From Fibrisoma montanum (lineage in GTDB: Bacteria > Bacteroidota > Bacteroidia > Cytophagales > Spirosomataceae), in assembly GCF_003583365.1 (NCBI RefSeq), contig NZ_QXED01000004.1, forward strand, positions 186,001 through 250,000: a stretch of 64,000 bases of DNA. Reading direction: 5' to 3'. The notes beneath the pieces were generated by a model. The model was not told the origin of the DNA and did no database searches. It saw nothing but the letters and a program-made list of their open reading frames with translations. The first letter of the stretch is position 1. Each line of letters opens with the position of its first letter. Below are positions 1 to 64,000 of this stretch, in pieces. The position numbers and the translations under genes are program-made.

Positions 1-489
1 TGGAGGAATGGATACGATATTGCCGTACAGATGGATGGTGATGGACAGCATCCGGCCAATCAGCTCATGACCATATTAACTCCTATTTTAGACAATCAGG
101 CCGATGTAGTCATTGGATCACGATTTATCGAGAAAGAAGGATTTCAGTCATCGGCTATGCGTCGGGTAGGTATCAATTACTTCCGGCGTCTTAATCAGGC
201 CCTGATTGGGCAAACGATTTACGACAGTACGTCGGGCTTTAGGGCTTTTAACCGCCGTACGCTTGAAATCGTTAACCGATATTATCCGGATGAATATCCC
301 GAACCTGAAGCAATAGTGCTGTTCGGCTTAAGTAAATTGCATATTCAGGAAGTGCCGGTAATTATGCGGGAGCGTCAGGGGGGAGTTTCGTCGATTAACT
401 CGAGCAAGGCACTGTACTACATGCTAAAAGTAAGCTTGGGTATTTTGTTTGTATATGCTCGTTTGGTCCGTAAGAATTTAACTCATTGA
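1..489 (+). CDS. Polyprenol-phosphate glycosyltransferase, GT2 family (5' end cut)
   Basis: The frame is open from base 1 (WRNGYDIAVQ precedes the first ATG at 31), so this is the 3' part of a longer gene. The motif MDGDGQHPANQL is the DxDGQHP metal/nucleotide block of dolichol- or undecaprenyl-phosphate sugar transferases (DPM1/ArnC-like GT2). SGFRAFNR and a conserved EPEAIVLF block follow. Such enzymes move a hexose from a nucleotide sugar to the lipid carrier at the inner membrane face. The stop is 3 bp before the DUF2304 gene, a pairing common in polysaccharide loci. The substrate cannot be told. Confidence 0.85.
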   Translation, partial: WRNGYDIAVQMDGDGQHPANQLMTILTPILDNQADVVIGSRFIEKEGFQSSAMRRVGINYFRRLNQALIGQTIYDSTSGFRAFNRRTLEIVNRYYPDEYPEPEAIVLFGLSKLHIQEVPVIMRERQGGVSSINSSKALYYMLKVSLGILFVYARLVRKNLTH

Positions 490-492
490 CAA

Positions 493-927
493 ATGGCCTC
501 TTTACCAATTACTATACAAATCATCAGCCTCATTGGAGCGTTTACCTTCATGTTTTTCATTTTTCGGCTGATTGTAAAGGGACGCCTTCGTGAAGAATAT
601 TCTATAGTATGGATATTATGTACAATTATTTTGATCGTTTTTGCTGTTTGGCGGAAAGGATTGGAACAAATCTCTCTCTTATTAGGGGTTTATTATCCAC
701 CCTCTCTGATTTTTATCGGTGCAATTTTTGCCATTATCTTTTTCCTGGTTCATTTGTCGGTGGTAATTTCTAAGTTGCAGAACCAAATCAAAACGCTGGC
801 TCAGGAAGTCGCTTATCTAAAACAGCAGATTGACCAGCAAACAGTCAAGGAGTCGGCGGTTAGGGCTATACCGTCTGAAAACGATGAGCCAACGGTTGTT
901 GCTGAAGATAAGGTGTTGCCGCAATGA
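493..927 (+). CDS. DUF2304 family small membrane protein
   Basis: 144 aa with three hydrophobic segments (about residues 6-26, 36-52 and 71-92), then a charged coiled-coil tail rich in Gln and Lys (about 93-118). The order and the REEYSIVWI block match DUF2304 proteins, which usually sit next to a DPM-like glycosyltransferase, as here. The role is unproven; a helper of the lipid-linked sugar transferase is an inference from context. The stop overlaps the next start by 4 bp (ATGA), so translation is probably coupled. Confidence 0.75.
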   Translation: MASLPITIQIISLIGAFTFMFFIFRLIVKGRLREEYSIVWILCTIILIVFAVWRKGLEQISLLLGVYYPPSLIFIGAIFAIIFFLVHLSVVISKLQNQIKTLAQEVAYLKQQIDQQTVKESAVRAIPSENDEPTVVAEDKVLPQ

Positions 928-1952
928 ATATTGAACTAAGTATTGTTATTGTATCCTATAACAGTTTTACTGATTTGCAACGTTGTCTGCCAACAATAAC
1001 TGAGCAGAGCGTTGACTTCTCCTACGAAATCATTGTTGTTGATAATCACGGAGCCGACGGAGTAGCTAATTGGCTGTCGGTTAGCTATCCCAATATAATT
1101 CTTATTGTCAATCCGGTCAACAATGGTTATGCTGGAGGAAATAATTTAGGTGTACAACATGCCCGGGGAAAATGGGTGTTTCTACTGAACCCTGATACGG
1201 AATTACGCAAGGACAGCTTGGCGCAGCTAATGAAGTCGGCCCGCGACCTTCCTGACGCGCTACTCAATCCAAAACTGCTTAATCCTGATGGAACGATCAA
1301 TGCTTGTGGTAACCAAATGCATTTCACAGGAATAACAACCTGCCGTGGGTTAAACCAGCCGTTTAATACATTTACTACATTACATACTATTCCATTGCTT
1401 TCAGGGGCAGCAATTATAGGCCGCGCGGAAGTTTTCAGGCGGTTGGGCGGCTTCGATGAACGTTATTTTATGTATTTTGAGGATACTGATTTTTCGCTAC
1501 GGGCCCGTCGTCAAGGAATTCAATTAGTTTGCGAAAGCAGAGCGGAGGTTGTTCATCATTATACATTGAGCTTGAGCGCGGGTAAATTTTACTTTTTAGA
1601 ACGTAATCGGCTGCTTACGTTTCTGAAAATATTTTCCCGGAATACACTACGAGCCTTATTGCCAGCTTTGTTACTAACCGAACTCCTAACCTGGGTTTAT
1701 GGGCTTCGAGGGTGGAGCTTTTTAAAAAGTCGATTTCGGACGTATAAGTATATATGGGCAAACCGGTCCCTGATTAATCAGGAGCATCAGCACCTGACCA
1801 GGCAATTGGCTAATGTATCAGATACCGCTTTGTTGGCAGGAAGTGAATTATCCTTGCCATTTGCCTCATTACTGCCTAAGCCATTTAGTTCGGTAGCAGA
1901 TGCAATTCTTACGACCATGTATCGCTTGTTGATTCCCCGGCGGCTACGTTAA
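924..1952 (+). CDS. GT2 family glycosyltransferase (rhamnosyltransferase/WbbL-like)
   Basis: 342 aa. The N-terminal GT-A fold begins ELSIVIVSYNSFTDLQRCL. LLNPDTELR is the metal-site region and FDERYFMYFEDTDFSLR is the conserved acceptor/catalytic ED block of WbbL-like transferases. The C-terminal third is basic and hydrophobic and probably touches the membrane. It should add a deoxysugar to a growing glycan in the cytoplasm; donor and acceptor are unknown. It overlaps DUF2304 by 4 bp. Its stop lies 1 bp from the stop of the convergent gene at 1954, leaving no room for a terminator. Confidence 0.85.
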   Translation: MNIELSIVIVSYNSFTDLQRCLPTITEQSVDFSYEIIVVDNHGADGVANWLSVSYPNIILIVNPVNNGYAGGNNLGVQHARGKWVFLLNPDTELRKDSLAQLMKSARDLPDALLNPKLLNPDGTINACGNQMHFTGITTCRGLNQPFNTFTTLHTIPLLSGAAIIGRAEVFRRLGGFDERYFMYFEDTDFSLRARRQGIQLVCESRAEVVHHYTLSLSAGKFYFLERNRLLTFLKIFSRNTLRALLPALLLTELLTWVYGLRGWSFLKSRFRTYKYIWANRSLINQEHQHLTRQLANVSDTALLAGSELSLPFASLLPKPFSSVADAILTTMYRLLIPRRLR

Positions 1953-1953
1953 G

Positions 1954-2979
1954 TTAGTGTTTTGGATATCTACGCAGGTGGTCTTCGTACACCTGGATGT
2001 GTTGCCGGGCAATTTCAGTCCAATCGAACTGCGATGCGTAAGTGACTGATCTTTCAGCTAATTGTTTCCAAGCGATGTTATCCTGAACTAGCGTTTCTAT
2101 TTGTCGCAATACGTCTGAAGGTGTTTCAGCGGCAGGTATAAGAACGTTTTTAAGTTCATTGTTAGTAGCCTTACCAACAGTTGAAATAGTAGGTAACCCA
2201 TTTAAAAGAGTTGCTTTTAAAGAACCTCGCCGGTCGGATGCTCCGTCAGGATAAGGAAAATAGGCTACGGCCGCTCTGGCCATCCTTAAGCTTACCGCTT
2301 CAGCGCTTAAGTCCATTTCCCACAAAACAGGCAAGTTTTCCGAACGATGTTGTAACTCTTTGTAGTAATCTTCATAACCTTCGGGAACGCGACCAGAAAT
2401 AACTACTCTGGATATCGTTTGACTACCATCATTCTTTAATTGCTGGGCTAAATCGATCACTTTTTCAACGCCTTTTCGGGGTGTGATAAGGCCAAAATAA
2501 AGAATATCAGATTGGCGGTTGAGTGAGGAAGGTGCTTTTGGAATATTGGAACCGATAGGTATTATGTGAAGGTGATTTTTCCGCCATGGAAATAACCGTT
2601 TGAAATAGTCAACTTCAAACGATGTGGTAAAAATTAGATCTTCCGTAAAGGAGAAAGGCAAATACGACGCTTGATGTAGTGGGTGCGCGTAGCTTACCTC
2701 ATGAAGAGTAATGATATTACGCTTAAGTATACTGTTAATGTGCGGTATAAGCGAAAAGCCAAAGTTTGCCGTTGGATACTGCCAATGAGCAATATCGAAA
2801 TCTCGCTCCTTTCGTGCTTGAAAAAAATCAAAGACTTTGGCATTGTTTTTCCACGCGAAATTATGAAACACCTCAACGTCGATGCCTAACTGTTGTAAAT
2901 GAGAAACGAGTATGAAAACGTAGTCTCCTCCACCACATGCATCGGGTGGATAAGAACTGGATAGCATCAAAATCTTCAT
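1954..2979 (-). CDS. GT4 family glycosyltransferase
   Basis: 341 aa. MKILMLSSSYPPDACGGGDYV is a typical GT-B N-terminus (glycine-rich loop near residues 15-18). The C-terminal Rossmann half carries ILYFGLITPRKGVEKVI, VVISGRVPEGYEDYY and a GSLKATLLNGLPTIS block in place of the usual EGFGLP-type nucleotide-sugar site. It is the last gene of the minus-strand CDP-sugar operon, 29 bp after the GT2 gene, so it probably adds a sugar to the same glycan. Acceptor and donor cannot be read from sequence. Confidence 0.82.
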   Translation of the reverse strand: MKILMLSSSYPPDACGGGDYVFILVSHLQQLGIDVEVFHNFAWKNNAKVFDFFQARKERDFDIAHWQYPTANFGFSLIPHINSILKRNIITLHEVSYAHPLHQASYLPFSFTEDLIFTTSFEVDYFKRLFPWRKNHLHIIPIGSNIPKAPSSLNRQSDILYFGLITPRKGVEKVIDLAQQLKNDGSQTISRVVISGRVPEGYEDYYKELQHRSENLPVLWEMDLSAEAVSLRMARAAVAYFPYPDGASDRRGSLKATLLNGLPTISTVGKATNNELKNVLIPAAETPSDVLRQIETLVQDNIAWKQLAERSVTYASQFDWTEIARQHIQVYEDHLRRYPKH

Positions 2980-3008
2980 TATGTAAGGTATTCAGCTTGC
3001 TGGATTAA

Positions 3009-4052
3009 TTAAAACGGTATCTTAACTTTTGATTGTAAGTACGAGTAGAAAGAGTGCATACCGCGTAGAGCTGGCCGAAGCACCAGCGATTGGGGCCGGC
3101 TAACTGTCCAGGCTAGTAAGGCAGAAAACGTTGTTCGAGAGCTAATGTGTTCAGATAAAGCGTTGATGCCGATTTTACATTTTTCAGCGTCTATGTCTCC
3201 AGATATGTAGCCGACCAGCAGGCCTAACAACCAACGTTGAGCTTGGTATTGACGCCATGCTTTCATATCAGTCGTGCCATTAGCCAAATAGGTGCTTAGT
3301 TTAGGCGACTGCTCAATAAGTCTACACAATTTACCCGTATCACCAATAAAATCAGCAAATCGATCATTTGTTACTTTACCATCTTTAACCGTCCAGAACC
3401 TAAACTTTCCCAGTGGCTTGTTTACATAAAATAAGTCCCCAAATTCATGCAGTTTAAAAAGCATAGCCAAATCGAATGCATACGTAAACTCGCCTGATAA
3501 CATCGCCCGAACTTGTTGATAGGCGGATCGACGAAATAAATCACCTGGCATCCACATAATGAACGGTCGTGCGTGTACCAGTTCATTTATTGATTCAGCC
3601 GCTGTTCGGAAGCCAGTTTTGCGTCGGTTGTAATAGAATTTGACGTTTTGTAAATCTTGATGTTCTACGCTTTCAATTTCCCCGTAAGCCACTACTACTG
3701 ATTCAGGAGCAGTAATCAGGTGAGAAATTAGCGTTTCAACACAGTCGGGATAAATCCAGTCATCAGAGCACAAAAACATAATCCAATCCCCTTGAGCCTG
3801 ATCAGCAGCGAATTGAAAATGCTGCACCATGGGCAAAAAACTGTCTGGTTTAACTACTCGTAATCGATTGTCGTGAAGTGTATCGAGGTAATCCGGGACT
3901 TCATTAGTCGAGTGGTTATTTGAGACAATAACTTCAACATTGGGGTAGGTTTGTTGCAGTGCGCTATTTACCGCTTCCCTGAAAAAGTTTAACCGCTGGT
4001 TGTAGACAGGAATAACAATGCTTACCAGCGGTACCGTAGCCTCATCTTTCAT
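3009..4052 (-). CDS. GT2 family glycosyltransferase
   Basis: 347 aa. VSIVIPVYNQRLNFFREAVNSAL is the GT-A nucleotide-binding start, and FLCSDDWIYPD holds the DDx metal site. The C-terminal part (about 220-347) is variable and has no clear membrane segment. The start codon overlaps the stop of the upstream methyltransferase-like gene by 4 bp, so it belongs to the same operon. Probable role: transfer of the dedicated deoxysugar of this locus, an inference from position. Confidence 0.85.
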   Translation of the reverse strand: MKDEATVPLVSIVIPVYNQRLNFFREAVNSALQQTYPNVEVIVSNNHSTNEVPDYLDTLHDNRLRVVKPDSFLPMVQHFQFAADQAQGDWIMFLCSDDWIYPDCVETLISHLITAPESVVVAYGEIESVEHQDLQNVKFYYNRRKTGFRTAAESINELVHARPFIMWMPGDLFRRSAYQQVRAMLSGEFTYAFDLAMLFKLHEFGDLFYVNKPLGKFRFWTVKDGKVTNDRFADFIGDTGKLCRLIEQSPKLSTYLANGTTDMKAWRQYQAQRWLLGLLVGYISGDIDAEKCKIGINALSEHISSRTTFSALLAWTVSRPQSLVLRPALRGMHSFYSYLQSKVKIPF

Positions 4053-4795
4053 CTTACTCGCTTAAGGTACCCCTCAGGGGCTACTGAAATGAGTAATTTG
4101 TTATCTATTGAATGATCAATCTCAAAATTGTCATTAGTTTTTAAAAACTCCCATACTGCTGTTTTGGGGTTGTCCCCTTTGTTCCATGGACGGTCATAGA
4201 AATCAACGGGCATATCTTCGATGATTGTGTCAAATACAACCATGTATGATCCAACAGTAACTAGTGAAGCGTACAATTCCAGTTCGCGCAAGACGTGTGC
4301 ATGCGTATGATTAGAATCTAAACACACCATCACCGTTTCTTTACCTTCAGCCAGCTTGCTTACTTCATCGACCAAGTTTTGGTCAACTGCGGATCCCTGT
4401 AGCATAGATATACGCTTGAACATAGGATGTGCTTCAATTTCCCGACGGTTATGATCACGTATATCAATATCAATCCCTAATACGTCTCCTTTACCAATCA
4501 GTTCAAGTAATGATGCGTAGTAGATTAGGGAACCTCCATGTGCAATTCCTGTTTCTATGATTAAATCAGGTTTAATCTGCCAGATCAGCTCCTGCATCGC
4601 AATCATGTCCTGAGGATACTGGATAATTGGTCTGCCCATCCAGCTGAAGTTGTAAGAGTATTGCTCGCGGTTGGACACTTCGTTAAAAACAGCGGCAGCT
4701 TCCTTTAAATCCGCTTTATTGGCGTAGCTCGCAATACGATCAGTCCGTTCCTGGCGAAAAGCTTCGATCGGATTAAAAGTGGTAGTGTTACTCAT
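4049..4795 (-). CDS. CmcI-like (cephalosporin hydroxylase / rhamnosyl O-methyltransferase) family protein
   Basis: 248 aa. The core is a SAM-binding Rossmann fold: LIIETGIAHGGSLIYYASLL (motif I), VLGIDIDIRDHNR (acidic end of strand 2) and VCLDSNHTHAHVLREL, the metal-binding Asp/His stretch of the CmcI family. Despite the family name, members beside sugar genes act as sugar O-methyltransferases, so O-methylation of the glycan is the likely job (inference). It overlaps the upstream reductase gene by 8 bp and the downstream GT2 by 4 bp. Confidence 0.78.
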   Translation of the reverse strand: MSNTTTFNPIEAFRQERTDRIASYANKADLKEAAAVFNEVSNREQYSYNFSWMGRPIIQYPQDMIAMQELIWQIKPDLIIETGIAHGGSLIYYASLLELIGKGDVLGIDIDIRDHNRREIEAHPMFKRISMLQGSAVDQNLVDEVSKLAEGKETVMVCLDSNHTHAHVLRELELYASLVTVGSYMVVFDTIIEDMPVDFYDRPWNKGDNPKTAVWEFLKTNDNFEIDHSIDNKLLISVAPEGYLKRVR

Positions 4796-5651
4796 GACTT
4801 GTCGAAGTTAATAAATGAATGAGCTTTCGATTATCCCCCCAGAATGCCATCGGTTCATAGTCGGGATAAGGGTAATGACCTAAATTGAGATGGATGGATG
4901 CGTTGGCCTCCTGAAGGTAATTTTCTACTAACCGACGTACTGAAATCGGTTGACCACTACAGCAATTAATAGGACCTTCAACAGTATTTTGTAAAGCAAT
5001 TCGACAAAGATAGTGGGCTACCTTATCAATTGGTAAATAGTCGCGAAGTTGTTCTCCTCCCGACATATTAAAAACTAGAGCCTTTTCTCGAATCGCCTTG
5101 TCGAGCAACGGTAGCAGCGAATTCGAATTCTGACCGTCTCCATACATATAAAATAACCTTGCCCACTTTAAAGTAAAACTCTGTTCGGCTTTCAGGGCTT
5201 GTAGGAACCGGTGCAGCGATTCTTTAGCAAGGCCATAAGGATTACCCGGCTGCGTTAGCCCTTCTTCCTGAAGGCAGCCGCTTTGCATTCCATACTCAAA
5301 ACAAGTGCCAGTCACTGTGAGGTTATGCAAGCCATGTTGAATCAGGTTCTTTAGGAAATAATACTGTGGAAATAAATTTTGGTCAAAATGAAACGAAGCT
5401 TTATAATTGGGTAGGCCGTACCAAGCCAAGTGAAGCATTGCGTCTGGTTTGTCAAAGAAAGCAAACAGATCCTGGCTATCACCCTCAGGTTTAATTCTGT
5501 AAGGAATAAATCTAATTTGCTTAAACCAAGGAAACCTCGCAGCTGCTTCAACGTTGGTCGATGTAGCAACCACCTCGCAGCCTTCAGAAAGTAAATGAGG
5601 AATAACGTGGCGACCCACAAAGCCGGTTGCCCCTGTTACGAGAACTTTCAT
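4788..5651 (-). CDS. NAD(P)-dependent sugar epimerase/ketoreductase (extended SDR)
   Basis: 287 aa. KVLVTGATGFVGRHVIPHLL is the GxxGxxG dinucleotide site. YGLAKESLHRF holds the catalytic Tyr-x3-Lys. In this position, after the dehydratase, epimerase and C-methyltransferase, the natural role is reduction of the 4-keto group, the last step of 6-deoxysugar synthesis. The exact stereochemistry is not readable. It overlaps the methyltransferase stop by 4 bp and the next gene by 8 bp. Confidence 0.83.
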   Translation of the reverse strand: MKVLVTGATGFVGRHVIPHLLSEGCEVVATSTNVEAAARFPWFKQIRFIPYRIKPEGDSQDLFAFFDKPDAMLHLAWYGLPNYKASFHFDQNLFPQYYFLKNLIQHGLHNLTVTGTCFEYGMQSGCLQEEGLTQPGNPYGLAKESLHRFLQALKAEQSFTLKWARLFYMYGDGQNSNSLLPLLDKAIREKALVFNMSGGEQLRDYLPIDKVAHYLCRIALQNTVEGPINCCSGQPISVRRLVENYLQEANASIHLNLGHYPYPDYEPMAFWGDNRKLIHLLTSTSHE

Positions 5652-6874
5652 AAAACGCGTACATTAGGAATTGGAATCACAAATTGCCCACCCCAATCCC
5701 GAATGTAAGCAAGTTGTTGGGTAATTTCATTGGTTAGATTCCAAGGTAAAATCAGCACATAAGCGGGTTGATCATTCTTCAGATGCTGCTCTTGGACCAC
5801 TGGAATGTGGCTGGCCGGTAAAAATTTGCCTTGTTTAGCTGGATTGGCATCAACAACGTAATCAATCAGATCATTCTTGATGCCGCAGTAGTTCAATAAT
5901 GTATTACCTTTTGCGGCTGCTCCATAAGCTGCTACCTTTTCACCTGCCCGTTTGCGAGCTGTTAGAAAATCGAGCAGATCTACCTTTACCTGAAAGGCCT
6001 TTTGCTGAAAGCCAACGTAATAGTCCAGTGTCTTAAGTCCTGCCTGCTCTTCTTTCTCCAACATGTCTGCTACGTTGGCAGAAATAGGTTTAGAGTTATC
6101 AGTGCGGTGTTTGGCATAAATACGCAAAGACCCCCCGTGAGTCGGAAGTTCGTCGACGTCAAATAAAACTAAGCCCTGTGCTTCAAATATCTGCTGAACG
6201 GTATAAAATGAAAGATAAGAGAAGTGTTCGTGGTATATAGTATCAAATTGATTGTGCTCTACTAACCGGAGCAAATGCGGAAACTCCATTGTAATTACCC
6301 CGGTTGGTTTTAAAACAATAGCCATACCAGCTACGAAATCTACTATATCCGGAACGTGAGCTAATACGTTATTTCCAAGAAGTAAATCGGCCTTTGTTTC
6401 TTGCTGAGCCAGTTCCTGAGCTAATGCTCTGCCGAAAAATCGGGTAATAGTTGGTACGCCTTTCTCCACAGCAGCTGCGGCTGTGTTAGCTGTTGGTTCA
6501 ATTCCTAAAGCAGGAATCTGTTTCTGAACAAAGTATTGTAATAAATAACCATCGTTAGAAGCAAGCTCTATAACCTGAGAATCAGAAGTAAGGTTGAAGC
6601 GTTCCGTCATTAAGTCGACGTAATGCTTTGAGTGAGCTAGCCAACTGCTTGAGAAAGAAGAGAAGTAGGCGTAGTTGTTACTGAAAATTGCATCAGATTT
6701 TTTGTATTCGTCTACCTGAACAAGAAAGCACGTTGGACATGTATAAACTTTTAAAGGGTAGTATATTTCAGGGTCGTTCAGTTGTGCTTCCGTAAGAAAT
6801 GAATTAGAAGCAGGTGAATTGATTAAATCAATGAAAACGTGGTTCAGGGTTGTCTGACAGAAGCGGCAGTTCAT
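5648..6874 (-). CDS. NDP-4-keto-6-deoxyhexose C-methyltransferase (TylC3/TcaB9-like)
   Basis: 408 aa with the three-part architecture of sugar C-methyltransferases. An N-terminal zinc knuckle has paired cysteines (MNCRFC and YTCPTCF). A central SAM fold follows (VIELASNDGYLLQYF, then LLGNNVLAHVPDIVDFV and ITMEFPHLLRLV). The C-terminal part is a Rossmann-like domain with AAYGAAAKGNTLLNY. Family members put a methyl group on C3 of a 4-keto-6-deoxysugar, making a branched sugar. The start ATG lies 5 bp after the end of the epimerase gene, inside one operon. Confidence 0.85.
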   Translation of the reverse strand: MNCRFCQTTLNHVFIDLINSPASNSFLTEAQLNDPEIYYPLKVYTCPTCFLVQVDEYKKSDAIFSNNYAYFSSFSSSWLAHSKHYVDLMTERFNLTSDSQVIELASNDGYLLQYFVQKQIPALGIEPTANTAAAAVEKGVPTITRFFGRALAQELAQQETKADLLLGNNVLAHVPDIVDFVAGMAIVLKPTGVITMEFPHLLRLVEHNQFDTIYHEHFSYLSFYTVQQIFEAQGLVLFDVDELPTHGGSLRIYAKHRTDNSKPISANVADMLEKEEQAGLKTLDYYVGFQQKAFQVKVDLLDFLTARKRAGEKVAAYGAAAKGNTLLNYCGIKNDLIDYVVDANPAKQGKFLPASHIPVVQEQHLKNDQPAYVLILPWNLTNEITQQLAYIRDWGGQFVIPIPNVRVL

Positions 6875-6879
6875 GCTGA

Positions 6880-7431
6880 TTATAAAGTTATGCCAACAAA
6901 TTGGTCATTTAGTAGAGGGTGATTTGCGTCACGTTCTGATAAGTCAGTAACAGGAAGAGGCCAGTTAATAACCAATTGTGGGTCGTTATACCGTAGTGCT
7001 CCTTCACACTCCGGCTTGTAATAATTGCTGTGGCAATAAAGCAGTTGACAGTTGCTGGTAAGTGTCTGAAAGCCGTGAGCAAACCCTTTAGGGATATAAA
7101 GCATTAGTCCATTTTCGGCAGAAAGTTCAGTGCCGAACCATTGTAAAAAGGTTGGAGAACCAGCACGAATATCAACAATAACATCAAACACGCATCCGGC
7201 CACACAGCGTACGAGCTTAACCTCAGCGTAGGGTGGGTATTGAAAATGTAATCCCCGTAAAGCTCCCGTTTGTTGAGTCATTGAGTGGTTCATTTGCACC
7301 CAATCGTCAAAGTGGCCAATTTGGGTGAAGGCTTGCTTATCAAATGTACGCACAAACCATCCCCTATGATCGACTCGTGGCGACGGTTGAATCATGAAAG
7401 AACCCGGAAGACTTGTTTCGGTAAAGGTCAT
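6880..7431 (-). CDS. rfbC: dTDP/CDP-4-dehydro-6-deoxyhexose 3,5-epimerase (RmlC-like cupin)
   Basis: 183 aa from the ATG at 7431, which overlaps the rfbG stop by 4 bp; a TTG nine bases upstream is also open, but the ATG fits the operon better. RmlC hallmarks: PRVDHRGWFVRTF, ALRGLHFQ (catalytic His), VFDVIVDIRAGSPTF, YIPKGFAHGFQTL and LLYCHSNYY (Tyr region). It epimerises C3 and/or C5 of the 4-keto sugar. Only a CDP-glucose pathway is encoded nearby, so the substrate is more likely CDP- than dTDP-linked (inference). Confidence 0.87.
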   Translation of the reverse strand: MTFTETSLPGSFMIQPSPRVDHRGWFVRTFDKQAFTQIGHFDDWVQMNHSMTQQTGALRGLHFQYPPYAEVKLVRCVAGCVFDVIVDIRAGSPTFLQWFGTELSAENGLMLYIPKGFAHGFQTLTSNCQLLYCHSNYYKPECEGALRYNDPQLVINWPLPVTDLSERDANHPLLNDQFVGITL

Positions 7432-8531
7432 GTAGTCCAATTTAATCTACGAGCCCGAGCTTCCTGTATATAACTGGCAAGATCTACATCAGTAAGGAGC
7501 TTTTCTGTCTCGTAAAAGGTACGATACCAATCGATTGTTCGAGTGATAGCACTGTTCGTATCCCAAACTGGATACCAATCTAATTCACGGTGGGCTTTTG
7601 TACAGTCGAGCCTGAGCAAATGAGCCTCATGAGGGTTTTTAACCGACGAAAGTTCATTAAAAGAAATAACGTTCCAGCAGTCAATTGCTTGTTCAACGAC
7701 GTTACGAACTGATAGTACGTCGTCGACTGCAGGACCAAAGTTCCAGCCTGTTGCTGCATTAGTGTCACCCTGAAGTAGCTTTTGACCTACAAGTAAATAG
7801 CCTGATAGTGGTTCAAGAACATGCTGCCAGGGCCGCACAGCCTCCGGATTGCGGATGGTGACAGGTTGTCTCGATAAACTACCTCGTACTAAGTCTGGAA
7901 TTAACCGGTCGGAGGCCCAGTCGCCACCGCCGATTACGTTTCCTGCTCGTACACTGGCTATAAGCGTTTGATGAGTACGACCGTAATGGTCTACGTTAAA
8001 AAACGAGTTTCGATAGCTACTGGTCACCAACTCGGCCGCGCCCTTTGACATACTATAAGGATCATATCCCCCCATTGGGTCAGTTTCCCGCAAAGGATGT
8101 CCATCTTCCGGGTTTTCGTAACATTTGTCACTGGTTATGATGATCACCGCCCGTATGGATGGACACTGGCGTACACATTCAAGCAGTTTAACTGTTCCCA
8201 GAACGTTTGTTTCAATTGTTTCGAGCGGGTGTTGATACGAATAGCGAACCAATGGCTGAGCCGCCATGTGGAAAACAACCTCAGGCTCGTGCTGATTGAA
8301 AACCGCTTTAAGCTGCTCAACATTGGAAATGTCGCCCTCATAATGTGAAATGGGCAGATGTAGCAATTGCCAGTGGCTAGGCTCTGTGGGGGCAGGAAGC
8401 GAGTAACCAACTACGTTCGCCTGTAACTGGTGTAACCAGTAAGCTAACCAAGACCCTTTAAAACCAGTATGGCCTGTTACCAGTACAGTTTTGCCCTTGT
8501 AGGCACTTTGAAAAAGTGTAGTTACAGACAT
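7428..8531 (-). CDS. rfbG: CDP-glucose 4,6-dehydratase
   Basis: 367 aa. The frame extends upstream to 8630 inside rfbF, but the ATG at 8531, 5 bp after the rfbF stop, gives the normal N-terminus MSVTTLFQSAYKGKTVLVTG. The NAD site is TGHTGFKGSWLAYWL, which is characteristic of RfbG; the SDR active site is YDPYSMSKGAAELV. It converts CDP-glucose to CDP-4-keto-6-deoxyglucose. The 4-bp overlap with the downstream epimerase suggests coupled translation. Confidence 0.92.
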   Translation of the reverse strand: MSVTTLFQSAYKGKTVLVTGHTGFKGSWLAYWLHQLQANVVGYSLPAPTEPSHWQLLHLPISHYEGDISNVEQLKAVFNQHEPEVVFHMAAQPLVRYSYQHPLETIETNVLGTVKLLECVRQCPSIRAVIIITSDKCYENPEDGHPLRETDPMGGYDPYSMSKGAAELVTSSYRNSFFNVDHYGRTHQTLIASVRAGNVIGGGDWASDRLIPDLVRGSLSRQPVTIRNPEAVRPWQHVLEPLSGYLLVGQKLLQGDTNAATGWNFGPAVDDVLSVRNVVEQAIDCWNVISFNELSSVKNPHEAHLLRLDCTKAHRELDWYPVWDTNSAITRTIDWYRTFYETEKLLTDVDLASYIQEARARRLNWTT

Positions 8532-8535
8532 TATA

Positions 8536-9306
8536 CTACCATGTTTTCCATTCGGCAGCCCCCGCATTCCAGGCTGTTTCCAATTCCTGTTTGTCGCGGA
8601 GGGTGTCCATTGGCTTCCAATACCCCTCATGTTTATAGGCCATAAGTTGGCCTTCTGTAGCTAAACGCTCCAGAGGTTCACGTTCCCAGATCGTCTGGTC
8701 ACTGCCTAAATAGTCGAATACACTTGGCTCACATACAAAAAAACCAGCATTTATCCAGGCACCATCACCTTTAGGCTTTTCCAGAAAGGAGGATATTGCA
8801 TTATCAGAACGTACGTCCAGTGAGCCAAAGCGCCCCAATGGTTGCACAGCCGTCATGGTACAGACACGCCCGTGAGCTTTGTGAAAAGCTACCAGCGCTC
8901 CGATATCTATATTACCTACACCATCACCATAAGTACACATAAATGGCTCATCACCAACATAGGGCCTAACACGTCGAATACGTCCGCCTGTCATACTATT
9001 ACCACCGGTATCGGCCAATGTTATCTTCCAGGGCTCAGCTTGTGAATTATGAACGTTCATGCTGTTTCTGGCCAAGTCGATCGTTACGTCAGATTGATGT
9101 AAGAAGTAGTTGGCAAAATATTCTTTTATGATGTAACCTTTATAGCCAAGACAAATGATAAACTCATTATAACCGTATGAGGAGTAAATTTTCATAATAT
9201 GCCAGAGAATAGGCATTTCGCCAATCTCAACCATTGGTTTTGGGCGAAGTACGGTTTCTTCGCTTAAACGAGTGCCCAGGCCCCCAGCTAAAATAACAAC
9301 TTTCAT
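8536..9306 (-). CDS. rfbF: Glucose-1-phosphate cytidylyltransferase
   Basis: 256 aa from the ATG at 9306; the frame is open to 9342, but MKVVILAGGLGTRLSEET is the family start. LAGGLGTRL and LRPKPMVEIGEMPILWHI are the nucleotide-binding signature. CTYGDGVGNIDI carries the metal Asp, and EGYWKPMDTLRDKQ is the conserved C-terminal block of RfbF. It makes CDP-glucose from CTP and glucose-1-phosphate and is the first gene of the operon. It has no SD sequence, as is usual in this phylum. Confidence 0.94.
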   Translation of the reverse strand: MKVVILAGGLGTRLSEETVLRPKPMVEIGEMPILWHIMKIYSSYGYNEFIICLGYKGYIIKEYFANYFLHQSDVTIDLARNSMNVHNSQAEPWKITLADTGGNSMTGGRIRRVRPYVGDEPFMCTYGDGVGNIDIGALVAFHKAHGRVCTMTAVQPLGRFGSLDVRSDNAISSFLEKPKGDGAWINAGFFVCEPSVFDYLGSDQTIWEREPLERLATEGQLMAYKHEGYWKPMDTLRDKQELETAWNAGAAEWKTW

Positions 9307-9487
9307 TCCGGATAGTAAACTATTATATGACTGTGCGTACAAATATCAGGTTGCCAACTGAATTATAGCATGCTCCTACAGATTATTTTAACAAATTTCA
9401 ATAGTTTATTAAGGAGGAAACCTCAGATACACAGGTTAGCACGTTTTACTGTATTTTTGGGTTTTTATAGAAAACGAAGGTCTACAA
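9307..9487. promoter_or_regulatory. Divergent intergenic region between rfbF operon and gcvP
   Basis: 181 bp with divergent genes. On the plus strand TATTTTTG at 9452-9459 matches the Bacteroidota -7 box TAnnTTTG and would give a leader of only about 20 nt for gcvP; I see no good -33 TTG. On the minus strand GATATTTG (9347 to 9340) is a 7/8 match for the rfbF operon. A short inverted repeat AACCT/AGGTT lies at about 9419-9437. There is no room for a glycine riboswitch in the transcribed leader. Confidence 0.4.
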
Positions 9488-12388
9488 ATGAAGATAAATA
9501 TTCGCTTTAATGAAGCGTTTGAAGAGCGTCATCAAGGACAGATCAGTAGTGCCGAACAGGAAATGCTACAAACTGTAGGAGTAAATTCCATCGACGAACT
9601 CATCAATCAGACTGTTCCGGCGGCTATTCGGCTTTCTCAGCCGCTGAATTTGCCGGCTCCCAAGTCAGAACATCAGTTTCTTCATGATTTCAAGAAACTG
9701 GCTGCTCAAAACAAGGTATTCAAATCGTTTATCGGAACCGGTTATTACGATACCATCACGCCGAACGTAATTCTGCGTAATGTGTTGGAAAACCCGTCCT
9801 GGTACACGGCCTACACACCGTACCAGGCTGAAATTGCGCAGGGGCGTCTGGAAGCGCTGCTGAATTTTCAGACCGTTGTGTCGGATCTGACCGGTATGGA
9901 TCTGGCCAATGCGTCATTGCTCGACGAAGCGACTGCGGCTGCCGAAGCTATGCATATGCTCTACGCCATGCGCCCGGCTGCAAAGAAAAACGCAGCTACG
10001 TTCTTCGTCTCGGAGCGTTGCCATCCGCAAACAATCGATCTGCTTCAGACGCGGGCTGCCCCGGTCGGTATTACGTTGCTGATCGGCGACCATCGTAAGG
10101 TTGACCTGACCAACGCCGATTTGTTTGGCATGTTGTTGCAGTACCCGGCTTCTGATGGTGAAGTGTTTGACTATACCGACCTGATTGCATCAGCCCACGA
10201 GTTAGGCATCTTCGTTTCTGTTGCCGCTGATCTGCTGGCGTTGACAATGCTGACGTCGCCGGGCGAGATGGGAGCTGACGTAGTGGTTGGTTCTTCTCAA
10301 CGCTTTGGTGTGCCGATGGGCTATGGTGGGCCACACGCGGCCTTTTTCGCTACCCGTGATGCTTTCAAGCGCCAGATTCCTGGACGAATCATCGGCGTTT
10401 CGGTCGATGCAGAAGGTAAGCCAGCACTTCGTATGGCGCTCCAGACCCGCGAACAGCACATCCGTCGCGAAAAAGCTACGTCAAATATCTGTACCGCACA
10501 GGTCTTACTGGCCGTAATGGCCGGTAGTTATGCCGTTTATCACGGTCCGGTGCGGCTGAAAGCCATTGCCGGACGGGTGCATGGCCTGACCAAGGCGTTT
10601 GCCACGGCGCTGCGCTGGAATGGGTATACCGTCGAAACCGAGCATTATTTCGATACGGTGACCGTTCGGGTCGATGACATTGAGTCATTGAAGAAAACGG
10701 CCCGGGCGGCTCAGGTTAACCTTCGCTATTTTGCCGATGAACTGCACGTCGGTGTTTCTTTCGACGAAGCAAAAACCATTGATGATCTGCTTTGCCTGCT
10801 GGAGGTGTTCGGCGTTAAAGTGGATCTTGAAGCCCTCGAAAACGCGATCGAAATCACCTGGCCGGAGCGTTTAGTACGTCAGTCTGAGTATCTGACGCAC
10901 CCGGTGTTCAACACACATCACACTGAGCACGAGATGCTTCGGTATCTGAAGTCGCTCGAAGAAAAAGATCTGTCGCTGGTGCATTCGATGATTCCGCTCG
11001 GAAGCTGTACCATGAAGCTCAACGCCACGGCAGAAATGATCCCGGTAACCTGGCCTGAGTTCGGCAAACTGCATCCCTTCGCGCCAAAAGATCAGACGGC
11101 CGGCTACCAGCAGCTATTTTCTGAACTGAATACGTGGCTTAGCGAGATCACGGGCTTTGCGGCTATGTCGTTGCAACCAAATTCCGGTGCGCAGGGTGAA
11201 TACGCTGGATTGATGGTGATTCGGGCCTACCACGAAAGCCGGGGCGATACCCATCGTAACGTAGCACTGATCCCGCAGTCGGCGCACGGAACCAACCCCG
11301 CCAGTGCTGTAATGGCTGGCATGAAGGTCGTTATCGTTAAATGCGACGACCGGGGTAATATCGACGTAGCCGATCTAAAAGCAAAGGCCGAGCAGTACAG
11401 TAAGGATTTGTCCTGCCTGATGGTGACATATCCGTCTACACACGGGGTTTTCGAAGAAAGCATCAACGAAATCTGCGATACCATCCATCAGCATGGTGGA
11501 CAGGTGTACATGGACGGGGCTAATATGAATGCACAGGTGGGCTTAACGTCACCGGCTAACATTGGTGCCGATGTCTGTCACTTGAATCTGCATAAAACGT
11601 TCTGTATTCCGCACGGTGGAGGTGGACCAGGCATGGGCCCAATCGGGGTAGCCGCTCACCTGGTGCCGTTTCTGCCCGGCCATGCTGTCGTTCAGACAGG
11701 TGGTCAGGAAGCCATTCATGCCGTTTCAGCTGCTCCTTATGGGTCTGCCAGCATCCTGACCATCTCATACGCTTACATTGCTATGATGGGAAGCGAAGGG
11801 TTAACAAACGCAACAAAGCGAGCTATTCTGAACGCCAATTACATCAAAGCTCAGCTGAGCGGTCATTACGAGACGCTGTACACAGGCAGTAATGGTCGTT
11901 GCGCCCACGAGATGATTATTGACTGTCGTCCATTCAAAGCAGCCGGAGTCGAAGTCGAAGATATTGCAAAACGACTGATGGATTATGGGTTCCATGCCCC
12001 TACGGTCTCGTTCCCGGTTGCTGGAACCATGATGATCGAACCAACCGAATCAGAATCAAAAGCTGAACTGGACCGCTTCTGCGACGCTCTGATCAGTATT
12101 CGGGAGGAAATCCGTGAAGTTGAAGATGGGCGGGCCGACAAAGCGAATAACGTTTTGAAATTTGCACCCCATACGGCTACGGTCGTTCTGGCTGAAACCT
12201 GGAATCGGCCTTACACCCGGGAAAAAGCCGTTTATCCGCTACCCTACGTTCGAACTCGTAAGTTCTGGCCGAGTGTCAGTCGGATTGATTCGGCCTACGG
12301 GGATCGGAACCTAGTCTGTTCGTGCGTTCCGACGGATGCCTACGCAACCGAGGTAGCCGAGGAGGTCGGCGTTGCTCAGCAGGTGTAG
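9488..12388 (+). CDS. gcvP: Glycine dehydrogenase (decarboxylating), P protein of the glycine cleavage system
   Basis: 966 aa, the full fused P1+P2 form. PLP is bound by Lys703 in [19 protein letters not shown], preceded by [15 protein letters not shown]. The N-terminal half has [20 protein letters not shown] and [20 protein letters not shown], both diagnostic. The enzyme decarboxylates glycine and passes the aminomethyl group to lipoyl-GcvH. GcvH and GcvT are not in the window, so the system is dispersed. A strong hairpin terminator follows, so the gene is probably a single transcript. Confidence 0.97.
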
Positions 12389-12412
12389 AGAGTACATGGC
12401 TTTAACTACTGA

Positions 12413-12442
12413 AAACCCCGGGCGGAATACGGCCCGGGGTTT
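12413..12442 (+). terminator. Intrinsic terminator of gcvP
   Basis: AAACCCCGGGC pairs with GCCCGGGGTTT around an 8-nt loop, followed by a T-rich run (CTTTTTT). Confidence 0.88.
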
Positions 12443-12535
12443 CTTTTTTAAAATTTTTGATGGCTTTGTGGAATCTGGAAGCCGCCTGCATCTAACTGAA
12501 AAACGACCGGTTGAGACACTCTTAACAATAATTTT

Positions 12536-12646
12536 ATGAACAAAGCACCGCCCGACCATAGAGCTTATTTGCCGTTGATGCAGGGTAAAAAGTGTTGCTG
12601 GGTGTTTGAAAAACAAGGTTTTACCGAGTTGATCCGCAAAGAATAG
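12536..12646 (+). CDS. Possible 36-residue small protein, unknown
   Basis: An ATG-started frame of 36 codons (beginning MNKAPPDHRAYLPLMQGKK, then two adjacent Cys and a basic C-terminus ending LIRKE) ends with TAG. It lies alone between the gcvP terminator and the exbB promoter. I do not recognise it. Chance ORFs of this size are common; the only support is its isolated place after a terminator and ordinary codon use. Confidence 0.25.
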   Translation: MNKAPPDHRAYLPLMQGKKCCWVFEKQGFTELIRKE

Positions 12647-12726
12647 TAGATTAGTAGTGTGAATTATATCCTACTATTTATAAGTGGATTGCTACGAAAA
12701 TGCAATTTTTGACCTGAAGGTTTGCG

Positions 12727-12755
12727 TTGTATTCGTCAGAAAAACCCTAATTTTG
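12727..12755 (+). promoter_or_regulatory. Promoter of the exbB-tonB operon
   Basis: TTG (12727-12729), 18 bp, then TAATTTTG (12748-12755), a match to the Bacteroidota sigma consensus TTG-N17-23-TAnnTTTG. Confidence 0.6.
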
Positions 12756-12871
12756 TGAAGGTTTCGACGTGTTTCTGTCAAATTTTTAGTTCGGCAAACC
12801 TAACAGTTTAAAATTTTCGCTTTTTTTACCGGGAAAACCAACTTTCAATTTAACCCTACAGTCAAGTTCCA

Positions 12872-13708
12872 ATGAAAACACAAACGCCCTCTCCAGCACC
12901 AGCTAAAGCAGCAGCACCTAAAAGAAAATCGTCGGGTGGTCTTAATCCGGCGTTAGTAATTCCGGTTCTCCTGTTGATCGGTATCCTGACTTACCTGTTC
13001 GTTTTCGGCGATGGCAGTCACTTCCAGGATGGCGATAACACCAAAGAACCGCTGCCAGGTGACTACTTTGGCACGGTTTACAAGGGAGGCTTTATCGTAC
13101 CAATCCTGTTCACTTGTTTCTTGACGGTATTGGTATTCTCGATCGAGCGCTTCATCACTATCGGCCGGGCCAACGGTTCAGGTTCTATTGATGATTTTGT
13201 TCGTAAGATCAAAAGCCTGCTTGACCGCAACGAAGTAGCCGCAGCCATTCAGGAGTGCGATCGTCAGAAAGGCTCAATCGGAAACGTTGTGAAAACTGCG
13301 CTGCTGAAATATCAGCAACTGTCGACTGACACCGAACTGAACAAAGAGCAGAAACTGGTAGCGCTGCAGAAAGAGGTAGAGGAAGCTACTACGCTCGAAT
13401 TGCCGATGCTGGAAAAAAACCTGACCATTATCGCAACCCTGGCCTCAGTATCAACGCTGATCGCCCTGCTCGGAACGGTATTGGGTATGATTCGCGCCTT
13501 CGCAGCCATGGGTGCTACTGGTCAGCCCGATACGGCTGCTCTGTCAACGGGTATCTCTGAGGCCCTTGTAAATACGGCCCTGGGTATCGGTACCGCTGCT
13601 ATCGCAACAATCATGTATAGCTATTTCACAAGCCGCATCGACGTACTGACGTACAATATCGATGAGATCGGCTTGAGCATTCAGCAAAACTTTGCGGCTC
13701 ACTACTAA
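12872..13708 (+). CDS. exbB: MotA/TolQ/ExbB proton-channel family protein
   Basis: 278 aa. The N-terminus is Ala/Pro/Lys-rich (1-22). Membrane segments lie at about 25-45, 72-92, 184-208 and 229-253; the last two (LIALLGTVLGMIRAF and ISEALVNTALGIGTAAIATI) are the conserved TolQ/ExbB channel helices with the Thr/Gly pattern. With ExbD it should form the inner-membrane proton channel that energises TonB. It has one more N-terminal helix than the classical three-helix ExbB, a layout I associate with Bacteroidota homologues. First gene of the cluster. Confidence 0.9.
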   Translation: MKTQTPSPAPAKAAAPKRKSSGGLNPALVIPVLLLIGILTYLFVFGDGSHFQDGDNTKEPLPGDYFGTVYKGGFIVPILFTCFLTVLVFSIERFITIGRANGSGSIDDFVRKIKSLLDRNEVAAAIQECDRQKGSIGNVVKTALLKYQQLSTDTELNKEQKLVALQKEVEEATTLELPMLEKNLTIIATLASVSTLIALLGTVLGMIRAFAAMGATGQPDTAALSTGISEALVNTALGIGTAAIATIMYSYFTSRIDVLTYNIDEIGLSIQQNFAAHY

Positions 13709-13742
13709 GCCGCACGGGTTAGTTGATGGTACTAATTAACCA

Positions 13743-13764
13743 CTGCCCGACTACGGTCGGGCAG
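13743..13764 (+). other. Perfect 9-bp hairpin between exbB and exbD
   Basis: CTGCCCGAC-TACG-GTCGGGCAG has a UACG tetraloop (UNCG class) and is followed by TAGAAATTAAAAAA rather than a T-run. It is therefore more likely an RNA-processing or stabilising hairpin, or a partial terminator, that sets the exbB:exbD ratio than a full stop. Confidence 0.65.
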
Positions 13765-13781
13765 TAGAAATTAAAAAACTC

Positions 13782-14408
13782 ATGCCAGCAGTTAAAATTA
13801 AACGCGCCAGTTCCTCTGTGGACATGACCGCGATGACTGACGTAGCATTTCTGTTGCTAACATTCTTCATCCTGACAGCTCAATTCCGGGCCCAGGATGC
13901 CGCAACGATCGAAACGCCGTCGTCAATCTCCGGTATCAAGGTTCCTGATAAGAACATCATGACGATTGGCCTGGATCGGGAAGGCAAAGTCTACTTCGGG
14001 ATTGACAACCAGCAGGAGCGTATCGAAACGCTCGAGAACATCGGGGCTGCCAAAGGCATCACCTTCACTCCGAAGGAAAAGAAGGAGTTTGCCCTGATGT
14101 CGAACTTTGGTATGCCAATCGCTCAGTTGAAGTCTTACCTGAACCTGCCCAAGGAACAGCAGGCCAAAATTAAGCAGCCGGGGATTCCAACGGATTCAAC
14201 CGGAGCGGCTCCGACAAATGAGTTGAAAGAGTGGGTGTATAACTCGCGTAAGGCTAATAACGATCTTCGGATTGCGCTGAAAGGCGATAACCTGGCGAAG
14301 TTCCCAGCTTTCAAGGACGTACTGGCTACGTTGCAGGCACAAAACATCAATAAGTTCAACCTGATTACCGGTACGGAAGCTCCGCCGGCTGGCTGGACGA
14401 ATGATTAA
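13782..14408 (+). CDS. exbD: Biopolymer transporter ExbD/TolR, long form
   Basis: 208 aa. A short cytoplasmic start, then one transmembrane helix beginning MTDVAFLLLTFFIL, with the proton-carrying Asp20. The periplasmic domain is enlarged (about 45-208) relative to about 140 aa in E. coli ExbD, with an insert around residues 85-150 (KEKKEFALMSNFG through LKEWVYNSR). It partners the ExbB at 12872. The gene lies 73 bp after exbB, with the UACG hairpin in the gap. Confidence 0.9.
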   Translation: MPAVKIKRASSSVDMTAMTDVAFLLLTFFILTAQFRAQDAATIETPSSISGIKVPDKNIMTIGLDREGKVYFGIDNQQERIETLENIGAAKGITFTPKEKKEFALMSNFGMPIAQLKSYLNLPKEQQAKIKQPGIPTDSTGAAPTNELKEWVYNSRKANNDLRIALKGDNLAKFPAFKDVLATLQAQNINKFNLITGTEAPPAGWTND

Positions 14409-14464
14409 TGTACCTGACAGGCACAAGCAGATCATTTTTCACCCCATAAATCTGTTCAGAAAAC

Positions 14465-15001
14465 ATGGCAGAGATTAACACCGGTGGAGGTGGTGGTAAA
14501 CATGATGGTGGTAAAGTCCGCTCCAAAAAAGCGTCTACAAGAGTAGATATGACGCCGATGGTGGACCTGGGATTTCTTCTCATCACCTTCTTCATTCTTG
14601 CTACCACCTTGAGTAAGCCGTCGTCAATGACGCTTAACGTACCGGACAAAACGGAAAAAGTAGAAACGGAGCCGATCAAGGCTTCGAACGTAATGACAAT
14701 TTTCCTGGGTAAGGATAACAAAGCGCATTACATCTTCGGGAAAGCAGCTAATGAAGACCCGAAGCTGGAAACCGTATCGATTGGATACGACATGCGGAAA
14801 GCAATCCAGGAAAGTTCACGGAAAGTGCCGGCTGATAAGTTCGTAGTCGTTATCAAACCGACCAAAGAGTCGACCTACCGCAATATGGTGGACTTGCTGG
14901 ACGAAATGGCAATTACGAAAACGAAGCGGTATGCTTTGGTGGATCAGTTAACACCTGACGAGAAAAAGCTGCTGAAGGATAAAGCAAATCTAGACGTATA
15001 A
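14465..15001 (+). CDS. exbD: Biopolymer transporter ExbD/TolR, second copy
   Basis: 178 aa. A Gly/Lys-rich cytoplasmic tail (1-24) precedes STRVDMTPMVDLGFLLITFFIL, which holds the conserved Asp34 in the only transmembrane helix. The periplasmic part ends DEMAITKTKRYALVDQLTPDE. The two ExbD copies differ mainly in the tail and in the periplasmic insert, so a heteromeric ExbD pair is plausible (inference). It ends 4 bp before tonB. Confidence 0.9.
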   Translation: MAEINTGGGGGKHDGGKVRSKKASTRVDMTPMVDLGFLLITFFILATTLSKPSSMTLNVPDKTEKVETEPIKASNVMTIFLGKDNKAHYIFGKAANEDPKLETVSIGYDMRKAIQESSRKVPADKFVVVIKPTKESTYRNMVDLLDEMAITKTKRYALVDQLTPDEKKLLKDKANLDV

Positions 15002-15005
15002 CGCT

Positions 15006-15830
15006 ATGGCAGAACTCGATTCAAACGCAACACTGGATGATATAGTGTTTGCCAACCGGAACAAAGCGTACGGTGCGTATACGTTACGGAAAGAATACCC
15101 AAAAATCGTAACCCGTGCGCTTATCATAGGTGGGGTTATTTTTACGCTGGGTGTTCTGACGCCAACGATCATTACCGCGCTGGCACCGGAACCTGAAGAA
15201 CAGGCAATGGTTGAGGTTGACCTGATGAAGTTACCTCCTCCGCCTATCGACCCGAACGAACCGCCACCGCCACCGCCACCACCGGTTGAAGTGCCGAAGG
15301 TGAATACGGTAAAATTCCTGCCGCCGGAAGTAAAGCCGGATGAGGAAGTACCGGAAGAAACTCCCCCGCCGGCCGTTGAAGAACTGAAGGAGGCTGTTGC
15401 TGCTGAAAAAACGCAGGAAGGTGACCCGAATGCAGAAGAGGTCATTGCAGCTCCTGAGGCCATTACCGGACCAACCCGGGTCGAAGCTGCCGTTGAAGCT
15501 GCTCCTAAAGAAGAAGAAATCTTTACGGTAGTAGAACAGCAGCCTGAGTTTACGGGCGGTATGGCTGCCTTGGGACAGTACCTTTCTAAGAACATCCGTT
15601 ACCCGGCGGCTGCCCAACGGGCTAACGTATCAGGTCGCGTATTCGTGAGCTTCGTCGTAAACACCGACGGTAGTATTCAGGACGTGGCGGTACTGAAAGG
15701 CTTAGGCTTCGGTACGGATGAAGAAGCCGTACGTGTGGTAAAAAGCATGCCGAAATGGAGACCAGGTAAACAGTCTGGCCGGCCAGTTCGTGTGAAATTT
15801 AACCTGCCGATCAACTTCACGCTGGAATAA
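15006..15830 (+). CDS. tonB: TonB energy transducer
   Basis: 274 aa. The N-terminus has FANRNKAYGAYTLRKEYPK, a Bacteroidota TonB signature, then a transmembrane anchor (37-60). A proline-rich periplasmic spacer (about 77-120, including PPPPPPPP) is followed by an acidic stretch. The C-terminal TonB fold (about 190-274, YPAAAQRANVSGRVFVSFVV through NLPINFTL) contacts TonB-dependent outer-membrane receptors. It transmits the ExbB/ExbD proton-motive force. No receptor gene lies in the window. Confidence 0.93.
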   Translation: MAELDSNATLDDIVFANRNKAYGAYTLRKEYPKIVTRALIIGGVIFTLGVLTPTIITALAPEPEEQAMVEVDLMKLPPPPIDPNEPPPPPPPPVEVPKVNTVKFLPPEVKPDEEVPEETPPPAVEELKEAVAAEKTQEGDPNAEEVIAAPEAITGPTRVEAAVEAAPKEEEIFTVVEQQPEFTGGMAALGQYLSKNIRYPAAAQRANVSGRVFVSFVVNTDGSIQDVAVLKGLGFGTDEEAVRVVKSMPKWRPGKQSGRPVRVKFNLPINFTLE

Positions 15831-15836
15831 AATCGG

Positions 15837-16055
15837 ATGCGCGAGCGAGATCGAGGTCCGGCGCGGCTAACACTGTATATTTCAGTGCTGGCGTCGCTGG
15901 CATACTTGGGAGGAGGCATCGCACTGATGGCCTCCTCTCAGTCTTTTGGGATATTTCCATCCAGTCCGGTACTACGGTATGGTCTGGCTGTACTATTGAT
16001 TGCTTATGGCAGTTTCAGGGCGTATCGTGCCTACCTACATTTCCGGGATGAGTAA
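15837..16055 (+). CDS. Small two-helix membrane protein, unknown
   Basis: 72 aa. A basic N-terminus (MRERDRGPARL), one hydrophobic segment at about 11-33, a short loop, a second at about 45-64, and a charged end. It starts 6 bp after the tonB stop and overlaps the next gene by 8 bp (ATGAGTAA), which supports it as a real translated gene. I do not recognise a family. The role is open; cotranscription with TonB suggests a link to the complex. Confidence 0.65.
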   Translation: MRERDRGPARLTLYISVLASLAYLGGGIALMASSQSFGIFPSSPVLRYGLAVLLIAYGSFRAYRAYLHFRDE

Positions 16056-16980
16056 AAAAACAGGCTGGCTGGCATCCATTTTATTGGTGAGCCTTTTCGG
16101 TTGCGATAGCAACAAGACGAAGCTCGATAGCCCGTCGCAGGGAAGTATAGTCGTTGCCGCCGATGAATCGTTTCAGCCGTTGGTGACGCAGTTAACGGAT
16201 GCCTATAGCGGTATTTACCCGAATACTCAATTTAAAATAATCTTCAGGCCTGAAAAGGAAGCCATTAACCTGATGTTGCAGGATAGTGCCCGGATTGCGT
16301 TCACAACCCGTGAGCTAGATCCTCAGGAACGGGCCGTTCTCGACAAACGAAAGATCGAAGGGGCAGCGCAAAAAATCGCCACAGATGGAGTCGCACTAAT
16401 CATAAATAAGGCCAACACAGATAGCCTTATCACCATGAATGAGCTTAACTCGATCTTTGATGGGTCTGTTAAGCAATGGCCTCAATTGAAAGGCGGAAAT
16501 CTGTCAGGCGCCATCACGCTCGTGTTTGATAATAACAATTCGAGCAATCTGGAGTTTATGTTACGCAAATTCAAGGTTAAGCGAGTTGAAGGCTTACGGA
16601 TCTTTACAGCTCGCTCAAATCGGGAAGTAATTGACTATGTTCGTCAAAATCCAACTGCTCTGGGATTTATTGGCGTTAACTGGATTAGCGACGGGGATTC
16701 TCCACTATCGGCGGAACTGTCCCGCGATTTGCGAGTAATGGGCGTAACAGAAAAAGCAAACCCCACATCCCGGAACGATTATTTCCAACCGTTCCAGCGG
16801 GCATTGGGTCTGCAGGATTATCCGTTACGTCGCTCGGTTTATATACTAAGCCGTGAAGCCCATCCAGGGTTAGGCGGAGGGTTAATAAACTACGTAGCTC
16901 GTGACGCTGGATCGTTAATTATTGAAAAATTGGGTCTTTGGCCTGCAATACCGTATAATCGAGAGGTGAAACTCAGATGA
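16048..16980 (+). CDS. PstS-like phosphate/solute-binding lipoprotein
   Basis: 310 aa from the ATG at 16048, preferred over an earlier in-frame start at 16000 because it gives a clean lipoprotein signal (KKTGWLASILLVSLFGC). The body is a periplasmic binding fold of the PBP-like (PstS) type: GSIVVAADESFQPLVTQL, IAFTTRELDPQER, LIINKANTDSLITMNELNSIF and FIGVNWISD. There are no pstCAB genes nearby. Such orphan PstS-like proteins recur in ExbB-ExbD-TonB loci of the phylum, where the ligand is unknown. Confidence 0.8.
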   Translation: MSKKTGWLASILLVSLFGCDSNKTKLDSPSQGSIVVAADESFQPLVTQLTDAYSGIYPNTQFKIIFRPEKEAINLMLQDSARIAFTTRELDPQERAVLDKRKIEGAAQKIATDGVALIINKANTDSLITMNELNSIFDGSVKQWPQLKGGNLSGAITLVFDNNNSSNLEFMLRKFKVKRVEGLRIFTARSNREVIDYVRQNPTALGFIGVNWISDGDSPLSAELSRDLRVMGVTEKANPTSRNDYFQPFQRALGLQDYPLRRSVYILSREAHPGLGGGLINYVARDAGSLIIEKLGLWPAIPYNREVKLR

Positions 16981-16990
16981 CAAGCAATTT

Positions 16991-17019
16991 TTTGGTTTAA
17001 AAGCAATTTTTTAGCTTTG
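16991..17019 (+). promoter_or_regulatory. Promoter of the TPR gene
   Basis: TTTG (16991-16994), 17 bp, then TAGCTTTG (17012-17019), fitting TTTG-N17-TAnnTTTG. The TPR gene can thus be transcribed on its own as well as by read-through. Confidence 0.55.
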
Positions 17020-17071
17020 TAAGCTGTTTACTAGTCACAATCTAAATTTTATCAATTCCAACCTGAAATAC

Positions 17072-18835
17072 ATGATGAACAACCAGAAAAAGTCGCTGTT
17101 GGCCATTTTGTTCATGGGTGCATCGTTGACTGTGCCTGTAATGGCTCAGGACGCACAAACGGCCCTGAATGACTTGGAGGCAGATCGATTTGCGAAAGCG
17201 GGGCAGGCTCTGACACAGTTAGCTACCAGTTCGCCGACGGCTGATAATCAATTTTATCTTGGTTATTATTATCTGAAAACCGGCCAGCCTGATCAGGCAA
17301 AAGCTGCATTTGAGAAAGGCTTGGCGGCCGACGGCAAGAACCAGTTGAACAACGTTGGTCTTGCCGGTGTAGCTCTGGCTAAAGGTGACCGGCAGACAGC
17401 CATCGCAAAAATTGATGAAGCCGTCGATAAGTCGAAAGGTAAGGATATCAACGTACTGGTACGTGCTGGTGAGGTGCTAACCATGTTCGAGAAAACGAAC
17501 GACCCGGCCAAGGCGCTCGAAGTGCTGCAAAAAGCTGACGAGCGGGACAAGAAGAACGAGAACGCCGACATCGAGATGGCGATTGGCGACGCGTATTACC
17601 TGCGCAACGACGGAGGTAATGCCGTAAGCAAATACGAAAACGCTTTGGCAATCAAGCCGAATCTGGCCGAAGCTAATTATAAAATTGGTCGGCTGTTTCT
17701 GCGGGGTAAGAACTATACCGAAGCGCAGAAGTTCTTTAACAAGGCAATCGAGAACGATCCTGAGTTTGCACCGACGTATCTGGCCTATGCTGATGCTCTT
17801 GCCAATTCACGGGCTTACAAGGCTGCTGCCCAGCGCTACGAATCATATGTACAAAAGAGCGGTACGCAGGATCCTGAGCGTTTGCTCGACGTAGCTCGTT
17901 ATCGCTTCCTGGCCGAAGATTATCAGGGCGCTGTTTCATACCTCGATCAACTGAAAGGTAAGATCAACAACCCGATCATCGACCGGATGTATGGCTGGGC
18001 CTATACGCAGACCAATAAAGCACCGGAAGCGGTTGAATCATTAAATCGGTTTATCTCAACGGCTCCGCAGAAAGTGCTGCCTGAGGATTACAAATTCCTT
18101 GGACGTGCTTACAGCCAGCTGAACACGCCAGAAGGTGATTCATTAGCAATCAATAATCTGGAAAAGGCAGCTCCGCAGGATACTACGGAGAACCTCTATC
18201 GCGAAATTGCCAAGTTGTATTACGACAAGAAGCGATTTGATAAAGCCGCCGATTACTATTCTAAAACGATTGCTAATGACAAAAAGCCACAGAACAATGA
18301 TTTCCTGTTCATGGCACTGTCAAACTATCAGTACGCTCCTCGTGTAGGTCGTGATAGTTCAGCTGCTCCGATTGATTCGGCTCAAATTCCGCAGGTTAAG
18401 CAGATGTATTATCTGCGGGCCGATTCAGCCTTTGCCGAAATGGCCAAGCGCGTAGAGGAAATTCCGGGCAAGAAGTACCCAGCAGCTTACTATTACCGGG
18501 CGCAGGCAAATTATTATGCTTACGCAAAGGAAGACCCGGAAAAGGCAGCAGCGGCTGCAACGCCACTGTATGAGAAATTCATTGAACAGGCCACAACTCC
18601 GGATTCAACGGATAAAACAGACTATTCAAGATACCTGGTAACTTCCTATAAAGCGTTAGCCGGATTTAGTCTGGCTAAGAAGGATGAAGCGAAAGCAAAA
18701 GAATACTTTGCCAAGGTTCTTGAAATAGATCCTAATGACAAGGACGTTCTGAAGGCTTTAGAGCCACCAAAAGCTCAGGCTGCGCCTGCTAAAGGGACAA
18801 AAGCACCCGCTAAGAAAACTGCGGCCAGCAAATAG
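17072..18835 (+). CDS. Secreted tetratricopeptide-repeat protein
   Basis: 587 aa. A signal peptide (about 1-25, KSLLAILFMGASLTVPVMAQ) is followed by TPR units along nearly the whole chain: FYLGYYYLKTGQPDQAKAAFEKGL, ANYKIGRLFLRGKNYTEAQ and LAYADALANSRAYKAAAQRYE are clear. The C-terminus is Lys/Ala/Pro-rich (PAKGTKAPAKKTAASK). TPR proteins of this type act as periplasmic or envelope scaffolds. Position after exbBDD-tonB-PstS suggests a partner of that system; nothing in the sequence proves it. ATGs at 17072 and 17075 are both possible starts. Confidence 0.85.
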   Translation: MMNNQKKSLLAILFMGASLTVPVMAQDAQTALNDLEADRFAKAGQALTQLATSSPTADNQFYLGYYYLKTGQPDQAKAAFEKGLAADGKNQLNNVGLAGVALAKGDRQTAIAKIDEAVDKSKGKDINVLVRAGEVLTMFEKTNDPAKALEVLQKADERDKKNENADIEMAIGDAYYLRNDGGNAVSKYENALAIKPNLAEANYKIGRLFLRGKNYTEAQKFFNKAIENDPEFAPTYLAYADALANSRAYKAAAQRYESYVQKSGTQDPERLLDVARYRFLAEDYQGAVSYLDQLKGKINNPIIDRMYGWAYTQTNKAPEAVESLNRFISTAPQKVLPEDYKFLGRAYSQLNTPEGDSLAINNLEKAAPQDTTENLYREIAKLYYDKKRFDKAADYYSKTIANDKKPQNNDFLFMALSNYQYAPRVGRDSSAAPIDSAQIPQVKQMYYLRADSAFAEMAKRVEEIPGKKYPAAYYYRAQANYYAYAKEDPEKAAAAATPLYEKFIEQATTPDSTDKTDYSRYLVTSYKALAGFSLAKKDEAKAKEYFAKVLEIDPNDKDVLKALEPPKAQAAPAKGTKAPAKKTAASK

Positions 18836-18857
18836 GCAATACATTTAAGAATGTGCT

Positions 18858-18888
18858 AAAAAGCGCAGGCTACTAGCCTGCGCTTTTT
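18858..18888 (+). terminator. Intrinsic terminator after the TPR gene
   Basis: A 15-bp perfect stem (AAAAAGCGCAGGCTA / TAGCCTGCGCTTTTT) ending in T5 and followed by ATTTT. It closes the exbB-to-TPR cluster. Confidence 0.92.
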
Positions 18889-18955
18889 ATTTTGGCCAAT
18901 TAATAAAAACCAATGACTGTCAGTTCATCAACGTATTATTTTAACCGAGGAGTTG

Positions 18956-18963
18956 TAACTTTG
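18956..18963 (+). promoter_or_regulatory. -7 box upstream of adk
   Basis: TAACTTTG matches TAnnTTTG about 45 bp before the adk start. No convincing TTG lies 17-23 bp upstream. Confidence 0.4.
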
Positions 18964-19007
18964 CGGGCGCAAATTTTGATTGGACGACACTACCCTTAAA
19001 AAACCGT

Positions 19008-19595
19008 ATGCTCAATCTTGTACTGTTTGGCCCGCCGGGTGCTGGTAAAGGAACACAAAGTGAGAAGTTAATAAAAAAGTATAATCTGATTCATTTGTCG
19101 ACCGGCGATTTGTTACGGTCGGAAATTGCAGCTGGCACCGAACTGGGCTTGCGGGCAAAACAGTTAATGGATCAGGGGCTACTGGTGCCCGATGAAGTAG
19201 TCATTGGCATGATTGATAACAAACTGAGGGAAAATCAATCAGTAGCTGGGTTTATCTTCGATGGCTTTCCTCGTACCGTTCCACAGGCACAAGCGCTTGA
19301 TGAATTATTAAGCCATTACAATACGCAGATTACGGTAATGATTGCGCTGGTAGTGGATGACGAAGAATTGACGCGTCGGTTGCTATTACGAGGGCAGACA
19401 TCCGGTCGGCCTGACGACAGCAATGAGGATTTGATACGTCGGCGAGTGAAGGAGTACAACGACAAGACAACACCCGTTGCCGATTTTTATAACCGGCAGG
19501 ATAAGTTTACCGCAATAGATGGCATCGGTAATATTGATGAGATATTCGAAGCTATATGCAGCAAAATTGAGCAGGCCGCTACCAAAGCAGGCTAG
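19008..19595 (+). CDS. adk: Adenylate kinase
   Basis: 195 aa. The P-loop [10 protein letters not shown] is at residues 7-16, followed by the AMP-binding [31 protein letters not shown] and the lid [20 protein letters not shown]. The lid is the short form without zinc cysteines. It interconverts AMP, ADP and ATP in the cytoplasm. It is followed 47 bp later by obg, probably on the same transcript. Confidence 0.97.
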
Positions 19596-19642
19596 TTTCG
19601 GCTTGTTTGGACGGTGCCTTTCAACACAGTAGAACAACAAAT

Positions 19643-20650
19643 ATGGTTTCATCCAACTTCATTGACTACGTTAAAATTAACTGTCGCTCGGGCGCCGGCG
19701 GTGCTGGTTCGGTTCATTTCCGGCGAGAAAAACACGTTCCCAAGGGAGGTCCTGATGGGGGCGATGGAGGACGAGGAGGCCATATAATACTCAAAGGCAA
19801 TGCTCAGCTATGGACGTTGCTGCATTTAAAATACCGAAAACACGTAAAGGCTGAAGGTGGAAATGCTGGTGAAGGAGGGCGACGCAGTGGGGGTCAGGGC
19901 GAGGACGTAATTCTGGAAGTCCCCCTGGGAACAATAGCCCGTCATGCCGAAACCAATGAAAAAATGGCCGAAATCACTGAAGACGGCCAGGAGATCATAC
20001 TTCTGCCGGGTGGTCGGGGGGGATTAGGCAACGATCATTTTAAAAATTCTACCCAACAGGCACCGTACTATGCTCAACCTGGCGAGGAAGGGCAGGAGGC
20101 CTGGGTCATACTGGAATTAAAACTACTGGCTGATGTAGGCCTGGTCGGGTTTCCAAATGCCGGAAAATCAACCCTGTTGTCGGTGCTGTCGGCAGCCCGG
20201 CCCGAAATTGCTGACTACCCGTTTACAACCCTTGTACCCAATTTAGGAGTCGTAGCATACAGAGACTATAAGTCGTTTGTAATGGCCGACATTCCGGGGA
20301 TAATTGAAGGCGCATCACAGGGTAAAGGCCTTGGGCTGCGGTTTCTGCGACACATAGAACGAAATTCAATCTTACTGTTTCTGATTCCAGCTACCAGTGA
20401 AAACATTCGTGGTGAATACGAGACGCTCTTGAATGAATTGCGTGAGTATAATCCCGAATTAATGGATAAGAAGCGATTGGTAGCTATTTCGAAAATAGAT
20501 TTAGTGAGCGACGAAGAGCTAGCTTCCATTAAGAAACAAGTGCCTGAACAACTACCGGTTTCGTTTATCTCGTCCGTTAGTCAGCGTGGGTTAGAACAAT
20601 TGAAAGACACAATCTGGCAAAGCCTGAATGTGCCGGCCGAGCAAGAATAG
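19643..20650 (+). CDS. obgE: GTPase Obg/CgtA
   Basis: 335 aa from the ATG at 19643; an upstream in-frame ATG at 19607 would add 12 residues that do not look like Obg. The N-terminal glycine-rich Obg fold has KCGRSGAGG-type spacing ([31 protein letters not shown]). The G domain has [12 protein letters not shown] (G1), [12 protein letters not shown] (switch I), [16 protein letters not shown] (G3/switch II) and ISKIDL (G4). It acts in ribosome assembly and the stress response. There is no C-terminal OCT domain. Confidence 0.96.
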
Positions 20651-20707
20651 AATGGACTCATGTCATTATTTAAGCTGGTAAGCCCAAACCAGCTGTTAAA
20701 GAACGCT

Positions 20708-23698
20708 ATGAAATATATTTTCGCAGCCAAAACCATGGCGGCCTGTTTACTTATGCCGCTTGTGGCAATGGCTCAGCTCCAGGTCTCTTTTCCAACTACC
20801 CGAGCGGTTTTTCAGCGTAACAACAGCAATCAGGCTACCGTTTATATAACTGGATTTTATACAACGGCCGTCAATCAGATTCAGGCTAAAGTGACCGCGC
20901 GCGATGGTCAGGGAAGCAGCTCTCCGGACTGGGTAACTATCCAGAACAACCCAAGCGGTGGAGTATTTGCGGGGGGGCTGCCCGTGTCGGGTGGCTGGTA
21001 CAATCTGGAGGTGCGAGCCATTAACAATGGCAATCAGGTTGGATACACAGTCGTTGAGCGGATTGGCGTAGGCGAAGTGTTTATTGTTGCCGGACAGTCG
21101 AACGCGCAGGGAGTGGAAACTCCGCAGAACACTCGTCCGAACGTACCGCCTTCTACCGATGATCGGGTCAACTGTGTTCGCTATCTGTATCCGCCCGGAA
21201 AAACGGATGATCCACCGGTGCCTTCGTTTGACCGGCTAACGAGCGACGTAGAATGGGCTGCTCCACGAGGGTATACATCCTGGAGCTGGGGGCGGCTGGG
21301 CGATCTGCTGGCGGCCCGGCTCAACGTGCCAATCATGTTTTTCAATGCAGCCTATGCCGGAACGGCCATGCGGAACTGGCGCCAAAGCGCTGCCGGTGGT
21401 CTTGCTGAAAGTGTTTACATTCCCGGAACGTTTTATCAGGCTGGCCAACCCTACATCAATCTGAAGGTAGCTTTGCAGTATTATACCCATATGCTGGGCG
21501 TACGGGCCGTACTCTGGCAACAGGGTGAAGCGGACACGGATATCAATACAGATGCCAACAGCTACGCAAACGATTTAAGATTTGTAATTGACAAAAGCCG
21601 GCAGGATTGCGGGAAAAACGTATCGTGGGTTGTGGCTAAGGTGTCGCGCTCCAACGATTTCAAAACCCCGAATGCGAACGTAACAGCGGCACAAAGTCAG
21701 GTCATTGCGTCAACCCCCAACGTATTCGAAGGTCCTAATACCGACAACATCCAGGTACCCCGCCGACGACCTCCCCTGTTTGACGACCTGCATTTTGATG
21801 CCAATGGGTTAGTCGAGGTGGCTAATGCGTGGAATAATAGCCTTAACGAATCATTTTTTCAGCGGTCTACGCCACAAAGTCCGGCGACGGTACCGACCAT
21901 CTCCGTGGCCTGTGGAGGGGGTAATAATCTGACCTTTACCGTAAACGGGGATTATAGCTTCGTTCAGTGGGAAACCGGCGAGTTAAGCAGAACGTTGACC
22001 AAAGGGCAGGGGCTATACCGGGCAAAAGTAAAAGATGGTTTAGGCAATACGCATTTCACCAGCTACATCCGCGTAGCAGACGCCCCAACCGTATCAACCG
22101 TCGACAATCGGCCTCCTTCCGTCTGCATTGGTAGCAGTCTGGCCCTGACAGCCAGCTACGAGAATAACATCACCTGGGTCAATCAGCAAAACAACGCGAC
22201 CGTAGCGACCGGAAAGACCTATAGCACAACCTCAGCCGGAAACTACTACGTTAAGTATCAGGATGTCAGTGGATGCGAATTTACATCCAATGTCTTGCCC
22301 GTAGCGGTGAATCCGCTTCCGCCAACGCCGACCATTACGAATGAGAAGCCCACTACGTTCTGTGACCGGGACAATACGGTACTTCGCACAAACGCGTCAA
22401 ATGTACAATACAACTGGAGCGGTGGCCAACGGGATCAGGCCATTACGGTCGGTACGTCGGGACAGTATTTTCTGACCGTAACTGATCAGAACGGCTGTAC
22501 GTCTGAACGCTCAAATACAATCAACATAACGGTTAATCCCCTGCCGGCTAAACCAACGCTCGCGCTTAGTGGTCCATTGACGTTCTGTGCGGATCAGAAT
22601 GTTACGTTAACCGCTCCGCAGGAAACAGCATACGTGTGGCGAACAGGCGAAACTACCCGCAGCATAACGGTCAATCGGCCGGGTACGTTTTCGGTGCAGA
22701 CCCGAAATCAATTCGGATGCCTGTCTGATCCGTCGGATGCTGTGACGACGACTGTTAATCCACTGCCCGAAACTCCATCGGTGGCTGCACTTGGATCGAC
22801 TACTTTCTGCGCCGGCAATCGGGTTACACTGGCTGCTACGACCCCACTGAACGTTGTCTGGACGGGTGGTTCAACCAGCAAAAACATCGTCGTTGAACAG
22901 TCGGGGGATTATTCAGCACAGGCCAGGGATCAGAATGGGTGCCTGTCACCGCGGTCCCGGGCAATTAACGTAAAAGTAAATCCGTTGCCGAATGCGCCCA
23001 CCCTGCTTGCCAGCAGACAGCCGGCACTCTGCGAAGGGGATCGCATTACCTTTACCGTCGAAGGGCCTTATACGGTTTTCTGGTCGACGGGAGATTCAAC
23101 AAAAAGTATTACAACGAATTCGGCCGGGCAGTATGCCGCCCGCGTTCGGGATGTGAATGGGTGTATATCACCCCTGTCGACGCCAACCAGCGTGGAGGTG
23201 AAGCCATTGCCGCCTGCTCCGACAATTGCGGTTATCGGCACGTATACGCTGCAGGCAGTCAATGCTACACCGCTCAATAGCGATGTATTCCGCTGGCGCC
23301 GGGGTGATGACTCATTAGCGGTACAATCCGGCGTCATTAAGGCGAACCAGAACGGTTCGTATACGGCCCGGGCCTCCATTGCCTATTCGCCCACTTTGAC
23401 GTGCTTCTCAGTACCGTCTGCTCCATTCGCGTTTGTTGCAGCAACTGATAATCGGGGACTAAGTATCTACCCGAATCCAAATCCGGACAAAGTAGTTATT
23501 CTTGAGACCCAGCAGGATCTTGTTAACGCTACAGTTACGATTTACACGCTAACGGGTCAGCAAGTGTACACAACCAACGTTCCTGCTTTCAATGAGCGCA
23601 AACAACTTGTACTGACCGGGCTTCAATCAGGAAACTACATACTTCGCGTTCAGGCCGCAGGCTTCGATGTGGCAAAACGAATTTTACTTGGATTGTAA
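20708..23698 (+). CDS. Secreted GQSN-type sialate O-acetylesterase-like protein with Ig-like repeats and T9SS tag
   Basis: 996 aa from the ATG at 20708, chosen because it gives a normal signal peptide (MKYIFAAKTMAACLLMPLVAMA); an in-frame ATG at 20660 also exists. The SGNH/SASA esterase domain (about 120-400) shows GQSNAQG (nucleophile Ser), VLWQQGEADTD and DDLHFDANGL (Asp-His pair). A SPRY-less Ig-like region with four tandem units of about 74 aa follows, and the last 80 residues (LSIYPNPNPDKV to ILRVQAAG) are a type-A Por sorting domain for type IX secretion. It probably deacetylates a surface or environmental glycan; the substrate is unknown. Confidence 0.85.
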   Translation: MKYIFAAKTMAACLLMPLVAMAQLQVSFPTTRAVFQRNNSNQATVYITGFYTTAVNQIQAKVTARDGQGSSSPDWVTIQNNPSGGVFAGGLPVSGGWYNLEVRAINNGNQVGYTVVERIGVGEVFIVAGQSNAQGVETPQNTRPNVPPSTDDRVNCVRYLYPPGKTDDPPVPSFDRLTSDVEWAAPRGYTSWSWGRLGDLLAARLNVPIMFFNAAYAGTAMRNWRQSAAGGLAESVYIPGTFYQAGQPYINLKVALQYYTHMLGVRAVLWQQGEADTDINTDANSYANDLRFVIDKSRQDCGKNVSWVVAKVSRSNDFKTPNANVTAAQSQVIASTPNVFEGPNTDNIQVPRRRPPLFDDLHFDANGLVEVANAWNNSLNESFFQRSTPQSPATVPTISVACGGGNNLTFTVNGDYSFVQWETGELSRTLTKGQGLYRAKVKDGLGNTHFTSYIRVADAPTVSTVDNRPPSVCIGSSLALTASYENNITWVNQQNNATVATGKTYSTTSAGNYYVKYQDVSGCEFTSNVLPVAVNPLPPTPTITNEKPTTFCDRDNTVLRTNASNVQYNWSGGQRDQAITVGTSGQYFLTVTDQNGCTSERSNTINITVNPLPAKPTLALSGPLTFCADQNVTLTAPQETAYVWRTGETTRSITVNRPGTFSVQTRNQFGCLSDPSDAVTTTVNPLPETPSVAALGSTTFCAGNRVTLAATTPLNVVWTGGSTSKNIVVEQSGDYSAQARDQNGCLSPRSRAINVKVNPLPNAPTLLASRQPALCEGDRITFTVEGPYTVFWSTGDSTKSITTNSAGQYAARVRDVNGCISPLSTPTSVEVKPLPPAPTIAVIGTYTLQAVNATPLNSDVFRWRRGDDSLAVQSGVIKANQNGSYTARASIAYSPTLTCFSVPSAPFAFVAATDNRGLSIYPNPNPDKVVILETQQDLVNATVTIYTLTGQQVYTTNVPAFNERKQLVLTGLQSGNYILRVQAAGFDVAKRILLGL
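22310..23200 (+). repeat. Four tandem ~74-residue Ig-like repeats
   Basis: Units begin at 22310, 22535, 22757 and 22979, with a fifth boundary at 23201: periods of 225, 222, 222 and 222 bp. Each starts NPLP (or KPLP at the last boundary) and carries a Cys near the start (TFC or ALC), a short Trp motif (Y/V-W-x-G/T-G) and DxNGC near the end. The two cysteines per unit may form a disulfide outside the cell. Confidence 0.85.
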
Positions 23699-23739
23699 TA
23701 GAATCCGAATTTCAACCGTTTACGTAAGGAGTGTAGGGG

Positions 23740-23765
23740 TAAATTTGCATTTTCCCGGGAAAATG
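23740..23765 (+). promoter_or_regulatory. -7 box abutting an 18-bp perfect palindrome
   Basis: TAAATTTG (23740-23747) fits TAnnTTTG. It is followed at once by CATTTTCCCGGGAAAATG (23748-23765), a perfect palindrome that would cover the transcription start. A repressor site is the natural reading, but the protein is unknown. The coding start is 110 bp downstream. Confidence 0.5.
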
Positions 23766-23874
23766 TGAACTTTGTTATCTACCAAGTCGTATCAGGTCTG
23801 ATTTTTGCAAAGAACGCCGTATGGGCCTCGTTGATTCATGGTGTCTTTGCGTGAAATTCATGGACACCTAACGT

Positions 23875-26028
23875 ATGAATAACTATTATCTGCTGATTAA
23901 AAAGCTTCCCTTCTACTGTCTGCTTGGTATTGCGCTGAACGCGTCAGGCCAGGGGAACGGCTCTGTTATTAAAATTACCTACCCGGAGAGCCGGGCAATT
24001 TTCCAACGAGACGTCAACAACACATCAACTATTTACCTGTCGGGCAGCTATTACCAGCCTATTGACAGCGTTCAGGCTCGCGTACAGGTTGAGGATTCGT
24101 ATCAGGGATTCAATACAAACTGGGCCACTATCCAGCGTAATCCGCAAGGAAGCGTTTTTCAGGGCGCGCTATCGGTAAAAGGGGGGTGGTATCGGCTCGA
24201 AGTTCGGGCGTTTGCCAACGGAGCCGTGGTGGGTAGTGATGTAATGCGCAAGATTGGTGTAGGTGAAGTGTTCATCATAACCGGCCAGTCGAACGCCCAG
24301 GGCTTCCAGGATTTTGGGGCGGTGGGTGCCACCGACGATCGGGTCAATTGCGTTACGTACGATAACTCCAGAGCCAATCTGCTCACTGATCCGCCGGCTC
24401 CTACGTTTCAGCAGTTAAGCGCAGCGTCGTTGATTGGGCCACGAGGCCAAAGCGCCTGGTGCTGGGGTATGCTTGGTGATCTGATTGCCAAGCAGTATCA
24501 GGTACCTGTTCTCTTTATCAATACCGCCTGGCAGGGAACAGTAATCAAAAACTGGACAGAAAGCGCCGACGGCAAGATTGCCAAGAACATCTTTGCCATG
24601 GGTACGCCCAACGAAAACTTCCCGGCCGGAATGCCGTACGCAAACCTGCTGATTGCACTACGTTATTATTGTTCGCTGCAGGGTCTACGGGCCGTATTGT
24701 GGCAGCAAGGTGAAAATGACAATGTACCGCTCCGCTCAACGCGACAGGATTACCGGGAAGCAATGCAGTACCTGGTGAACAAAACGCGTTCGGACACAAA
24801 ACGGTATCCGGCCTGGGTGCTTGCCCGGTCATCGTACAACCTTGGCCAGGTAAGCGAGGAAATTACCCAGGCCCAGAACGACGTAATCAACACGTACAAC
24901 AATAACGTGTATCCGGGACCCCTGACCGACAACATCCAGATTCCCCGTTTTGAGGGCGAAGTACACTTCGGTGGCGACGGGCTGAAGCAGTTGGCGCAAG
25001 CCTGGTATGAAAGCCTGAATCCGGTGTTTTTTGCCAGCTCCCGCCCACTGCTTCCTTTGCCTCCGCCGACTATCTCGGTTACCTGCGGCCCCGACAACAA
25101 TAGCCTGACGCTTACGCTGAGCGAAGGGTATAAATCCTACGATTGGAAAAGTGGCCAGAAAACCCGCTCGATAAACGTTAACAGAAGCGGGGTGTATAGG
25201 GCCGTGTTGAAAGGAGCGGACGATAATACCTTCCTGTCGCCGGCTGTGGAGGTGATTGATCCTGTGCAGCCAACACCACCAACTATTTCACTGGCCAAAC
25301 AACCGACGTTGCTGGCTGATCCTACGCAGCAGATCTGTACTGATTCCGTGTTGGCCCTGGTGGGTAATACCACGGCGTCTAACAGTCTGATCTGGAATAC
25401 AGGCACAGTTGGCCGAACTATCACAGTGGCCACGCCAGGCGGGTATTCTGTTCAGGCGGTAAATACGTATGGCTGCCGGTCGACCCGATCGTTGGGCATC
25501 AACCTGACTGTTCGGCCAAAAATACCAACACCCAGTATCGAACAGATAGGTACGTATTCGCTGGAAGCCAGATTGCCGGCTCCGTCGGGTGCGCAAACCG
25601 ATGAGTTTGACTGGCGCCGGACAGGCGAATTAATTCCAGAAAGTGGCCCGGTAGCAAAAGTCGTTCTTGACGCTAATTATTCGGTCCGTGCTAAATCGAC
25701 GTTTATCCTGGAGAATGGCAATCGACTCACGTGCTACTCAGATTTCAGTGCTCCAAAACCATTTGACTTCGATGAATCGAACGGGGGCCTTGGAATTTAT
25801 CCCAACCCGTCGAAGGACGGAATTGTGAATATCGAAACAATCGAAAACCTGGCTAATGCCGAAATAGAGGTGTTCTCGTTGCACGGCGAACTGCTGTATA
25901 CAGACTTGGTGCCGATACTTAACCAGCGGAGGTCACTTAATCTGAAAAACCTGGCTCAGGGCGAATATATAGTCCGCATTCGTTCGGCGGGATTTAACGT
26001 ATCACGACGGATTATAATCAATCGATAG
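23875..26028 (+). CDS. Secreted GQSN-type sialate O-acetylesterase-like protein with T9SS tag (paralogue)
   Basis: 717 aa. Signal peptide at about 1-25. The same esterase core as the gene at 20708: VGEVFIITGQSNAQG, VLWQQGENDN and GEVHFGGDGLKQLAQAW. It has fewer Ig-like units and the same C-terminal sorting domain (LGIYPNPSKDGIVNIE to YIVRIRSAGFNVSRRI). N-terminal blocks align closely (SRAIFQRDVNNTSTIYLSG against TRAVFQRNNSNQATVYITG), so the pair is a tandem duplication followed by change in repeat number. It has its own promoter region. Confidence 0.85.
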   Translation: MNNYYLLIKKLPFYCLLGIALNASGQGNGSVIKITYPESRAIFQRDVNNTSTIYLSGSYYQPIDSVQARVQVEDSYQGFNTNWATIQRNPQGSVFQGALSVKGGWYRLEVRAFANGAVVGSDVMRKIGVGEVFIITGQSNAQGFQDFGAVGATDDRVNCVTYDNSRANLLTDPPAPTFQQLSAASLIGPRGQSAWCWGMLGDLIAKQYQVPVLFINTAWQGTVIKNWTESADGKIAKNIFAMGTPNENFPAGMPYANLLIALRYYCSLQGLRAVLWQQGENDNVPLRSTRQDYREAMQYLVNKTRSDTKRYPAWVLARSSYNLGQVSEEITQAQNDVINTYNNNVYPGPLTDNIQIPRFEGEVHFGGDGLKQLAQAWYESLNPVFFASSRPLLPLPPPTISVTCGPDNNSLTLTLSEGYKSYDWKSGQKTRSINVNRSGVYRAVLKGADDNTFLSPAVEVIDPVQPTPPTISLAKQPTLLADPTQQICTDSVLALVGNTTASNSLIWNTGTVGRTITVATPGGYSVQAVNTYGCRSTRSLGINLTVRPKIPTPSIEQIGTYSLEARLPAPSGAQTDEFDWRRTGELIPESGPVAKVVLDANYSVRAKSTFILENGNRLTCYSDFSAPKPFDFDESNGGLGIYPNPSKDGIVNIETIENLANAEIEVFSLHGELLYTDLVPILNQRRSLNLKNLAQGEYIVRIRSAGFNVSRRIIINR

Positions 26029-26051
26029 CCCCATTACATCTAGTGTATTAG

Positions 26052-26074
26052 AGCCGTTCCTGTCAGGAACGGCT
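26052..26074 (+). terminator. Intrinsic terminator after the second esterase-like gene
   Basis: AGCCGTTCC / GGAACGGCT, 9-bp stem, 5-nt loop, then TTTTT. Confidence 0.9.
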
Positions 26075-26110
26075 TTTTGCATTCGTAGCACGAGGGCTAG
26101 TTGTGGAACG

Positions 26111-26141
26111 TTGATAAAACAGTTGAAAAATGTTAATTTTG
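26111..26141 (+). promoter_or_regulatory. Promoter of the nuo operon
   Basis: TTG (26111-26113), 20 bp, TAATTTTG (26134-26141). The -7 box and spacing are identical to those of the atpD promoter at 46713-46743. The leader is about 80 nt. Confidence 0.65.
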
Positions 26142-26229
26142 AGGTAAGTCAGGCAATGGCTACCCTTGTTTAAAAGAAGGGTTTATTGGTTTTATCGCTA
26201 ACTTGCGCTGTTATTCGTAAATAATCCGT

Positions 26230-26601
26230 ATGAACACATCATACCTGCCGTCAGATTATCTGCCGGTCTTAATCCAACTTCTGCTGGCGCTCGGTTTCAT
26301 TGTGACAACGATGATCGTTACGCACTCAGTAGGACCCAAGCGGAAAAGCCAGAAAAAAGACGATCCGTTTGAGTGCGGTATTCCGGTTCAGGGCGATGCC
26401 CGGACGCCGATTTCAATCAAGTACTTCCTGATTGCTATCCTGTTCGTTCTGTTCGATGTTGAAGTTATCTTCCTGTATCCATGGGCGGTTAACTTTAAAG
26501 GATTAGGACTAACCGGCTTTATCGAGATGATCTTGTTTATGGGTTTATTACTGGCCGGATTCTACTACGTCATCCGCAAGGGGGTGTTGAAGTGGGAATA
26601 G
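26230..26601 (+). CDS. nuoA: NADH-quinone oxidoreductase subunit A
   Basis: 123 aa with three membrane helices. DDPFECGIPVQGDARTPISIKYF is the conserved loop between helices 1 and 2, and ILFVLFDVEVIFLYPWAV is the family signature with the buried acidic residues. It belongs to the membrane arm of complex I near the quinone site. First gene of the operon; 63 bp to nuoB. Confidence 0.96.
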   Translation: MNTSYLPSDYLPVLIQLLLALGFIVTTMIVTHSVGPKRKSQKKDDPFECGIPVQGDARTPISIKYFLIAILFVLFDVEVIFLYPWAVNFKGLGLTGFIEMILFMGLLLAGFYYVIRKGVLKWE

Positions 26602-26664
26602 TCTAGTAAATGAAACGATTAAATAGGATAATTCGTTGGTATATCAGGAATAGTCAACTAACCT

Positions 26665-27210
26665 ATGGCATCAAACATCAAGCTGGCTGAAGCACCTGAA
26701 AGCTACTCAGGTCCCGGTTTCCAGGCTACGTCATTCGATAAAATCATTGGTCTGGCCCGAGCCAATTCGCTCTGGCCTTTGCCGTTTGCTACCTCTTGCT
26801 GCGGCATTGAGTTTATGGCAACCATGGGCTCACACTACGACCTGGCCCGCTTTGGTTCTGAGCGACCAAGCTTCTCACCGCGTCAGGCTGATATGCTGCT
26901 GGTTGCCGGTACGATTGCCAAAAAGATGGGGCCTATCCTCAAGCAGGTGTATCTGCAGATGGCTGAGCCCCGCTGGGTAATCGCCATTGGGGCCTGTGCG
27001 TCGAGTGGCGGCATTTTTGATACGTACAGCGTGTTGCAGGGCATTGACCGTATCATTCCGGTTGATGTGTATGTGCCGGGGTGTCCTCCGCGTCCGGAGC
27101 AAATCCTGGAAGGCGTCATGCAGGTGCAGGAACTGGCCAAAAACGAGTCACTGCGCCGTCGTAATACAGAAGAGTATCAGAAATTATTGAATTCGTATAG
27201 CATACAATAG
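26665..27210 (+). CDS. nuoB: NADH-quinone oxidoreductase subunit B
   Basis: 181 aa. The ligands of the N2 [4Fe-4S] cluster are seen in ATSCCGIEFMATMGS (adjacent Cys pair), AIGACASSGGIFDTY and VPGCPPRPEQIL. It passes electrons to quinone at the junction of the two arms. A hairpin-forming 61-bp spacer separates it from nuoC. Confidence 0.97.
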   Translation: MASNIKLAEAPESYSGPGFQATSFDKIIGLARANSLWPLPFATSCCGIEFMATMGSHYDLARFGSERPSFSPRQADMLLVAGTIAKKMGPILKQVYLQMAEPRWVIAIGACASSGGIFDTYSVLQGIDRIIPVDVYVPGCPPRPEQILEGVMQVQELAKNESLRRRNTEEYQKLLNSYSIQ

Positions 27211-27262
27211 TTGACTGATTGAGTTGCTGGCTCGCTGGCAACTCAATTAGTCAATCAGTCAA
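27211..27262 (+). repeat. Inverted repeat in the nuoB-nuoC spacer
   Basis: TTGACTGATT (27211-27220) pairs with AATCAGTCAA (27253-27262), and GAGTTGC (27221-27227) with GCAACTC (27238-27244), leaving an 8-nt bulge: 17 bp in all. The bulge AATTAGTC repeats the words of the arms. No T-run follows. Confidence 0.75.
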
Positions 27263-27271
27263 CCACCCACT

Positions 27272-27772
27272 ATGCTTACAAACGAAGAAGTTGCACAAAC
27301 CATAATTCAGCAGTTTGGTGACGCCGTCAGTGACTTTGATGATCCGTTTGATTTACTGACCTTTTCGGTTACCCGCGAACAAATCATTCCGCTGATCCAG
27401 TACCTTAAAGAGCACCCTACGTATCAGATTGCTTTCCTGACTGATATCACGGCTGTGCATTATCCGGACTCACCCGGTCGTGAGCTTTGCGTAGTCTATC
27501 ACATGCATAGCTTCGTTAATAATTACCGGGTGCGGGTCAAAGTATATCTGCCGGCCGAAGACCCTCATATTCCGACCGCAACCAAGCAGCATCTCAGTGC
27601 CAACTGGATGGAACGTGAAACCTTTGACTTATTTGGCGTTATTTTCGACGGCCACCCTGACCTGCGACGTATCTTAAACATGGAGGAGATGGATTATCAC
27701 CCCATGCTCAAGCAGTATCCGCTCGAAGATGCTACCCGCGAAGATAAGATTGACGCCCTGTTTGGACGATGA
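27272..27772 (+). CDS. nuoC: NADH-quinone oxidoreductase subunit C
   Basis: 166 aa, the stand-alone 30-kDa subunit, not fused to NuoD as in E. coli. Signatures: FLTDITAVHYPD, LCVVYHMHSFVNNYRVRVKV, and the conserved ERETFDLFGVIFDGHPDLRRIL. It belongs to the peripheral arm. Confidence 0.94.
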   Translation: MLTNEEVAQTIIQQFGDAVSDFDDPFDLLTFSVTREQIIPLIQYLKEHPTYQIAFLTDITAVHYPDSPGRELCVVYHMHSFVNNYRVRVKVYLPAEDPHIPTATKQHLSANWMERETFDLFGVIFDGHPDLRRILNMEEMDYHPMLKQYPLEDATREDKIDALFGR

Positions 27773-27866
27773 CTATCTGGTGAACGAGCGAACGATTGAT
27801 TAAACGAATAGTTTATGTAGCGGGTTTATTCACTCTTCCGTTCTTTCACGCTTTCACTCTTTGATT

Positions 27867-29108
27867 ATGGTTTCTGACGAACTCGATATAGCAACCAAAA
27901 CGAACGTACCGGCCCGGAACGACGAAACGCCGGTGCAGTACGTGAATGAGCTTACTACGCTCAACCTCGGTCCAACGCACCCGGCTACGCACGGTATCTT
28001 TCAGAACATCCTGCAAATGGATGGCGAAAAAATCGTGTCGGGTGAGCAGACAATCGGCTACATACACCGGGCGTTCGAGAAAATTGCCGAGCGTCGGCCA
28101 TTCTACCAGATTACGACGCTGACCGACCGGATGAACTATTGTTCGTCGCCCATCAATAATATGGGCTGGCACATGACGGTCGAGAAGCTGCTGGGCATTG
28201 AAGTGCCGAAGCGGGCGCAATACATCCGGGTGATTATGATGGAGCTGGCCCGAATCGCCGACCACCTGATCTGTAACGGCATCCTGGGTGTGGATACCGG
28301 CGCATTCACCGGTTTTCTGTACCTGTTTGAGGAGCGCGAAAACATTTACGAAATCTACGAAGAAGTCTGCGGTGCCCGTTTGACCACGAACATGGGCCGG
28401 ATTGGTGGCATGGAGCGTGACCTGTCGCCCACGGCTATTCGCAAGATCAAAGAGTTTATTCAGCGCTACCCGAAAGTGTTGCGTGAATTCGAAAACCTCT
28501 TCAACCGGAACCGAATCTTTATGGACCGGACGGTAAACGTAGGTGGTATCTCGGCCGAAAGGGCGTTGAGCTACGGCTTCACGGGTCCGAACCTCCGGGC
28601 CGCAGGCGTTGATTACGACGTTCGGGTAATGAATCCGTACTCGTCATACGAGGAGTTTGAGTTTGACATTCCGGTTGGGCAGAGTGGCGATACGTACGAC
28701 CGGTTTATGGTTCGTAACGAAGAGATGTGGCAGAGTCTGCGCATCATTGAGCAGGCTATCAACAACCTGCCCGAAGGCCCTTACTACGCCGACGCTCCTC
28801 AGTACTACCTGCCACCGAAACAGGAAGTCTACAAAAACATGGAAGCGCTGATCTACCATTTCAAGATTGTGATGGGTGAGATCGACGCGCCGGTAGGCGA
28901 GGTGTACCACGCCGTCGAAGGCGGCAACGGTGAACTGGGCTTTTACCTGATCAGCGACGGTGGCCGTGCTCCGTACCGGCTGCACTTCCGTCGGCCATGC
29001 TTTATCTATTACCAGGCGTTTCCCGAAATGTGCGTCGGCTCAACGTTGTCCGATGCTATCGTGACAATGAGTAGCCTGAACGTGATTGCGGGTGAGCTGG
29101 ATGCATAA
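27867..29108 (+). CDS. nuoD: NADH-quinone oxidoreductase subunit D
   Basis: 413 aa from the ATG at 27867; a TTG two codons upstream is open but unlikely. The 49-kDa subunit signature LNLGPTHPATHGIFQNIL is near the start, followed by IGYIHRAFEKIAE, TDRMNYCSSPINNMGW and a C-terminus ending SDAIVTMSSLNVIAGELDA. It lines the quinone pocket with NuoB. The spacer after nuoC (27773-27866) is rich in GAAxGA-like words and partly self-complementary. Confidence 0.97.
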   Translation: MVSDELDIATKTNVPARNDETPVQYVNELTTLNLGPTHPATHGIFQNILQMDGEKIVSGEQTIGYIHRAFEKIAERRPFYQITTLTDRMNYCSSPINNMGWHMTVEKLLGIEVPKRAQYIRVIMMELARIADHLICNGILGVDTGAFTGFLYLFEERENIYEIYEEVCGARLTTNMGRIGGMERDLSPTAIRKIKEFIQRYPKVLREFENLFNRNRIFMDRTVNVGGISAERALSYGFTGPNLRAAGVDYDVRVMNPYSSYEEFEFDIPVGQSGDTYDRFMVRNEEMWQSLRIIEQAINNLPEGPYYADAPQYYLPPKQEVYKNMEALIYHFKIVMGEIDAPVGEVYHAVEGGNGELGFYLISDGGRAPYRLHFRRPCFIYYQAFPEMCVGSTLSDAIVTMSSLNVIAGELDA

Positions 29109-29120
29109 ACATAACGTGTT

Positions 29121-29564
29121 ATGAAGACGATAGACTGGCAAGAACTGGTGGCTACGTCTCACTTGGAAACAGTTGGAATGATACGCCAACTTGTTGACGA
29201 GCACGATTATGAGGAAGCTATTGAAGGATTGAACGAATTGTATGAAGCAATGGGTAGAGCTGAAAGGCTTGCTTTGAATAGCCAGCTTCGTCGGCTTATG
29301 GCTCATATATTGAAATGGAAATACCAACCCAATAAGCGTAGTACAAGTTGGGTTCGAAGTATTGTCAACGCTCGACAGGAGATTTACCAATTGCAGGAGT
29401 ACATGCCTTCGTTGACAAATGAGTATATTGAAAGTGTGTGGAAACGTAACTTCGACGCTGCAACTGAAGTAGCTAAAGCTGAAATGAATATATCTCGCAA
29501 GGATAAATTTGAACCGGCTGAAATGACTTGGTCTGAAGCTTTTGAAGACGAATACCTGCTGTAA
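29121..29564 (+). CDS. DUF29 family protein inserted in the nuo operon
   Basis: 147 aa. DWQELVATSHLETVGMIRQL, LNELYEAMGRAERLALNSQL, RRLMAHILKWKYQPNKRSTSW and NARQEIYQLQEYMPSL follow the DUF29 pattern (helical, with a conserved HxLKWxxQP block). The function of the family is unknown, although it is common in cyanobacteria. It starts 12 bp after nuoD and ends 1 bp before nuoE, so it is cotranscribed. By eye it is more A/T-rich than the nuo genes. It is not a complex I subunit, so acquisition by transfer is likely (inference). Confidence 0.8.
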   Translation: MKTIDWQELVATSHLETVGMIRQLVDEHDYEEAIEGLNELYEAMGRAERLALNSQLRRLMAHILKWKYQPNKRSTSWVRSIVNARQEIYQLQEYMPSLTNEYIESVWKRNFDAATEVAKAEMNISRKDKFEPAEMTWSEAFEDEYLL

Positions 29565-29565
29565 G

Positions 29566-30066
29566 ATGACAACGGAATCTAACAATACCATACAATTTAC
29601 GCCCGACCGGCTCGAAAAGGCAAAGGAGATTATCGCTCGCTACCCGGAAGGAAAACAGAAGTCGGCGTTGCTGCCTCTGTTGCACTTGCTGCAGGAACAG
29701 GAAGGCTGGACCAGCCCCGAAGGCATGGATTACATTGCTCAGATGCTGGATATTCAACCAATCGAGGTATATGAAGTGGCTACGTTCTATACAATGTACC
29801 ACATCAACCCGGTTGGTAAGCACGTCATTGAATACTGCCGTACGGGCCCTTGCTGCCTGATGGGTGGCGAAGACGTGTACGCTCACCTGAAGCAGCGGCT
29901 GGGTATCGATGCCGGACAAACGACCGTTGATGGTCGGTTTACACTAAAGGAAGTCGAGTGTCTGGCTGCCTGCGGTATGGGTCCCGTTTTCCAGATTCGG
30001 GAGAAATACTATATGAATTTGACCAACGAGCGCGTCGATGAAATCATTGATGAGTTGTCAAAGTAA
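29566..30066 (+). CDS. nuoE: NADH-quinone oxidoreductase subunit E
   Basis: 166 aa from the ATG at 29566, right after the DUF29 stop. The thioredoxin-like 24-kDa subunit binds the N1a [2Fe-2S] cluster through CRTGPCCLMGG and ECLAACGMGPVFQI. An N-terminal three-helix part (ALLPLLHLLQEQEGWTSPEG) precedes it. It is part of the NADH-oxidising module with NuoF. Confidence 0.95.
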   Translation: MTTESNNTIQFTPDRLEKAKEIIARYPEGKQKSALLPLLHLLQEQEGWTSPEGMDYIAQMLDIQPIEVYEVATFYTMYHINPVGKHVIEYCRTGPCCLMGGEDVYAHLKQRLGIDAGQTTVDGRFTLKEVECLAACGMGPVFQIREKYYMNLTNERVDEIIDELSK

Positions 30067-30081
30067 CCTGTACAAAAATCT

Positions 30082-31422
30082 ATGGCTACCAAGATATTAA
30101 CCGAACATATCAACGTCCCGGGCATCGAGACGTTCGATGTTTACCGGAAACAGGGCGGCTACACGGCCGTTGAAAAGGCGCTCAAGACCATGACGCCTGA
30201 AGAAGTGGTCGAAGAAGTAAAAAAATCGGGGGTTCGGGGCCGCGGTGGCGCCGGTTTTCCGATGGGCATGAAGTGGAGCTTCCTGGCAAAGCCCGAGGGT
30301 GTGCCCCGCTATCTCGTCTGCAATGCCGATGAGTCGGAGCCGGGTACGTTCAAAGACCACTACCTGATGAAAACTATCCCCCACCTGCTGATCGAGGGTA
30401 TGATTATCTCCTCGTACGCATTAGGGGCAAACAAGTCGTTTATCTACGTTCGGGGTGAGTTGATGTACGTCATCCACATTCTCGAAAAAGCTATTGAAGA
30501 GGCAAAAGCTAAAGGCTTTCTGGGTAAAAATATCCTGGGCACTGGCTACGACCTCGAACTGGTTGTTCAGCCGGGTGGTGGTGCTTACATCTGCGGAGAA
30601 GAAACAGCCTTGCTGGAGTCACTCGAAGGCAAGCGTGGTAATCCTCGTAACAAGCCGCCGTTCCCGGCCGTAAAAGGCTTATACCAGAGCCCAACGGTTG
30701 TCAACAACGTGGAGTCAATTGCCACTACGTCGTGGATTGTCAATCACGGTGGCGAAGCTTACGCAGCTATTGGGATCGGCCGCAGTACGGGTACGAAACT
30801 GATTTCTGCTTCAGGGCATATTAATAAGCCGGGGGTGTATGAAATCGAACTGGGTGTTCCGGTTGAAGATTTCATCTATGCCGACGAGTGGTGCGGTGGT
30901 ATCCGCCCGGGTCATAAGTTAAAGGCCGTAGTCGCCGGTGGTTCATCCGTACCTATTCTGCCAGCTAATCTGATTCTGAATCTGGCCAACGGTGAAAAGC
31001 GCCTGATGTCGTATGAATCGTTGTCGGACGGTGGGTTCCAGACGGGCACAATGCTCGGCTCAGGTGGTTTTATCGTAATGGACGAAACAACCTGTATTGT
31101 TCGCAATACGTGGAATTTTGCCCGTTTCTACCATCATGAATCATGTGGTCAGTGCAGCCCATGCCGCGAAGGAACCGGCTGGATGGAAAAAGTGCTGCAC
31201 CGCATTGAACACGGTCACGGTCATCGTCAGGACATTGATCTGCTCGTCGACGTAGCGAAAAAGATTGAAGGGAATACCATTTGCCCGCTCGGTGATGCGG
31301 CTGCGTGGCCCGTGGCCAGTGCCATCCGTCACTTCCGCGATGAGTTCGAGTGGCACATCACAAACCCACAGGAAGCGACTCAGCCGGGTGCCGTATACCG
31401 GGGTGAGATGGCGTTAGTATAA
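30082..31422 (+). CDS. nuoF: NADH-quinone oxidoreductase subunit F
   Basis: 446 aa. The FMN/NADH site shows GVRGRGGAGFPMGMKW and CNADESEPGTFKDHYLM; AYICGEETALLESLEG is also conserved. The N3 [4Fe-4S] ligands are in HESCGQCSPCREGTGWM plus NTICPLGDAAAWP. It takes the hydride from NADH. 15 bp separate it from nuoE and 14 bp from nuoG. Confidence 0.97.
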   Translation: MATKILTEHINVPGIETFDVYRKQGGYTAVEKALKTMTPEEVVEEVKKSGVRGRGGAGFPMGMKWSFLAKPEGVPRYLVCNADESEPGTFKDHYLMKTIPHLLIEGMIISSYALGANKSFIYVRGELMYVIHILEKAIEEAKAKGFLGKNILGTGYDLELVVQPGGGAYICGEETALLESLEGKRGNPRNKPPFPAVKGLYQSPTVVNNVESIATTSWIVNHGGEAYAAIGIGRSTGTKLISASGHINKPGVYEIELGVPVEDFIYADEWCGGIRPGHKLKAVVAGGSSVPILPANLILNLANGEKRLMSYESLSDGGFQTGTMLGSGGFIVMDETTCIVRNTWNFARFYHHESCGQCSPCREGTGWMEKVLHRIEHGHGHRQDIDLLVDVAKKIEGNTICPLGDAAAWPVASAIRHFRDEFEWHITNPQEATQPGAVYRGEMALV

Positions 31423-31436
31423 TCAAGAGATTAACT

Positions 31437-32513
31437 ATGGAAGATAATAAGCCGCAACTGTTCAAAGTCACCGTTGACGGAATTGAAGTCGAGGTGGAGC
31501 CGGGTACAACGATCCTGCAGGCTGCTCGTAAGATCGGTCCGGAAGTGGCCCCGCCGGCGATGTGCTACTACCAGCCGCTGAAAGGCAGCGGTGGGAAGTG
31601 CCGGGCCTGTCTGGTTCGGGTGGCGGCCGGGTCGGCAAAAGACCCTCGACCAATGCCTAAGCTGGTAGCATCGTGTATCACACCGGTGCAGGATGGTATG
31701 GTAGTCGAAAACACTACCAGTCAGCAGGTCATCGATGCCCGTAACGGAGTCGTTGAATTTCTGCTCATCAACCACCCGCTCGACTGCCCGGTTTGTGACC
31801 AGGCCGGTGAGTGCGATCTGCAAAATTTCGCCTTTGATCACGGCAAAGCAACTACACGTTACGAAGAAGATCGGCGTACGTTCGAGAAGCACGACATCGG
31901 TCCGTACATTCAGTTGCACATGACGCGCTGCATTCTGTGCTACCGGTGTGTATACACTGCCGATCAGATCACCAACAAGCGCGTGCACGGCGTATTAGGT
32001 CGTGGCGATGCCGCTGAGATTGGTACGTATATCGAAAAAGCTATTGACAACGATTTCTCCGGTAATGTAATCGATGTGTGTCCGGTCGGCGCGCTGACGG
32101 ACAAAACGTATCGGTTCAAGAATCGCGTATGGTTTACAAAGCCGGTCGATGCGCACCGCGATTGCCCTACCTGCTCGGGTAAGGTTACGCTGTGGTATCG
32201 CGGTGAAGAGGTAATCCGCGTGACAGCTCGCAAAAACGAGTGGAATGAGGTGACCGAGTTCATCTGTAATACCTGCCGCTTTGATACCAAGAAGACAAGC
32301 GACTGGGTGATTGAAGGACCGACCAAGGTCTCACGCAGCTCGGTCATTTCGGCAAATAAGTACCGCGCGGATACGATCAAGCCCGACTTTGGCAAGCGGT
32401 TAGCTGCGGCTACTTACAAGCCGATAGATGATAAACGGGATACGTCGCAACTGGACATTCAGCAACTGCCGCCGGAGCGTTTTGCAAAACTACCATCGGC
32501 AAACGAAAATTAG
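31437..32513 (+). CDS. nuoG: NADH-quinone oxidoreductase subunit G, short form
   Basis: 358 aa against roughly 800-900 in E. coli or Thermus. Kept: the [2Fe-2S] domain (CYYQPLKGSGGKCRACLVRV), the His-Cys cluster (HPLDCPVCDQAGEC), the N4 ligands (CILCYRC and VIDVCPVGAL), and a last pair of CxxC motifs (CPTC, CNTC) that open the molybdopterin-type domain. The rest of that domain is missing. There is no frameshift remnant downstream, so the short form looks native; I associate such short NuoG with Bacteroidota. Confidence 0.92.
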   Translation: MEDNKPQLFKVTVDGIEVEVEPGTTILQAARKIGPEVAPPAMCYYQPLKGSGGKCRACLVRVAAGSAKDPRPMPKLVASCITPVQDGMVVENTTSQQVIDARNGVVEFLLINHPLDCPVCDQAGECDLQNFAFDHGKATTRYEEDRRTFEKHDIGPYIQLHMTRCILCYRCVYTADQITNKRVHGVLGRGDAAEIGTYIEKAIDNDFSGNVIDVCPVGALTDKTYRFKNRVWFTKPVDAHRDCPTCSGKVTLWYRGEEVIRVTARKNEWNEVTEFICNTCRFDTKKTSDWVIEGPTKVSRSSVISANKYRADTIKPDFGKRLAAATYKPIDDKRDTSQLDIQQLPPERFAKLPSANEN

Positions 32514-32528
32514 ATTTTAGACATTGGC

Positions 32529-32562
32529 CGCTGCTTATCGGGTACAAGACCGGTAGGCAGCG
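32529..32562 (+). repeat. Hairpin in the nuoG-nuoH spacer
   Basis: CGCTGCTTATCGG (32529-32541) pairs with CCGGTAGGCAGCG (32550-32562) over 13 bp including two G-U pairs, with an 8-nt loop. Outer flanks (ATTGG and CCAAC) can extend it. No T-run follows. G-U pairs in place of Watson-Crick pairs suggest selection at the RNA level. Confidence 0.75.
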
Positions 32563-32587
32563 TTCATCATCCAACGTCCAAATAAAA

Positions 32588-33754
32588 ATGGATTTAACCG
32601 TATTACTCGTCAAAGGGCTCATTATCCTGGTAATTTTCGGGATAACCCTCCTGATTGCGACGTACTCAACATACGCTGAGCGCAAAGTAGCAGCGTTTCT
32701 TCAGGACCGTCTTGGTCCAAACCGGGCAGGTCCGTTTGGGTTATTACAACCGATCGCCGATGCGGGCAAAATGTTCTTTAAAGAAGATTTTATACCGGCG
32801 CAGGCCAGCAAATGGCTCTTCATCCTCGGCCCCTGTCTGGCCATGCTAACGGCTTTAATGTCGAGCGCTGTTATTCCGTTTGGCGATAGCATTCGATTGG
32901 CCTGGGATGGTACCAACTACGACATTCCGATGCAGGCTATTGAAATCAACATCGGAGTATTGTACATCTTCGGGGTAGTATCGCTGGGTGTGTACGGTAT
33001 TATGGTCGGTGGCTGGGCTTCAAACAACAAGTTCTCACTACTGGGCGCTATTCGTGCCGCATCGCAAAACATCAGTTATGAGATTGCGCTGGGACTGTCG
33101 CTGATCGCCATTCTGATGATGACCGGTTCGCTATCACTCCGGGCTATTGTCAACGAACAGGCGACGTTCTTTGAGTGGAACGTTTTCACGCAGCCGCTGG
33201 GTTTTATCATCTTCCTGACCTGCGCTTTTGCCGAGTGTAACCGGACGCCATTCGACTTACCCGAGTGTGAAACTGAACTCGTTGGCGGCTATCATACGGA
33301 GTACAGTTCGATGAAGCTGGGTTTCTACCTCTTCGCTGAATACATCAACATGTTTGTGTCGTCGGCGTTCATTTCGTCACTGTATTTTGGCGGTTATCAC
33401 TACCCGTTCATGAATGCTGTTCACGACGGGCTGACCGGTTCGCTGGGCGAGATCGCGGGACATAACATCGCAACCGCCATCGGCACGGTCGTTTTCTTCG
33501 CCAAGATTTTCTTCTTCATCTTCTTCTTCATGTGGGTGCGCTGGACTATCCCGCGGTTCCGGTATGATCAATTGATGAACCTGGGATGGAAGTCGTTGAT
33601 TCCACTGTCGATCTTAAACGTAGTTGTTACGGGAGCCGGTCTGCTGTATGACATTAAGTACACAACCTGGCTGATTGTCGTCGTGATGGTCGTATTAGCC
33701 CTTACGTCAAACGCCCGGGCGCCAAAATCGCAGGCAGCACCGCAACGAGCTTAA
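32588..33754 (+). CDS. nuoH: NADH-quinone oxidoreductase subunit H
   Basis: 388 aa with about eight to nine membrane helices. YAERKVAAFLQDRLGPNRAGPFGLLQPIADAGKMFFKED is the hallmark start. AECNRTPFDLPECETELVGGYHTEYSSMKLGFYLFAEY is the conserved acidic loop near the quinone channel. The C-terminal tail is Ala/Pro/Lys-rich. Confidence 0.97.
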   Translation: MDLTVLLVKGLIILVIFGITLLIATYSTYAERKVAAFLQDRLGPNRAGPFGLLQPIADAGKMFFKEDFIPAQASKWLFILGPCLAMLTALMSSAVIPFGDSIRLAWDGTNYDIPMQAIEINIGVLYIFGVVSLGVYGIMVGGWASNNKFSLLGAIRAASQNISYEIALGLSLIAILMMTGSLSLRAIVNEQATFFEWNVFTQPLGFIIFLTCAFAECNRTPFDLPECETELVGGYHTEYSSMKLGFYLFAEYINMFVSSAFISSLYFGGYHYPFMNAVHDGLTGSLGEIAGHNIATAIGTVVFFAKIFFFIFFFMWVRWTIPRFRYDQLMNLGWKSLIPLSILNVVVTGAGLLYDIKYTTWLIVVVMVVLALTSNARAPKSQAAPQRA

Positions 33755-33821
33755 TCATAGTCGGTTTATGAGTGTAGGTATGCCTAATTACCAAGAACTC
33801 TAAACCGTAAACGGAAAGAGT

Positions 33822-34385
33822 ATGCAACTAACAAATCGGTCAAAACAGGTCAGCAACAAAGAGATGACAATGGCGGAGAAGATGTACCTTCCGTCAATTG
33901 TACAGGGGCTGGCCATTACAATAAAGCACTTCTTCATGAAGAAGCCGACCATCCAGTACCCCGAAGTGAAGCGGTATCTGGGACCGGTTTTTCGTGGACA
34001 CCACGTGCTGAAACGCGATGAGCAGGGGCGCGAACGATGCACAGCCTGCGGACTTTGTGCGGTAGCCTGCCCGGCAGAAGCCATTTCGATGGTAGCCGCT
34101 GAGCGTAAGAAAGGCGAAGAGAACCTCTACCGGGAAGAGAAGTACGCAGCCGTTTATGAGATTAACATGCTGCGCTGCATCTTCTGTGGGTTGTGCGAAG
34201 AAGCCTGCCCAAAACAAGCCGTTTATCTCCGTCACGACCGTATGGTCCCCGTTTTTCTGGAGCGTGACGATATAGTTTACGGTAAAGATAAATTAGTTGA
34301 GCGGCTGGACGATCGCTACGTTCGTATGAACTCGGAAGTAAAGGCCACCCCAACGGAGCCAAGTTTAACTAAAGCTGCTACGTAG
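33822..34385 (+). CDS. nuoI: NADH-quinone oxidoreductase subunit I
   Basis: 187 aa. Two ferredoxin motifs, CTACGLCAVACPAEAI and CIFCGLCEEACPKQAV, bind clusters N6a and N6b. An amphipathic start (VQGLAITIKHFFMKKPTIQYP) anchors it to the membrane arm. The first ATG is at 33822; internal ATGs at residues 15 and 17 are alternatives. Confidence 0.95.
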   Translation: MQLTNRSKQVSNKEMTMAEKMYLPSIVQGLAITIKHFFMKKPTIQYPEVKRYLGPVFRGHHVLKRDEQGRERCTACGLCAVACPAEAISMVAAERKKGEENLYREEKYAAVYEINMLRCIFCGLCEEACPKQAVYLRHDRMVPVFLERDDIVYGKDKLVERLDDRYVRMNSEVKATPTEPSLTKAAT

Positions 34386-34446
34386 TAAGTCATAACTCTT
34401 AGCCACCAGATGTAAACGTCGTTTGGTGGCTATCGTTTTTTCCACC

Positions 34447-35001
34447 ATGAGCGAATTTCTAAATCAATTTAAGCAACTCACTGCAACTGGCTACCTCTTC
34501 TGGGTACTGGCTATTCTGGCATTGTTAAGTGCCGTCTGGGTCGTGACAGCACGCAACCCAATCCATAGCGTCCTGGCGTTAATCGCTACGTTCTTCTGCT
34601 TGTCCGGGCACTACATTCTGCTGAATGCCCAGTTTCTGGCGGCCGTCAACATCATTGTTTACGCGGGAGCTATCATGGTACTTTTCCTGTTTACCATCAT
34701 GTTCCTGAACCTGAGAAGGGAAGACGAAGAGTCGAAGACAAATCTGACCAAGATGGCTGCCGTTGTCGTAGGTGGGCTGCTAATGGTGATGCTCATTACC
34801 ATTTTCCGGGCAAAAAGTGCTCAGGTACCGACATTTAACCCTGTATCGTTTGACTCGCGTACGGGATTGGTTGAAAACCTGGGTAGCATCCTGTACAGCG
34901 ACTATATCCTACCTTTTGAACTAGCTTCGGTGTTGTTCCTGGTGGCGATGGTAGGCGCAGTAATGCTGGGCAAACGTGAAGCGGGCGACCGACATTTCTA
35001 G
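34447..35001 (+). CDS. nuoJ: NADH-quinone oxidoreductase subunit J
   Basis: 184 aa from the ATG at 34447 (a GTG eight codons upstream is also open). Five membrane helices; NPIHSVLALIATFFCLSG and AVNIIVYAGAIMVLFLFTIM are conserved NuoJ blocks, with the pi-bulge Tyr/Gly region. It is the last nuo gene here: a terminator follows and nuoK, L, M and N are absent from the window. Confidence 0.94.
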   Translation: MSEFLNQFKQLTATGYLFWVLAILALLSAVWVVTARNPIHSVLALIATFFCLSGHYILLNAQFLAAVNIIVYAGAIMVLFLFTIMFLNLRREDEESKTNLTKMAAVVVGGLLMVMLITIFRAKSAQVPTFNPVSFDSRTGLVENLGSILYSDYILPFELASVLFLVAMVGAVMLGKREAGDRHF

Positions 35002-35044
35002 CTGAAGATCCAGCCAGTTTAATTGATTTAGGTCTATTCCAGAT

Positions 35045-35076
35045 AAAAAGCCGCTCCCCTGAAAGAGCGGCTTTTT
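35045..35076 (+). terminator. Intrinsic terminator ending the nuo operon
   Basis: AAAAAGCCGCTC / GAGCGGCTTTTT, 12-bp stem, 8-nt loop, with GTTT after the T5. Confidence 0.92.
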
Positions 35077-35100
35077 GTTTAAATCAGATTCCTACGGAAA

Positions 35101-35118
35101 TAGTATGCGTGCATAATA
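35101..35118 (+). promoter_or_regulatory. Palindromic operator upstream of the thiolase gene
   Basis: TAGTATGCGTGCATAATA is a near-perfect 18-bp palindrome that shares TAGTATGC-nn-GCATA with two sites before the acyl-CoA dehydrogenase. It lies just upstream of the -7 box TATATTTG (35127-35134), over the expected -33 position, so a bound protein would block the promoter. Confidence 0.65.
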
Positions 35119-35126
35119 ATAATTGG

Positions 35127-35134
35127 TATATTTG
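35127..35134 (+). promoter_or_regulatory. -7 box of the thiolase promoter
   Basis: TATATTTG fits TAnnTTTG. The start codon is 65 bp downstream. Confidence 0.5.
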
Positions 35135-35198
35135 TAATTATTCCGCTGGATTTTTAGTTATCGTTATAGATTCCACTTAACCAGAAATCAACATTCGT

Positions 35199-36377
35199 AT
35201 GGATGCATACATTGTAGCCGGCTATCGTACTGCTGTAGGTAAAGCGCCACGAGGTGGTCTGCGTTTTACTCGCCCTGATGATATGGCAGCCGAGGTGATC
35301 AAACACCTGGTCGGTCAGGTTCCTAACTTTGATCCGGCCCGGGTTGACGATCTGATTGTGGGTAATGCTGTTCCTGAAGCTGAACAAGGCATGCAGATTG
35401 CCCGCTATATTGCACTGCTGTCGTTGCCGAACAGCGTGCCGGGCATGACCATCAACCGCTACTGTGGTTCCGGCCTGGAAGCTATCGCCATTGCGTCAGC
35501 GAAGATACACGCCGGGCTGGCCGACTGCATCATTGCGGGCGGTACGGAGTCTATGTCGCTCGTGCCGGTAATGGGCTGGAAAACGGCCTTGAACTATGAA
35601 ATTGCGAAAACTCACCCGGACTATTACATCGGCATGGGCTTAACGGCCGAGCAGGTTGCCGAGCAATTCAAGATTAGCCGGGATGCTCAGGACCAGTTTG
35701 CTTATGAATCTCACCAGAAGGCGCTGGCTGCTCAGGCTGCCGGTAAATTCGACGACGAAATAGTCCCTGTCAAAGTAAGCGAAACGTATTTTGATGCCGA
35801 AAGCGGCAAAAAGAAGACTCGCGAATGGACTGTAGCCAAAGACGAAGGTCCACGCGCCGATACAAATGCCGACGCTTTGGCCAAATTGAAACCCGTATTT
35901 GCGCAGGGCGGCTCCGTTACGGCCGGTAATTCGTCGCAAACTTCCGATGGCGCTGCTTTTGTAATTGTCATGTCGGAGCGGATGGTGAATGAACTTGGCC
36001 TGCAGCCGATTGCCCGGATGGTATCGTATGCGTCGGCCGGCGTTGAGCCGCGGATCATGGGAATCGGACCGGTGGCCGCTATTCCGCTCGCGTTGAAGAA
36101 AGCGGGTTTGAAACAGGATGATATTGAACTGATCGAATTAAACGAAGCGTTTGCAGCTCAGTCGCTGGCGGTTATTCAGGAACTGGGTCTTGACCGCAGT
36201 ACGATTAACCCGAACGGTGGAGCCATTGCGCTTGGCCATGCACTAGGTTCAACAGGGGCCCGGCTGTCGGTTCAACTGCTCAATGAAATGCGTCGGCGCG
36301 ATCAGAAATACGGTATGGTGTCGGCCTGTGTAGGCGGTGGACAAGGGGTTGCCGGTATATTTGAACGACTTAACTAG
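35199..36377 (+). CDS. Acetyl-CoA C-acyltransferase (thiolase)
   Basis: 392 aa. The nucleophile is Cys89 in NRYCGSGLEAI. His347 is in GGAIALGHALGSTGAR and Cys377 in SACVGGGQG, so the thiolase triad is complete. Either degradative (3-ketoacyl-CoA thiolase) or biosynthetic (acetoacetyl-CoA) activity is possible; the shared operator with an acyl-CoA dehydrogenase favours beta-oxidation. The 3-hydroxyacyl-CoA dehydrogenase/enoyl hydratase gene that often sits upstream is not here. Confidence 0.93.
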   Translation: MDAYIVAGYRTAVGKAPRGGLRFTRPDDMAAEVIKHLVGQVPNFDPARVDDLIVGNAVPEAEQGMQIARYIALLSLPNSVPGMTINRYCGSGLEAIAIASAKIHAGLADCIIAGGTESMSLVPVMGWKTALNYEIAKTHPDYYIGMGLTAEQVAEQFKISRDAQDQFAYESHQKALAAQAAGKFDDEIVPVKVSETYFDAESGKKKTREWTVAKDEGPRADTNADALAKLKPVFAQGGSVTAGNSSQTSDGAAFVIVMSERMVNELGLQPIARMVSYASAGVEPRIMGIGPVAAIPLALKKAGLKQDDIELIELNEAFAAQSLAVIQELGLDRSTINPNGGAIALGHALGSTGARLSVQLLNEMRRRDQKYGMVSACVGGGQGVAGIFERLN

Positions 36378-36506
36378 CGATCACTAAAAGATACGTGCCA
36401 GCTTAATTCATTTTTGTCATCCTTTGGTCGGGATGACAAAAACCGGCTTACCTGGGTCGAATGTCTAGCCATAATTCACATTAACTACTTCAACAAACTA
36501 GATTCC

Positions 36507-36530
36507 AAAGCCGGGCAACTGCCCGGCTTT
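36507..36530 (+). terminator. Intrinsic terminator after the thiolase gene
   Basis: AAAGCCGGGC-AACT-GCCCGGCTTT, 10 bp, followed by TTGTTTT. Confidence 0.9.
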
Positions 36531-36606
36531 TTGTTTTAAAGCCGGTGCGTCGCTGGTTAGATTGTGGTCGTACCGAGTTGGATTTTTTCGGCAAAATTTT
36601 TGTTAT

Positions 36607-36624
36607 TAGTATGCTTGCATACTA
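36607..36624 (+). promoter_or_regulatory. Palindromic operator 1 of the acyl-CoA dehydrogenase
   Basis: TAGTATGCTTGCATACTA is a palindrome of two 8-bp arms around a 2-bp centre. It sits where the -33 element should be, relative to the weak -7 box at 36638. Confidence 0.7.
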
Positions 36625-36653
36625 TTTATGCAATTAGTTTATTTGTATAAAAT

Positions 36654-36670
36654 TAGTATGCAAGCATAAC
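36654..36670 (+). promoter_or_regulatory. Palindromic operator 2 of the acyl-CoA dehydrogenase
   Basis: TAGTATGCAAGCATAAC repeats the site about 46 bp downstream and covers the expected transcription start. Two sites around one promoter are typical of repression by a dimeric regulator of the TetR kind (inference; no regulator gene is in the window). Confidence 0.65.
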
Positions 36671-36685
36671 AAACAACTAGAGTCT

Positions 36686-38485
36686 ATGATTGCGACGGAA
36701 CCTAAAGCCTCAATCAAAGGGGGCGAATTTCTGATCAAGGAAACGAGCGCCCAGCAGGTATTCATTCCTGAAGAATTTACGGAAGAACAACAGATGATCG
36801 CGGCTACCTGCCGCGAGTTTCTGGAGCGCGAAATCTGGCCGCGATTAGATGAGATTGATCGTGCTGATTCGCCGGAGTTAATTTCATCGTTGATGGATAA
36901 AGCCGGTGAACTTGGTCTGCTCGGTACATCGGTACCGGCCGAATATGAAGGCTTCGGTATGAACTTCAATACGTCGATGCTGGTCGCTGAAGTAACGGGT
37001 GCCGGACACTCGTTCTCGGTGGCGCTTTCGGCTCACACGGGTATTGGTACCTTACCTATCGTTTACTACGGCAACGACGAACAAAAAGCGAAATATTTGC
37101 CTAAGCTGGCAACCGGTGAATGGAAAGCCGCTTATTGTCTTACCGAGCCTGATTCCGGCTCAGATGCCAACTCAGGTAAAACCAAAGCTACACTGACCGA
37201 AGACGGCAAACACTACGTCCTGAACGGCCAGAAGATGTGGATTACGAACGGGGGTTTTGCCGATGTGTTCATCGTTTTTGCCAAAATTGACGATGATAAG
37301 AATTTATCCGCGTTCATTGTTGACCGTTCATACGAGGGTATCTCGATGAACGAACCGGAGCATAAGATGGGCATCAAAGGGTCTGATACACGTCAGATCT
37401 TCTTTAACGACGTACAGGTGCCGGTCGAAAACTTGCTGTCTGAGCGTGGCAACGGTTTCAAGATTGCTGTGAACATTCTCAACATTGGCCGGATTAAGCT
37501 TGGCGTGGCCGCCGTTGGTGGCTCGAAGGAAGTGATCAACAATGCCATCCGGTATGCCAACGAGCGGAAGCAGTTCAAGACGCCTATCTCGCAGTTTGGC
37601 GCGATCAAGCACAAACTGGCTGAAATGGCCGTAAAGGTGTATGCGTCCGAATCGGCTTCGTACCGGGCCGGCCAGAACATCGACGACCTGATCGAGGATT
37701 TGAAAGCTCAAGGCATGGAAGACAGCGCTGCAAAGTTGAAAGCCCTGGAGCAGTTTGCCATCGAGTGTGCCATCATGAAAGTACACGGCTCCGAAGCGCT
37801 GGATTACGTAGTAGATGAAGGCGTTCAGGTTTACGGGGGTATGGGTTACTCAGCTGATGCGCCGATGGACCGTAGCTACCGCGATGCCCGGATCAACCGG
37901 ATCTTCGAGGGAACAAACGAGATCAACCGGATGCTGGTGGTCGATATGCTGTTGAAGCGGGCGATGAAAGGCGAACTTGACCTGATGGGGCCGGCTATGG
38001 CGGTTGCCAAAGAGATCATGTCAATTCCCGATTTCAGCACCGATGAGGAAGAAGGTTTATTCATAGCCGAAAAGAAAGTACTGCGTAACCTGAAAAAGGC
38101 AGCCTTGATGGTTGCTGGAGCGGCCGTTCAGAAATTCATGATGACGCTGTCCGACGAGCAGGAAATCCTGATGAACATCGCCGACATGGTCATCGAGATT
38201 TATGCAGCTGAATCGGCGCTGCTGCGGGTCGAGAAACTGATTGGCATCAAAGGCGAAGAGGCTCTTACGTTACAAAAGCTCCTGGCGCTGGTGTATCTGC
38301 ACGAAGCCGTTGAAAAAGTTAACAATGCAGGACGGGCAGCCATTACGTCGTTTGCCGAAGGTGATGAACTGCGCGGAATGTTGATGGGACTGAAGCGGTT
38401 CACGAAGATTGAACCGATGAACCTGAAAGACGCTCGCCGTCAGATTGCGGATGCAATGGTGGCCGAGAATAAATATATATTTTGA
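36686..38485 (+). CDS. Acyl-CoA dehydrogenase, long form
   Basis: 599 aa: a normal ACAD core (about 30-430) plus a 170-residue C-terminal helical extension, as in very-long-chain ACADs. Core motifs: AYCLTEPDSGSDANSGKTKA (FAD/substrate), WITNGGFADVFIVFAK, IGRIKLGVAAVGGSKEVI, VYGGMGYSADAPMDRSYRDARINRIFEGTNEINR. It performs the first, FAD-dependent step of beta-oxidation. It shares its operator with the thiolase upstream, so the two are probably one regulon. Confidence 0.94.
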   Translation: MIATEPKASIKGGEFLIKETSAQQVFIPEEFTEEQQMIAATCREFLEREIWPRLDEIDRADSPELISSLMDKAGELGLLGTSVPAEYEGFGMNFNTSMLVAEVTGAGHSFSVALSAHTGIGTLPIVYYGNDEQKAKYLPKLATGEWKAAYCLTEPDSGSDANSGKTKATLTEDGKHYVLNGQKMWITNGGFADVFIVFAKIDDDKNLSAFIVDRSYEGISMNEPEHKMGIKGSDTRQIFFNDVQVPVENLLSERGNGFKIAVNILNIGRIKLGVAAVGGSKEVINNAIRYANERKQFKTPISQFGAIKHKLAEMAVKVYASESASYRAGQNIDDLIEDLKAQGMEDSAAKLKALEQFAIECAIMKVHGSEALDYVVDEGVQVYGGMGYSADAPMDRSYRDARINRIFEGTNEINRMLVVDMLLKRAMKGELDLMGPAMAVAKEIMSIPDFSTDEEEGLFIAEKKVLRNLKKAALMVAGAAVQKFMMTLSDEQEILMNIADMVIEIYAAESALLRVEKLIGIKGEEALTLQKLLALVYLHEAVEKVNNAGRAAITSFAEGDELRGMLMGLKRFTKIEPMNLKDARRQIADAMVAENKYIF

Positions 38486-38507
38486 CAATCAACAACGTAA
38501 TAGGGTA

Positions 38508-38534
38508 AAGCCGGTCCTGATTCAGGGCCGGCTT
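38508..38534. terminator. Bidirectional terminator between acyl-CoA dehydrogenase and acylphosphatase
   Basis: AAGCCGG-T-CCTGA / TCAGG-G-CCGGCTT, 12 pairs plus one G-T. Weak T-runs on both sides serve the two convergent genes. Confidence 0.7.
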
Positions 38535-38539
38535 ATTTG

Positions 38540-38812
38540 TTAACGCATCTCCATAAACCGGTCGAATTCCTGCAAAGGACCGTCCATGACCTCTACGTGG
38601 TCAACCTGGGTACCCTCCGGCCCAGTCTGACACCAGGTCTGAAACGTCTGAAGAGCTTCTTCTTCGCCTTCTACCTCAATACGTAACTCGCCGTTCGATT
38701 GATTACGGGCTGTGCCGGTCAGGCCCAGTTTTTCGGCTCGCTGGCGGGCTGCCTGCCGGAACAGGGTGCCTCCCAACTGACCGGATATTCGGATAATCAG
38801 GTTCTTTTTCAT
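38540..38812 (-). CDS. acyP: Acylphosphatase-like protein
   Basis: 90 aa from the ATG at 38812; the frame extends upstream to 38842, but MKKNLIIRISGQ is the family start. Catalytic Arg19 (GGTLFRQAARQRAEKLGLTG) and Asn37 (TARNQSNGELRIEVEGEEEAL) are in the expected places of the ferredoxin-like fold. The first loop reads GQLGGTLF instead of the usual GxVQGVxF, a departure that may lower activity. It hydrolyses acyl phosphates. Confidence 0.85.
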   Translation of the reverse strand: MKKNLIIRISGQLGGTLFRQAARQRAEKLGLTGTARNQSNGELRIEVEGEEEALQTFQTWCQTGPEGTQVDHVEVMDGPLQEFDRFMEMR

Positions 38813-38868
38813 AGTCTGCTGTTTTGAAAGCGTAAACCACAAAACAGGTGGGAGGTTTATGGATTAAT

Positions 38869-39963
38869 TTAACGGGAAACCGGATATGCTTTCAGCAGTG
38901 TATGTTGTGAGGCCGTATGTACGTCCCGCCAGGCCCGGTTGATCGCCGTAGATTCGTCAACTACGGCCATACCCAGATGTGGAAAAAGTTGCTGAGCGCC
39001 AGTTAGGACAGTTACGGTTGCTTCCCGGGCCAAATCGCCTACCTTCTGGCTTAGCGCATCTGATACAGCGTGTCCGGCTACGGTGAGTGACCAGGACTCA
39101 TCAAGGGCTTCGTAGAACGATGTGATACGTCTTTCGAAGCGGTTTTTTTGCTGGCCCATTTGTTCCCGGACGTAGTGAAATCGCTCCGGTCTGGCTCCTT
39201 CCCACGAAGTTCTGTATTGCTGGGCCAGTTGAGTTGCTTCATCCAGAAAGTGTCGCCCAATACCGATACAAACGGCGGCAAAGGACGCTTTGGCAAATGG
39301 TAAAAACGGATAGGAGAAGATAGGCCCAGCATCGACAATCGGCGGACGGGACAAGTCAAACACCAATTCGTGCGGTACAAACGCATCGACTACATCAATA
39401 CTGTGGCTGTTTGTCGCTTTCAGGCCGAAGGCGTTCCAGTCAGGCAGGATGGTTACCTGCTCTGGCCGGAAGGTGAAGGCCCGAACGGTGTTGGTCAATT
39501 GGCCGGCATCGTCCGTAATTCGGCAGCTGGCGGTAAACAAGGTGGCGTAGGCAGACCCGCTGCAATAGCGCCAGCGCCCGGTTACCTGGTATCCGTTCTC
39601 AACCCGGCGGGCTGTTCCGGTCGGATGCCCGCTGCCGGCTACTACGGCTTCGGCGGGGCCGAACAATCGGCCGGCAACCGCGGGTTCGTAGTATGCTGAG
39701 AAATAGCCGCCACCGGCACCAATACTGGTCAGCCACCCAAAGCTCCCGTCTATATAAGCGGCTTCCTCAATCAAACGTATGGCGTCCGGGAGGGGTATCA
39801 TTTGGCCGCCCAGCTGTTCGGGAACGAAGAGTTTAAAAAGCCCAAGCTTTGTCATGATTTGTTGGACTTCGGCGGATGGTACGCCGGTTTGCTCGGCATC
39901 AAAGGCCTGATTGCGGACAAGCGATACGGTAGCAGAATCAAAAAAGGGCATAACGGCATGCAT
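38869..39963 (-). CDS. Acyl-CoA dehydrogenase-fold flavoprotein (DszC/HpaB-like)
   Basis: 364 aa. The N-terminus LGLFKLFVPEQLGGQMIPLPDAIRLIEEAA and the middle GYQVTGRWRYCSGSAYATLFTASC show the ACAD fold. The usual catalytic Glu context and acyl-CoA motifs are weak, and the closest look is to flavin-dependent monooxygenase-type members (DszC, HsaA, HpaB). The substrate is unknown. It ends 56 bp before the acylphosphatase gene. ATGs at 39963 and 39951 are alternative starts. Confidence 0.65.
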   Translation of the reverse strand: MHAVMPFFDSATVSLVRNQAFDAEQTGVPSAEVQQIMTKLGLFKLFVPEQLGGQMIPLPDAIRLIEEAAYIDGSFGWLTSIGAGGGYFSAYYEPAVAGRLFGPAEAVVAGSGHPTGTARRVENGYQVTGRWRYCSGSAYATLFTASCRITDDAGQLTNTVRAFTFRPEQVTILPDWNAFGLKATNSHSIDVVDAFVPHELVFDLSRPPIVDAGPIFSYPFLPFAKASFAAVCIGIGRHFLDEATQLAQQYRTSWEGARPERFHYVREQMGQQKNRFERRITSFYEALDESWSLTVAGHAVSDALSQKVGDLAREATVTVLTGAQQLFPHLGMAVVDESTAINRAWRDVHTASQHTLLKAYPVSR

Positions 39964-40070
39964 ACTGTAGGCTCAAAAATAAGGCGATTTCTCCACAACC
40001 CTGCTGACATACCGCTGTCACAATGAACGCCGACCTTTGATGTAATCGGTCTTCAAATTGACAACTAACC

Positions 40071-40556
40071 ATGACAACCCAACAACAAATCGCGGAAGAT
40101 GCCCTGCTCGTCAAAGAGGTTCAACCCTTTACAGGTCTTTGTTTCACCACCCGGGCTACGTTACCGCAGCTTAGCCGGTATTACAAGACAGTCGCTGAAG
40201 ATCTTTACACTGAAGCGGCTCGCCTTTCGCTCGACATCAACGGGCCAGTTCAGTGGATTTATACCGGTGTTAACGGTGATCCGGCCAATGAATTTCAACT
40301 GGAGATTGTCCTGCCTATTCGCCAGGCCGGGGCGGAGCCAACTGGGTTTACGTATCGTACATTTGAGCCGTTTCGGTGCTTATCTTACACGCATACCGGC
40401 AACTGGAACGAGCTTATGGGTGTTTATGATGCGCTCTTCCCTGCTTTACACGGGATGGGGTATCAGAACGATGGCCGCGTTCGTGAGGTGTATGTTGTTA
40501 TTGATTTTGAAAACCCGGCGAATAACGTGACTGAACTTCAAATCCACCTGGCCTGA
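40071..40556 (+). CDS. GyrI-like / AraC effector-binding domain protein
   Basis: 161 aa, no signal peptide. NGPVQWIYTGVNGDPANEFQLEIVLPI and YRTFEPFRCLSYTHTGNWNELMGVYDALFPALHGMGYQ follow the SHS2-type GyrI/BmrR ligand-binding fold without a DNA-binding domain. These stand-alone domains bind small hydrophobic molecules; some have hydrolase activity. It diverges from the flavoprotein gene at 39963, about 107 bp away. Confidence 0.7.
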   Translation: MTTQQQIAEDALLVKEVQPFTGLCFTTRATLPQLSRYYKTVAEDLYTEAARLSLDINGPVQWIYTGVNGDPANEFQLEIVLPIRQAGAEPTGFTYRTFEPFRCLSYTHTGNWNELMGVYDALFPALHGMGYQNDGRVREVYVVIDFENPANNVTELQIHLA

Positions 40557-40627
40557 ACATGGCATGCCACGACAAAATGTTCAGACCAGGCGACTGACAG
40601 TAGACAACACTATTGAACGACTTTTGA

Positions 40628-40662
40628 AAAAAGTACCGGTGTACGATACGCCGGTACTTTTT
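40628..40662 (+). terminator. Intrinsic terminator after the GyrI-like gene
   Basis: AAAAAGTACCGG / CCGGTACTTTTT, 12-bp stem with an 11-nt loop ending in T5. Confidence 0.88.
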
Positions 40663-40729
40663 ATATTCTTAACTAGCCTAAGTCAGATTTTGTAGTTTTA
40701 CGCGTCTCCTTCACGTTTGTAAATCCATC

Positions 40730-41905
40730 ATGAAAAACAACACAGGCTTTTCACGCCGGGACTTTCTGCAGCGGTTGTCCGCCCTCAGCGCTGGGTTATC
40801 GTCATTACCACTGGCTGGTTATGCCGGAACGGAATTGTACGAGGGTGAATACGGTCGCATACAAACGCTGGTCAACAAGTCGACCGGTCTGGTTCAGCCG
40901 GGCCGCAAACTGGGGATCGCACTCGTTGGCCTGGGCAGCTATAGTTCACAACGGCTGGCACCGGCCTTACAGCAGACACAGCACTGTCGTTTGGCCGGGA
41001 TCGTGACAGGAACGCCGTCGAAGGCTGCCGAGTGGATGCAGAAGTATAATATACCCAAGGCAAACGTCTACGATTATAAAACTTTCGACCAGATTGCCGA
41101 TAACAAGGATATCGATGTGGTCTACGTCGTGCTACCTAATTCTATGCACGCCGAGTACGTTATTCGGGCCGCCAAGGCGGGCAAGCACGTGATCTGCGAA
41201 AAGCCGCTGGCGATCATGCCCAAAGAGTGCCAGGATATGATCGATGCCTGTAAAAAGGCAAATCGGCAGCTGGCTGTGGGCTACCGGCTGCACTACGAGC
41301 CGTTCACGAAAGAGGTAATGCGTCTGGGTCAGGAAAAAGTGTTTGGCCCGGTTAAGTTCATGGAAAGTAGCGATGCTTTCCGGATCGGCGACCCAACTCA
41401 GTGGCGCATGAAAAAAGCCATGGCCGGTGGTGGCCCGCTCATGGACGTAGGCATCTATGCCGTACAGGGCGCCCGCTACGTAACGGGTGAAGAACCAATC
41501 TCCGTAACGGCGCAATTTTCGCCGAAAACCGAGCCGGAAAAATTCAAGGAAGTTGAAGAGACCCTGTTCTGGCAGTTCCAGTTTCCGAGTGGGGCGGTGT
41601 GTAACTCAACCACCAGCTACACCGCCGGAGTAGAGCGCCTGTACGCGTCCTGCCAGAACGGCTGGTTTGAACTGTCGCCTGCTTTTGGCTACGGTCCCCT
41701 GAAAGGACGTACCAGCAAAGGACCCATCGAGCAGCCGGTAGTCAACCACCAGGCCGTACACATGGACGGGGTCTGCAAGGATTTAATGGATGGCAAACAA
41801 CTGCCGAATCATATTACGGGCGAGGAGGGGCTTCGCGACGTTCGCTTACTGCAGGCTATCTACCGGGCTGCCGAAACCGGCCGGAAAATTGAGTTGAAGT
41901 CATAA
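40730..41905 (+). CDS. Gfo/Idh/MocA family oxidoreductase, Tat-exported
   Basis: 391 aa. The N-terminus carries a twin-arginine signal (SRRDFLQRLSALSAGLSSLPLAG). The NAD(P) domain starts KLGIALVGLGSYSSQRLAPAL; KHVICEKPLAIM has the conserved EKP, and GGGPLMDVGIYAVQGARY the catalytic Asp/His region (here Asp and Tyr). It resembles periplasmic glucose-fructose oxidoreductase and related enzymes, which carry tightly bound NADP. It acts on a sugar or sugar derivative; the substrate is unknown. Confidence 0.88.
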   Translation: MKNNTGFSRRDFLQRLSALSAGLSSLPLAGYAGTELYEGEYGRIQTLVNKSTGLVQPGRKLGIALVGLGSYSSQRLAPALQQTQHCRLAGIVTGTPSKAAEWMQKYNIPKANVYDYKTFDQIADNKDIDVVYVVLPNSMHAEYVIRAAKAGKHVICEKPLAIMPKECQDMIDACKKANRQLAVGYRLHYEPFTKEVMRLGQEKVFGPVKFMESSDAFRIGDPTQWRMKKAMAGGGPLMDVGIYAVQGARYVTGEEPISVTAQFSPKTEPEKFKEVEETLFWQFQFPSGAVCNSTTSYTAGVERLYASCQNGWFELSPAFGYGPLKGRTSKGPIEQPVVNHQAVHMDGVCKDLMDGKQLPNHITGEEGLRDVRLLQAIYRAAETGRKIELKS

Positions 41906-41957
41906 AAGCGTCCGGCAGAGACTTCAAGGACCGTCCAGCCATTAGCTGGTACTTGCA

Positions 41958-41996
41958 CAGTTGGTCGTACTATCTCGGCGATGGTACGGCCAACTG
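41958..41996 (+). terminator. Hairpin terminator after the Gfo/Idh gene
   Basis: CAGTTGGTCGTAC / GTACGGCCAACTG, 13 bp with one G-U, followed by ATTTTGTT. The rest of the 228-bp gap to the next gene holds nothing I recognise. Confidence 0.7.
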
Positions 41997-42133
41997 ATTT
42001 TGTTCCGGGCAGATAAACGGCATTGCAATCGGAATGACGAGACTGATTCGTATAGTCCGAAGCGTGGAGTGTATGCGTAGTCGTTTAGCGCGAATGTATC
42101 ACGTATAGCGGCCAGTTGATACGTAGCCTCATG

Positions 42134-42862
42134 TTATTGGTCGCCAACCCCCTGCATCAGCGTCCGGGCTTTGCGGATATTGTCGTTGGCGCGATCCGTT
42201 TCGATCAATCCATCCCGTAGCCGAACGATCCGGTGCGCATACTCGGCAATGTCTTCTTCGTGTGTTACCATGATCACCGTATTGCCCTTGCTGTGAATCT
42301 GATCGAACAGGTCCATGATTTCGTACGACGTTTTCGTATCGAGGTTACCCGTCGGTTCGTCGGCCAGCAGGATGCTGGGGTCATTAACGAGCGCCCGGGC
42401 TACAGCCACGCGCTGCCGCTGACCACCCGATAGTTCATTGGGGCGGTGGCCGGCCCGATTCTCCAGCCCGACGTTTCTAAGGGCCATCATGGCTTTCTCG
42501 GTGCGGTCGGCTTTGCTGAAACCCGCGTAGATCAGCGGTAGCGCTACGTTTTCGAGTGATGTCTGGCGGGGAAGCAGGTTGAAGGTCTGGAAGACGAAGC
42601 CAATTTCTTTATTACGCACTTCGGCCAGCTCATTTTCGCTCATGTTGCTAACGTCCTGACCGTTCAGTATGTACCGCCCTGAGGTAGGCGTGTCCAGACA
42701 GCCCACAATGTTCATCAGGGTCGATTTGCCCGATCCCGACGGCCCCATGAAGGCTACATACTCCCCCTTTCTAACCGAAATTGTGATGGATTTAAGCGCT
42801 TCTATCACCTCGCTACCCATTATGTAGCGCTTAGCAATATCCTGAGTTTCAATGATGTTCAT
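42134..42862 (-). CDS. ABC transporter ATP-binding protein (MacB/LolD family)
   Basis: 242 aa. Walker [10 protein letters not shown] (40-48), signature LSGGQ (144-148), Walker B ILLADEP (164-170), then TGNLD, the MacB/LolD/FtsE subgroup mark. The C-terminus has a 20-residue extension. It powers a MacB-type permease for lipoprotein release or efflux; that permease is not next to it. It lies 15 bp after the DinB-like gene on the same strand. Confidence 0.92.
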
Positions 42863-42877
42863 GGTCTGTCAATGAAG

Positions 42878-43408
42878 TTACCAACCAATGTATTTAGGCG
42901 GGGTTATGCCCTTCAGTCGTAAATAAACAATAGCTTGTGCCCGATGATGAGTCAGATGGTCGTGCATCAGGTGTATGATCTGCCGCTTGGTTTTAGGCCC
43001 CGCAAAAAAGTCTACCTTCTGGTCAAGTTCTGCGTCTGGCAACTGTTCAATTGCTGTTTGAGCGTACTGAAGAGCTTGCTCCAGCAGGGCTACAATCTCA
43101 CGTTTCGGCAGTCCGTTACGTTGTTGCAGGGATTTATAGTCGAACGGGGGCGTCTGCTTCGACAAGTGAGCTGAACTTAACCAGAGCATGTTAGACGCCG
43201 AATGAAGGAGCTGCTCCTTAAAACTCATTTCCTCGGCAACGGGCTTAAAGGAATAACCGGAATCTGGCATAAGCCTGGCCACTTCGAGGGTATACGCCCC
43301 GGCGTTTTTCCACTTCTCAATCACTTCATTCCTGTACGATTCTGGCTGAGCCAGCACCGGCAGAGCCCCTCCAATCAGGATGACCAGTACCCATAACTGA
43401 ACCTTCAT
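42878..43408 (-). CDS. Exported DinB-like protein
   Basis: 176 aa from the ATG at 43408, which gives a signal peptide (MKVQLWVLVILIGGALPVLAQ); the frame is open to 43426. The four-helix DinB/YfiT fold shows the spaced histidines: LLHSASNMLWL, then HLMHDHLTHHRAQAIVYLRLKG. These would be the metal triad. DinB-like enzymes are usually cytoplasmic thiol-dependent transferases, so an exported member is unusual. It is probably cotranscribed with the ABC gene. Confidence 0.75.
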   Translation of the reverse strand: MKVQLWVLVILIGGALPVLAQPESYRNEVIEKWKNAGAYTLEVARLMPDSGYSFKPVAEEMSFKEQLLHSASNMLWLSSAHLSKQTPPFDYKSLQQRNGLPKREIVALLEQALQYAQTAIEQLPDAELDQKVDFFAGPKTKRQIIHLMHDHLTHHRAQAIVYLRLKGITPPKYIGW

Positions 43409-43443
43409 AGAGTCCACTATCATCATGAATAACCAAAACTACA

Positions 43444-46400
43444 TCATTGCAGAAACTTATTGCGATCATTTTGTAATAACGCGAGTTTTTCCTGATATAT
43501 CGACAGAAATGACTGATAGTCGGCTGGGGATGTAGCCAGCTGGAGCTGTAGCAGACCGTCGTCGGCGTAGTCAACCAGGTTTTGAGCCAGGCAGAGCAGA
43601 ATATACGTTTTGATCAGCTCCGGCTTGTCTTCATTGTAGGGCAGCGCGGCCAGTATGGCTTGATACGCGGGCACAATCTGCTTTTGTTGCTGCCGAAACC
43701 GCGCAACGGCCGAAACAACTTCGGCGTCGAGCGGAGCCAGCCGTAAGGCCGCGTCGAAAGCTTGTCTGGCCTGAGCGGACTGTCCATTCTGGGCGTACGC
43801 CTGGCCAAGCAGCATCTGTCGCTCAGCTTCGTGCTGAGGCAGAAAGAACGTAGCCGCCATCTCCTGCGCGGCTTTCAGCTTGTTTCTGAAAACCGCAATG
43901 CGTAATGCCGATAGATTCTCGACTGAAAGCGGAAAGGCTTTCAACTGATCGGGTTTAGCCATCTGGCTCAGTATCATCTGGGCGTAGAACGGCTGCCGCG
44001 TAGCCAGGTATTGCTCTAGAAGGCTCACTCCAGCTACGGTACGCAGATTCGGATCTTTGATCGTTTCCCAGATAGCACCCCGATTGGCGTCGTCAGGCCG
44101 GTACGTGACATACATCGCTTTTTCGAGGTCAGATTCAGGGCGCTTGATGTCGTACAGCACCTGTTTAAGACCAGCTACGTCGTTGTCGTCCAGCGAAGCC
44201 GCTTCCCAGGCCGGCCGGGCGTCGGCCAGTTTACCGGCTTTGGTCAGAGCAACGGCGCGGTAATAGATCGAAACCGTATCCGTATTCAGTTCAAATGTTT
44301 CGGCCGCTTTGCGATACAGCCCCTGCTCAAGTAGCCACAAACCCGTAATCGACCGATAGGCCGGGCCACTGCGGACGTTACCCTCGGCCAACTGACTCAT
44401 CAGGCTGAACGCGTCGGCATGGTTATGGCGGTTGTATTCGGCCACGGCGCGGGCCAGCAGGAGGTCATCGGCAAAATCCTGATTTACGGGGTCCAGCGAC
44501 CGACGCTGCAACGTAGCTGTCAGGGTAGTGTCGGGCTGTTCGTTCGTCAGGGCGTAATTGTACAGGCTCGCAAACCGGCCCACGCTCAACCCCTCCGACG
44601 GCTGATCGGCCAGCCAGTCGGGTTGTTCGGGCTGGGTGGTATCGGCGCCGACAACCAGTCGGGCGGCTAGTGCATTCGCCTGAAACGATTCATACGATGA
44701 GCGGGTATCCGGCTTCGCCAGTTCTGGGTTAGCCAGAAGAATCTTGGGATTGCGGGCATATAAAGCCAGCAGATTCGCCTGGGGCACTTCATCGCGATCG
44801 GCGTTCTTGGAGGCAGCTTCCAGGTAATAATAAGCCGAGTCGGCTACGCTGGTCCGACCGTACAGGTAGCCCAGATTATTCTGTAGCTCACCACTGGCCG
44901 GAAAAGCTTGAATGCCTCGCTGGAGGGTTTTAACCGACTCGAAAAAAAGATTGGTCTGCAGATACGTATAGCTCAGTCCGGCGTAGGCCTGTGAGCTCGG
45001 ACGCTTAATCAACGCCTGCTGGAAAAAATAGGCAGCCGCTGTCTGATTGCCCTGCGTCAGTGCCAGCGAAGCCAGCGAATAATTGGTCTTGTGGTTCTGA
45101 AACTCCTGCTCAAGGGCCAGCTGGTAGAAAGCTTCGGCCGAATTAAACTCATTGGTAGCCACATACAGGTCACCCAGGGCGTTGTAGTAACCCGCCACTC
45201 CCTGCCGTACGGTGATCAACCCACCCGAAGCCAGCAACACAATGGTTCCAAACACACCCAGAATACGGAACAGACTCAGTTCCAGCTTGGGCGGTTTGAA
45301 CATAACCCGATACACGGGCAGGTTTTGCCGGTAGATCTCGCGAAAATTGATCCAGATGTAGATGACAAACGCCAGTCCCATGGCCAGGTGAGTGTATACG
45401 ATGGCATCTTCAAACAGTTCAATGAGCGGGTCGTTGGCTGTAGCAAACACGTAGCCAATGGTGAACGTAGTGAGCAGGGCAAGGCCGACGTACAGAAACC
45501 CTGCCGAATCTTGAAACGAGACAACCTCCTGCTGCTGAACCAGCCGACGAACTCCCCAGATACCGAGCACGACCGACAGCAAATAAAGTAGAAACGGACT
45601 GACGGACAGGATGTCAAGATCGATCGATTTGGTATTTCGGAGCCAGATCAACACCAGGTTGACGAGATACAGAAAGCTGATAAACAGAAAGTTGTTGAGC
45701 CCCAGCGGCCGGCGGCCGGATACGCGAGGGGCGTTGGTGTCCTGGCGTCCGGCTGATGTAAGCCAGACCAGGGCGGCAACTATGTCGAACGCGATGAAAA
45801 AGATGAAACCAACGCTACCAACCAGCACTACGGGCAGTCCGTAGCTGACCAGCGTCATGGCCGGCAGCAGTACTGGAGAAAGCGCACCAATCACCACCGC
45901 AACGCCAGCGATAAGCCCGGCGAATACCCCCGCCCGAATGGGAAAACGCAGCTCCGGCCGAAACGCGTGGAAGTAATAACTGACGGAGCCGAAGAGGAAG
46001 GTAAGCAGCATAAACAGATACTGCCCGCCCAGACCCGGTACGTCAAGGATCTCCCACCGGAAGAATGCCAGCCCCGCAATTACCAGTCCCATACCAACCA
46101 GGTACCGGATACGGTCCAGGCGCGTCAACGCTCCCAGAATGAGCACAAACGCCGTACAGATGCCAATCAGGAAAACGGTGGCACTACCTGGACGCACCTG
46201 CATGGCCGAGGCAACAAACTGTTCGGAAACGGCATATGCTTTGCCACTCACCGCGTAGTCGAGCAGGCCGTCGGTAAACGTACGTAATGTGATAGGCACC
46301 TCAGTCAACTCGCTCAGCACATCCCAGCGAATGACATTGCCTAACCCCTGCCACCAGGTAAACAGGAAAACCAGCAAGCTGGCCAGTAACAGACTAAGAC

Positions 46401-46461
46401 TCACTATGTACAGGAGCCGATAGGGGCGGCTCCACTCTTTCCAGAAATTCAGGGATATCAT
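43444..46461 (-). CDS. Large multi-spanning membrane protein with C-terminal TPR domain
   Basis: 1005 aa. Residues 1 to about 430 hold 10-12 hydrophobic segments (from LLYIVSLSLLLASLLVFLF on). After about 430 the chain is soluble and made of TPR-like helices (NEFNSAEAFYQLALEQEF, FFQQALIKRPSSQAYAGLSY, LYRKAAETFELN). I recognise no enzyme motif. The layout is that of Bacteroidota membrane-anchored TPR scaffolds. First gene of a probable three-gene operon (with DinB-like and ABC genes, gaps of 35 and 15 bp). Confidence 0.7.
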   Translation of the reverse strand: MISLNFWKEWSRPYRLLYIVSLSLLLASLLVFLFTWWQGLGNVIRWDVLSELTEVPITLRTFTDGLLDYAVSGKAYAVSEQFVASAMQVRPGSATVFLIGICTAFVLILGALTRLDRIRYLVGMGLVIAGLAFFRWEILDVPGLGGQYLFMLLTFLFGSVSYYFHAFRPELRFPIRAGVFAGLIAGVAVVIGALSPVLLPAMTLVSYGLPVVLVGSVGFIFFIAFDIVAALVWLTSAGRQDTNAPRVSGRRPLGLNNFLFISFLYLVNLVLIWLRNTKSIDLDILSVSPFLLYLLSVVLGIWGVRRLVQQQEVVSFQDSAGFLYVGLALLTTFTIGYVFATANDPLIELFEDAIVYTHLAMGLAFVIYIWINFREIYRQNLPVYRVMFKPPKLELSLFRILGVFGTIVLLASGGLITVRQGVAGYYNALGDLYVATNEFNSAEAFYQLALEQEFQNHKTNYSLASLALTQGNQTAAAYFFQQALIKRPSSQAYAGLSYTYLQTNLFFESVKTLQRGIQAFPASGELQNNLGYLYGRTSVADSAYYYLEAASKNADRDEVPQANLLALYARNPKILLANPELAKPDTRSSYESFQANALAARLVVGADTTQPEQPDWLADQPSEGLSVGRFASLYNYALTNEQPDTTLTATLQRRSLDPVNQDFADDLLLARAVAEYNRHNHADAFSLMSQLAEGNVRSGPAYRSITGLWLLEQGLYRKAAETFELNTDTVSIYYRAVALTKAGKLADARPAWEAASLDDNDVAGLKQVLYDIKRPESDLEKAMYVTYRPDDANRGAIWETIKDPNLRTVAGVSLLEQYLATRQPFYAQMILSQMAKPDQLKAFPLSVENLSALRIAVFRNKLKAAQEMAATFFLPQHEAERQMLLGQAYAQNGQSAQARQAFDAALRLAPLDAEVVSAVARFRQQQKQIVPAYQAILAALPYNEDKPELIKTYILLCLAQNLVDYADDGLLQLQLATSPADYQSFLSIYQEKLALLQNDRNKFLQ

Positions 46462-48314
<1,853 letters not shown>

Positions 48315-48318
48315 CCTG

Positions 48319-48395
48319 GTTTGTAGTTTGTGGTTTATGATTCGTGGTTGTGGCCACGACAGTTAACCACCAACTACAACCCACAAACTACAAAC
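48319..48395 (+). repeat. Long inverted repeat in the atpD-atpC spacer
   Basis: GTTTGTAGTTTGTGG (48319-48333) pairs perfectly over 15 bp with CCACAAACTACAAAC (48381-48395), whose end lies 4 bp before the atpC start codon. The 47-nt interior has further short pairings (CGTGG/CCACG, GTGGTT/AACCAC). It has no T-run and is built from a few repeated words, like the nuo spacers. Confidence 0.8.
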
Positions 48396-48399
48396 TGTA

Positions 48400-48645
48400 A
48401 TGCAAGTAGAAATTATCACCCCCGACCGGAAGGTATTCACTGGAGAAGCTACCTCCGTAACGTTTCCGGGTAGCGAAGGGCAGTTTCAGGTCTTGAACGA
48501 TCACGCGCCATTGGTGAGCACACTGGCCCGCGGGCCGATTGTCGTTCAGTCGGCGGCTGGGCAGCAGTCGTTTACCGTTGATGGCGGAGTGGTTGAAGTG
48601 TTACGTAACAAAGTGCTGGTGCTGGCCGAAGCTGTTATTGTGTAA
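48400..48645 (+). CDS. atpC: F1Fo ATP synthase subunit epsilon
   Basis: 81 aa, only the N-terminal beta-sandwich (MQVEIITPDRKVFTGEATSVTFPGSEGQFQVLNDHAPLV, GGVVEVLRNKVLVLAE). The C-terminal two-helix domain of E. coli epsilon (138 aa), which can inhibit the enzyme, is missing; short epsilon subunits are found in Bacteroidota. It lies downstream of the inverted repeat in the spacer. Confidence 0.94.
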   Translation: MQVEIITPDRKVFTGEATSVTFPGSEGQFQVLNDHAPLVSTLARGPIVVQSAAGQQSFTVDGGVVEVLRNKVLVLAEAVIV

Positions 48646-48672
48646 GCCCGTCCACGTATACGTATAGTGCTT

Positions 48673-48705
48673 AAAAAGAGCGGAACAAGGCGTTTCGCTC
48701 TTTTT
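48673..48705 (+). terminator. Intrinsic terminator after atpC
   Basis: AAAAAGAGCG / CGCTCTTTTT, 10-bp stem, 13-nt loop, with CTTTT after. Confidence 0.9.
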
Positions 48706-48824
48706 CTTTTAGGCCATAAGCCGGTATAAAAGTAATTGCTGGTGACAACTTGCTGAACGGGACGGCCAATTGTCGGTATTTGTGTAGAATTAGCCCTTAA
48801 TTTGGGTTTTCAAGTTTATAGTAC

Positions 48825-51116
48825 ATGATCTCATCTGCTCAACCCGATTCCTCACAAAGTCAGCTGTTTCAAAATATTGTTAATGATAGTCAGGTTGGAG
48901 TAACTGTTTTGGAAGCTGTTCGTAATGAGCAGGGTGAGTTTCTTGATTTTATCTTTGCGTACATTAATCCGGCCGGTGCCGACATCCTGGGCCAACCAAC
49001 TGATGCGCTTCTTGGACGGAGTTACCTGGGCTTTTTTTCCGAGGCAGTAAGCAGTGGTTTACTAGCAACCTATCGGCAGGTGCTGGAAACAGGAAAAGCC
49101 ATTCGGGTTCCTGAGGTGCATTACGCAGCCGATGGGGTGAATGGCTGGTTTGATCTGAGTATTAACCGGTATGGGGATGCCGTTGCGGTTACCTTTGCTG
49201 ATATTTCCTCGACTAAACAGGCGGCTCTGGAAGCTGAACGCCAAAGTCGGTACATGGATGGCATCTTCAACGTAACAAGCGAAGCTATCTATGTGCTGGA
49301 GGCCGTTCGTGACGGAGGAGCAAAGGCCGGTTCCGGTTCTATTGTCGATTTTCGGTACCAGCATGTCAATCAGGCGTTTGAACGTATGTTTGGTACGCAG
49401 GCGGATGCAATCGTCGGCCGAAATTATCTGGTGTTATATCCAACGGTGAAGTCGTCAGGACTCTTCGACAAGTTCTGCGCCGTGGTTGAAACCGGGCAGT
49501 CGTTTCAGCAGGAGATTTTTTATGACGGAGAAGGCATTCGTGGCTGGTATGAACTGACCGTTGTTAAACTGGACGATGGGGTTGTTGGGACAACCCGCGA
49601 TATTACGGTACGTAAACAGGCACAGCTGGAAAGCCAGAAGCAGGCTGCCTTTCGAAATCAGATCTTACAAATATCATCTAGCGGTATCATTGCCTATCAG
49701 GCTATACGCAGTCCAGAAGGTGTTATCACTGATTTCCGGACGGTATTTTTTAATCAGGCCTACGAGCAGATCTTCAACGAGTCAGCCGAACGCATTGCCG
49801 GGCATACGTTCAGGGAGCGATTTGTTGATGGAACCGGGATCGAATTATTTAATTTCTACGTGACTGTTACCGAGACTGGTAAAGCGTTTAGACGTGACCG
49901 TTACTATCCGCATCTGGGTAAATGGTTAAATCTGGCCGGGACTCAGCTCGAAGACGGCTTTATGATCATAGCCAACGACATTACTACCCTGAAGCGGGCA
50001 ACGGAGCAGCTCCAGACGGTTATTGACCAGGCGCATACAGGAATCATCATGATTCGGCCGGTAAGGGCGGTAAACGGTGGCCAGATTGAGGATTTTACCA
50101 TCTCGCTGGTCAACCGCTCACAGGCTGATTACCTTGGTCGGGCAACCGGTGAACTGGTTGGCCAGATCGCCAGCAAATACTTCACAACCTATAAACTAAA
50201 TGGCCTGTTTGATCGCTACCGGCAGGTAATTGAAACCGGAGAGCCCCAGCACTTTGAACACCATTATGAGGGCGACGGTATTGATGCCTGGGTCGATATA
50301 CAGGCTATACCGTTAAACGGCGAGGTGCTGATTACGTTTTGGGATCATACGGCCATGAAATCACTCCAGCGCCAACTGGAAGACAAAGTGTCGGAACTGT
50401 CAAAGGCTAACAGCAATCTACAGCAGTTTGCTTACGCAGCATCACACGATTTGCAGGAGCCGCTTCGAAAAGTACAGTCATTCTGCGACGTAATTGTTGA
50501 GCAGTATGGACCACAGGTTGGTGAAGACGGCCGCGACATGATGCGACGGATGCAGGGAGCCGCCGGCCGCATGCAGGTATTAATTCGGGATCTGCTGGCC
50601 TACTCACGAACGGCAACGCACCAGCAGGCGCTTGACCCAGTTGATCTTAACCGCGTTGTGGGTAATGTTTTGGCTGACCTGGATGTGACCATTCAGGAAA
50701 CGAACGCCCAGATTCGTATCGGTTCACTTCCGGTTTTACCGGGGGATGCATCACAGTTAGGTCAGCTGATGCAGAATTTGTTGTCCAATGCGCTCAAATT
50801 CAGACGGCAGGACGTAACGCCTGTCATTAACATTGAAGCCAAAGAGGTACCGTTGAATGCCCTGCCGGAGTCGTTACAGCTAAGGCGCGGGCGATACGTA
50901 GCGATCACAGTTCATGACAACGGAATCGGTTTCGACACACGGTACGAAGATCGGATTTTTGGTCTCTTTCAGCGACTCCATAGCCGGAGCCAGTACGAAG
51001 GTTCAGGCATTGGTTTGGCTATCTGCAAACGCGTCGCTGAAAATCACGGCGGCATGATCACCGTCGACAGTAAAATTGGTGACGGTACGCTGTTCACGGT
51101 GTACCTGCCAATGTGA
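48825..51116 (+). CDS. Soluble multi-PAS sensor histidine kinase
   Basis: 763 aa. Four tandem PAS units (about 14-130, 140-275, 280-395, 400-515); three show the repeated words VLEAVR and F-x-YI/HVN-x-A. No transmembrane helix is present, so it should sense a cytoplasmic signal. The kinase part has His541 (YAASHDLQEPLRKVQSF), LMQNLLSNALKFR (N box), ITVHDNGIGFD (G1) and GSGIGLAICKRV (G2). No response regulator gene is adjacent, so it is an orphan. Confidence 0.9.
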   Translation: MISSAQPDSSQSQLFQNIVNDSQVGVTVLEAVRNEQGEFLDFIFAYINPAGADILGQPTDALLGRSYLGFFSEAVSSGLLATYRQVLETGKAIRVPEVHYAADGVNGWFDLSINRYGDAVAVTFADISSTKQAALEAERQSRYMDGIFNVTSEAIYVLEAVRDGGAKAGSGSIVDFRYQHVNQAFERMFGTQADAIVGRNYLVLYPTVKSSGLFDKFCAVVETGQSFQQEIFYDGEGIRGWYELTVVKLDDGVVGTTRDITVRKQAQLESQKQAAFRNQILQISSSGIIAYQAIRSPEGVITDFRTVFFNQAYEQIFNESAERIAGHTFRERFVDGTGIELFNFYVTVTETGKAFRRDRYYPHLGKWLNLAGTQLEDGFMIIANDITTLKRATEQLQTVIDQAHTGIIMIRPVRAVNGGQIEDFTISLVNRSQADYLGRATGELVGQIASKYFTTYKLNGLFDRYRQVIETGEPQHFEHHYEGDGIDAWVDIQAIPLNGEVLITFWDHTAMKSLQRQLEDKVSELSKANSNLQQFAYAASHDLQEPLRKVQSFCDVIVEQYGPQVGEDGRDMMRRMQGAAGRMQVLIRDLLAYSRTATHQQALDPVDLNRVVGNVLADLDVTIQETNAQIRIGSLPVLPGDASQLGQLMQNLLSNALKFRRQDVTPVINIEAKEVPLNALPESLQLRRGRYVAITVHDNGIGFDTRYEDRIFGLFQRLHSRSQYEGSGIGLAICKRVAENHGGMITVDSKIGDGTLFTVYLPM

Positions 51117-51180
51117 GAAGCACACTGCCGTTTGTGAGGTTATTGCCTGTGGGTTCTGCCTGAAATTGAATAAAAAATAA

Positions 51181-51204
51181 AGCTCAGCGAATGATCGCTG
51201 AGCT
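51181..51204. terminator. Terminator between the histidine kinase and tRNA-Pro
   Basis: AGCTCAGCGA-ATGA-TCGCTGAGCT, a perfect 10-bp stem. On the minus strand it is followed by TTTATTTTTTATT, so it mainly ends the tRNA transcript; it may also stop the kinase mRNA. Confidence 0.85.
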
Positions 51205-51216
51205 TCTGTTGTTCAG

Positions 51217-51290
51217 TCGGGATGGCGGGATTCGAACCCACGACCCCTTGCACCCCATACAAGTACACTACCGGACTGTGCTACATCCCG
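51217..51290 (-). tRNA. tRNA-Pro (anticodon GGG)
   Basis: 74 nt on the minus strand. The acceptor stem CGGGATG/CATCCCG and a discriminator A are seen. The D arm is GCAC...GTGT, and the anticodon stem CTTGT/GCAAG encloses loop ATGGGGT, so the anticodon is GGG, which reads CCC. The T arm is GTGGG-TTCGAAT-CCCGC. No CCA is encoded. Confidence 0.95.
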
Positions 51291-51302
51291 AACAAGTGGG
51301 TG

Positions 51303-51310
51303 CAAAAATA
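51303..51310 (-). promoter_or_regulatory. -7 box of tRNA-Pro
   Basis: Read on the minus strand, TATTTTTG ends 12 nt before the tRNA 5' end and fits TAnnTTTG. No clear -33 TTG is visible. Confidence 0.5.
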
Positions 51311-51336
51311 AGGGATAGCGGGGAAAAAAGGAAGAA

Positions 51337-51373
51337 AGGCGGAAAGGAATTTTGTTACAATACCTTTCCGCCT
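51337..51373 (-). terminator. Terminator of the M1-type peptidase gene
   Basis: AGGCGGAAAGG / CCTTTCCGCCT, an 11-bp perfect stem with a 15-nt loop, begins 4 bp after the stop codon. On the minus strand it is followed by TTCTTCCTTTTTT. Confidence 0.85.
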
Positions 51374-51376
51374 GAA

Positions 51377-53806
51377 TCAATTTCGACCGCTACCTTGCAC
51401 CGCCGGCTGCTGGCCATTAGCCCGGCGCTGTTGCTGCATCGGGTTTTGCCCTTGTGGCGCGTAAGGATTCTGACGCTGTTTGAACAACTGAAAACGCGAT
51501 GGCTGCGACTGACGCGGGAACGAGTTATTCTCCGTATCAATGTCGGCAATCTCCTGGAAAGGATCGAGCGTCCATTGTTTCACCTTTTTGCTGGTGGCAA
51601 CGACTTTCTTGATGCTCACATCATTAAAACGCCAGATCTCGGCCGGGAAGCGGGCAACCGAATCGGTACCATCTTCAAACTCCATCCGGATGATAACTGG
51701 CATCGGGACTCCCCCTTTGTTCTTCAGCGAGATGGTGTAAAAGTTCTTGCTGGCGTTTTCCTGCAAGGCCCGACGCTCATCTTCGGTCAACGTAGCGAGG
51801 TAATCCTGGTATTTTTTGCGGTCCGAGTCGGTTACGGCATACGGGTCGTAGCTGTTGTAGAAGTCCCGCATGGATGAATCCTGGGCCACAACCGTCTGGC
51901 CTTTGTTTTCGGCGTCGCGCATCTTACTGATGGTTTTCGTCCGGCGCTCGTAGTCGGAACGGGCGTTTGCTTTAGAAACCGTCGGGTCCTGCGAGTCAAT
52001 CTGGAACCACTCAACTTCTGCCAAATCCTGGTCAACCGGCTCAACACCATAGAACCAGCCTTTCCAGAACCAGTCAAGGTCGACACCCGATGCGTCTTCG
52101 AGGGTTCGGAAGAAATCGGCCGGCTCGGGGCTTTTGAAGGCCCAGCGACGGGCGTACTCCTTGAAGGCGTAATCGAACAGCTCACGGCCCATCACCGTTT
52201 CGCGGAGGATGTTGAGGGCCGTTGCCGGCTTGGCGTAGGCGTTTGGTCCCAGGCTGATGACGTTGTCGGACGAGGTCATGATCGGCGACAGCACCGATTT
52301 GTCAGACTTCATGTAATCGACAATATACTGGGGTTCACCCCGGCGGCTGGGGAAATTGTAATCCCATTCCTTTTCGGCAAGATACTGGCAGAACGTATTG
52401 AGACCTTCGTCCATCCAGGTCCATTGCCGTTCGTCGGAGTTGACGATCATCGGGAAGAAGTTATGACCAACCTCGTGGATAATCACCCCAATCATACCGG
52501 CCTTGGTTTGCTCCGAATACGTACCATCTGGTTCGGGGCGACCGCCGTTGAACGAGATCATGGGATATTCCATACCGCCACCGGGCGTAGCGTGGCAGGA
52601 AATAGCTACCGGATACGGATACTTGATCGTGCGGTTGCCGTATGATTTCAGTGTATGCTCAACTACACGGGTTGAGTACTGGCCCCACAGCGGATTGCCT
52701 TCTTTCGAATAGAACGACATGCTCCAGATCTTGCGGCCATCGCCGTATACATCGGTCTGCATAGCGTCCCAGATGAACTTACGGCTGCTGGCAAACGCAA
52801 AGTCACGCACGTTGTCGGCTTTGTATACCCAGGTTTTTTTACCCTTTACGTCGGCAGGTTTGGCTTTCTCGGCCGCTTCAGCTTCGGCCTGGGTCACGAT
52901 GACCACCGGCGTTTTTGAGTTAGCGGCCTGTGACAGCCGTTTCTGTTGCGTAGCCGACAACACCTGCTTGTAGTTCAGACATTCGCCCGTTGAGCCAACG
53001 ACATGATCGCTCGGTACGGTGATCGCTACTTTATAGTTACCGAATATCAGCGTGAACTCGCCCTGGCCGAGGAACTGCTTGTTCTGCCAGCCATTTACGT
53101 CGTTGTAAGCGCACAAACGCGGAAACCAGTGGGCAATGAAGTAGTTTGAGTTGCCATCTTTCGGGAAGAATTCGTACCCGCTCCGGCCGTAGTATTCAGT
53201 TACGAAGTAGTTCCAGTCAACACCGAACGAATAGCTCTGGCCGGGCTTCAGGGGCGTCGGCAGGTCAATCCGCATCATGGTCTGGTTGATGGTGTACTTC
53301 AAAGGCTGGTTCGACTTGGCATCTTTTACGGCCGTGATGGTATAGCCGTATTTGTCGCTGGCCTGCTGCTGACTGCGCTCCCGAACCGACGTCAGGTTTT
53401 GCAGCGCCCCGAAGCTCATGCCGTTTTCGTTAATGCTGCCGGTGCGCGTAATGCTGCCTGTAGAACCCTTGGCAAACAGGTTCTGATCGAGCTGGAGCCA
53501 GATAAACCGGAGTTCGTCGGGCGAGTAATTATGGTACGTAACGACTTCCGTACCAATGATCTTCCGGTTGGCATCGTCCAGCTCAACCTTGATGTCGTAG
53601 TCGGCGCGGTTCTGGAAGTAGTCGCGGCCGGGGGCACCTGCGGCTGTTCGGAACGTATTTGGTGTCGGCAGCATCGGGCCGAGCTGCTCAAAGCGATTGT
53701 TGGCGTTGTAGTTGGATTGCTGGGGTGTTTGTGCCCAGGCACAACTCATTGCCAGCACCGCTCCCAATAGCGAAAGTGATCGTCTCATCGAGGGGTTAAT
53801 TAGCAA
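51377..53806 (-). CDS. M1 family-like zinc metallopeptidase, secreted
   Basis: 809 aa with a signal peptide (LSLLGAVLAMSCAWAQ). Zinc motif HEVGH (444-448), then 18 residues and Glu467 (WMDEGLN), the gluzincin HExxH-x18-E. MEYPMISFNGG replaces the usual GAMEN exopeptidase block. Residues 40-330 make the N-terminal beta-domain of M1 enzymes. After about 660 the chain is Gln/Asn/Pro-rich and low in complexity. It probably trims peptides in the periplasm or outside. Confidence 0.88.
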   Translation of the reverse strand: MLINPSMRRSLSLLGAVLAMSCAWAQTPQQSNYNANNRFEQLGPMLPTPNTFRTAAGAPGRDYFQNRADYDIKVELDDANRKIIGTEVVTYHNYSPDELRFIWLQLDQNLFAKGSTGSITRTGSINENGMSFGALQNLTSVRERSQQQASDKYGYTITAVKDAKSNQPLKYTINQTMMRIDLPTPLKPGQSYSFGVDWNYFVTEYYGRSGYEFFPKDGNSNYFIAHWFPRLCAYNDVNGWQNKQFLGQGEFTLIFGNYKVAITVPSDHVVGSTGECLNYKQVLSATQQKRLSQAANSKTPVVIVTQAEAEAAEKAKPADVKGKKTWVYKADNVRDFAFASSRKFIWDAMQTDVYGDGRKIWSMSFYSKEGNPLWGQYSTRVVEHTLKSYGNRTIKYPYPVAISCHATPGGGMEYPMISFNGGRPEPDGTYSEQTKAGMIGVIIHEVGHNFFPMIVNSDERQWTWMDEGLNTFCQYLAEKEWDYNFPSRRGEPQYIVDYMKSDKSVLSPIMTSSDNVISLGPNAYAKPATALNILRETVMGRELFDYAFKEYARRWAFKSPEPADFFRTLEDASGVDLDWFWKGWFYGVEPVDQDLAEVEWFQIDSQDPTVSKANARSDYERRTKTISKMRDAENKGQTVVAQDSSMRDFYNSYDPYAVTDSDRKKYQDYLATLTEDERRALQENASKNFYTISLKNKGGVPMPVIIRMEFEDGTDSVARFPAEIWRFNDVSIKKVVATSKKVKQWTLDPFQEIADIDTENNSFPRQSQPSRFQLFKQRQNPYAPQGQNPMQQQRRANGQQPAVQGSGRN

Positions 53807-53877
53807 ATAATCTTTGGTAAAAATACAAAACTAATGGTTAAGACGTTTGCGAATTCTCGCGCGCTGGAAGAAAATAT

Positions 53878-54486
53878 TTACCCCGCTACCAACTCGTTGT
53901 TAATAATCAGCGACAGCGCCATCCCGGCTACGATGCCGGAAACGATCAGTACCCAGTCGCGCCGTCGGACGTTCAGAATTTCGAGAACTACATGGGCGAC
54001 GCAAAGAACGATACCGACAATAAGCAACTGACCAAGTTCCAGACCAATGTTGAACGCCAGCAACGGCTGAATAATGTCGGCTTCCCGGCCCAGCAGGCTC
54101 CGGAGGTAATTAGAGAACCCCATGCCGTGAATAAGGCCAAACAGCAGGGCCAGTACGTATCGCCCCCGGGATTGGCTGGTCGGGGGTTGGTCAGAAAACC
54201 GGCTTTTGGGCTCCTGGACGAAGAAATTGGCTACGGTCGTTATGAGGATGGTAATCGGAATTAGTAGTTCAATAACATCCGTTCGGTAGTTGATGATGCG
54301 CAGCGTAGCGAGTGCCAGCGTGATCGAATGCCCGATGGTAAAAGCGGTTACCAGAATCAGGACCTGACGCCATTGGCGAAGGGTGTACACGGCACAAAGC
54401 GCAATAACGAACAGAATATGATCGTAACCACTCGGATCGGTGATGTGGTCAAAGCCAAGCCGTAGATAAATGAAAAAGTCGTTCAT
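53878..54486 (-). CDS. HupE/UreJ-like membrane protein
   Basis: 202 aa, six to seven hydrophobic segments. GFDHITDPSGYDHILFVIAL and GLIHGMGFSNYL are the HupE/UreJ histidine-glycine motifs, with FTIGHSITLAL between. The family includes nickel or cobalt permeases linked to hydrogenase and urease, but distant members like this occur without those enzymes. No nickel enzyme is nearby. Specificity is open. Confidence 0.8.
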   Translation of the reverse strand: MNDFFIYLRLGFDHITDPSGYDHILFVIALCAVYTLRQWRQVLILVTAFTIGHSITLALATLRIINYRTDVIELLIPITILITTVANFFVQEPKSRFSDQPPTSQSRGRYVLALLFGLIHGMGFSNYLRSLLGREADIIQPLLAFNIGLELGQLLIVGIVLCVAHVVLEILNVRRRDWVLIVSGIVAGMALSLIINNELVAG

Positions 54487-54557
54487 AAAATGTGGGCCTG
54501 CACAGGGGCAAAGGGTCAGGTAACATCTGACTACTGAATGCTCTCTGCTTCAGGTCT

Positions 54558-55067
54558 TTATTTAAACCATTCCGCGTACATTACGTAGTTATTAGCGGTA
54601 CGCATGAAAATTTCTTCCAGTTCGGGCGTAACGGTCTTGAGGAGCCGGGCCGGATTACCGGCGTAGACGGAGCCGGGTGGCACGATGGTATGCTGGGTGA
54701 CGATAGCGCCGGCGGCAATGATGGAGCCGCTGCCAACCACGGCACCGTCCATAATGATAGCCCCCATACCGACGAGCACGCGGTCTTCCAGCGTACATCC
54801 GTGTACAACGGCATTATGAGCAATGGAGACGTAGTTGCCGATGGTCGTTTTATATTTCTGGTATGTGCAGTGAATAACGGCCCCGTCCTGGATGTTGGTA
54901 CGGTCGCCGATGGTGATGGAATTGACATCGCCCCTAACCACCGCGTTGAACCAGACGGTACAGTCGCGGCCCATCGTCACCTCTCCGACAATGGTGGCGT
55001 TATCAGCGAACCAGCAGTTTTCGCCGAATTGTGGATGAATACCCCGAACGGGCTTGATTAGTGCCAT
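54558..55067 (-). CDS. Gamma-carbonic-anhydrase-like hexapeptide-repeat protein
   Basis: 169 aa, left-handed beta-helix. DCTVWFNAVVRGDVNSITIGDRTNIQDGAVIHCT carries the conserved RGD and Gln/Asp. The metal histidines are in VIHCT and SIAHNAVVHGC. The hexapeptide pattern runs from about residue 15 to 140. It is of the YrdA/PaaY type; many members bind zinc, but activity differs among them. Confidence 0.87.
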   Translation of the reverse strand: MALIKPVRGIHPQFGENCWFADNATIVGEVTMGRDCTVWFNAVVRGDVNSITIGDRTNIQDGAVIHCTYQKYKTTIGNYVSIAHNAVVHGCTLEDRVLVGMGAIIMDGAVVGSGSIIAAGAIVTQHTIVPPGSVYAGNPARLLKTVTPELEEIFMRTANNYVMYAEWFK

Positions 55068-55116
55068 ACCGCAAATGTAGCGGATGGTTTAGGTCTGTGC
55101 ATTTTGGCGCATAAAA

Positions 55117-55149
55117 AAAGCAGGATCGGTACTGAACCGATCCTGCTTT
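55117..55149 (-). terminator. Intrinsic terminator of the Asp/Arg-rich lipoprotein gene
   Basis: AAAGCAGGATCGGT and its complement form a 14-bp perfect stem around a 5-nt loop. On the minus strand a T7 run follows. Confidence 0.93.
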
Positions 55150-55164
55150 CATACGTAAATGGGC

Positions 55165-56421
55165 TTATTTCTTGTCGACTTTATCGACCATTTTTTCGAG
55201 CGCATCTTCTACGTCATCGGCCAGGCGGTTGACTTCCCGTTTCACTTTTTTGAAATCGTCTTCACCGGCCCGTTGTACTTTATAATATGAGTCTGTGAGT
55301 TCCCGACGCTTTTCTTCGAGGTCCTTGACGCGGTCCTCGCGGTCTTTCCGAGCCTTTTTGCTTTCGCCTTTTACTTCCTCACGAGCTTCTTCCAGCTTTT
55401 CTTCAACGTTGTCGAGTTGTTTGGAAAGCCGATCGGTCAGATCACGGCGTTCTTCGCTGAACTCGTCGTTACGATCCCGGTTGCTGCGCTGGTTATCGCG
55501 GTCACGATCGTCGCGATCATCCCGTCGATTGTCCCGGTCGTCGTATTGACGATCATCATCCCGGCGGCTGTTCCGATCGTCGTAGCGCTGGCTGCGATTG
55601 TCGCGATCATCCATCATCCGGCGATCATCGTAGCGATCACTGTTGCGGCTGTCGCGATCCCGCTCATCGTAGCGGCTGTTGTTCGAATACCGGTCATCCT
55701 GATACCGGTTGCTGGAGCGATCGTCCATCATCCGGCGATCATCGTAGCGACGGTCGTTATAGCTATATCGGTCATCGTACCGGCGGTCGTCGTACGATTG
55801 ACGATCCCGATCATCGCGGTACCGATCGCTCATGCGGTCATCCATCATCCGGCGATCATCGTAGCGGTCGCGGTAGGAGTCGTTCGAGCGGCTATCGTAG
55901 CGGTCGTCACGGCGGCTGTTGTCGTCGTAGCGGTCGTTCTGATTGTCGCGGTAGCTGTACGAATCATTACGGCTGTTCCGATCATCGCGGCTGTCGTACG
56001 AATCGCTGCCCGACATGCGGCTGGAGCGGTCGTCGCGATTGTCCTGATCGGAGTAACTATAGCGGTTGTTATACGAACTGCCCCGCTCGCTGCTGCGCGA
56101 ATCATTGCGGTTGCGCTCGTCGTCACGATCGTTGCTTTTGCTGTTAAATAAGCTGCCGAGACCGCTGTTCTTGTTAGTACGGTTGTCCTGATCGCGGTTG
56201 CTGTCCGAATTGCGGTTACGGTCAGAGTCCCGGTCGCGGTCGTTGCTGGCGTAGCGGTCCTGTGACGTATTGGTCCGGCTGTCCCGGTCGCGCTGCGATG
56301 CGCTCTGACGGCTGCGGCTCGTGTTTGAATCGCCATAGAGCCAATTCTCAAACGAGGCACAGGATGATAGGCTAACGGTAGCCGCAATCAGCGACGCTAC
56401 CACCCAGGTTCTCTTTTTCAT
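55165..56421 (-). CDS. Asp/Arg-rich repeat lipoprotein, unknown
   Basis: 418 aa from the ATG at 56421 (MKKRTWVVASLIAATVSLSSC, lipobox at Cys21); the frame is open to 56475. Residues 30 to about 330 are almost only Asp, Arg, Ser, Asn and Tyr, with YDDRRMMDDR three times. The C-terminal 100 residues form a charged coiled coil (LSKQLDNVEEKLEEAREEV, KEVKREVNRLADDVEDALE). I do not recognise it. It is an envelope-anchored, probably disordered polyampholyte; no function can be assigned. Confidence 0.75.
   Translation of the reverse strand: MKKRTWVVASLIAATVSLSSCASFENWLYGDSNTSRSRQSASQRDRDSRTNTSQDRYASNDRDRDSDRNRNSDSNRDQDNRTNKNSGLGSLFNSKSNDRDDERNRNDSRSSERGSSYNNRYSYSDQDNRDDRSSRMSGSDSYDSRDDRNSRNDSYSYRDNQNDRYDDNSRRDDRYDSRSNDSYRDRYDDRRMMDDRMSDRYRDDRDRQSYDDRRYDDRYSYNDRRYDDRRMMDDRSSNRYQDDRYSNNSRYDERDRDSRNSDRYDDRRMMDDRDNRSQRYDDRNSRRDDDRQYDDRDNRRDDRDDRDRDNQRSNRDRNDEFSEERRDLTDRLSKQLDNVEEKLEEAREEVKGESKKARKDREDRVKDLEEKRRELTDSYYKVQRAGEDDFKKVKREVNRLADDVEDALEKMVDKVDKK
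55611..55875 (-). repeat. Three ~115-bp tandem repeat units in the Asp/Arg-rich gene
   Basis: CCATCATCCGGCGATCATCG recurs at 55611, 55725 and 55842 (periods 114 and 117 bp, 38 and 39 codons), each encoding the RYDDRRMMDD motif. The sequence between is a degenerate mix of GAT/CGN codons, a layout prone to slippage. Confidence 0.75.
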
Positions 56422-56560
56422 AACGTTTCTTTCTAGTAGACGATGCCGATAATCTTTGACCAAAAAGTGTACCAAGCCACTTTTTAGTCAATGAACCAGG
56501 GAAACGCTATAAATGTTAGAATTCATTCTACATAGTTTGTGGAGTATATTGCGCATTCGG

Positions 56561-56616
56561 CCGGGGCTTCAGTACGTTGTTTGCTAACCATTTAGAACCA
56601 CGTACTGAAACCCCGG
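56561..56616 (-). other. 17-bp hairpin just downstream of the alpha-2-macroglobulin gene
   Basis: CCGGGGCTTCAGTACGT (56561-56577) pairs with ACGTACTGAAACCCCGG (56600-56616) with one mismatch. It begins 7 bp past the stop at 56623. No T-run follows, so it may stabilise the mRNA end or act as a weak terminator. Confidence 0.65.
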
Positions 56617-56622
56617 CTGCAA

Positions 56623-59600
56623 CTATTTAATGGTTATGGCCCCGGCACCGTTGTAACTCCGGTAATCGGGATTGTACATGGCATCTGCCGAAACGGGGCC
56701 CAGCACAAACCGTCCTTTCGAGACCGCCCGAACGAGGTAGTAGAAAGTTCGTTCGGTGTTATCTGCTTTCGTGTAGAAATTGATCCGGTCGTCCCGAACA
56801 TCAAAATGATCTGGAACGCTCGGTTTCTGAATCCACGGCATATCCCGGGGTTCGGTCAGCCGGGGATTTTCTACCTCAAAGCCGGCCGGAAGTAAGTCCG
56901 TAACGACTACATTGTCGACCGTCAGGCCATTCTGGCTAAGCAGGGTCAGCTTGACTACCACCAGATCATTCTGCCGGAACGTACCGATCGGTTTGCCATC
57001 GCGGCTGAGAAACTCACGCCGAACGGATAGCCCGTTGTCTTCTTCGGCAACGGTTCCGCTGGCCGGAACACCTTCGCTCTGGGCAAAATAATAGATCGTT
57101 CCGGTTCCCTTCGTGTTGACTGTCAACGGTTGCCCAACCGGCAGGCGTCTGATCTGTACCGGGGCTTCGGTCAATGCACCAACTGACTTGCCGCCGGCCA
57201 GCACCGTAGCAGTAGCCGTATTGCCGGCGTTCTGCCGGGCCAGCTTACCCAGTGCTAAAAGGGCAAAAGCCGCTTCCTGGGTGTTGAGGTAATTTGTCTG
57301 GCGAACGGCGGCCGACAATTGCCGGGCCAGGGTTGGAATCTGCAGGTTGTCCGGATCCGAATCGACCAGTGAATGTAAGACCAGGGCCAGGTTCCGCAGG
57401 GGAGATGCGTAGCTGTCGCCGGTTTGCCGACCCGTGGTAGAATCGACAAAGCGTTTTGGCAGCAGGGCTGAGTAGCCGCGTGTGTCGCCGATACGGGCAA
57501 ATGCGGCCGCCAGCAGATACCGAGTATCGGGAGTAAGCAGGCCGACGTTCTGTTTGTAATAGTTCATGGCCGGGCGGTTCGGCTTACCGGCTGCAGCGAG
57601 TGCGTACAGGCCATATATGGCGGTTCGGCTAGCCACTGTCCGAGCTGTTCGGTCGCCCGGAACCCGCTGCCCCGTTTCGTCGTAACGAACGTCGGTTTCG
57701 GTGCGGGACAGGCCTGCACTCGGATTGCTCGTCAGGTTGGTCAGGTAGTCGATGGCTTTGCTCAACACCGAACCACGGACTTCGTAGCCGGCCTGCTGGG
57801 CTTCGGTGAGAAAATGCACCGCGTAGGCCGTAGCCCACGGGTCTTCGCGGGGAAAGCCCGGCCACATCGAGAAGCCACCGTTGTAGGTTTGTACCCCTTC
57901 GACGGTTTGAATGCCCTGCCGGACATTGGTAGCCGGATTCAGATCACTTTCGCCGTTGCGGACGAAATACACGCCACCCTGGCCAATGGTTTTGACCAGA
58001 TCGGCAAAGTATATCTGCGGAAACGCTTTCGAAATAGTCTGTTCGATGCAGCCGTGTGGGTAGCCGAGCAGATACGACAACTCCCGGCCGTACTGCGCAA
58101 CCGGCGACCGGCTCAGCGTGATGCTGGTCCGCGCTGTTCCCGGCAGAAAGCCGCCGGGTAGTTGAATCGCCTGGCTTTGGCCGCCCGGTACGGCTCCTGA
58201 TGCACTCGTTTTCACGAGCGAAGCCGCCGGTCGGACCGTTACGTCCGTTTTCTCGGTGAAGGATTCGCCCCGCAGCGAAGCGCCGACTCCATTGACGGTT
58301 ACGACAAGTGCACCCGTACCGATGGCTGATCGGGCCCGGACGCGGAATAGGGTGCGGCTTTCGCGACCCGGCTGGATGGTGAGCGTCTGCACGGGCGATG
58401 ATGCGCTGTCGGTCACGATTGTCAGCGGCCCCGTCACGGACAGCCGGGCTGTAACGGCGGCTGCTTTTGGGGTTGTATTGGTCAGGTTAACGGGTAGTTC
58501 AAGTTCATCGCCGGGCGTCAGGAAGCGCGGCACACCGGCGCTGATCACAATGGGGTCGGCTACCTTCATGTTCGTATTGGCCGATCCGAACGCATTGTCT
58601 TTGTAAGCAACGGCCATGATGCGCAGATCGCCCGAAAATTGCGGAATATCGACCGTAAACTCAGCTTCGCCATCGAGCCCCGTTTCCAGAATACCACTCC
58701 AGAGCGCCACCAGCTTCACCCGGCCATTGCTGAGCGGATTAACGCGCCGTTCCAGATCGTAGCCGTCGCCCCCCACGCTCGACGTAGCATTCAGCGACAA
58801 CTCCGGATAGAGCAGGGCGTACAGATCGTGGCTGCCGACTTCGAGCGCCCGTTTCTGGTAAAAGAAGCCGTGAATGTCGGGCGTGCGGAAATTTTTCAAT
58901 TGAAGAATTCCTTCGTCCACTACTGCCAGCGTTACCTGCGCATTAGCCCGGGTTTTCACGCGGATGGTCTGTTTGGTTTTTGATCGCGACTGGGCCACGG
59001 CCGTAATGGTAACGGGCAGCTGCGTATCATCGGCGCTGACCGGTACCGGCGCAAAACCGTGAGCAACCGTCAACGGTAAATTGGTCCCATTCGCATCAAT
59101 GGCGCGGATCAGCGTAGCCGTTACGTAGACGTTCGGCAGGTGCTCGTTTCCGACCGGGAAGCTCCATTCGGCCGATTTGTTATCCGTGTTCAGCCAGTGG
59201 TATTCGACCACCCGGTTGCGCTCGACCGTTACGAGTAGTTTACCGTCGAAGGGCGCCTTGAACAGCACCTTCGCCTGATCGCCGACCTTATAGGCCGGTT
59301 TGTCGAGCGTCATCAACACCTGGCCTTCCTGACTGACCTCGAACGACGACGCGGCTGTGCTGCCGTAGCCATAGGCATAAAAACCAGTGGCCGCGTAGTT
59401 CACCGCCGACTTCTCGGCCTGATTGGGTCGGCGAATCCGGATCTGGTATTCGCCCGATACGGTCGGTACGTAGCGGAACGACGCTTTCCCTCCTTTGAAA
59501 GTAAGGGCGTTGGTATAAACGGATTTTTCGCGCTTCCGCGTACTGTACCGGATCTGCTCGTTTTTCTTTTCAATTACGGTCTGATAATCGAACCGGACGA

Positions 59601-62172
59601 CCTCAACCAACGCCGAGGCCGCCGGGCGAAGCTGCCCCGCCGGGTCCAGCGCCACCAGTTCGACCGCAACCGGCGCATTGGTAGCAACGTAGCGGTCGGC
59701 CAGCCGGACGCCGTAGAAAGTAGTCTGCGTCAGTACGTCGAAGCGCCGGAGCCGGTTGACCGGCCGACCGTTTTCATCGAACACCGTCACGAACAGCTTG
59801 CCTTCCAGCATGCCGATCTCCTGGTATAAAGGTGAAATCGGGAAGCGCTCGGTGGCTTGCCCGTTCGCGTTGGTTCGCCCCTGGCGGAGTTCTTTCTGAA
59901 AGGTGGTTTCGTTTGGAATGTCAAAACTGTACGCATCATATCCCTTGGGCGCGAAGACTTTCCGCTTCAGTTGCAGTTCCATTTCATAAGCCCGGTCGCT
60001 GGCTGGTGGGCCAAACAGGTTCAGGGCCGTAGCCGACAACGTGATGGTCTGCCCGGCTGCGTAGGCGGTTTTATCCGTCAGCACATCCACTTTAATACGG
60101 TCCGGTACAAACTCCTCCACGCTGATCGGCTGCGACGTGAGCAGCGTACCATTCGCGTTCTGAATCTCAACGCTATACGTACCCGTTACGGCCGCCGGGT
60201 CAAGAGGGATGTCGGTCGTCACGGCGCCCTGGCTATTGGTGGTTTTACGAAACGCCCGAAACTCGCGGCCATTGGGCATCAGTACCCGCACCGTAACGGG
60301 CACCTCGCCGACACTCTGCCAGGTAGCCGACCGGATGATGGTGTTCAGATGGATGGTTTCGCCGGGGCGGTAGATGTCGCGGTCGCCGTACACGAACGCA
60401 TCAAAGCCCGATGCATTGTCCCGTTTGCCCTCCACCTCAAAGCGCGACGTTTCGACCTGCGTATCGGGCAGGTGAATAAAGTTAAAATCTTCCTGCGTGC
60501 GGGCGGTCAGCAAGGCAATGGTAAAGCCGGGTGCTTTTTCGTTTACTTTTTCAAAGCGCACAAAGCCGCTGCCGTCGGTTTTCTGCGTGGCCACCGATTG
60601 GTTGTTGCTGCTGACCAGCGTGATCTCCACGCCCTGGAGGGGTTCGGCGGTGCGGATGGAATTAGCCCACACGAGCACCTCGTCCGGGGTGTGTCGGGCC
60701 ACCAGGCCGATATCCGAAACCGAAACCAGTTGACTGCTACGCAGGTACGCTTCATTTTTTGACCCGACCGTAACCAGATACACCCCCCGGTAGGCGTTCG
60801 GTTGATCAGGCAGCGCGATGTTCAGCGCAGACACCCCCCTGACTTTGGGCAGATCGGTCGTTTCGACGGTTTTGTTCACCAGCAGGTTGCTCAGTTGCTC
60901 CTGCTCATCGTCGTTGTAATTGAACTTTCCGTTGGGTTGCCAGCTACCGTCGGCGGTTTCGGCGTATTCCTCGTAACGGTAACTACGCAGGTAGTTCAGT
61001 AGATTGTTCTCAAATACTTTGGCGATTCTGACCTGCACGCGGGGTACGTTAACAATGGACAAACCCACGTTGCGGGCTCCTTTCGACGACAGGTAAAGTG
61101 CCTTTTTGCTTGCAAACTGAATGCTGGCGGGCATTTTGCCAAAAAACAGATCGCGGGTTACGGGCTCGTCCAGCTTTGTATTCAGCACCCCCCGTATCTG
61201 ATCGGTCAGGGTCAGTACGTAGGTGTCCGTTTCGTTGAAGTCGCCCCGGATGATGAACCCGTTCTCGGTCAGCTCGGCGGTCGTTTCGATCTGGGGCTGA
61301 ATGGTATAATACTGGCTCAGATCGCCCGGCTGCAGTTCCTGCGTCGTGATGACCCGTACCTGGCCGCGTGGCCCACCCGGTCGGTTGTCGTTAAAGCCGG
61401 TCTCTACGTCGGCGATCTCAATTCGGTAGCGGGATGGTAGCGTACTGGTTTGTTCAATGGCCTCCTTAGTGGTGTAGGCGGTGTTGAGCACTTTAACGCC
61501 TTGCCCTATTTTCAGAGCCAGCGGCTGCTCGTTTTTCAACGCCGGTGCGTTGGGTAAGGCCAGTTCTACCAGCGAACGCCGATCCGCCGATTCGGGGCCT
61601 TCGCCCCCTTGCAGTAGCTGAGGGGTCAGCGGTTTATCATCTGCCGAAACTGTCAGTTTGGTCGAGACCTCCGCCGAGGACACCGGATAGTTGAAGTTCA
61701 GCCGGGCTTTAGCGACGGGCTGACTGGTTTCGCGGGAGCGCGTCCACCAGGTTTCGGTACCCGTGAGCTGGAGATAGGGGGTATGAAACGCAATGGCCTC
61801 GCCCGACACGTTAAGGTCTTTTGTTGCCGACCGCTTCAGCAGATCGTCGGTTAATTCAGCCCGGTAGTCGGTAGCCGCATCGAAAGCGACGGCCGGCGAA
61901 AACACCAGTTCGTTGGGGGAGATCCACTTAAACTTTCCCCGAACGGCCGGGATAAACCGAACGTACTGCGTTGAGTCCCATTCGTCGAGGCCAGTTTCCG
62001 GGCCAACGTTCTTGTTGAAAGAAAAGGTCAGGTTCTGGGTTCGCTGGATTTCGTCGCCGAAGTTGCGGCCCACAACGGTCACTTCATTGAACGGTAAATG
62101 GGTGCAGCCCAGCCCAATAAAAAAGAATAGGGCAACAAAAAGCAGGGGCCGGAAAAAGACGGTAGGTTTCAT
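56623..62172 (-). CDS. Bacterial alpha-2-macroglobulin lipoprotein
   Basis: 1849 aa. Signal with lipobox (LLFVALFFFIGLGC, Cys23). MG-type domains run from about 40 on, with A2M_N-like DRDIYRPGETIHLNTIIRSA near 610 and LVALWSGILETGLDGEAEFTVDIPQF near 1170. The thioester is intact: Cys1375 in GYPHGCIEQTIS (CxEQ), with the helical TED domain after it and a C-terminal receptor-like domain. It should trap attacking proteases in the periplasm. It lies with pbpC, as E. coli yfhM does. Confidence 0.94.
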   Translation of the reverse strand: MKPTVFFRPLLFVALFFFIGLGCTHLPFNEVTVVGRNFGDEIQRTQNLTFSFNKNVGPETGLDEWDSTQYVRFIPAVRGKFKWISPNELVFSPAVAFDAATDYRAELTDDLLKRSATKDLNVSGEAIAFHTPYLQLTGTETWWTRSRETSQPVAKARLNFNYPVSSAEVSTKLTVSADDKPLTPQLLQGGEGPESADRRSLVELALPNAPALKNEQPLALKIGQGVKVLNTAYTTKEAIEQTSTLPSRYRIEIADVETGFNDNRPGGPRGQVRVITTQELQPGDLSQYYTIQPQIETTAELTENGFIIRGDFNETDTYVLTLTDQIRGVLNTKLDEPVTRDLFFGKMPASIQFASKKALYLSSKGARNVGLSIVNVPRVQVRIAKVFENNLLNYLRSYRYEEYAETADGSWQPNGKFNYNDDEQEQLSNLLVNKTVETTDLPKVRGVSALNIALPDQPNAYRGVYLVTVGSKNEAYLRSSQLVSVSDIGLVARHTPDEVLVWANSIRTAEPLQGVEITLVSSNNQSVATQKTDGSGFVRFEKVNEKAPGFTIALLTARTQEDFNFIHLPDTQVETSRFEVEGKRDNASGFDAFVYGDRDIYRPGETIHLNTIIRSATWQSVGEVPVTVRVLMPNGREFRAFRKTTNSQGAVTTDIPLDPAAVTGTYSVEIQNANGTLLTSQPISVEEFVPDRIKVDVLTDKTAYAAGQTITLSATALNLFGPPASDRAYEMELQLKRKVFAPKGYDAYSFDIPNETTFQKELRQGRTNANGQATERFPISPLYQEIGMLEGKLFVTVFDENGRPVNRLRRFDVLTQTTFYGVRLADRYVATNAPVAVELVALDPAGQLRPAASALVEVVRFDYQTVIEKKNEQIRYSTRKREKSVYTNALTFKGGKASFRYVPTVSGEYQIRIRRPNQAEKSAVNYAATGFYAYGYGSTAASSFEVSQEGQVLMTLDKPAYKVGDQAKVLFKAPFDGKLLVTVERNRVVEYHWLNTDNKSAEWSFPVGNEHLPNVYVTATLIRAIDANGTNLPLTVAHGFAPVPVSADDTQLPVTITAVAQSRSKTKQTIRVKTRANAQVTLAVVDEGILQLKNFRTPDIHGFFYQKRALEVGSHDLYALLYPELSLNATSSVGGDGYDLERRVNPLSNGRVKLVALWSGILETGLDGEAEFTVDIPQFSGDLRIMAVAYKDNAFGSANTNMKVADPIVISAGVPRFLTPGDELELPVNLTNTTPKAAAVTARLSVTGPLTIVTDSASSPVQTLTIQPGRESRTLFRVRARSAIGTGALVVTVNGVGASLRGESFTEKTDVTVRPAASLVKTSASGAVPGGQSQAIQLPGGFLPGTARTSITLSRSPVAQYGRELSYLLGYPHGCIEQTISKAFPQIYFADLVKTIGQGGVYFVRNGESDLNPATNVRQGIQTVEGVQTYNGGFSMWPGFPREDPWATAYAVHFLTEAQQAGYEVRGSVLSKAIDYLTNLTSNPSAGLSRTETDVRYDETGQRVPGDRTARTVASRTAIYGLYALAAAGKPNRPAMNYYKQNVGLLTPDTRYLLAAAFARIGDTRGYSALLPKRFVDSTTGRQTGDSYASPLRNLALVLHSLVDSDPDNLQIPTLARQLSAAVRQTNYLNTQEAAFALLALGKLARQNAGNTATATVLAGGKSVGALTEAPVQIRRLPVGQPLTVNTKGTGTIYYFAQSEGVPASGTVAEEDNGLSVRREFLSRDGKPIGTFRQNDLVVVKLTLLSQNGLTVDNVVVTDLLPAGFEVENPRLTEPRDMPWIQKPSVPDHFDVRDDRINFYTKADNTERTFYYLVRAVSKGRFVLGPVSADAMYNPDYRSYNGAGAITIK

Positions 62173-62210
62173 TGTAGAGGGTAGCTAACTCACGGCATAC
62201 TAACGAAAAA

Positions 62211-62233
62211 CCCACTCATTCCAGGTGAGTGGG
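62211..62233 (-). terminator. Intrinsic terminator of the DUF4440-like gene
   Basis: CCCACTCA / TGAGTGGG, 8-bp stem, 7-nt loop; T5 on the minus strand. It separates this gene from the alpha-2-macroglobulin gene downstream. Confidence 0.85.
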
Positions 62234-62293
62234 TGTCAATTTTACGGGAACTGGCCGTATCGACTTAGCGAACGGCAAACTTCCGGAAGGCTG

Positions 62294-62734
62294 CTATTGC
62301 CGTACCGGCGTAAACTGAACGTTAACAATCTTCCAGGCGTCGCCCTGCTTGGCACAAATGACCGAAAACGCTGCGTTGTAGTCGAACGCATTGCCCTGCA
62401 CATTCCCTTTGACTTTCCAAAAACCGGTCATCACCGCCGAATTGCTGTTGTAGGTGCGGGTGCGTGTTTCGGAAACCGTAGCGTTGTCGACCACTACGTA
62501 GCCGCCACTGATGGCCTGTAGCAGCAAATCGCGCTCAATGCCCTGGCCGTCAAAGCTGGTCAGGAAAAAGTCGTTGGCCAGCAGTTTTCCCATTGTGTTG
62601 CCATCTTCATCCAGCATGGCTTTGAAAAAGGCATTGCCGAGGGCTGTAGGGTCCTGAGCTGGGTCGGTAGTCTGTTGAGCAAACGTGGTCGTTGTAAACA
62701 AAAAGACGGTTACTACTAGTGAAGCAAGTTTCAT
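62294..62734 (-). CDS. Exported DUF4440/NTF2-like protein
   Basis: 146 aa. Signal peptide (MKLASLVVTVFLFTTTTFAQ). DPTALGNAFFKAMLDEDGNTMGKLLANDFFLTSFDGQGI and the strand pair ending DAWKIVNVQFTPVRQ match the cone-shaped NTF2/SnoaL fold of DUF4440. The ligand is unknown. It sits between pbpC and the alpha-2-macroglobulin gene on the same strand but has its own terminator. Confidence 0.75.
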   Translation of the reverse strand: MKLASLVVTVFLFTTTTFAQQTTDPAQDPTALGNAFFKAMLDEDGNTMGKLLANDFFLTSFDGQGIERDLLLQAISGGYVVVDNATVSETRTRTYNSNSAVMTGFWKVKGNVQGNAFDYNAAFSVICAKQGDAWKIVNVQFTPVRQ

Positions 62735-62803
62735 TGATATAATATTTAAGGCCGGAAAAATGATGGTTTTTCCTCAGAATGCAAAATAAAGAAATGGTTA
62801 TCA

Positions 62804-64000
62804 TTACTCAGATCGGATGACTACCCGCACGTTGCTATGCCGGCCTTTATCGTCGGCGCACGAAACGGTCAGCACACCGGGGCGGGGCCTGAAAAAGACG
62901 CCTTCGCCGGGCGACGCTTTCTGGTATAGCTTATCATTGAGGTACCAGAATACGGTTTGTACGTCGTTGGCTGCCAGGCAACTCAGTTCCATTTCGACCG
63001 GTTGCCGGGGATTGATAAAGTATTCGCTGCCGTCGTTCAGGCTAACGATCTGCGGTCCGGATTGAGTATCGCCGAACACCCGTTCGCAGGCAGGGTTGTG
63101 GGGCGGTACGGTCTCGAACGGAATGTGCCTGCTCCGATAGAAAGCCATCAGGTCCGGTGTCAGGTTTGGGTACGACCGACGCACGATGGCTTCGTGCTGA
63201 TCCGGAAGGCAGTACGTACAGTAGGAGATCGTACCGGCTGCATTGGTCGACACGGCCCGCCGGTGCTGGCAGCGCCGAAACCGGGATACGCCCATGATGC
63301 AGTAATCGGTTACTGGATTTGTACAGAATTCGCCGGGAGTATCGCCGGTTTCGGGGCAGATCCGACGCATTGCTAATCCTTTGGGCGGCTTGAACCACCC
63401 CCGGGCTGAGTTGTAGTCCAGGGCGTTGAACAGTTGAAACAGCAGGGGCGTGGCGGTATTGGCTCCACTTAGTTCCGCAACACCGGCCCCCGAAAAGTTT
63501 CCGACCCAGACACCGATGGTGAAGTTTCGGTTATAGCCAATGCTCCAGGCGTCGCGCCGACCGTACGACGTGCCGGTTTTCCAGGCGATACGGGGCAGGT
63601 GGTAGCTGTTATCAAAGTTGTTGGGCAGATCCGGGCGGGTAATCTGGGTCAGCGTGTGCGTGACCAGATAAGCGGCTTCCGGGGAAAAGGATTTAGTCAA
63701 CCTCACCGATCGTCGGCCCGGCCCCGTCCTCTCTTCTTTTGAAAGCGGGGCCGGGCCTACGATTGGTGAGGTCAACGCCAATGCCCCCACAACCCCTTCA
63801 TTAGCGAAACCCGTGTAGAGCCGCGTCATTTCTTCCAGGGTAACACCACATCCGCCCAGAATCATTGAAAGCCCCAGGTCCTTCGCCTGTTTCTGGATAG
63901 TCGAGAAGCCGGCTTTGCGCATCATTGAAATGAAGGTGGGCGTACCAATGTCTTTAAGCAGGGCTACCGCCGGAATATTCAGCGAGTTGGCCAGGGCAAA
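62804..64000 (-). CDS. pbpC: Penicillin-binding protein 1C (C-terminal part, cut by the window end)
   Basis: The frame is open through base 64000 (ALANSLNIPAVALLKDIG lies upstream of the first internal Met), so the gene continues outside. Transpeptidase motif WKTGTSYGRRDAWSIGY (KTGTS box) and the cysteine-rich BiPBP_C domain (about the last 100 residues, ending VVIRSE) are clear. It polymerises and cross-links peptidoglycan in the periplasm. An in-frame palindromic element lies upstream of the KTGTS box (63696-63776). Partner: the alpha-2-macroglobulin at 56623. Confidence 0.92.
   Translation of the reverse strand, partial: FALANSLNIPAVALLKDIGTPTFISMMRKAGFSTIQKQAKDLGLSMILGGCGVTLEEMTRLYTGFANEGVVGALALTSPIVGPAPLSKEERTGPGRRSVRLTKSFSPEAAYLVTHTLTQITRPDLPNNFDNSYHLPRIAWKTGTSYGRRDAWSIGYNRNFTIGVWVGNFSGAGVAELSGANTATPLLFQLFNALDYNSARGWFKPPKGLAMRRICPETGDTPGEFCTNPVTDYCIMGVSRFRRCQHRRAVSTNAAGTISYCTYCLPDQHEAIVRRSYPNLTPDLMAFYRSRHIPFETVPPHNPACERVFGDTQSGPQIVSLNDGSEYFINPRQPVEMELSCLAANDVQTVFWYLNDKLYQKASPGEGVFFRPRPGVLTVSCADDKGRHSNVRVVIRSE
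63696..63776 (-). repeat. In-frame 81-bp palindromic element inside pbpC
   Basis: Arms of 31 bp (63696-63726 and 63746-63776) match at 27 of 31 positions around a 19-nt loop. On the minus strand it is translated as 27 residues containing PAPLSKEERTGPGRRS, between the conserved blocks TRLYTGFANEG and SFSPEAAYLVTHTL. The Pro/Arg/Gly-rich PLSxEERxG wording resembles the hairpin elements scattered through some Bacteroidota genomes (from memory, not searched). The 81-bp length keeps the frame. Confidence 0.85.

Follow-up and report, generated by a model that had tools for sequence, protein, structure and literature searches.

We identified an 81-bp palindrome lying in frame within the gene for penicillin-binding protein 1C (pbpC) of Fibrisoma montanum. 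It is probably a copy of a REPIN-like dispersed element of the Spirosomaceae that landed, or was inherited, in a loop of the enzyme. The analysed stretch of 64,000 nucleotides (hereafter the window; G000:C34:186001-250000 of the 7.79-Mb genome) contains the C-terminal part of the gene (Table 1).

The palindrome and its place in PBP1C

TIGR02073 was the best family for the pbpC fragment, its score staying under the whole-protein cut-off because the window protein is a fragment. In the genome the gene is intact, with an 812-codon frame free of stops. The preliminary description of this DNA had placed an 81-bp, 27-codon element with two 31-bp arms, matching at 27 of 31 positions around a 19-nt loop, between the conserved FANEG and SPEAAYL blocks of PBP1C without loss of frame, and arm comparison and the uninterrupted 812-codon frame bore this out. 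An inverted-repeat search returned 27-nt arms with a 93% match, and four of the six reading frames of the element are open. The palindrome is beyond chance and beyond codon bias: its inverted-repeat score of 21 compares with at most 12 in 20 Markov resamples of the 64-kb window and at most 14 in 2000 synonymous recodings of the element's protein stretch, so that codon or amino-acid bias was rejected as its cause. As mRNA, it is predicted to fold as one long hairpin with a z score of -10 against 200 shuffles. The 6-bp direct repeat at its ends is possibly a target duplication, possibly chance, and was given no weight.

Table 1. Position of the palindrome and its parts in the window.
Feature	Position	Strand	Basis
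pbpC (penicillin-binding protein 1C), C-terminal 398 codons; gene runs past the window end	62804-64000	-	TIGR02073, transpeptidase and BiPBP_C domains
In-frame palindromic element, 27 codons, coding LTSPIVGPAPLSKEERTGPGRRSVRL within PBP1C	63696-63776	-	27 of 31 arm positions complementary, frame open, RNA fold -61.6 kcal/mol
First palindrome arm	63696-63726	.	Inverted-repeat search
Second palindrome arm	63746-63776	.	Inverted-repeat search
Loop separating the arms, 19 nt; partly paired in the predicted fold	63727-63745	.	Arm analysis and RNA fold
Left-hand GTCAAC of a perfect 6-bp direct repeat, one copy at each element end	63696-63701	+	
GTCAAC, right copy of the perfect 6-bp direct repeat	63771-63776	+	

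Among 30 genes (that of F. montanum and 29 from relatives), the FANEG-SPEAA loop differs in both sequence and length. In Fibrisoma limi, the one same-genus genome compared, PBP1C is 89% identical over the fragment and its loop has no palindrome, as had been anticipated for sister proteins. A clean addition of exactly 27 residues, which had also been anticipated, was not found: the loop has 32 residues in the window protein versus 25 in F. limi (7 longer) and is 16 residues longer than in Spirosoma L311. An AlphaFold model (mean pLDDT 71, pTM 0.51) has residues 73-100 as coil between strands 70-72 and 101-103, with a pLDDT of about 48-49 over residues 81-100, and the insert is thus predicted as a low-confidence coil between two short strands. 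Foldseek matched class A PBPs, the best TM-score for the query being about 0.4. The SxN and KTGTS motifs, which we take to be the active-site motifs of PBP1C, lie outside the insert.

Related hairpins and dispersed families

With a 93-bp stretch as query, BLAST found no further site in the F. montanum genome below E 0.1. A part-arm pattern search found a hairpin with CCTCACCGANCGTCGGCCCG arms between genes of this genome (C28:941594), and F. limi has an intergenic hairpin with the same arms (C8:403774). The C28 hairpin had been missed by BLAST, whose silence on weaker relatives therefore proves little. A covariance model trained on the window copy and these two hairpins, the C28 hairpin thus being part of the training set, retrieved from F. 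montanum the window copy, the C28 hairpin and nothing else (150 of 1749 candidates scored) and from F. limi one hairpin (150 of 1367 candidates scored). A weak match in genome G005, inside another repeat, was judged unrelated. Since there is no close second copy, the element does not form a high-copy family in its own genome, a proposal that neither BLAST (nothing below E 0.1) nor the covariance model supported. The preliminary description had proposed a search for further copies in the genome, whose absence would speak against insertion; by BLAST, full-length copies are indeed nearly absent, and one intergenic hairpin shares the arm.

At E ≤ 0.01, the element had a DNA match in one of 78 relatives, over one arm only. 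We also searched 1.83 Mb of fetched sequence, leaving aside six loci at or adjoining the element's own place; this set is rich in pbpC, which favours pbpC matches. Spirosoma L319 gave the best match, in its pbpC loop (87% over 39 columns, 37.2 bits), followed by the intergenic hairpins of F. limi (35.6 bits) and of the own genome (32.6 bits). The 21 controls (the reversed element and 20 shuffles) reached at most 31.1 bits, a value that the L295 pbpC loop merely equals.

Dispersed copies are present in relatives. The pbpC palindrome of Larkinella soli belongs to a 101-bp element with 82 matches at E ≤ 0.01 and at least 40 full-length places plus one partial, the 40 being a lower bound because 40 of 139 candidates were scored. 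This element had no match at E ≤ 0.01 in eight of eight congeners, and related hairpins are present in G003, a genome of another genus. Among 35 copies inspected by eye with their reading frames, only the one in pbpC lies clearly inside a conserved gene on both sides. Thirty copies chosen by end pattern (5 of the 35 did not fit and were dropped) had no excess of direct repeats at their ends, with 3-base repeats in at most 2 of 30 copies at any one offset and 4-base repeats in 1 of 30, and the 6-bp repeat of the window copy has no counterpart in L. soli. An absence of target duplications is expected of REPIN or IS200-like movement.

These copies also bear on whether the palindrome could have been made locally by replication template switching, the flank being rewritten as its own reverse complement with no inserted element. 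Such switching is known from yeast, where, in the available part of PMC8604942, coding inverted repeats become alike in their arms and coding DNA is changed. The Cu-monooxygenase gene of two Fibrisoma species, with the same core and different self-complementary arms, would fit such a process, as would the palindrome of Spirosoma panaciterrae, whose arms extend into RFTS codons that are also present in F. limi. We nevertheless consider a local origin unlikely. The yeast process is, in that source, a local one, whereas the arm of the window copy recurs in unlinked hairpins of its own genome and of F. limi, and complementarity in the 30 selected L. soli copies (5 of 35 unfit) stops within one flank base, pairing past one further base being no greater than with swapped partners.

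The arm pattern CTCACCCCCNNCCCCTCTCC, with at most one mismatch, occurred in 13 of 17 genomes and its reversed control in none of the 17; there were 63 matches in Spirosoma arboris and one in F. montanum. By our criterion, 11 of 20 S. arboris stretches held a palindrome. Two S. arboris copies are in frame and interrupt the genes for adenine deaminase (adeC) and an FAD-linked oxidase, with Pfam domains on both sides. Across 30 Spirosoma adenine deaminase loci, one of them incomplete, a strong palindrome is present only in S. arboris and its relative G104 (scores 45 and 51), and two other loci have weak scores (10 and 9). The proposed addition of peptide segments to genes by such an element is seen in relatives (pbpC of several genera; adeC and the FAD oxidase in S. 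arboris); by BLAST, the F. montanum genome is nearly without full-length copies.

PBP1C loop palindromes across genera

Of 545 detected stretches encoding a relative of the protein, 80 were kept, which with the F. montanum gene makes 81 pbpC genes; the loop could be delimited in 80 of these 81, and palindromes with an inverted-repeat score of at least 13 were taken as strong. Eight such repeats lie inside the loop (6.2 kb in total) versus three in the remaining 186 kb, and 73 of the 81 genes have no strong palindrome in the loop. Next to the score of 21 in the window, the loop palindromes score 44 in S. arboris, 41 in S. panaciterrae, 36 in an Arcicella MAG, 32 in S. endophyticum, 29 in L. soli, 18 in a Cytophagales MAG and 15 in a Spirosomataceae MAG. 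The three further repeats fall within codons -6 to 33 of stop-to-stop frames, N-terminally and on or close to the start; the one in L150 is ahead of most start codons, those in L205 and L206 overlap possible starts, and we are unsure whether these repeats are positioned before the start codon. A second Spirosoma sample covered 36 genomes, of which 33 had a match; 30 of its loci were retrieved and 29 could be read, several of them already present in the first sample. It adds three loop palindromes with scores of at least 13 (L292, L295, L303) as well as weaker ones. The loop palindromes differ among genera, and the supposition that all have ACCTCACC arms was wrong for L163, L145 and L164.

Recurrence in one loop and the very high predicted stability of the RNA hairpin (z -10) could speak for an adaptive insert, with PBP1C synthesis or contacts tuned by the hairpin in the mRNA or by the proline-rich, basic loop. 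We regard this as very unlikely, given the 73 of 81 genes without a strong loop palindrome, the Arcicella copy being read in a different phase, and inserted peptides that vary widely, though several have PAPL..GEG-like stretches in common.

A tree of 56 pbpC proteins, built without the loop from a selection of loci that excluded most Dyadobacter and some others, required at least nine state changes by parsimony, counted on 11 clear carriers and 40 non-carriers with five undecided rows excluded, and ten if four of these five count as carriers; in this quick tree, 13 of 53 inner branches are unresolved. Parsimony gives no direction, and reading all nine changes as gains would be unjustified. It is possible, although we doubt it, that a single old insertion in a Fibrisoma/Spirosoma ancestor was passed on, with rewriting and loss in many lineages, and that these two genera had no repeated new insertions. 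The L319 pbpC loop as best match of the window element (the L295 loop being weaker and equal to the best control), right-end codons (GGEVN-like) common to neighbouring Spirosoma loops, and DRRT-like residues both in some element-free loops and beside elements would all agree with such an inheritance. F. limi and many Spirosoma, however, have no palindrome, the L. soli family was undetected in eight congeners, and L. soli, the Arcicella MAG, L212 and L164 stand apart on the tree beside element-free kin and so need events of their own.

By eye, a small nested module (CGTCGGACCG-like, coding DRRT/TRRTAP) lies between element end and core in the pbpC loops of L303, L295, L145 and L319 and in adeC of L359, and also occurs in some element-free Spirosoma loops; its arrangement suggests layered insertions.

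Under the preferred reading of a REPIN-like dispersed element, the element would land in, or be inherited in, the loop between two short PBP1C strands by a transposition-like process, which would agree with the L. soli copies having no excess of target duplications, and it may be mobilised in trans by a putative enzyme. The elements are C/G rich with few stops, so that an inserted copy of suitable length, rather than killing the gene, extends the protein by a peptide rich in Pro, Arg, Gly and Lys. Copies would persist in flexible loops of a fold that accommodates extra peptide, which is probably near-neutral, and the repeated occupation of this loop would be explained most simply by tolerance, not by target choice. 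As several related bacteria carry different hairpins there, the PBP1C loop seems to be a place where hairpin repeats can become protein. We propose only tentatively that it is a standing landing site, where different Bacteroidota palindrome families become protein and both arms are rewritten at once, in which case the peptide would change by hairpin-templated jumps and not by point mutation.

Known palindromic repeats and other palindromes of the genome

Coding inverted repeats reportedly occur in mitochondrial genes of Nematomorpha. The best-known palindromic elements lying in frame are those of Rickettsia, and the available part of Di Nocera et al. 2013 (PMC3733652) describes RPEs and intragenic REPs as palindromic repeats that extend reading frames by 20-82 residues but are otherwise mostly intergenic, with REPs at about the same site in recB of two Xanthomonas species. 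The window copy is alike in being a palindrome within a conserved gene, here pbpC, with the frame kept; it differs in belonging to another phylum, where several genera have different palindromes in one enzyme loop. It is RPE-like by behaviour. On inspection, the palindromes end in ACCTCACC/GGTGAGGT or CCACCCCCC/GGGGGGTGG, many Spirosomaceae elements having the former ends with inner arms of the GGCCCC(TCTCC) type. Unlike in the CGTC/GTAG REP superfamilies, no GTAG or CGTC stands at a palindrome end; CGTC is inside the arm of the window element, not at its end.

REPINs consist of two inverted short units with a spacer that form one hairpin, and are dispersed and extragenic, as given in the available part of PMC3116915. 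The L. soli and S. arboris copies likewise have two hairpin units each, inverted around a spacer and hairpin-forming, and are dispersed in many copies, so that the relatives' elements are, in our analysis, built like REPINs, a likeness of build; the window copy itself is one long hairpin and has no such copy number in its own genome. They differ in also lying inside genes, whereas REPINs are described in extragenic space. REPINs also have a RAYT transposase, whereas our search for the PNHxH motif in the window and 392 loci (393 records) gave a single match, in an 82-codon frame of L174, which was judged spurious as a RAYT gene.

We found no earlier account of in-frame palindromic elements in Spirosomaceae in open-licence papers. 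The present cases are in Bacteroidota with 7-10 Mb genomes, with different elements in the same enzyme loop across genera. They offer natural replicates of how selfish repeats become protein, of target preference versus tolerated hits and of how coding palindromes change. They also carry a warning for annotation, as PAPL..KGEG-like segments in these proteins are repeat-derived.

In 464 kb of the F. montanum genome, including the window, 42 inverted repeats scored at least 16, and only those in pbpC and the Cu-monooxygenase gene looked to be inside real genes, as judged from frames and a Pfam hit that, in the latter gene, covers one side of the palindrome. This second in-frame palindrome (L259:18702-18805; G000 C38:118702-118805) is carried by a gene of the Cu2-monooxygenase type, whose F. 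limi orthologue has the core in common and different arms, each self-complementary, as if both arms had been rewritten together. One convergent intergenic site (L264, L322), flanked by a gene that is presumably gapA-like and a gene ending KEVVK, has a CTCACCCCC-type element in F. montanum and a CCTCACCGAGCGT hairpin in F. limi, and is a case of palindrome turnover at an orthologous site. The TTTTGTCATCCCGACG..GGAGGGATCTT palindrome has two copies in 400 kb of the own genome (L251:16506-16595 and L258:15884-15982). In the window, a palindrome of GTTTGTAG/TTTGTGG-like units (48319-48395), with a similar one at L254:9423-9492 of the same genome, is perhaps a member of a dispersed family, and a terminator-like inverted repeat, GCCGGGGCTTCAGTACGTTGTT, lies between two frames (56560-56617).
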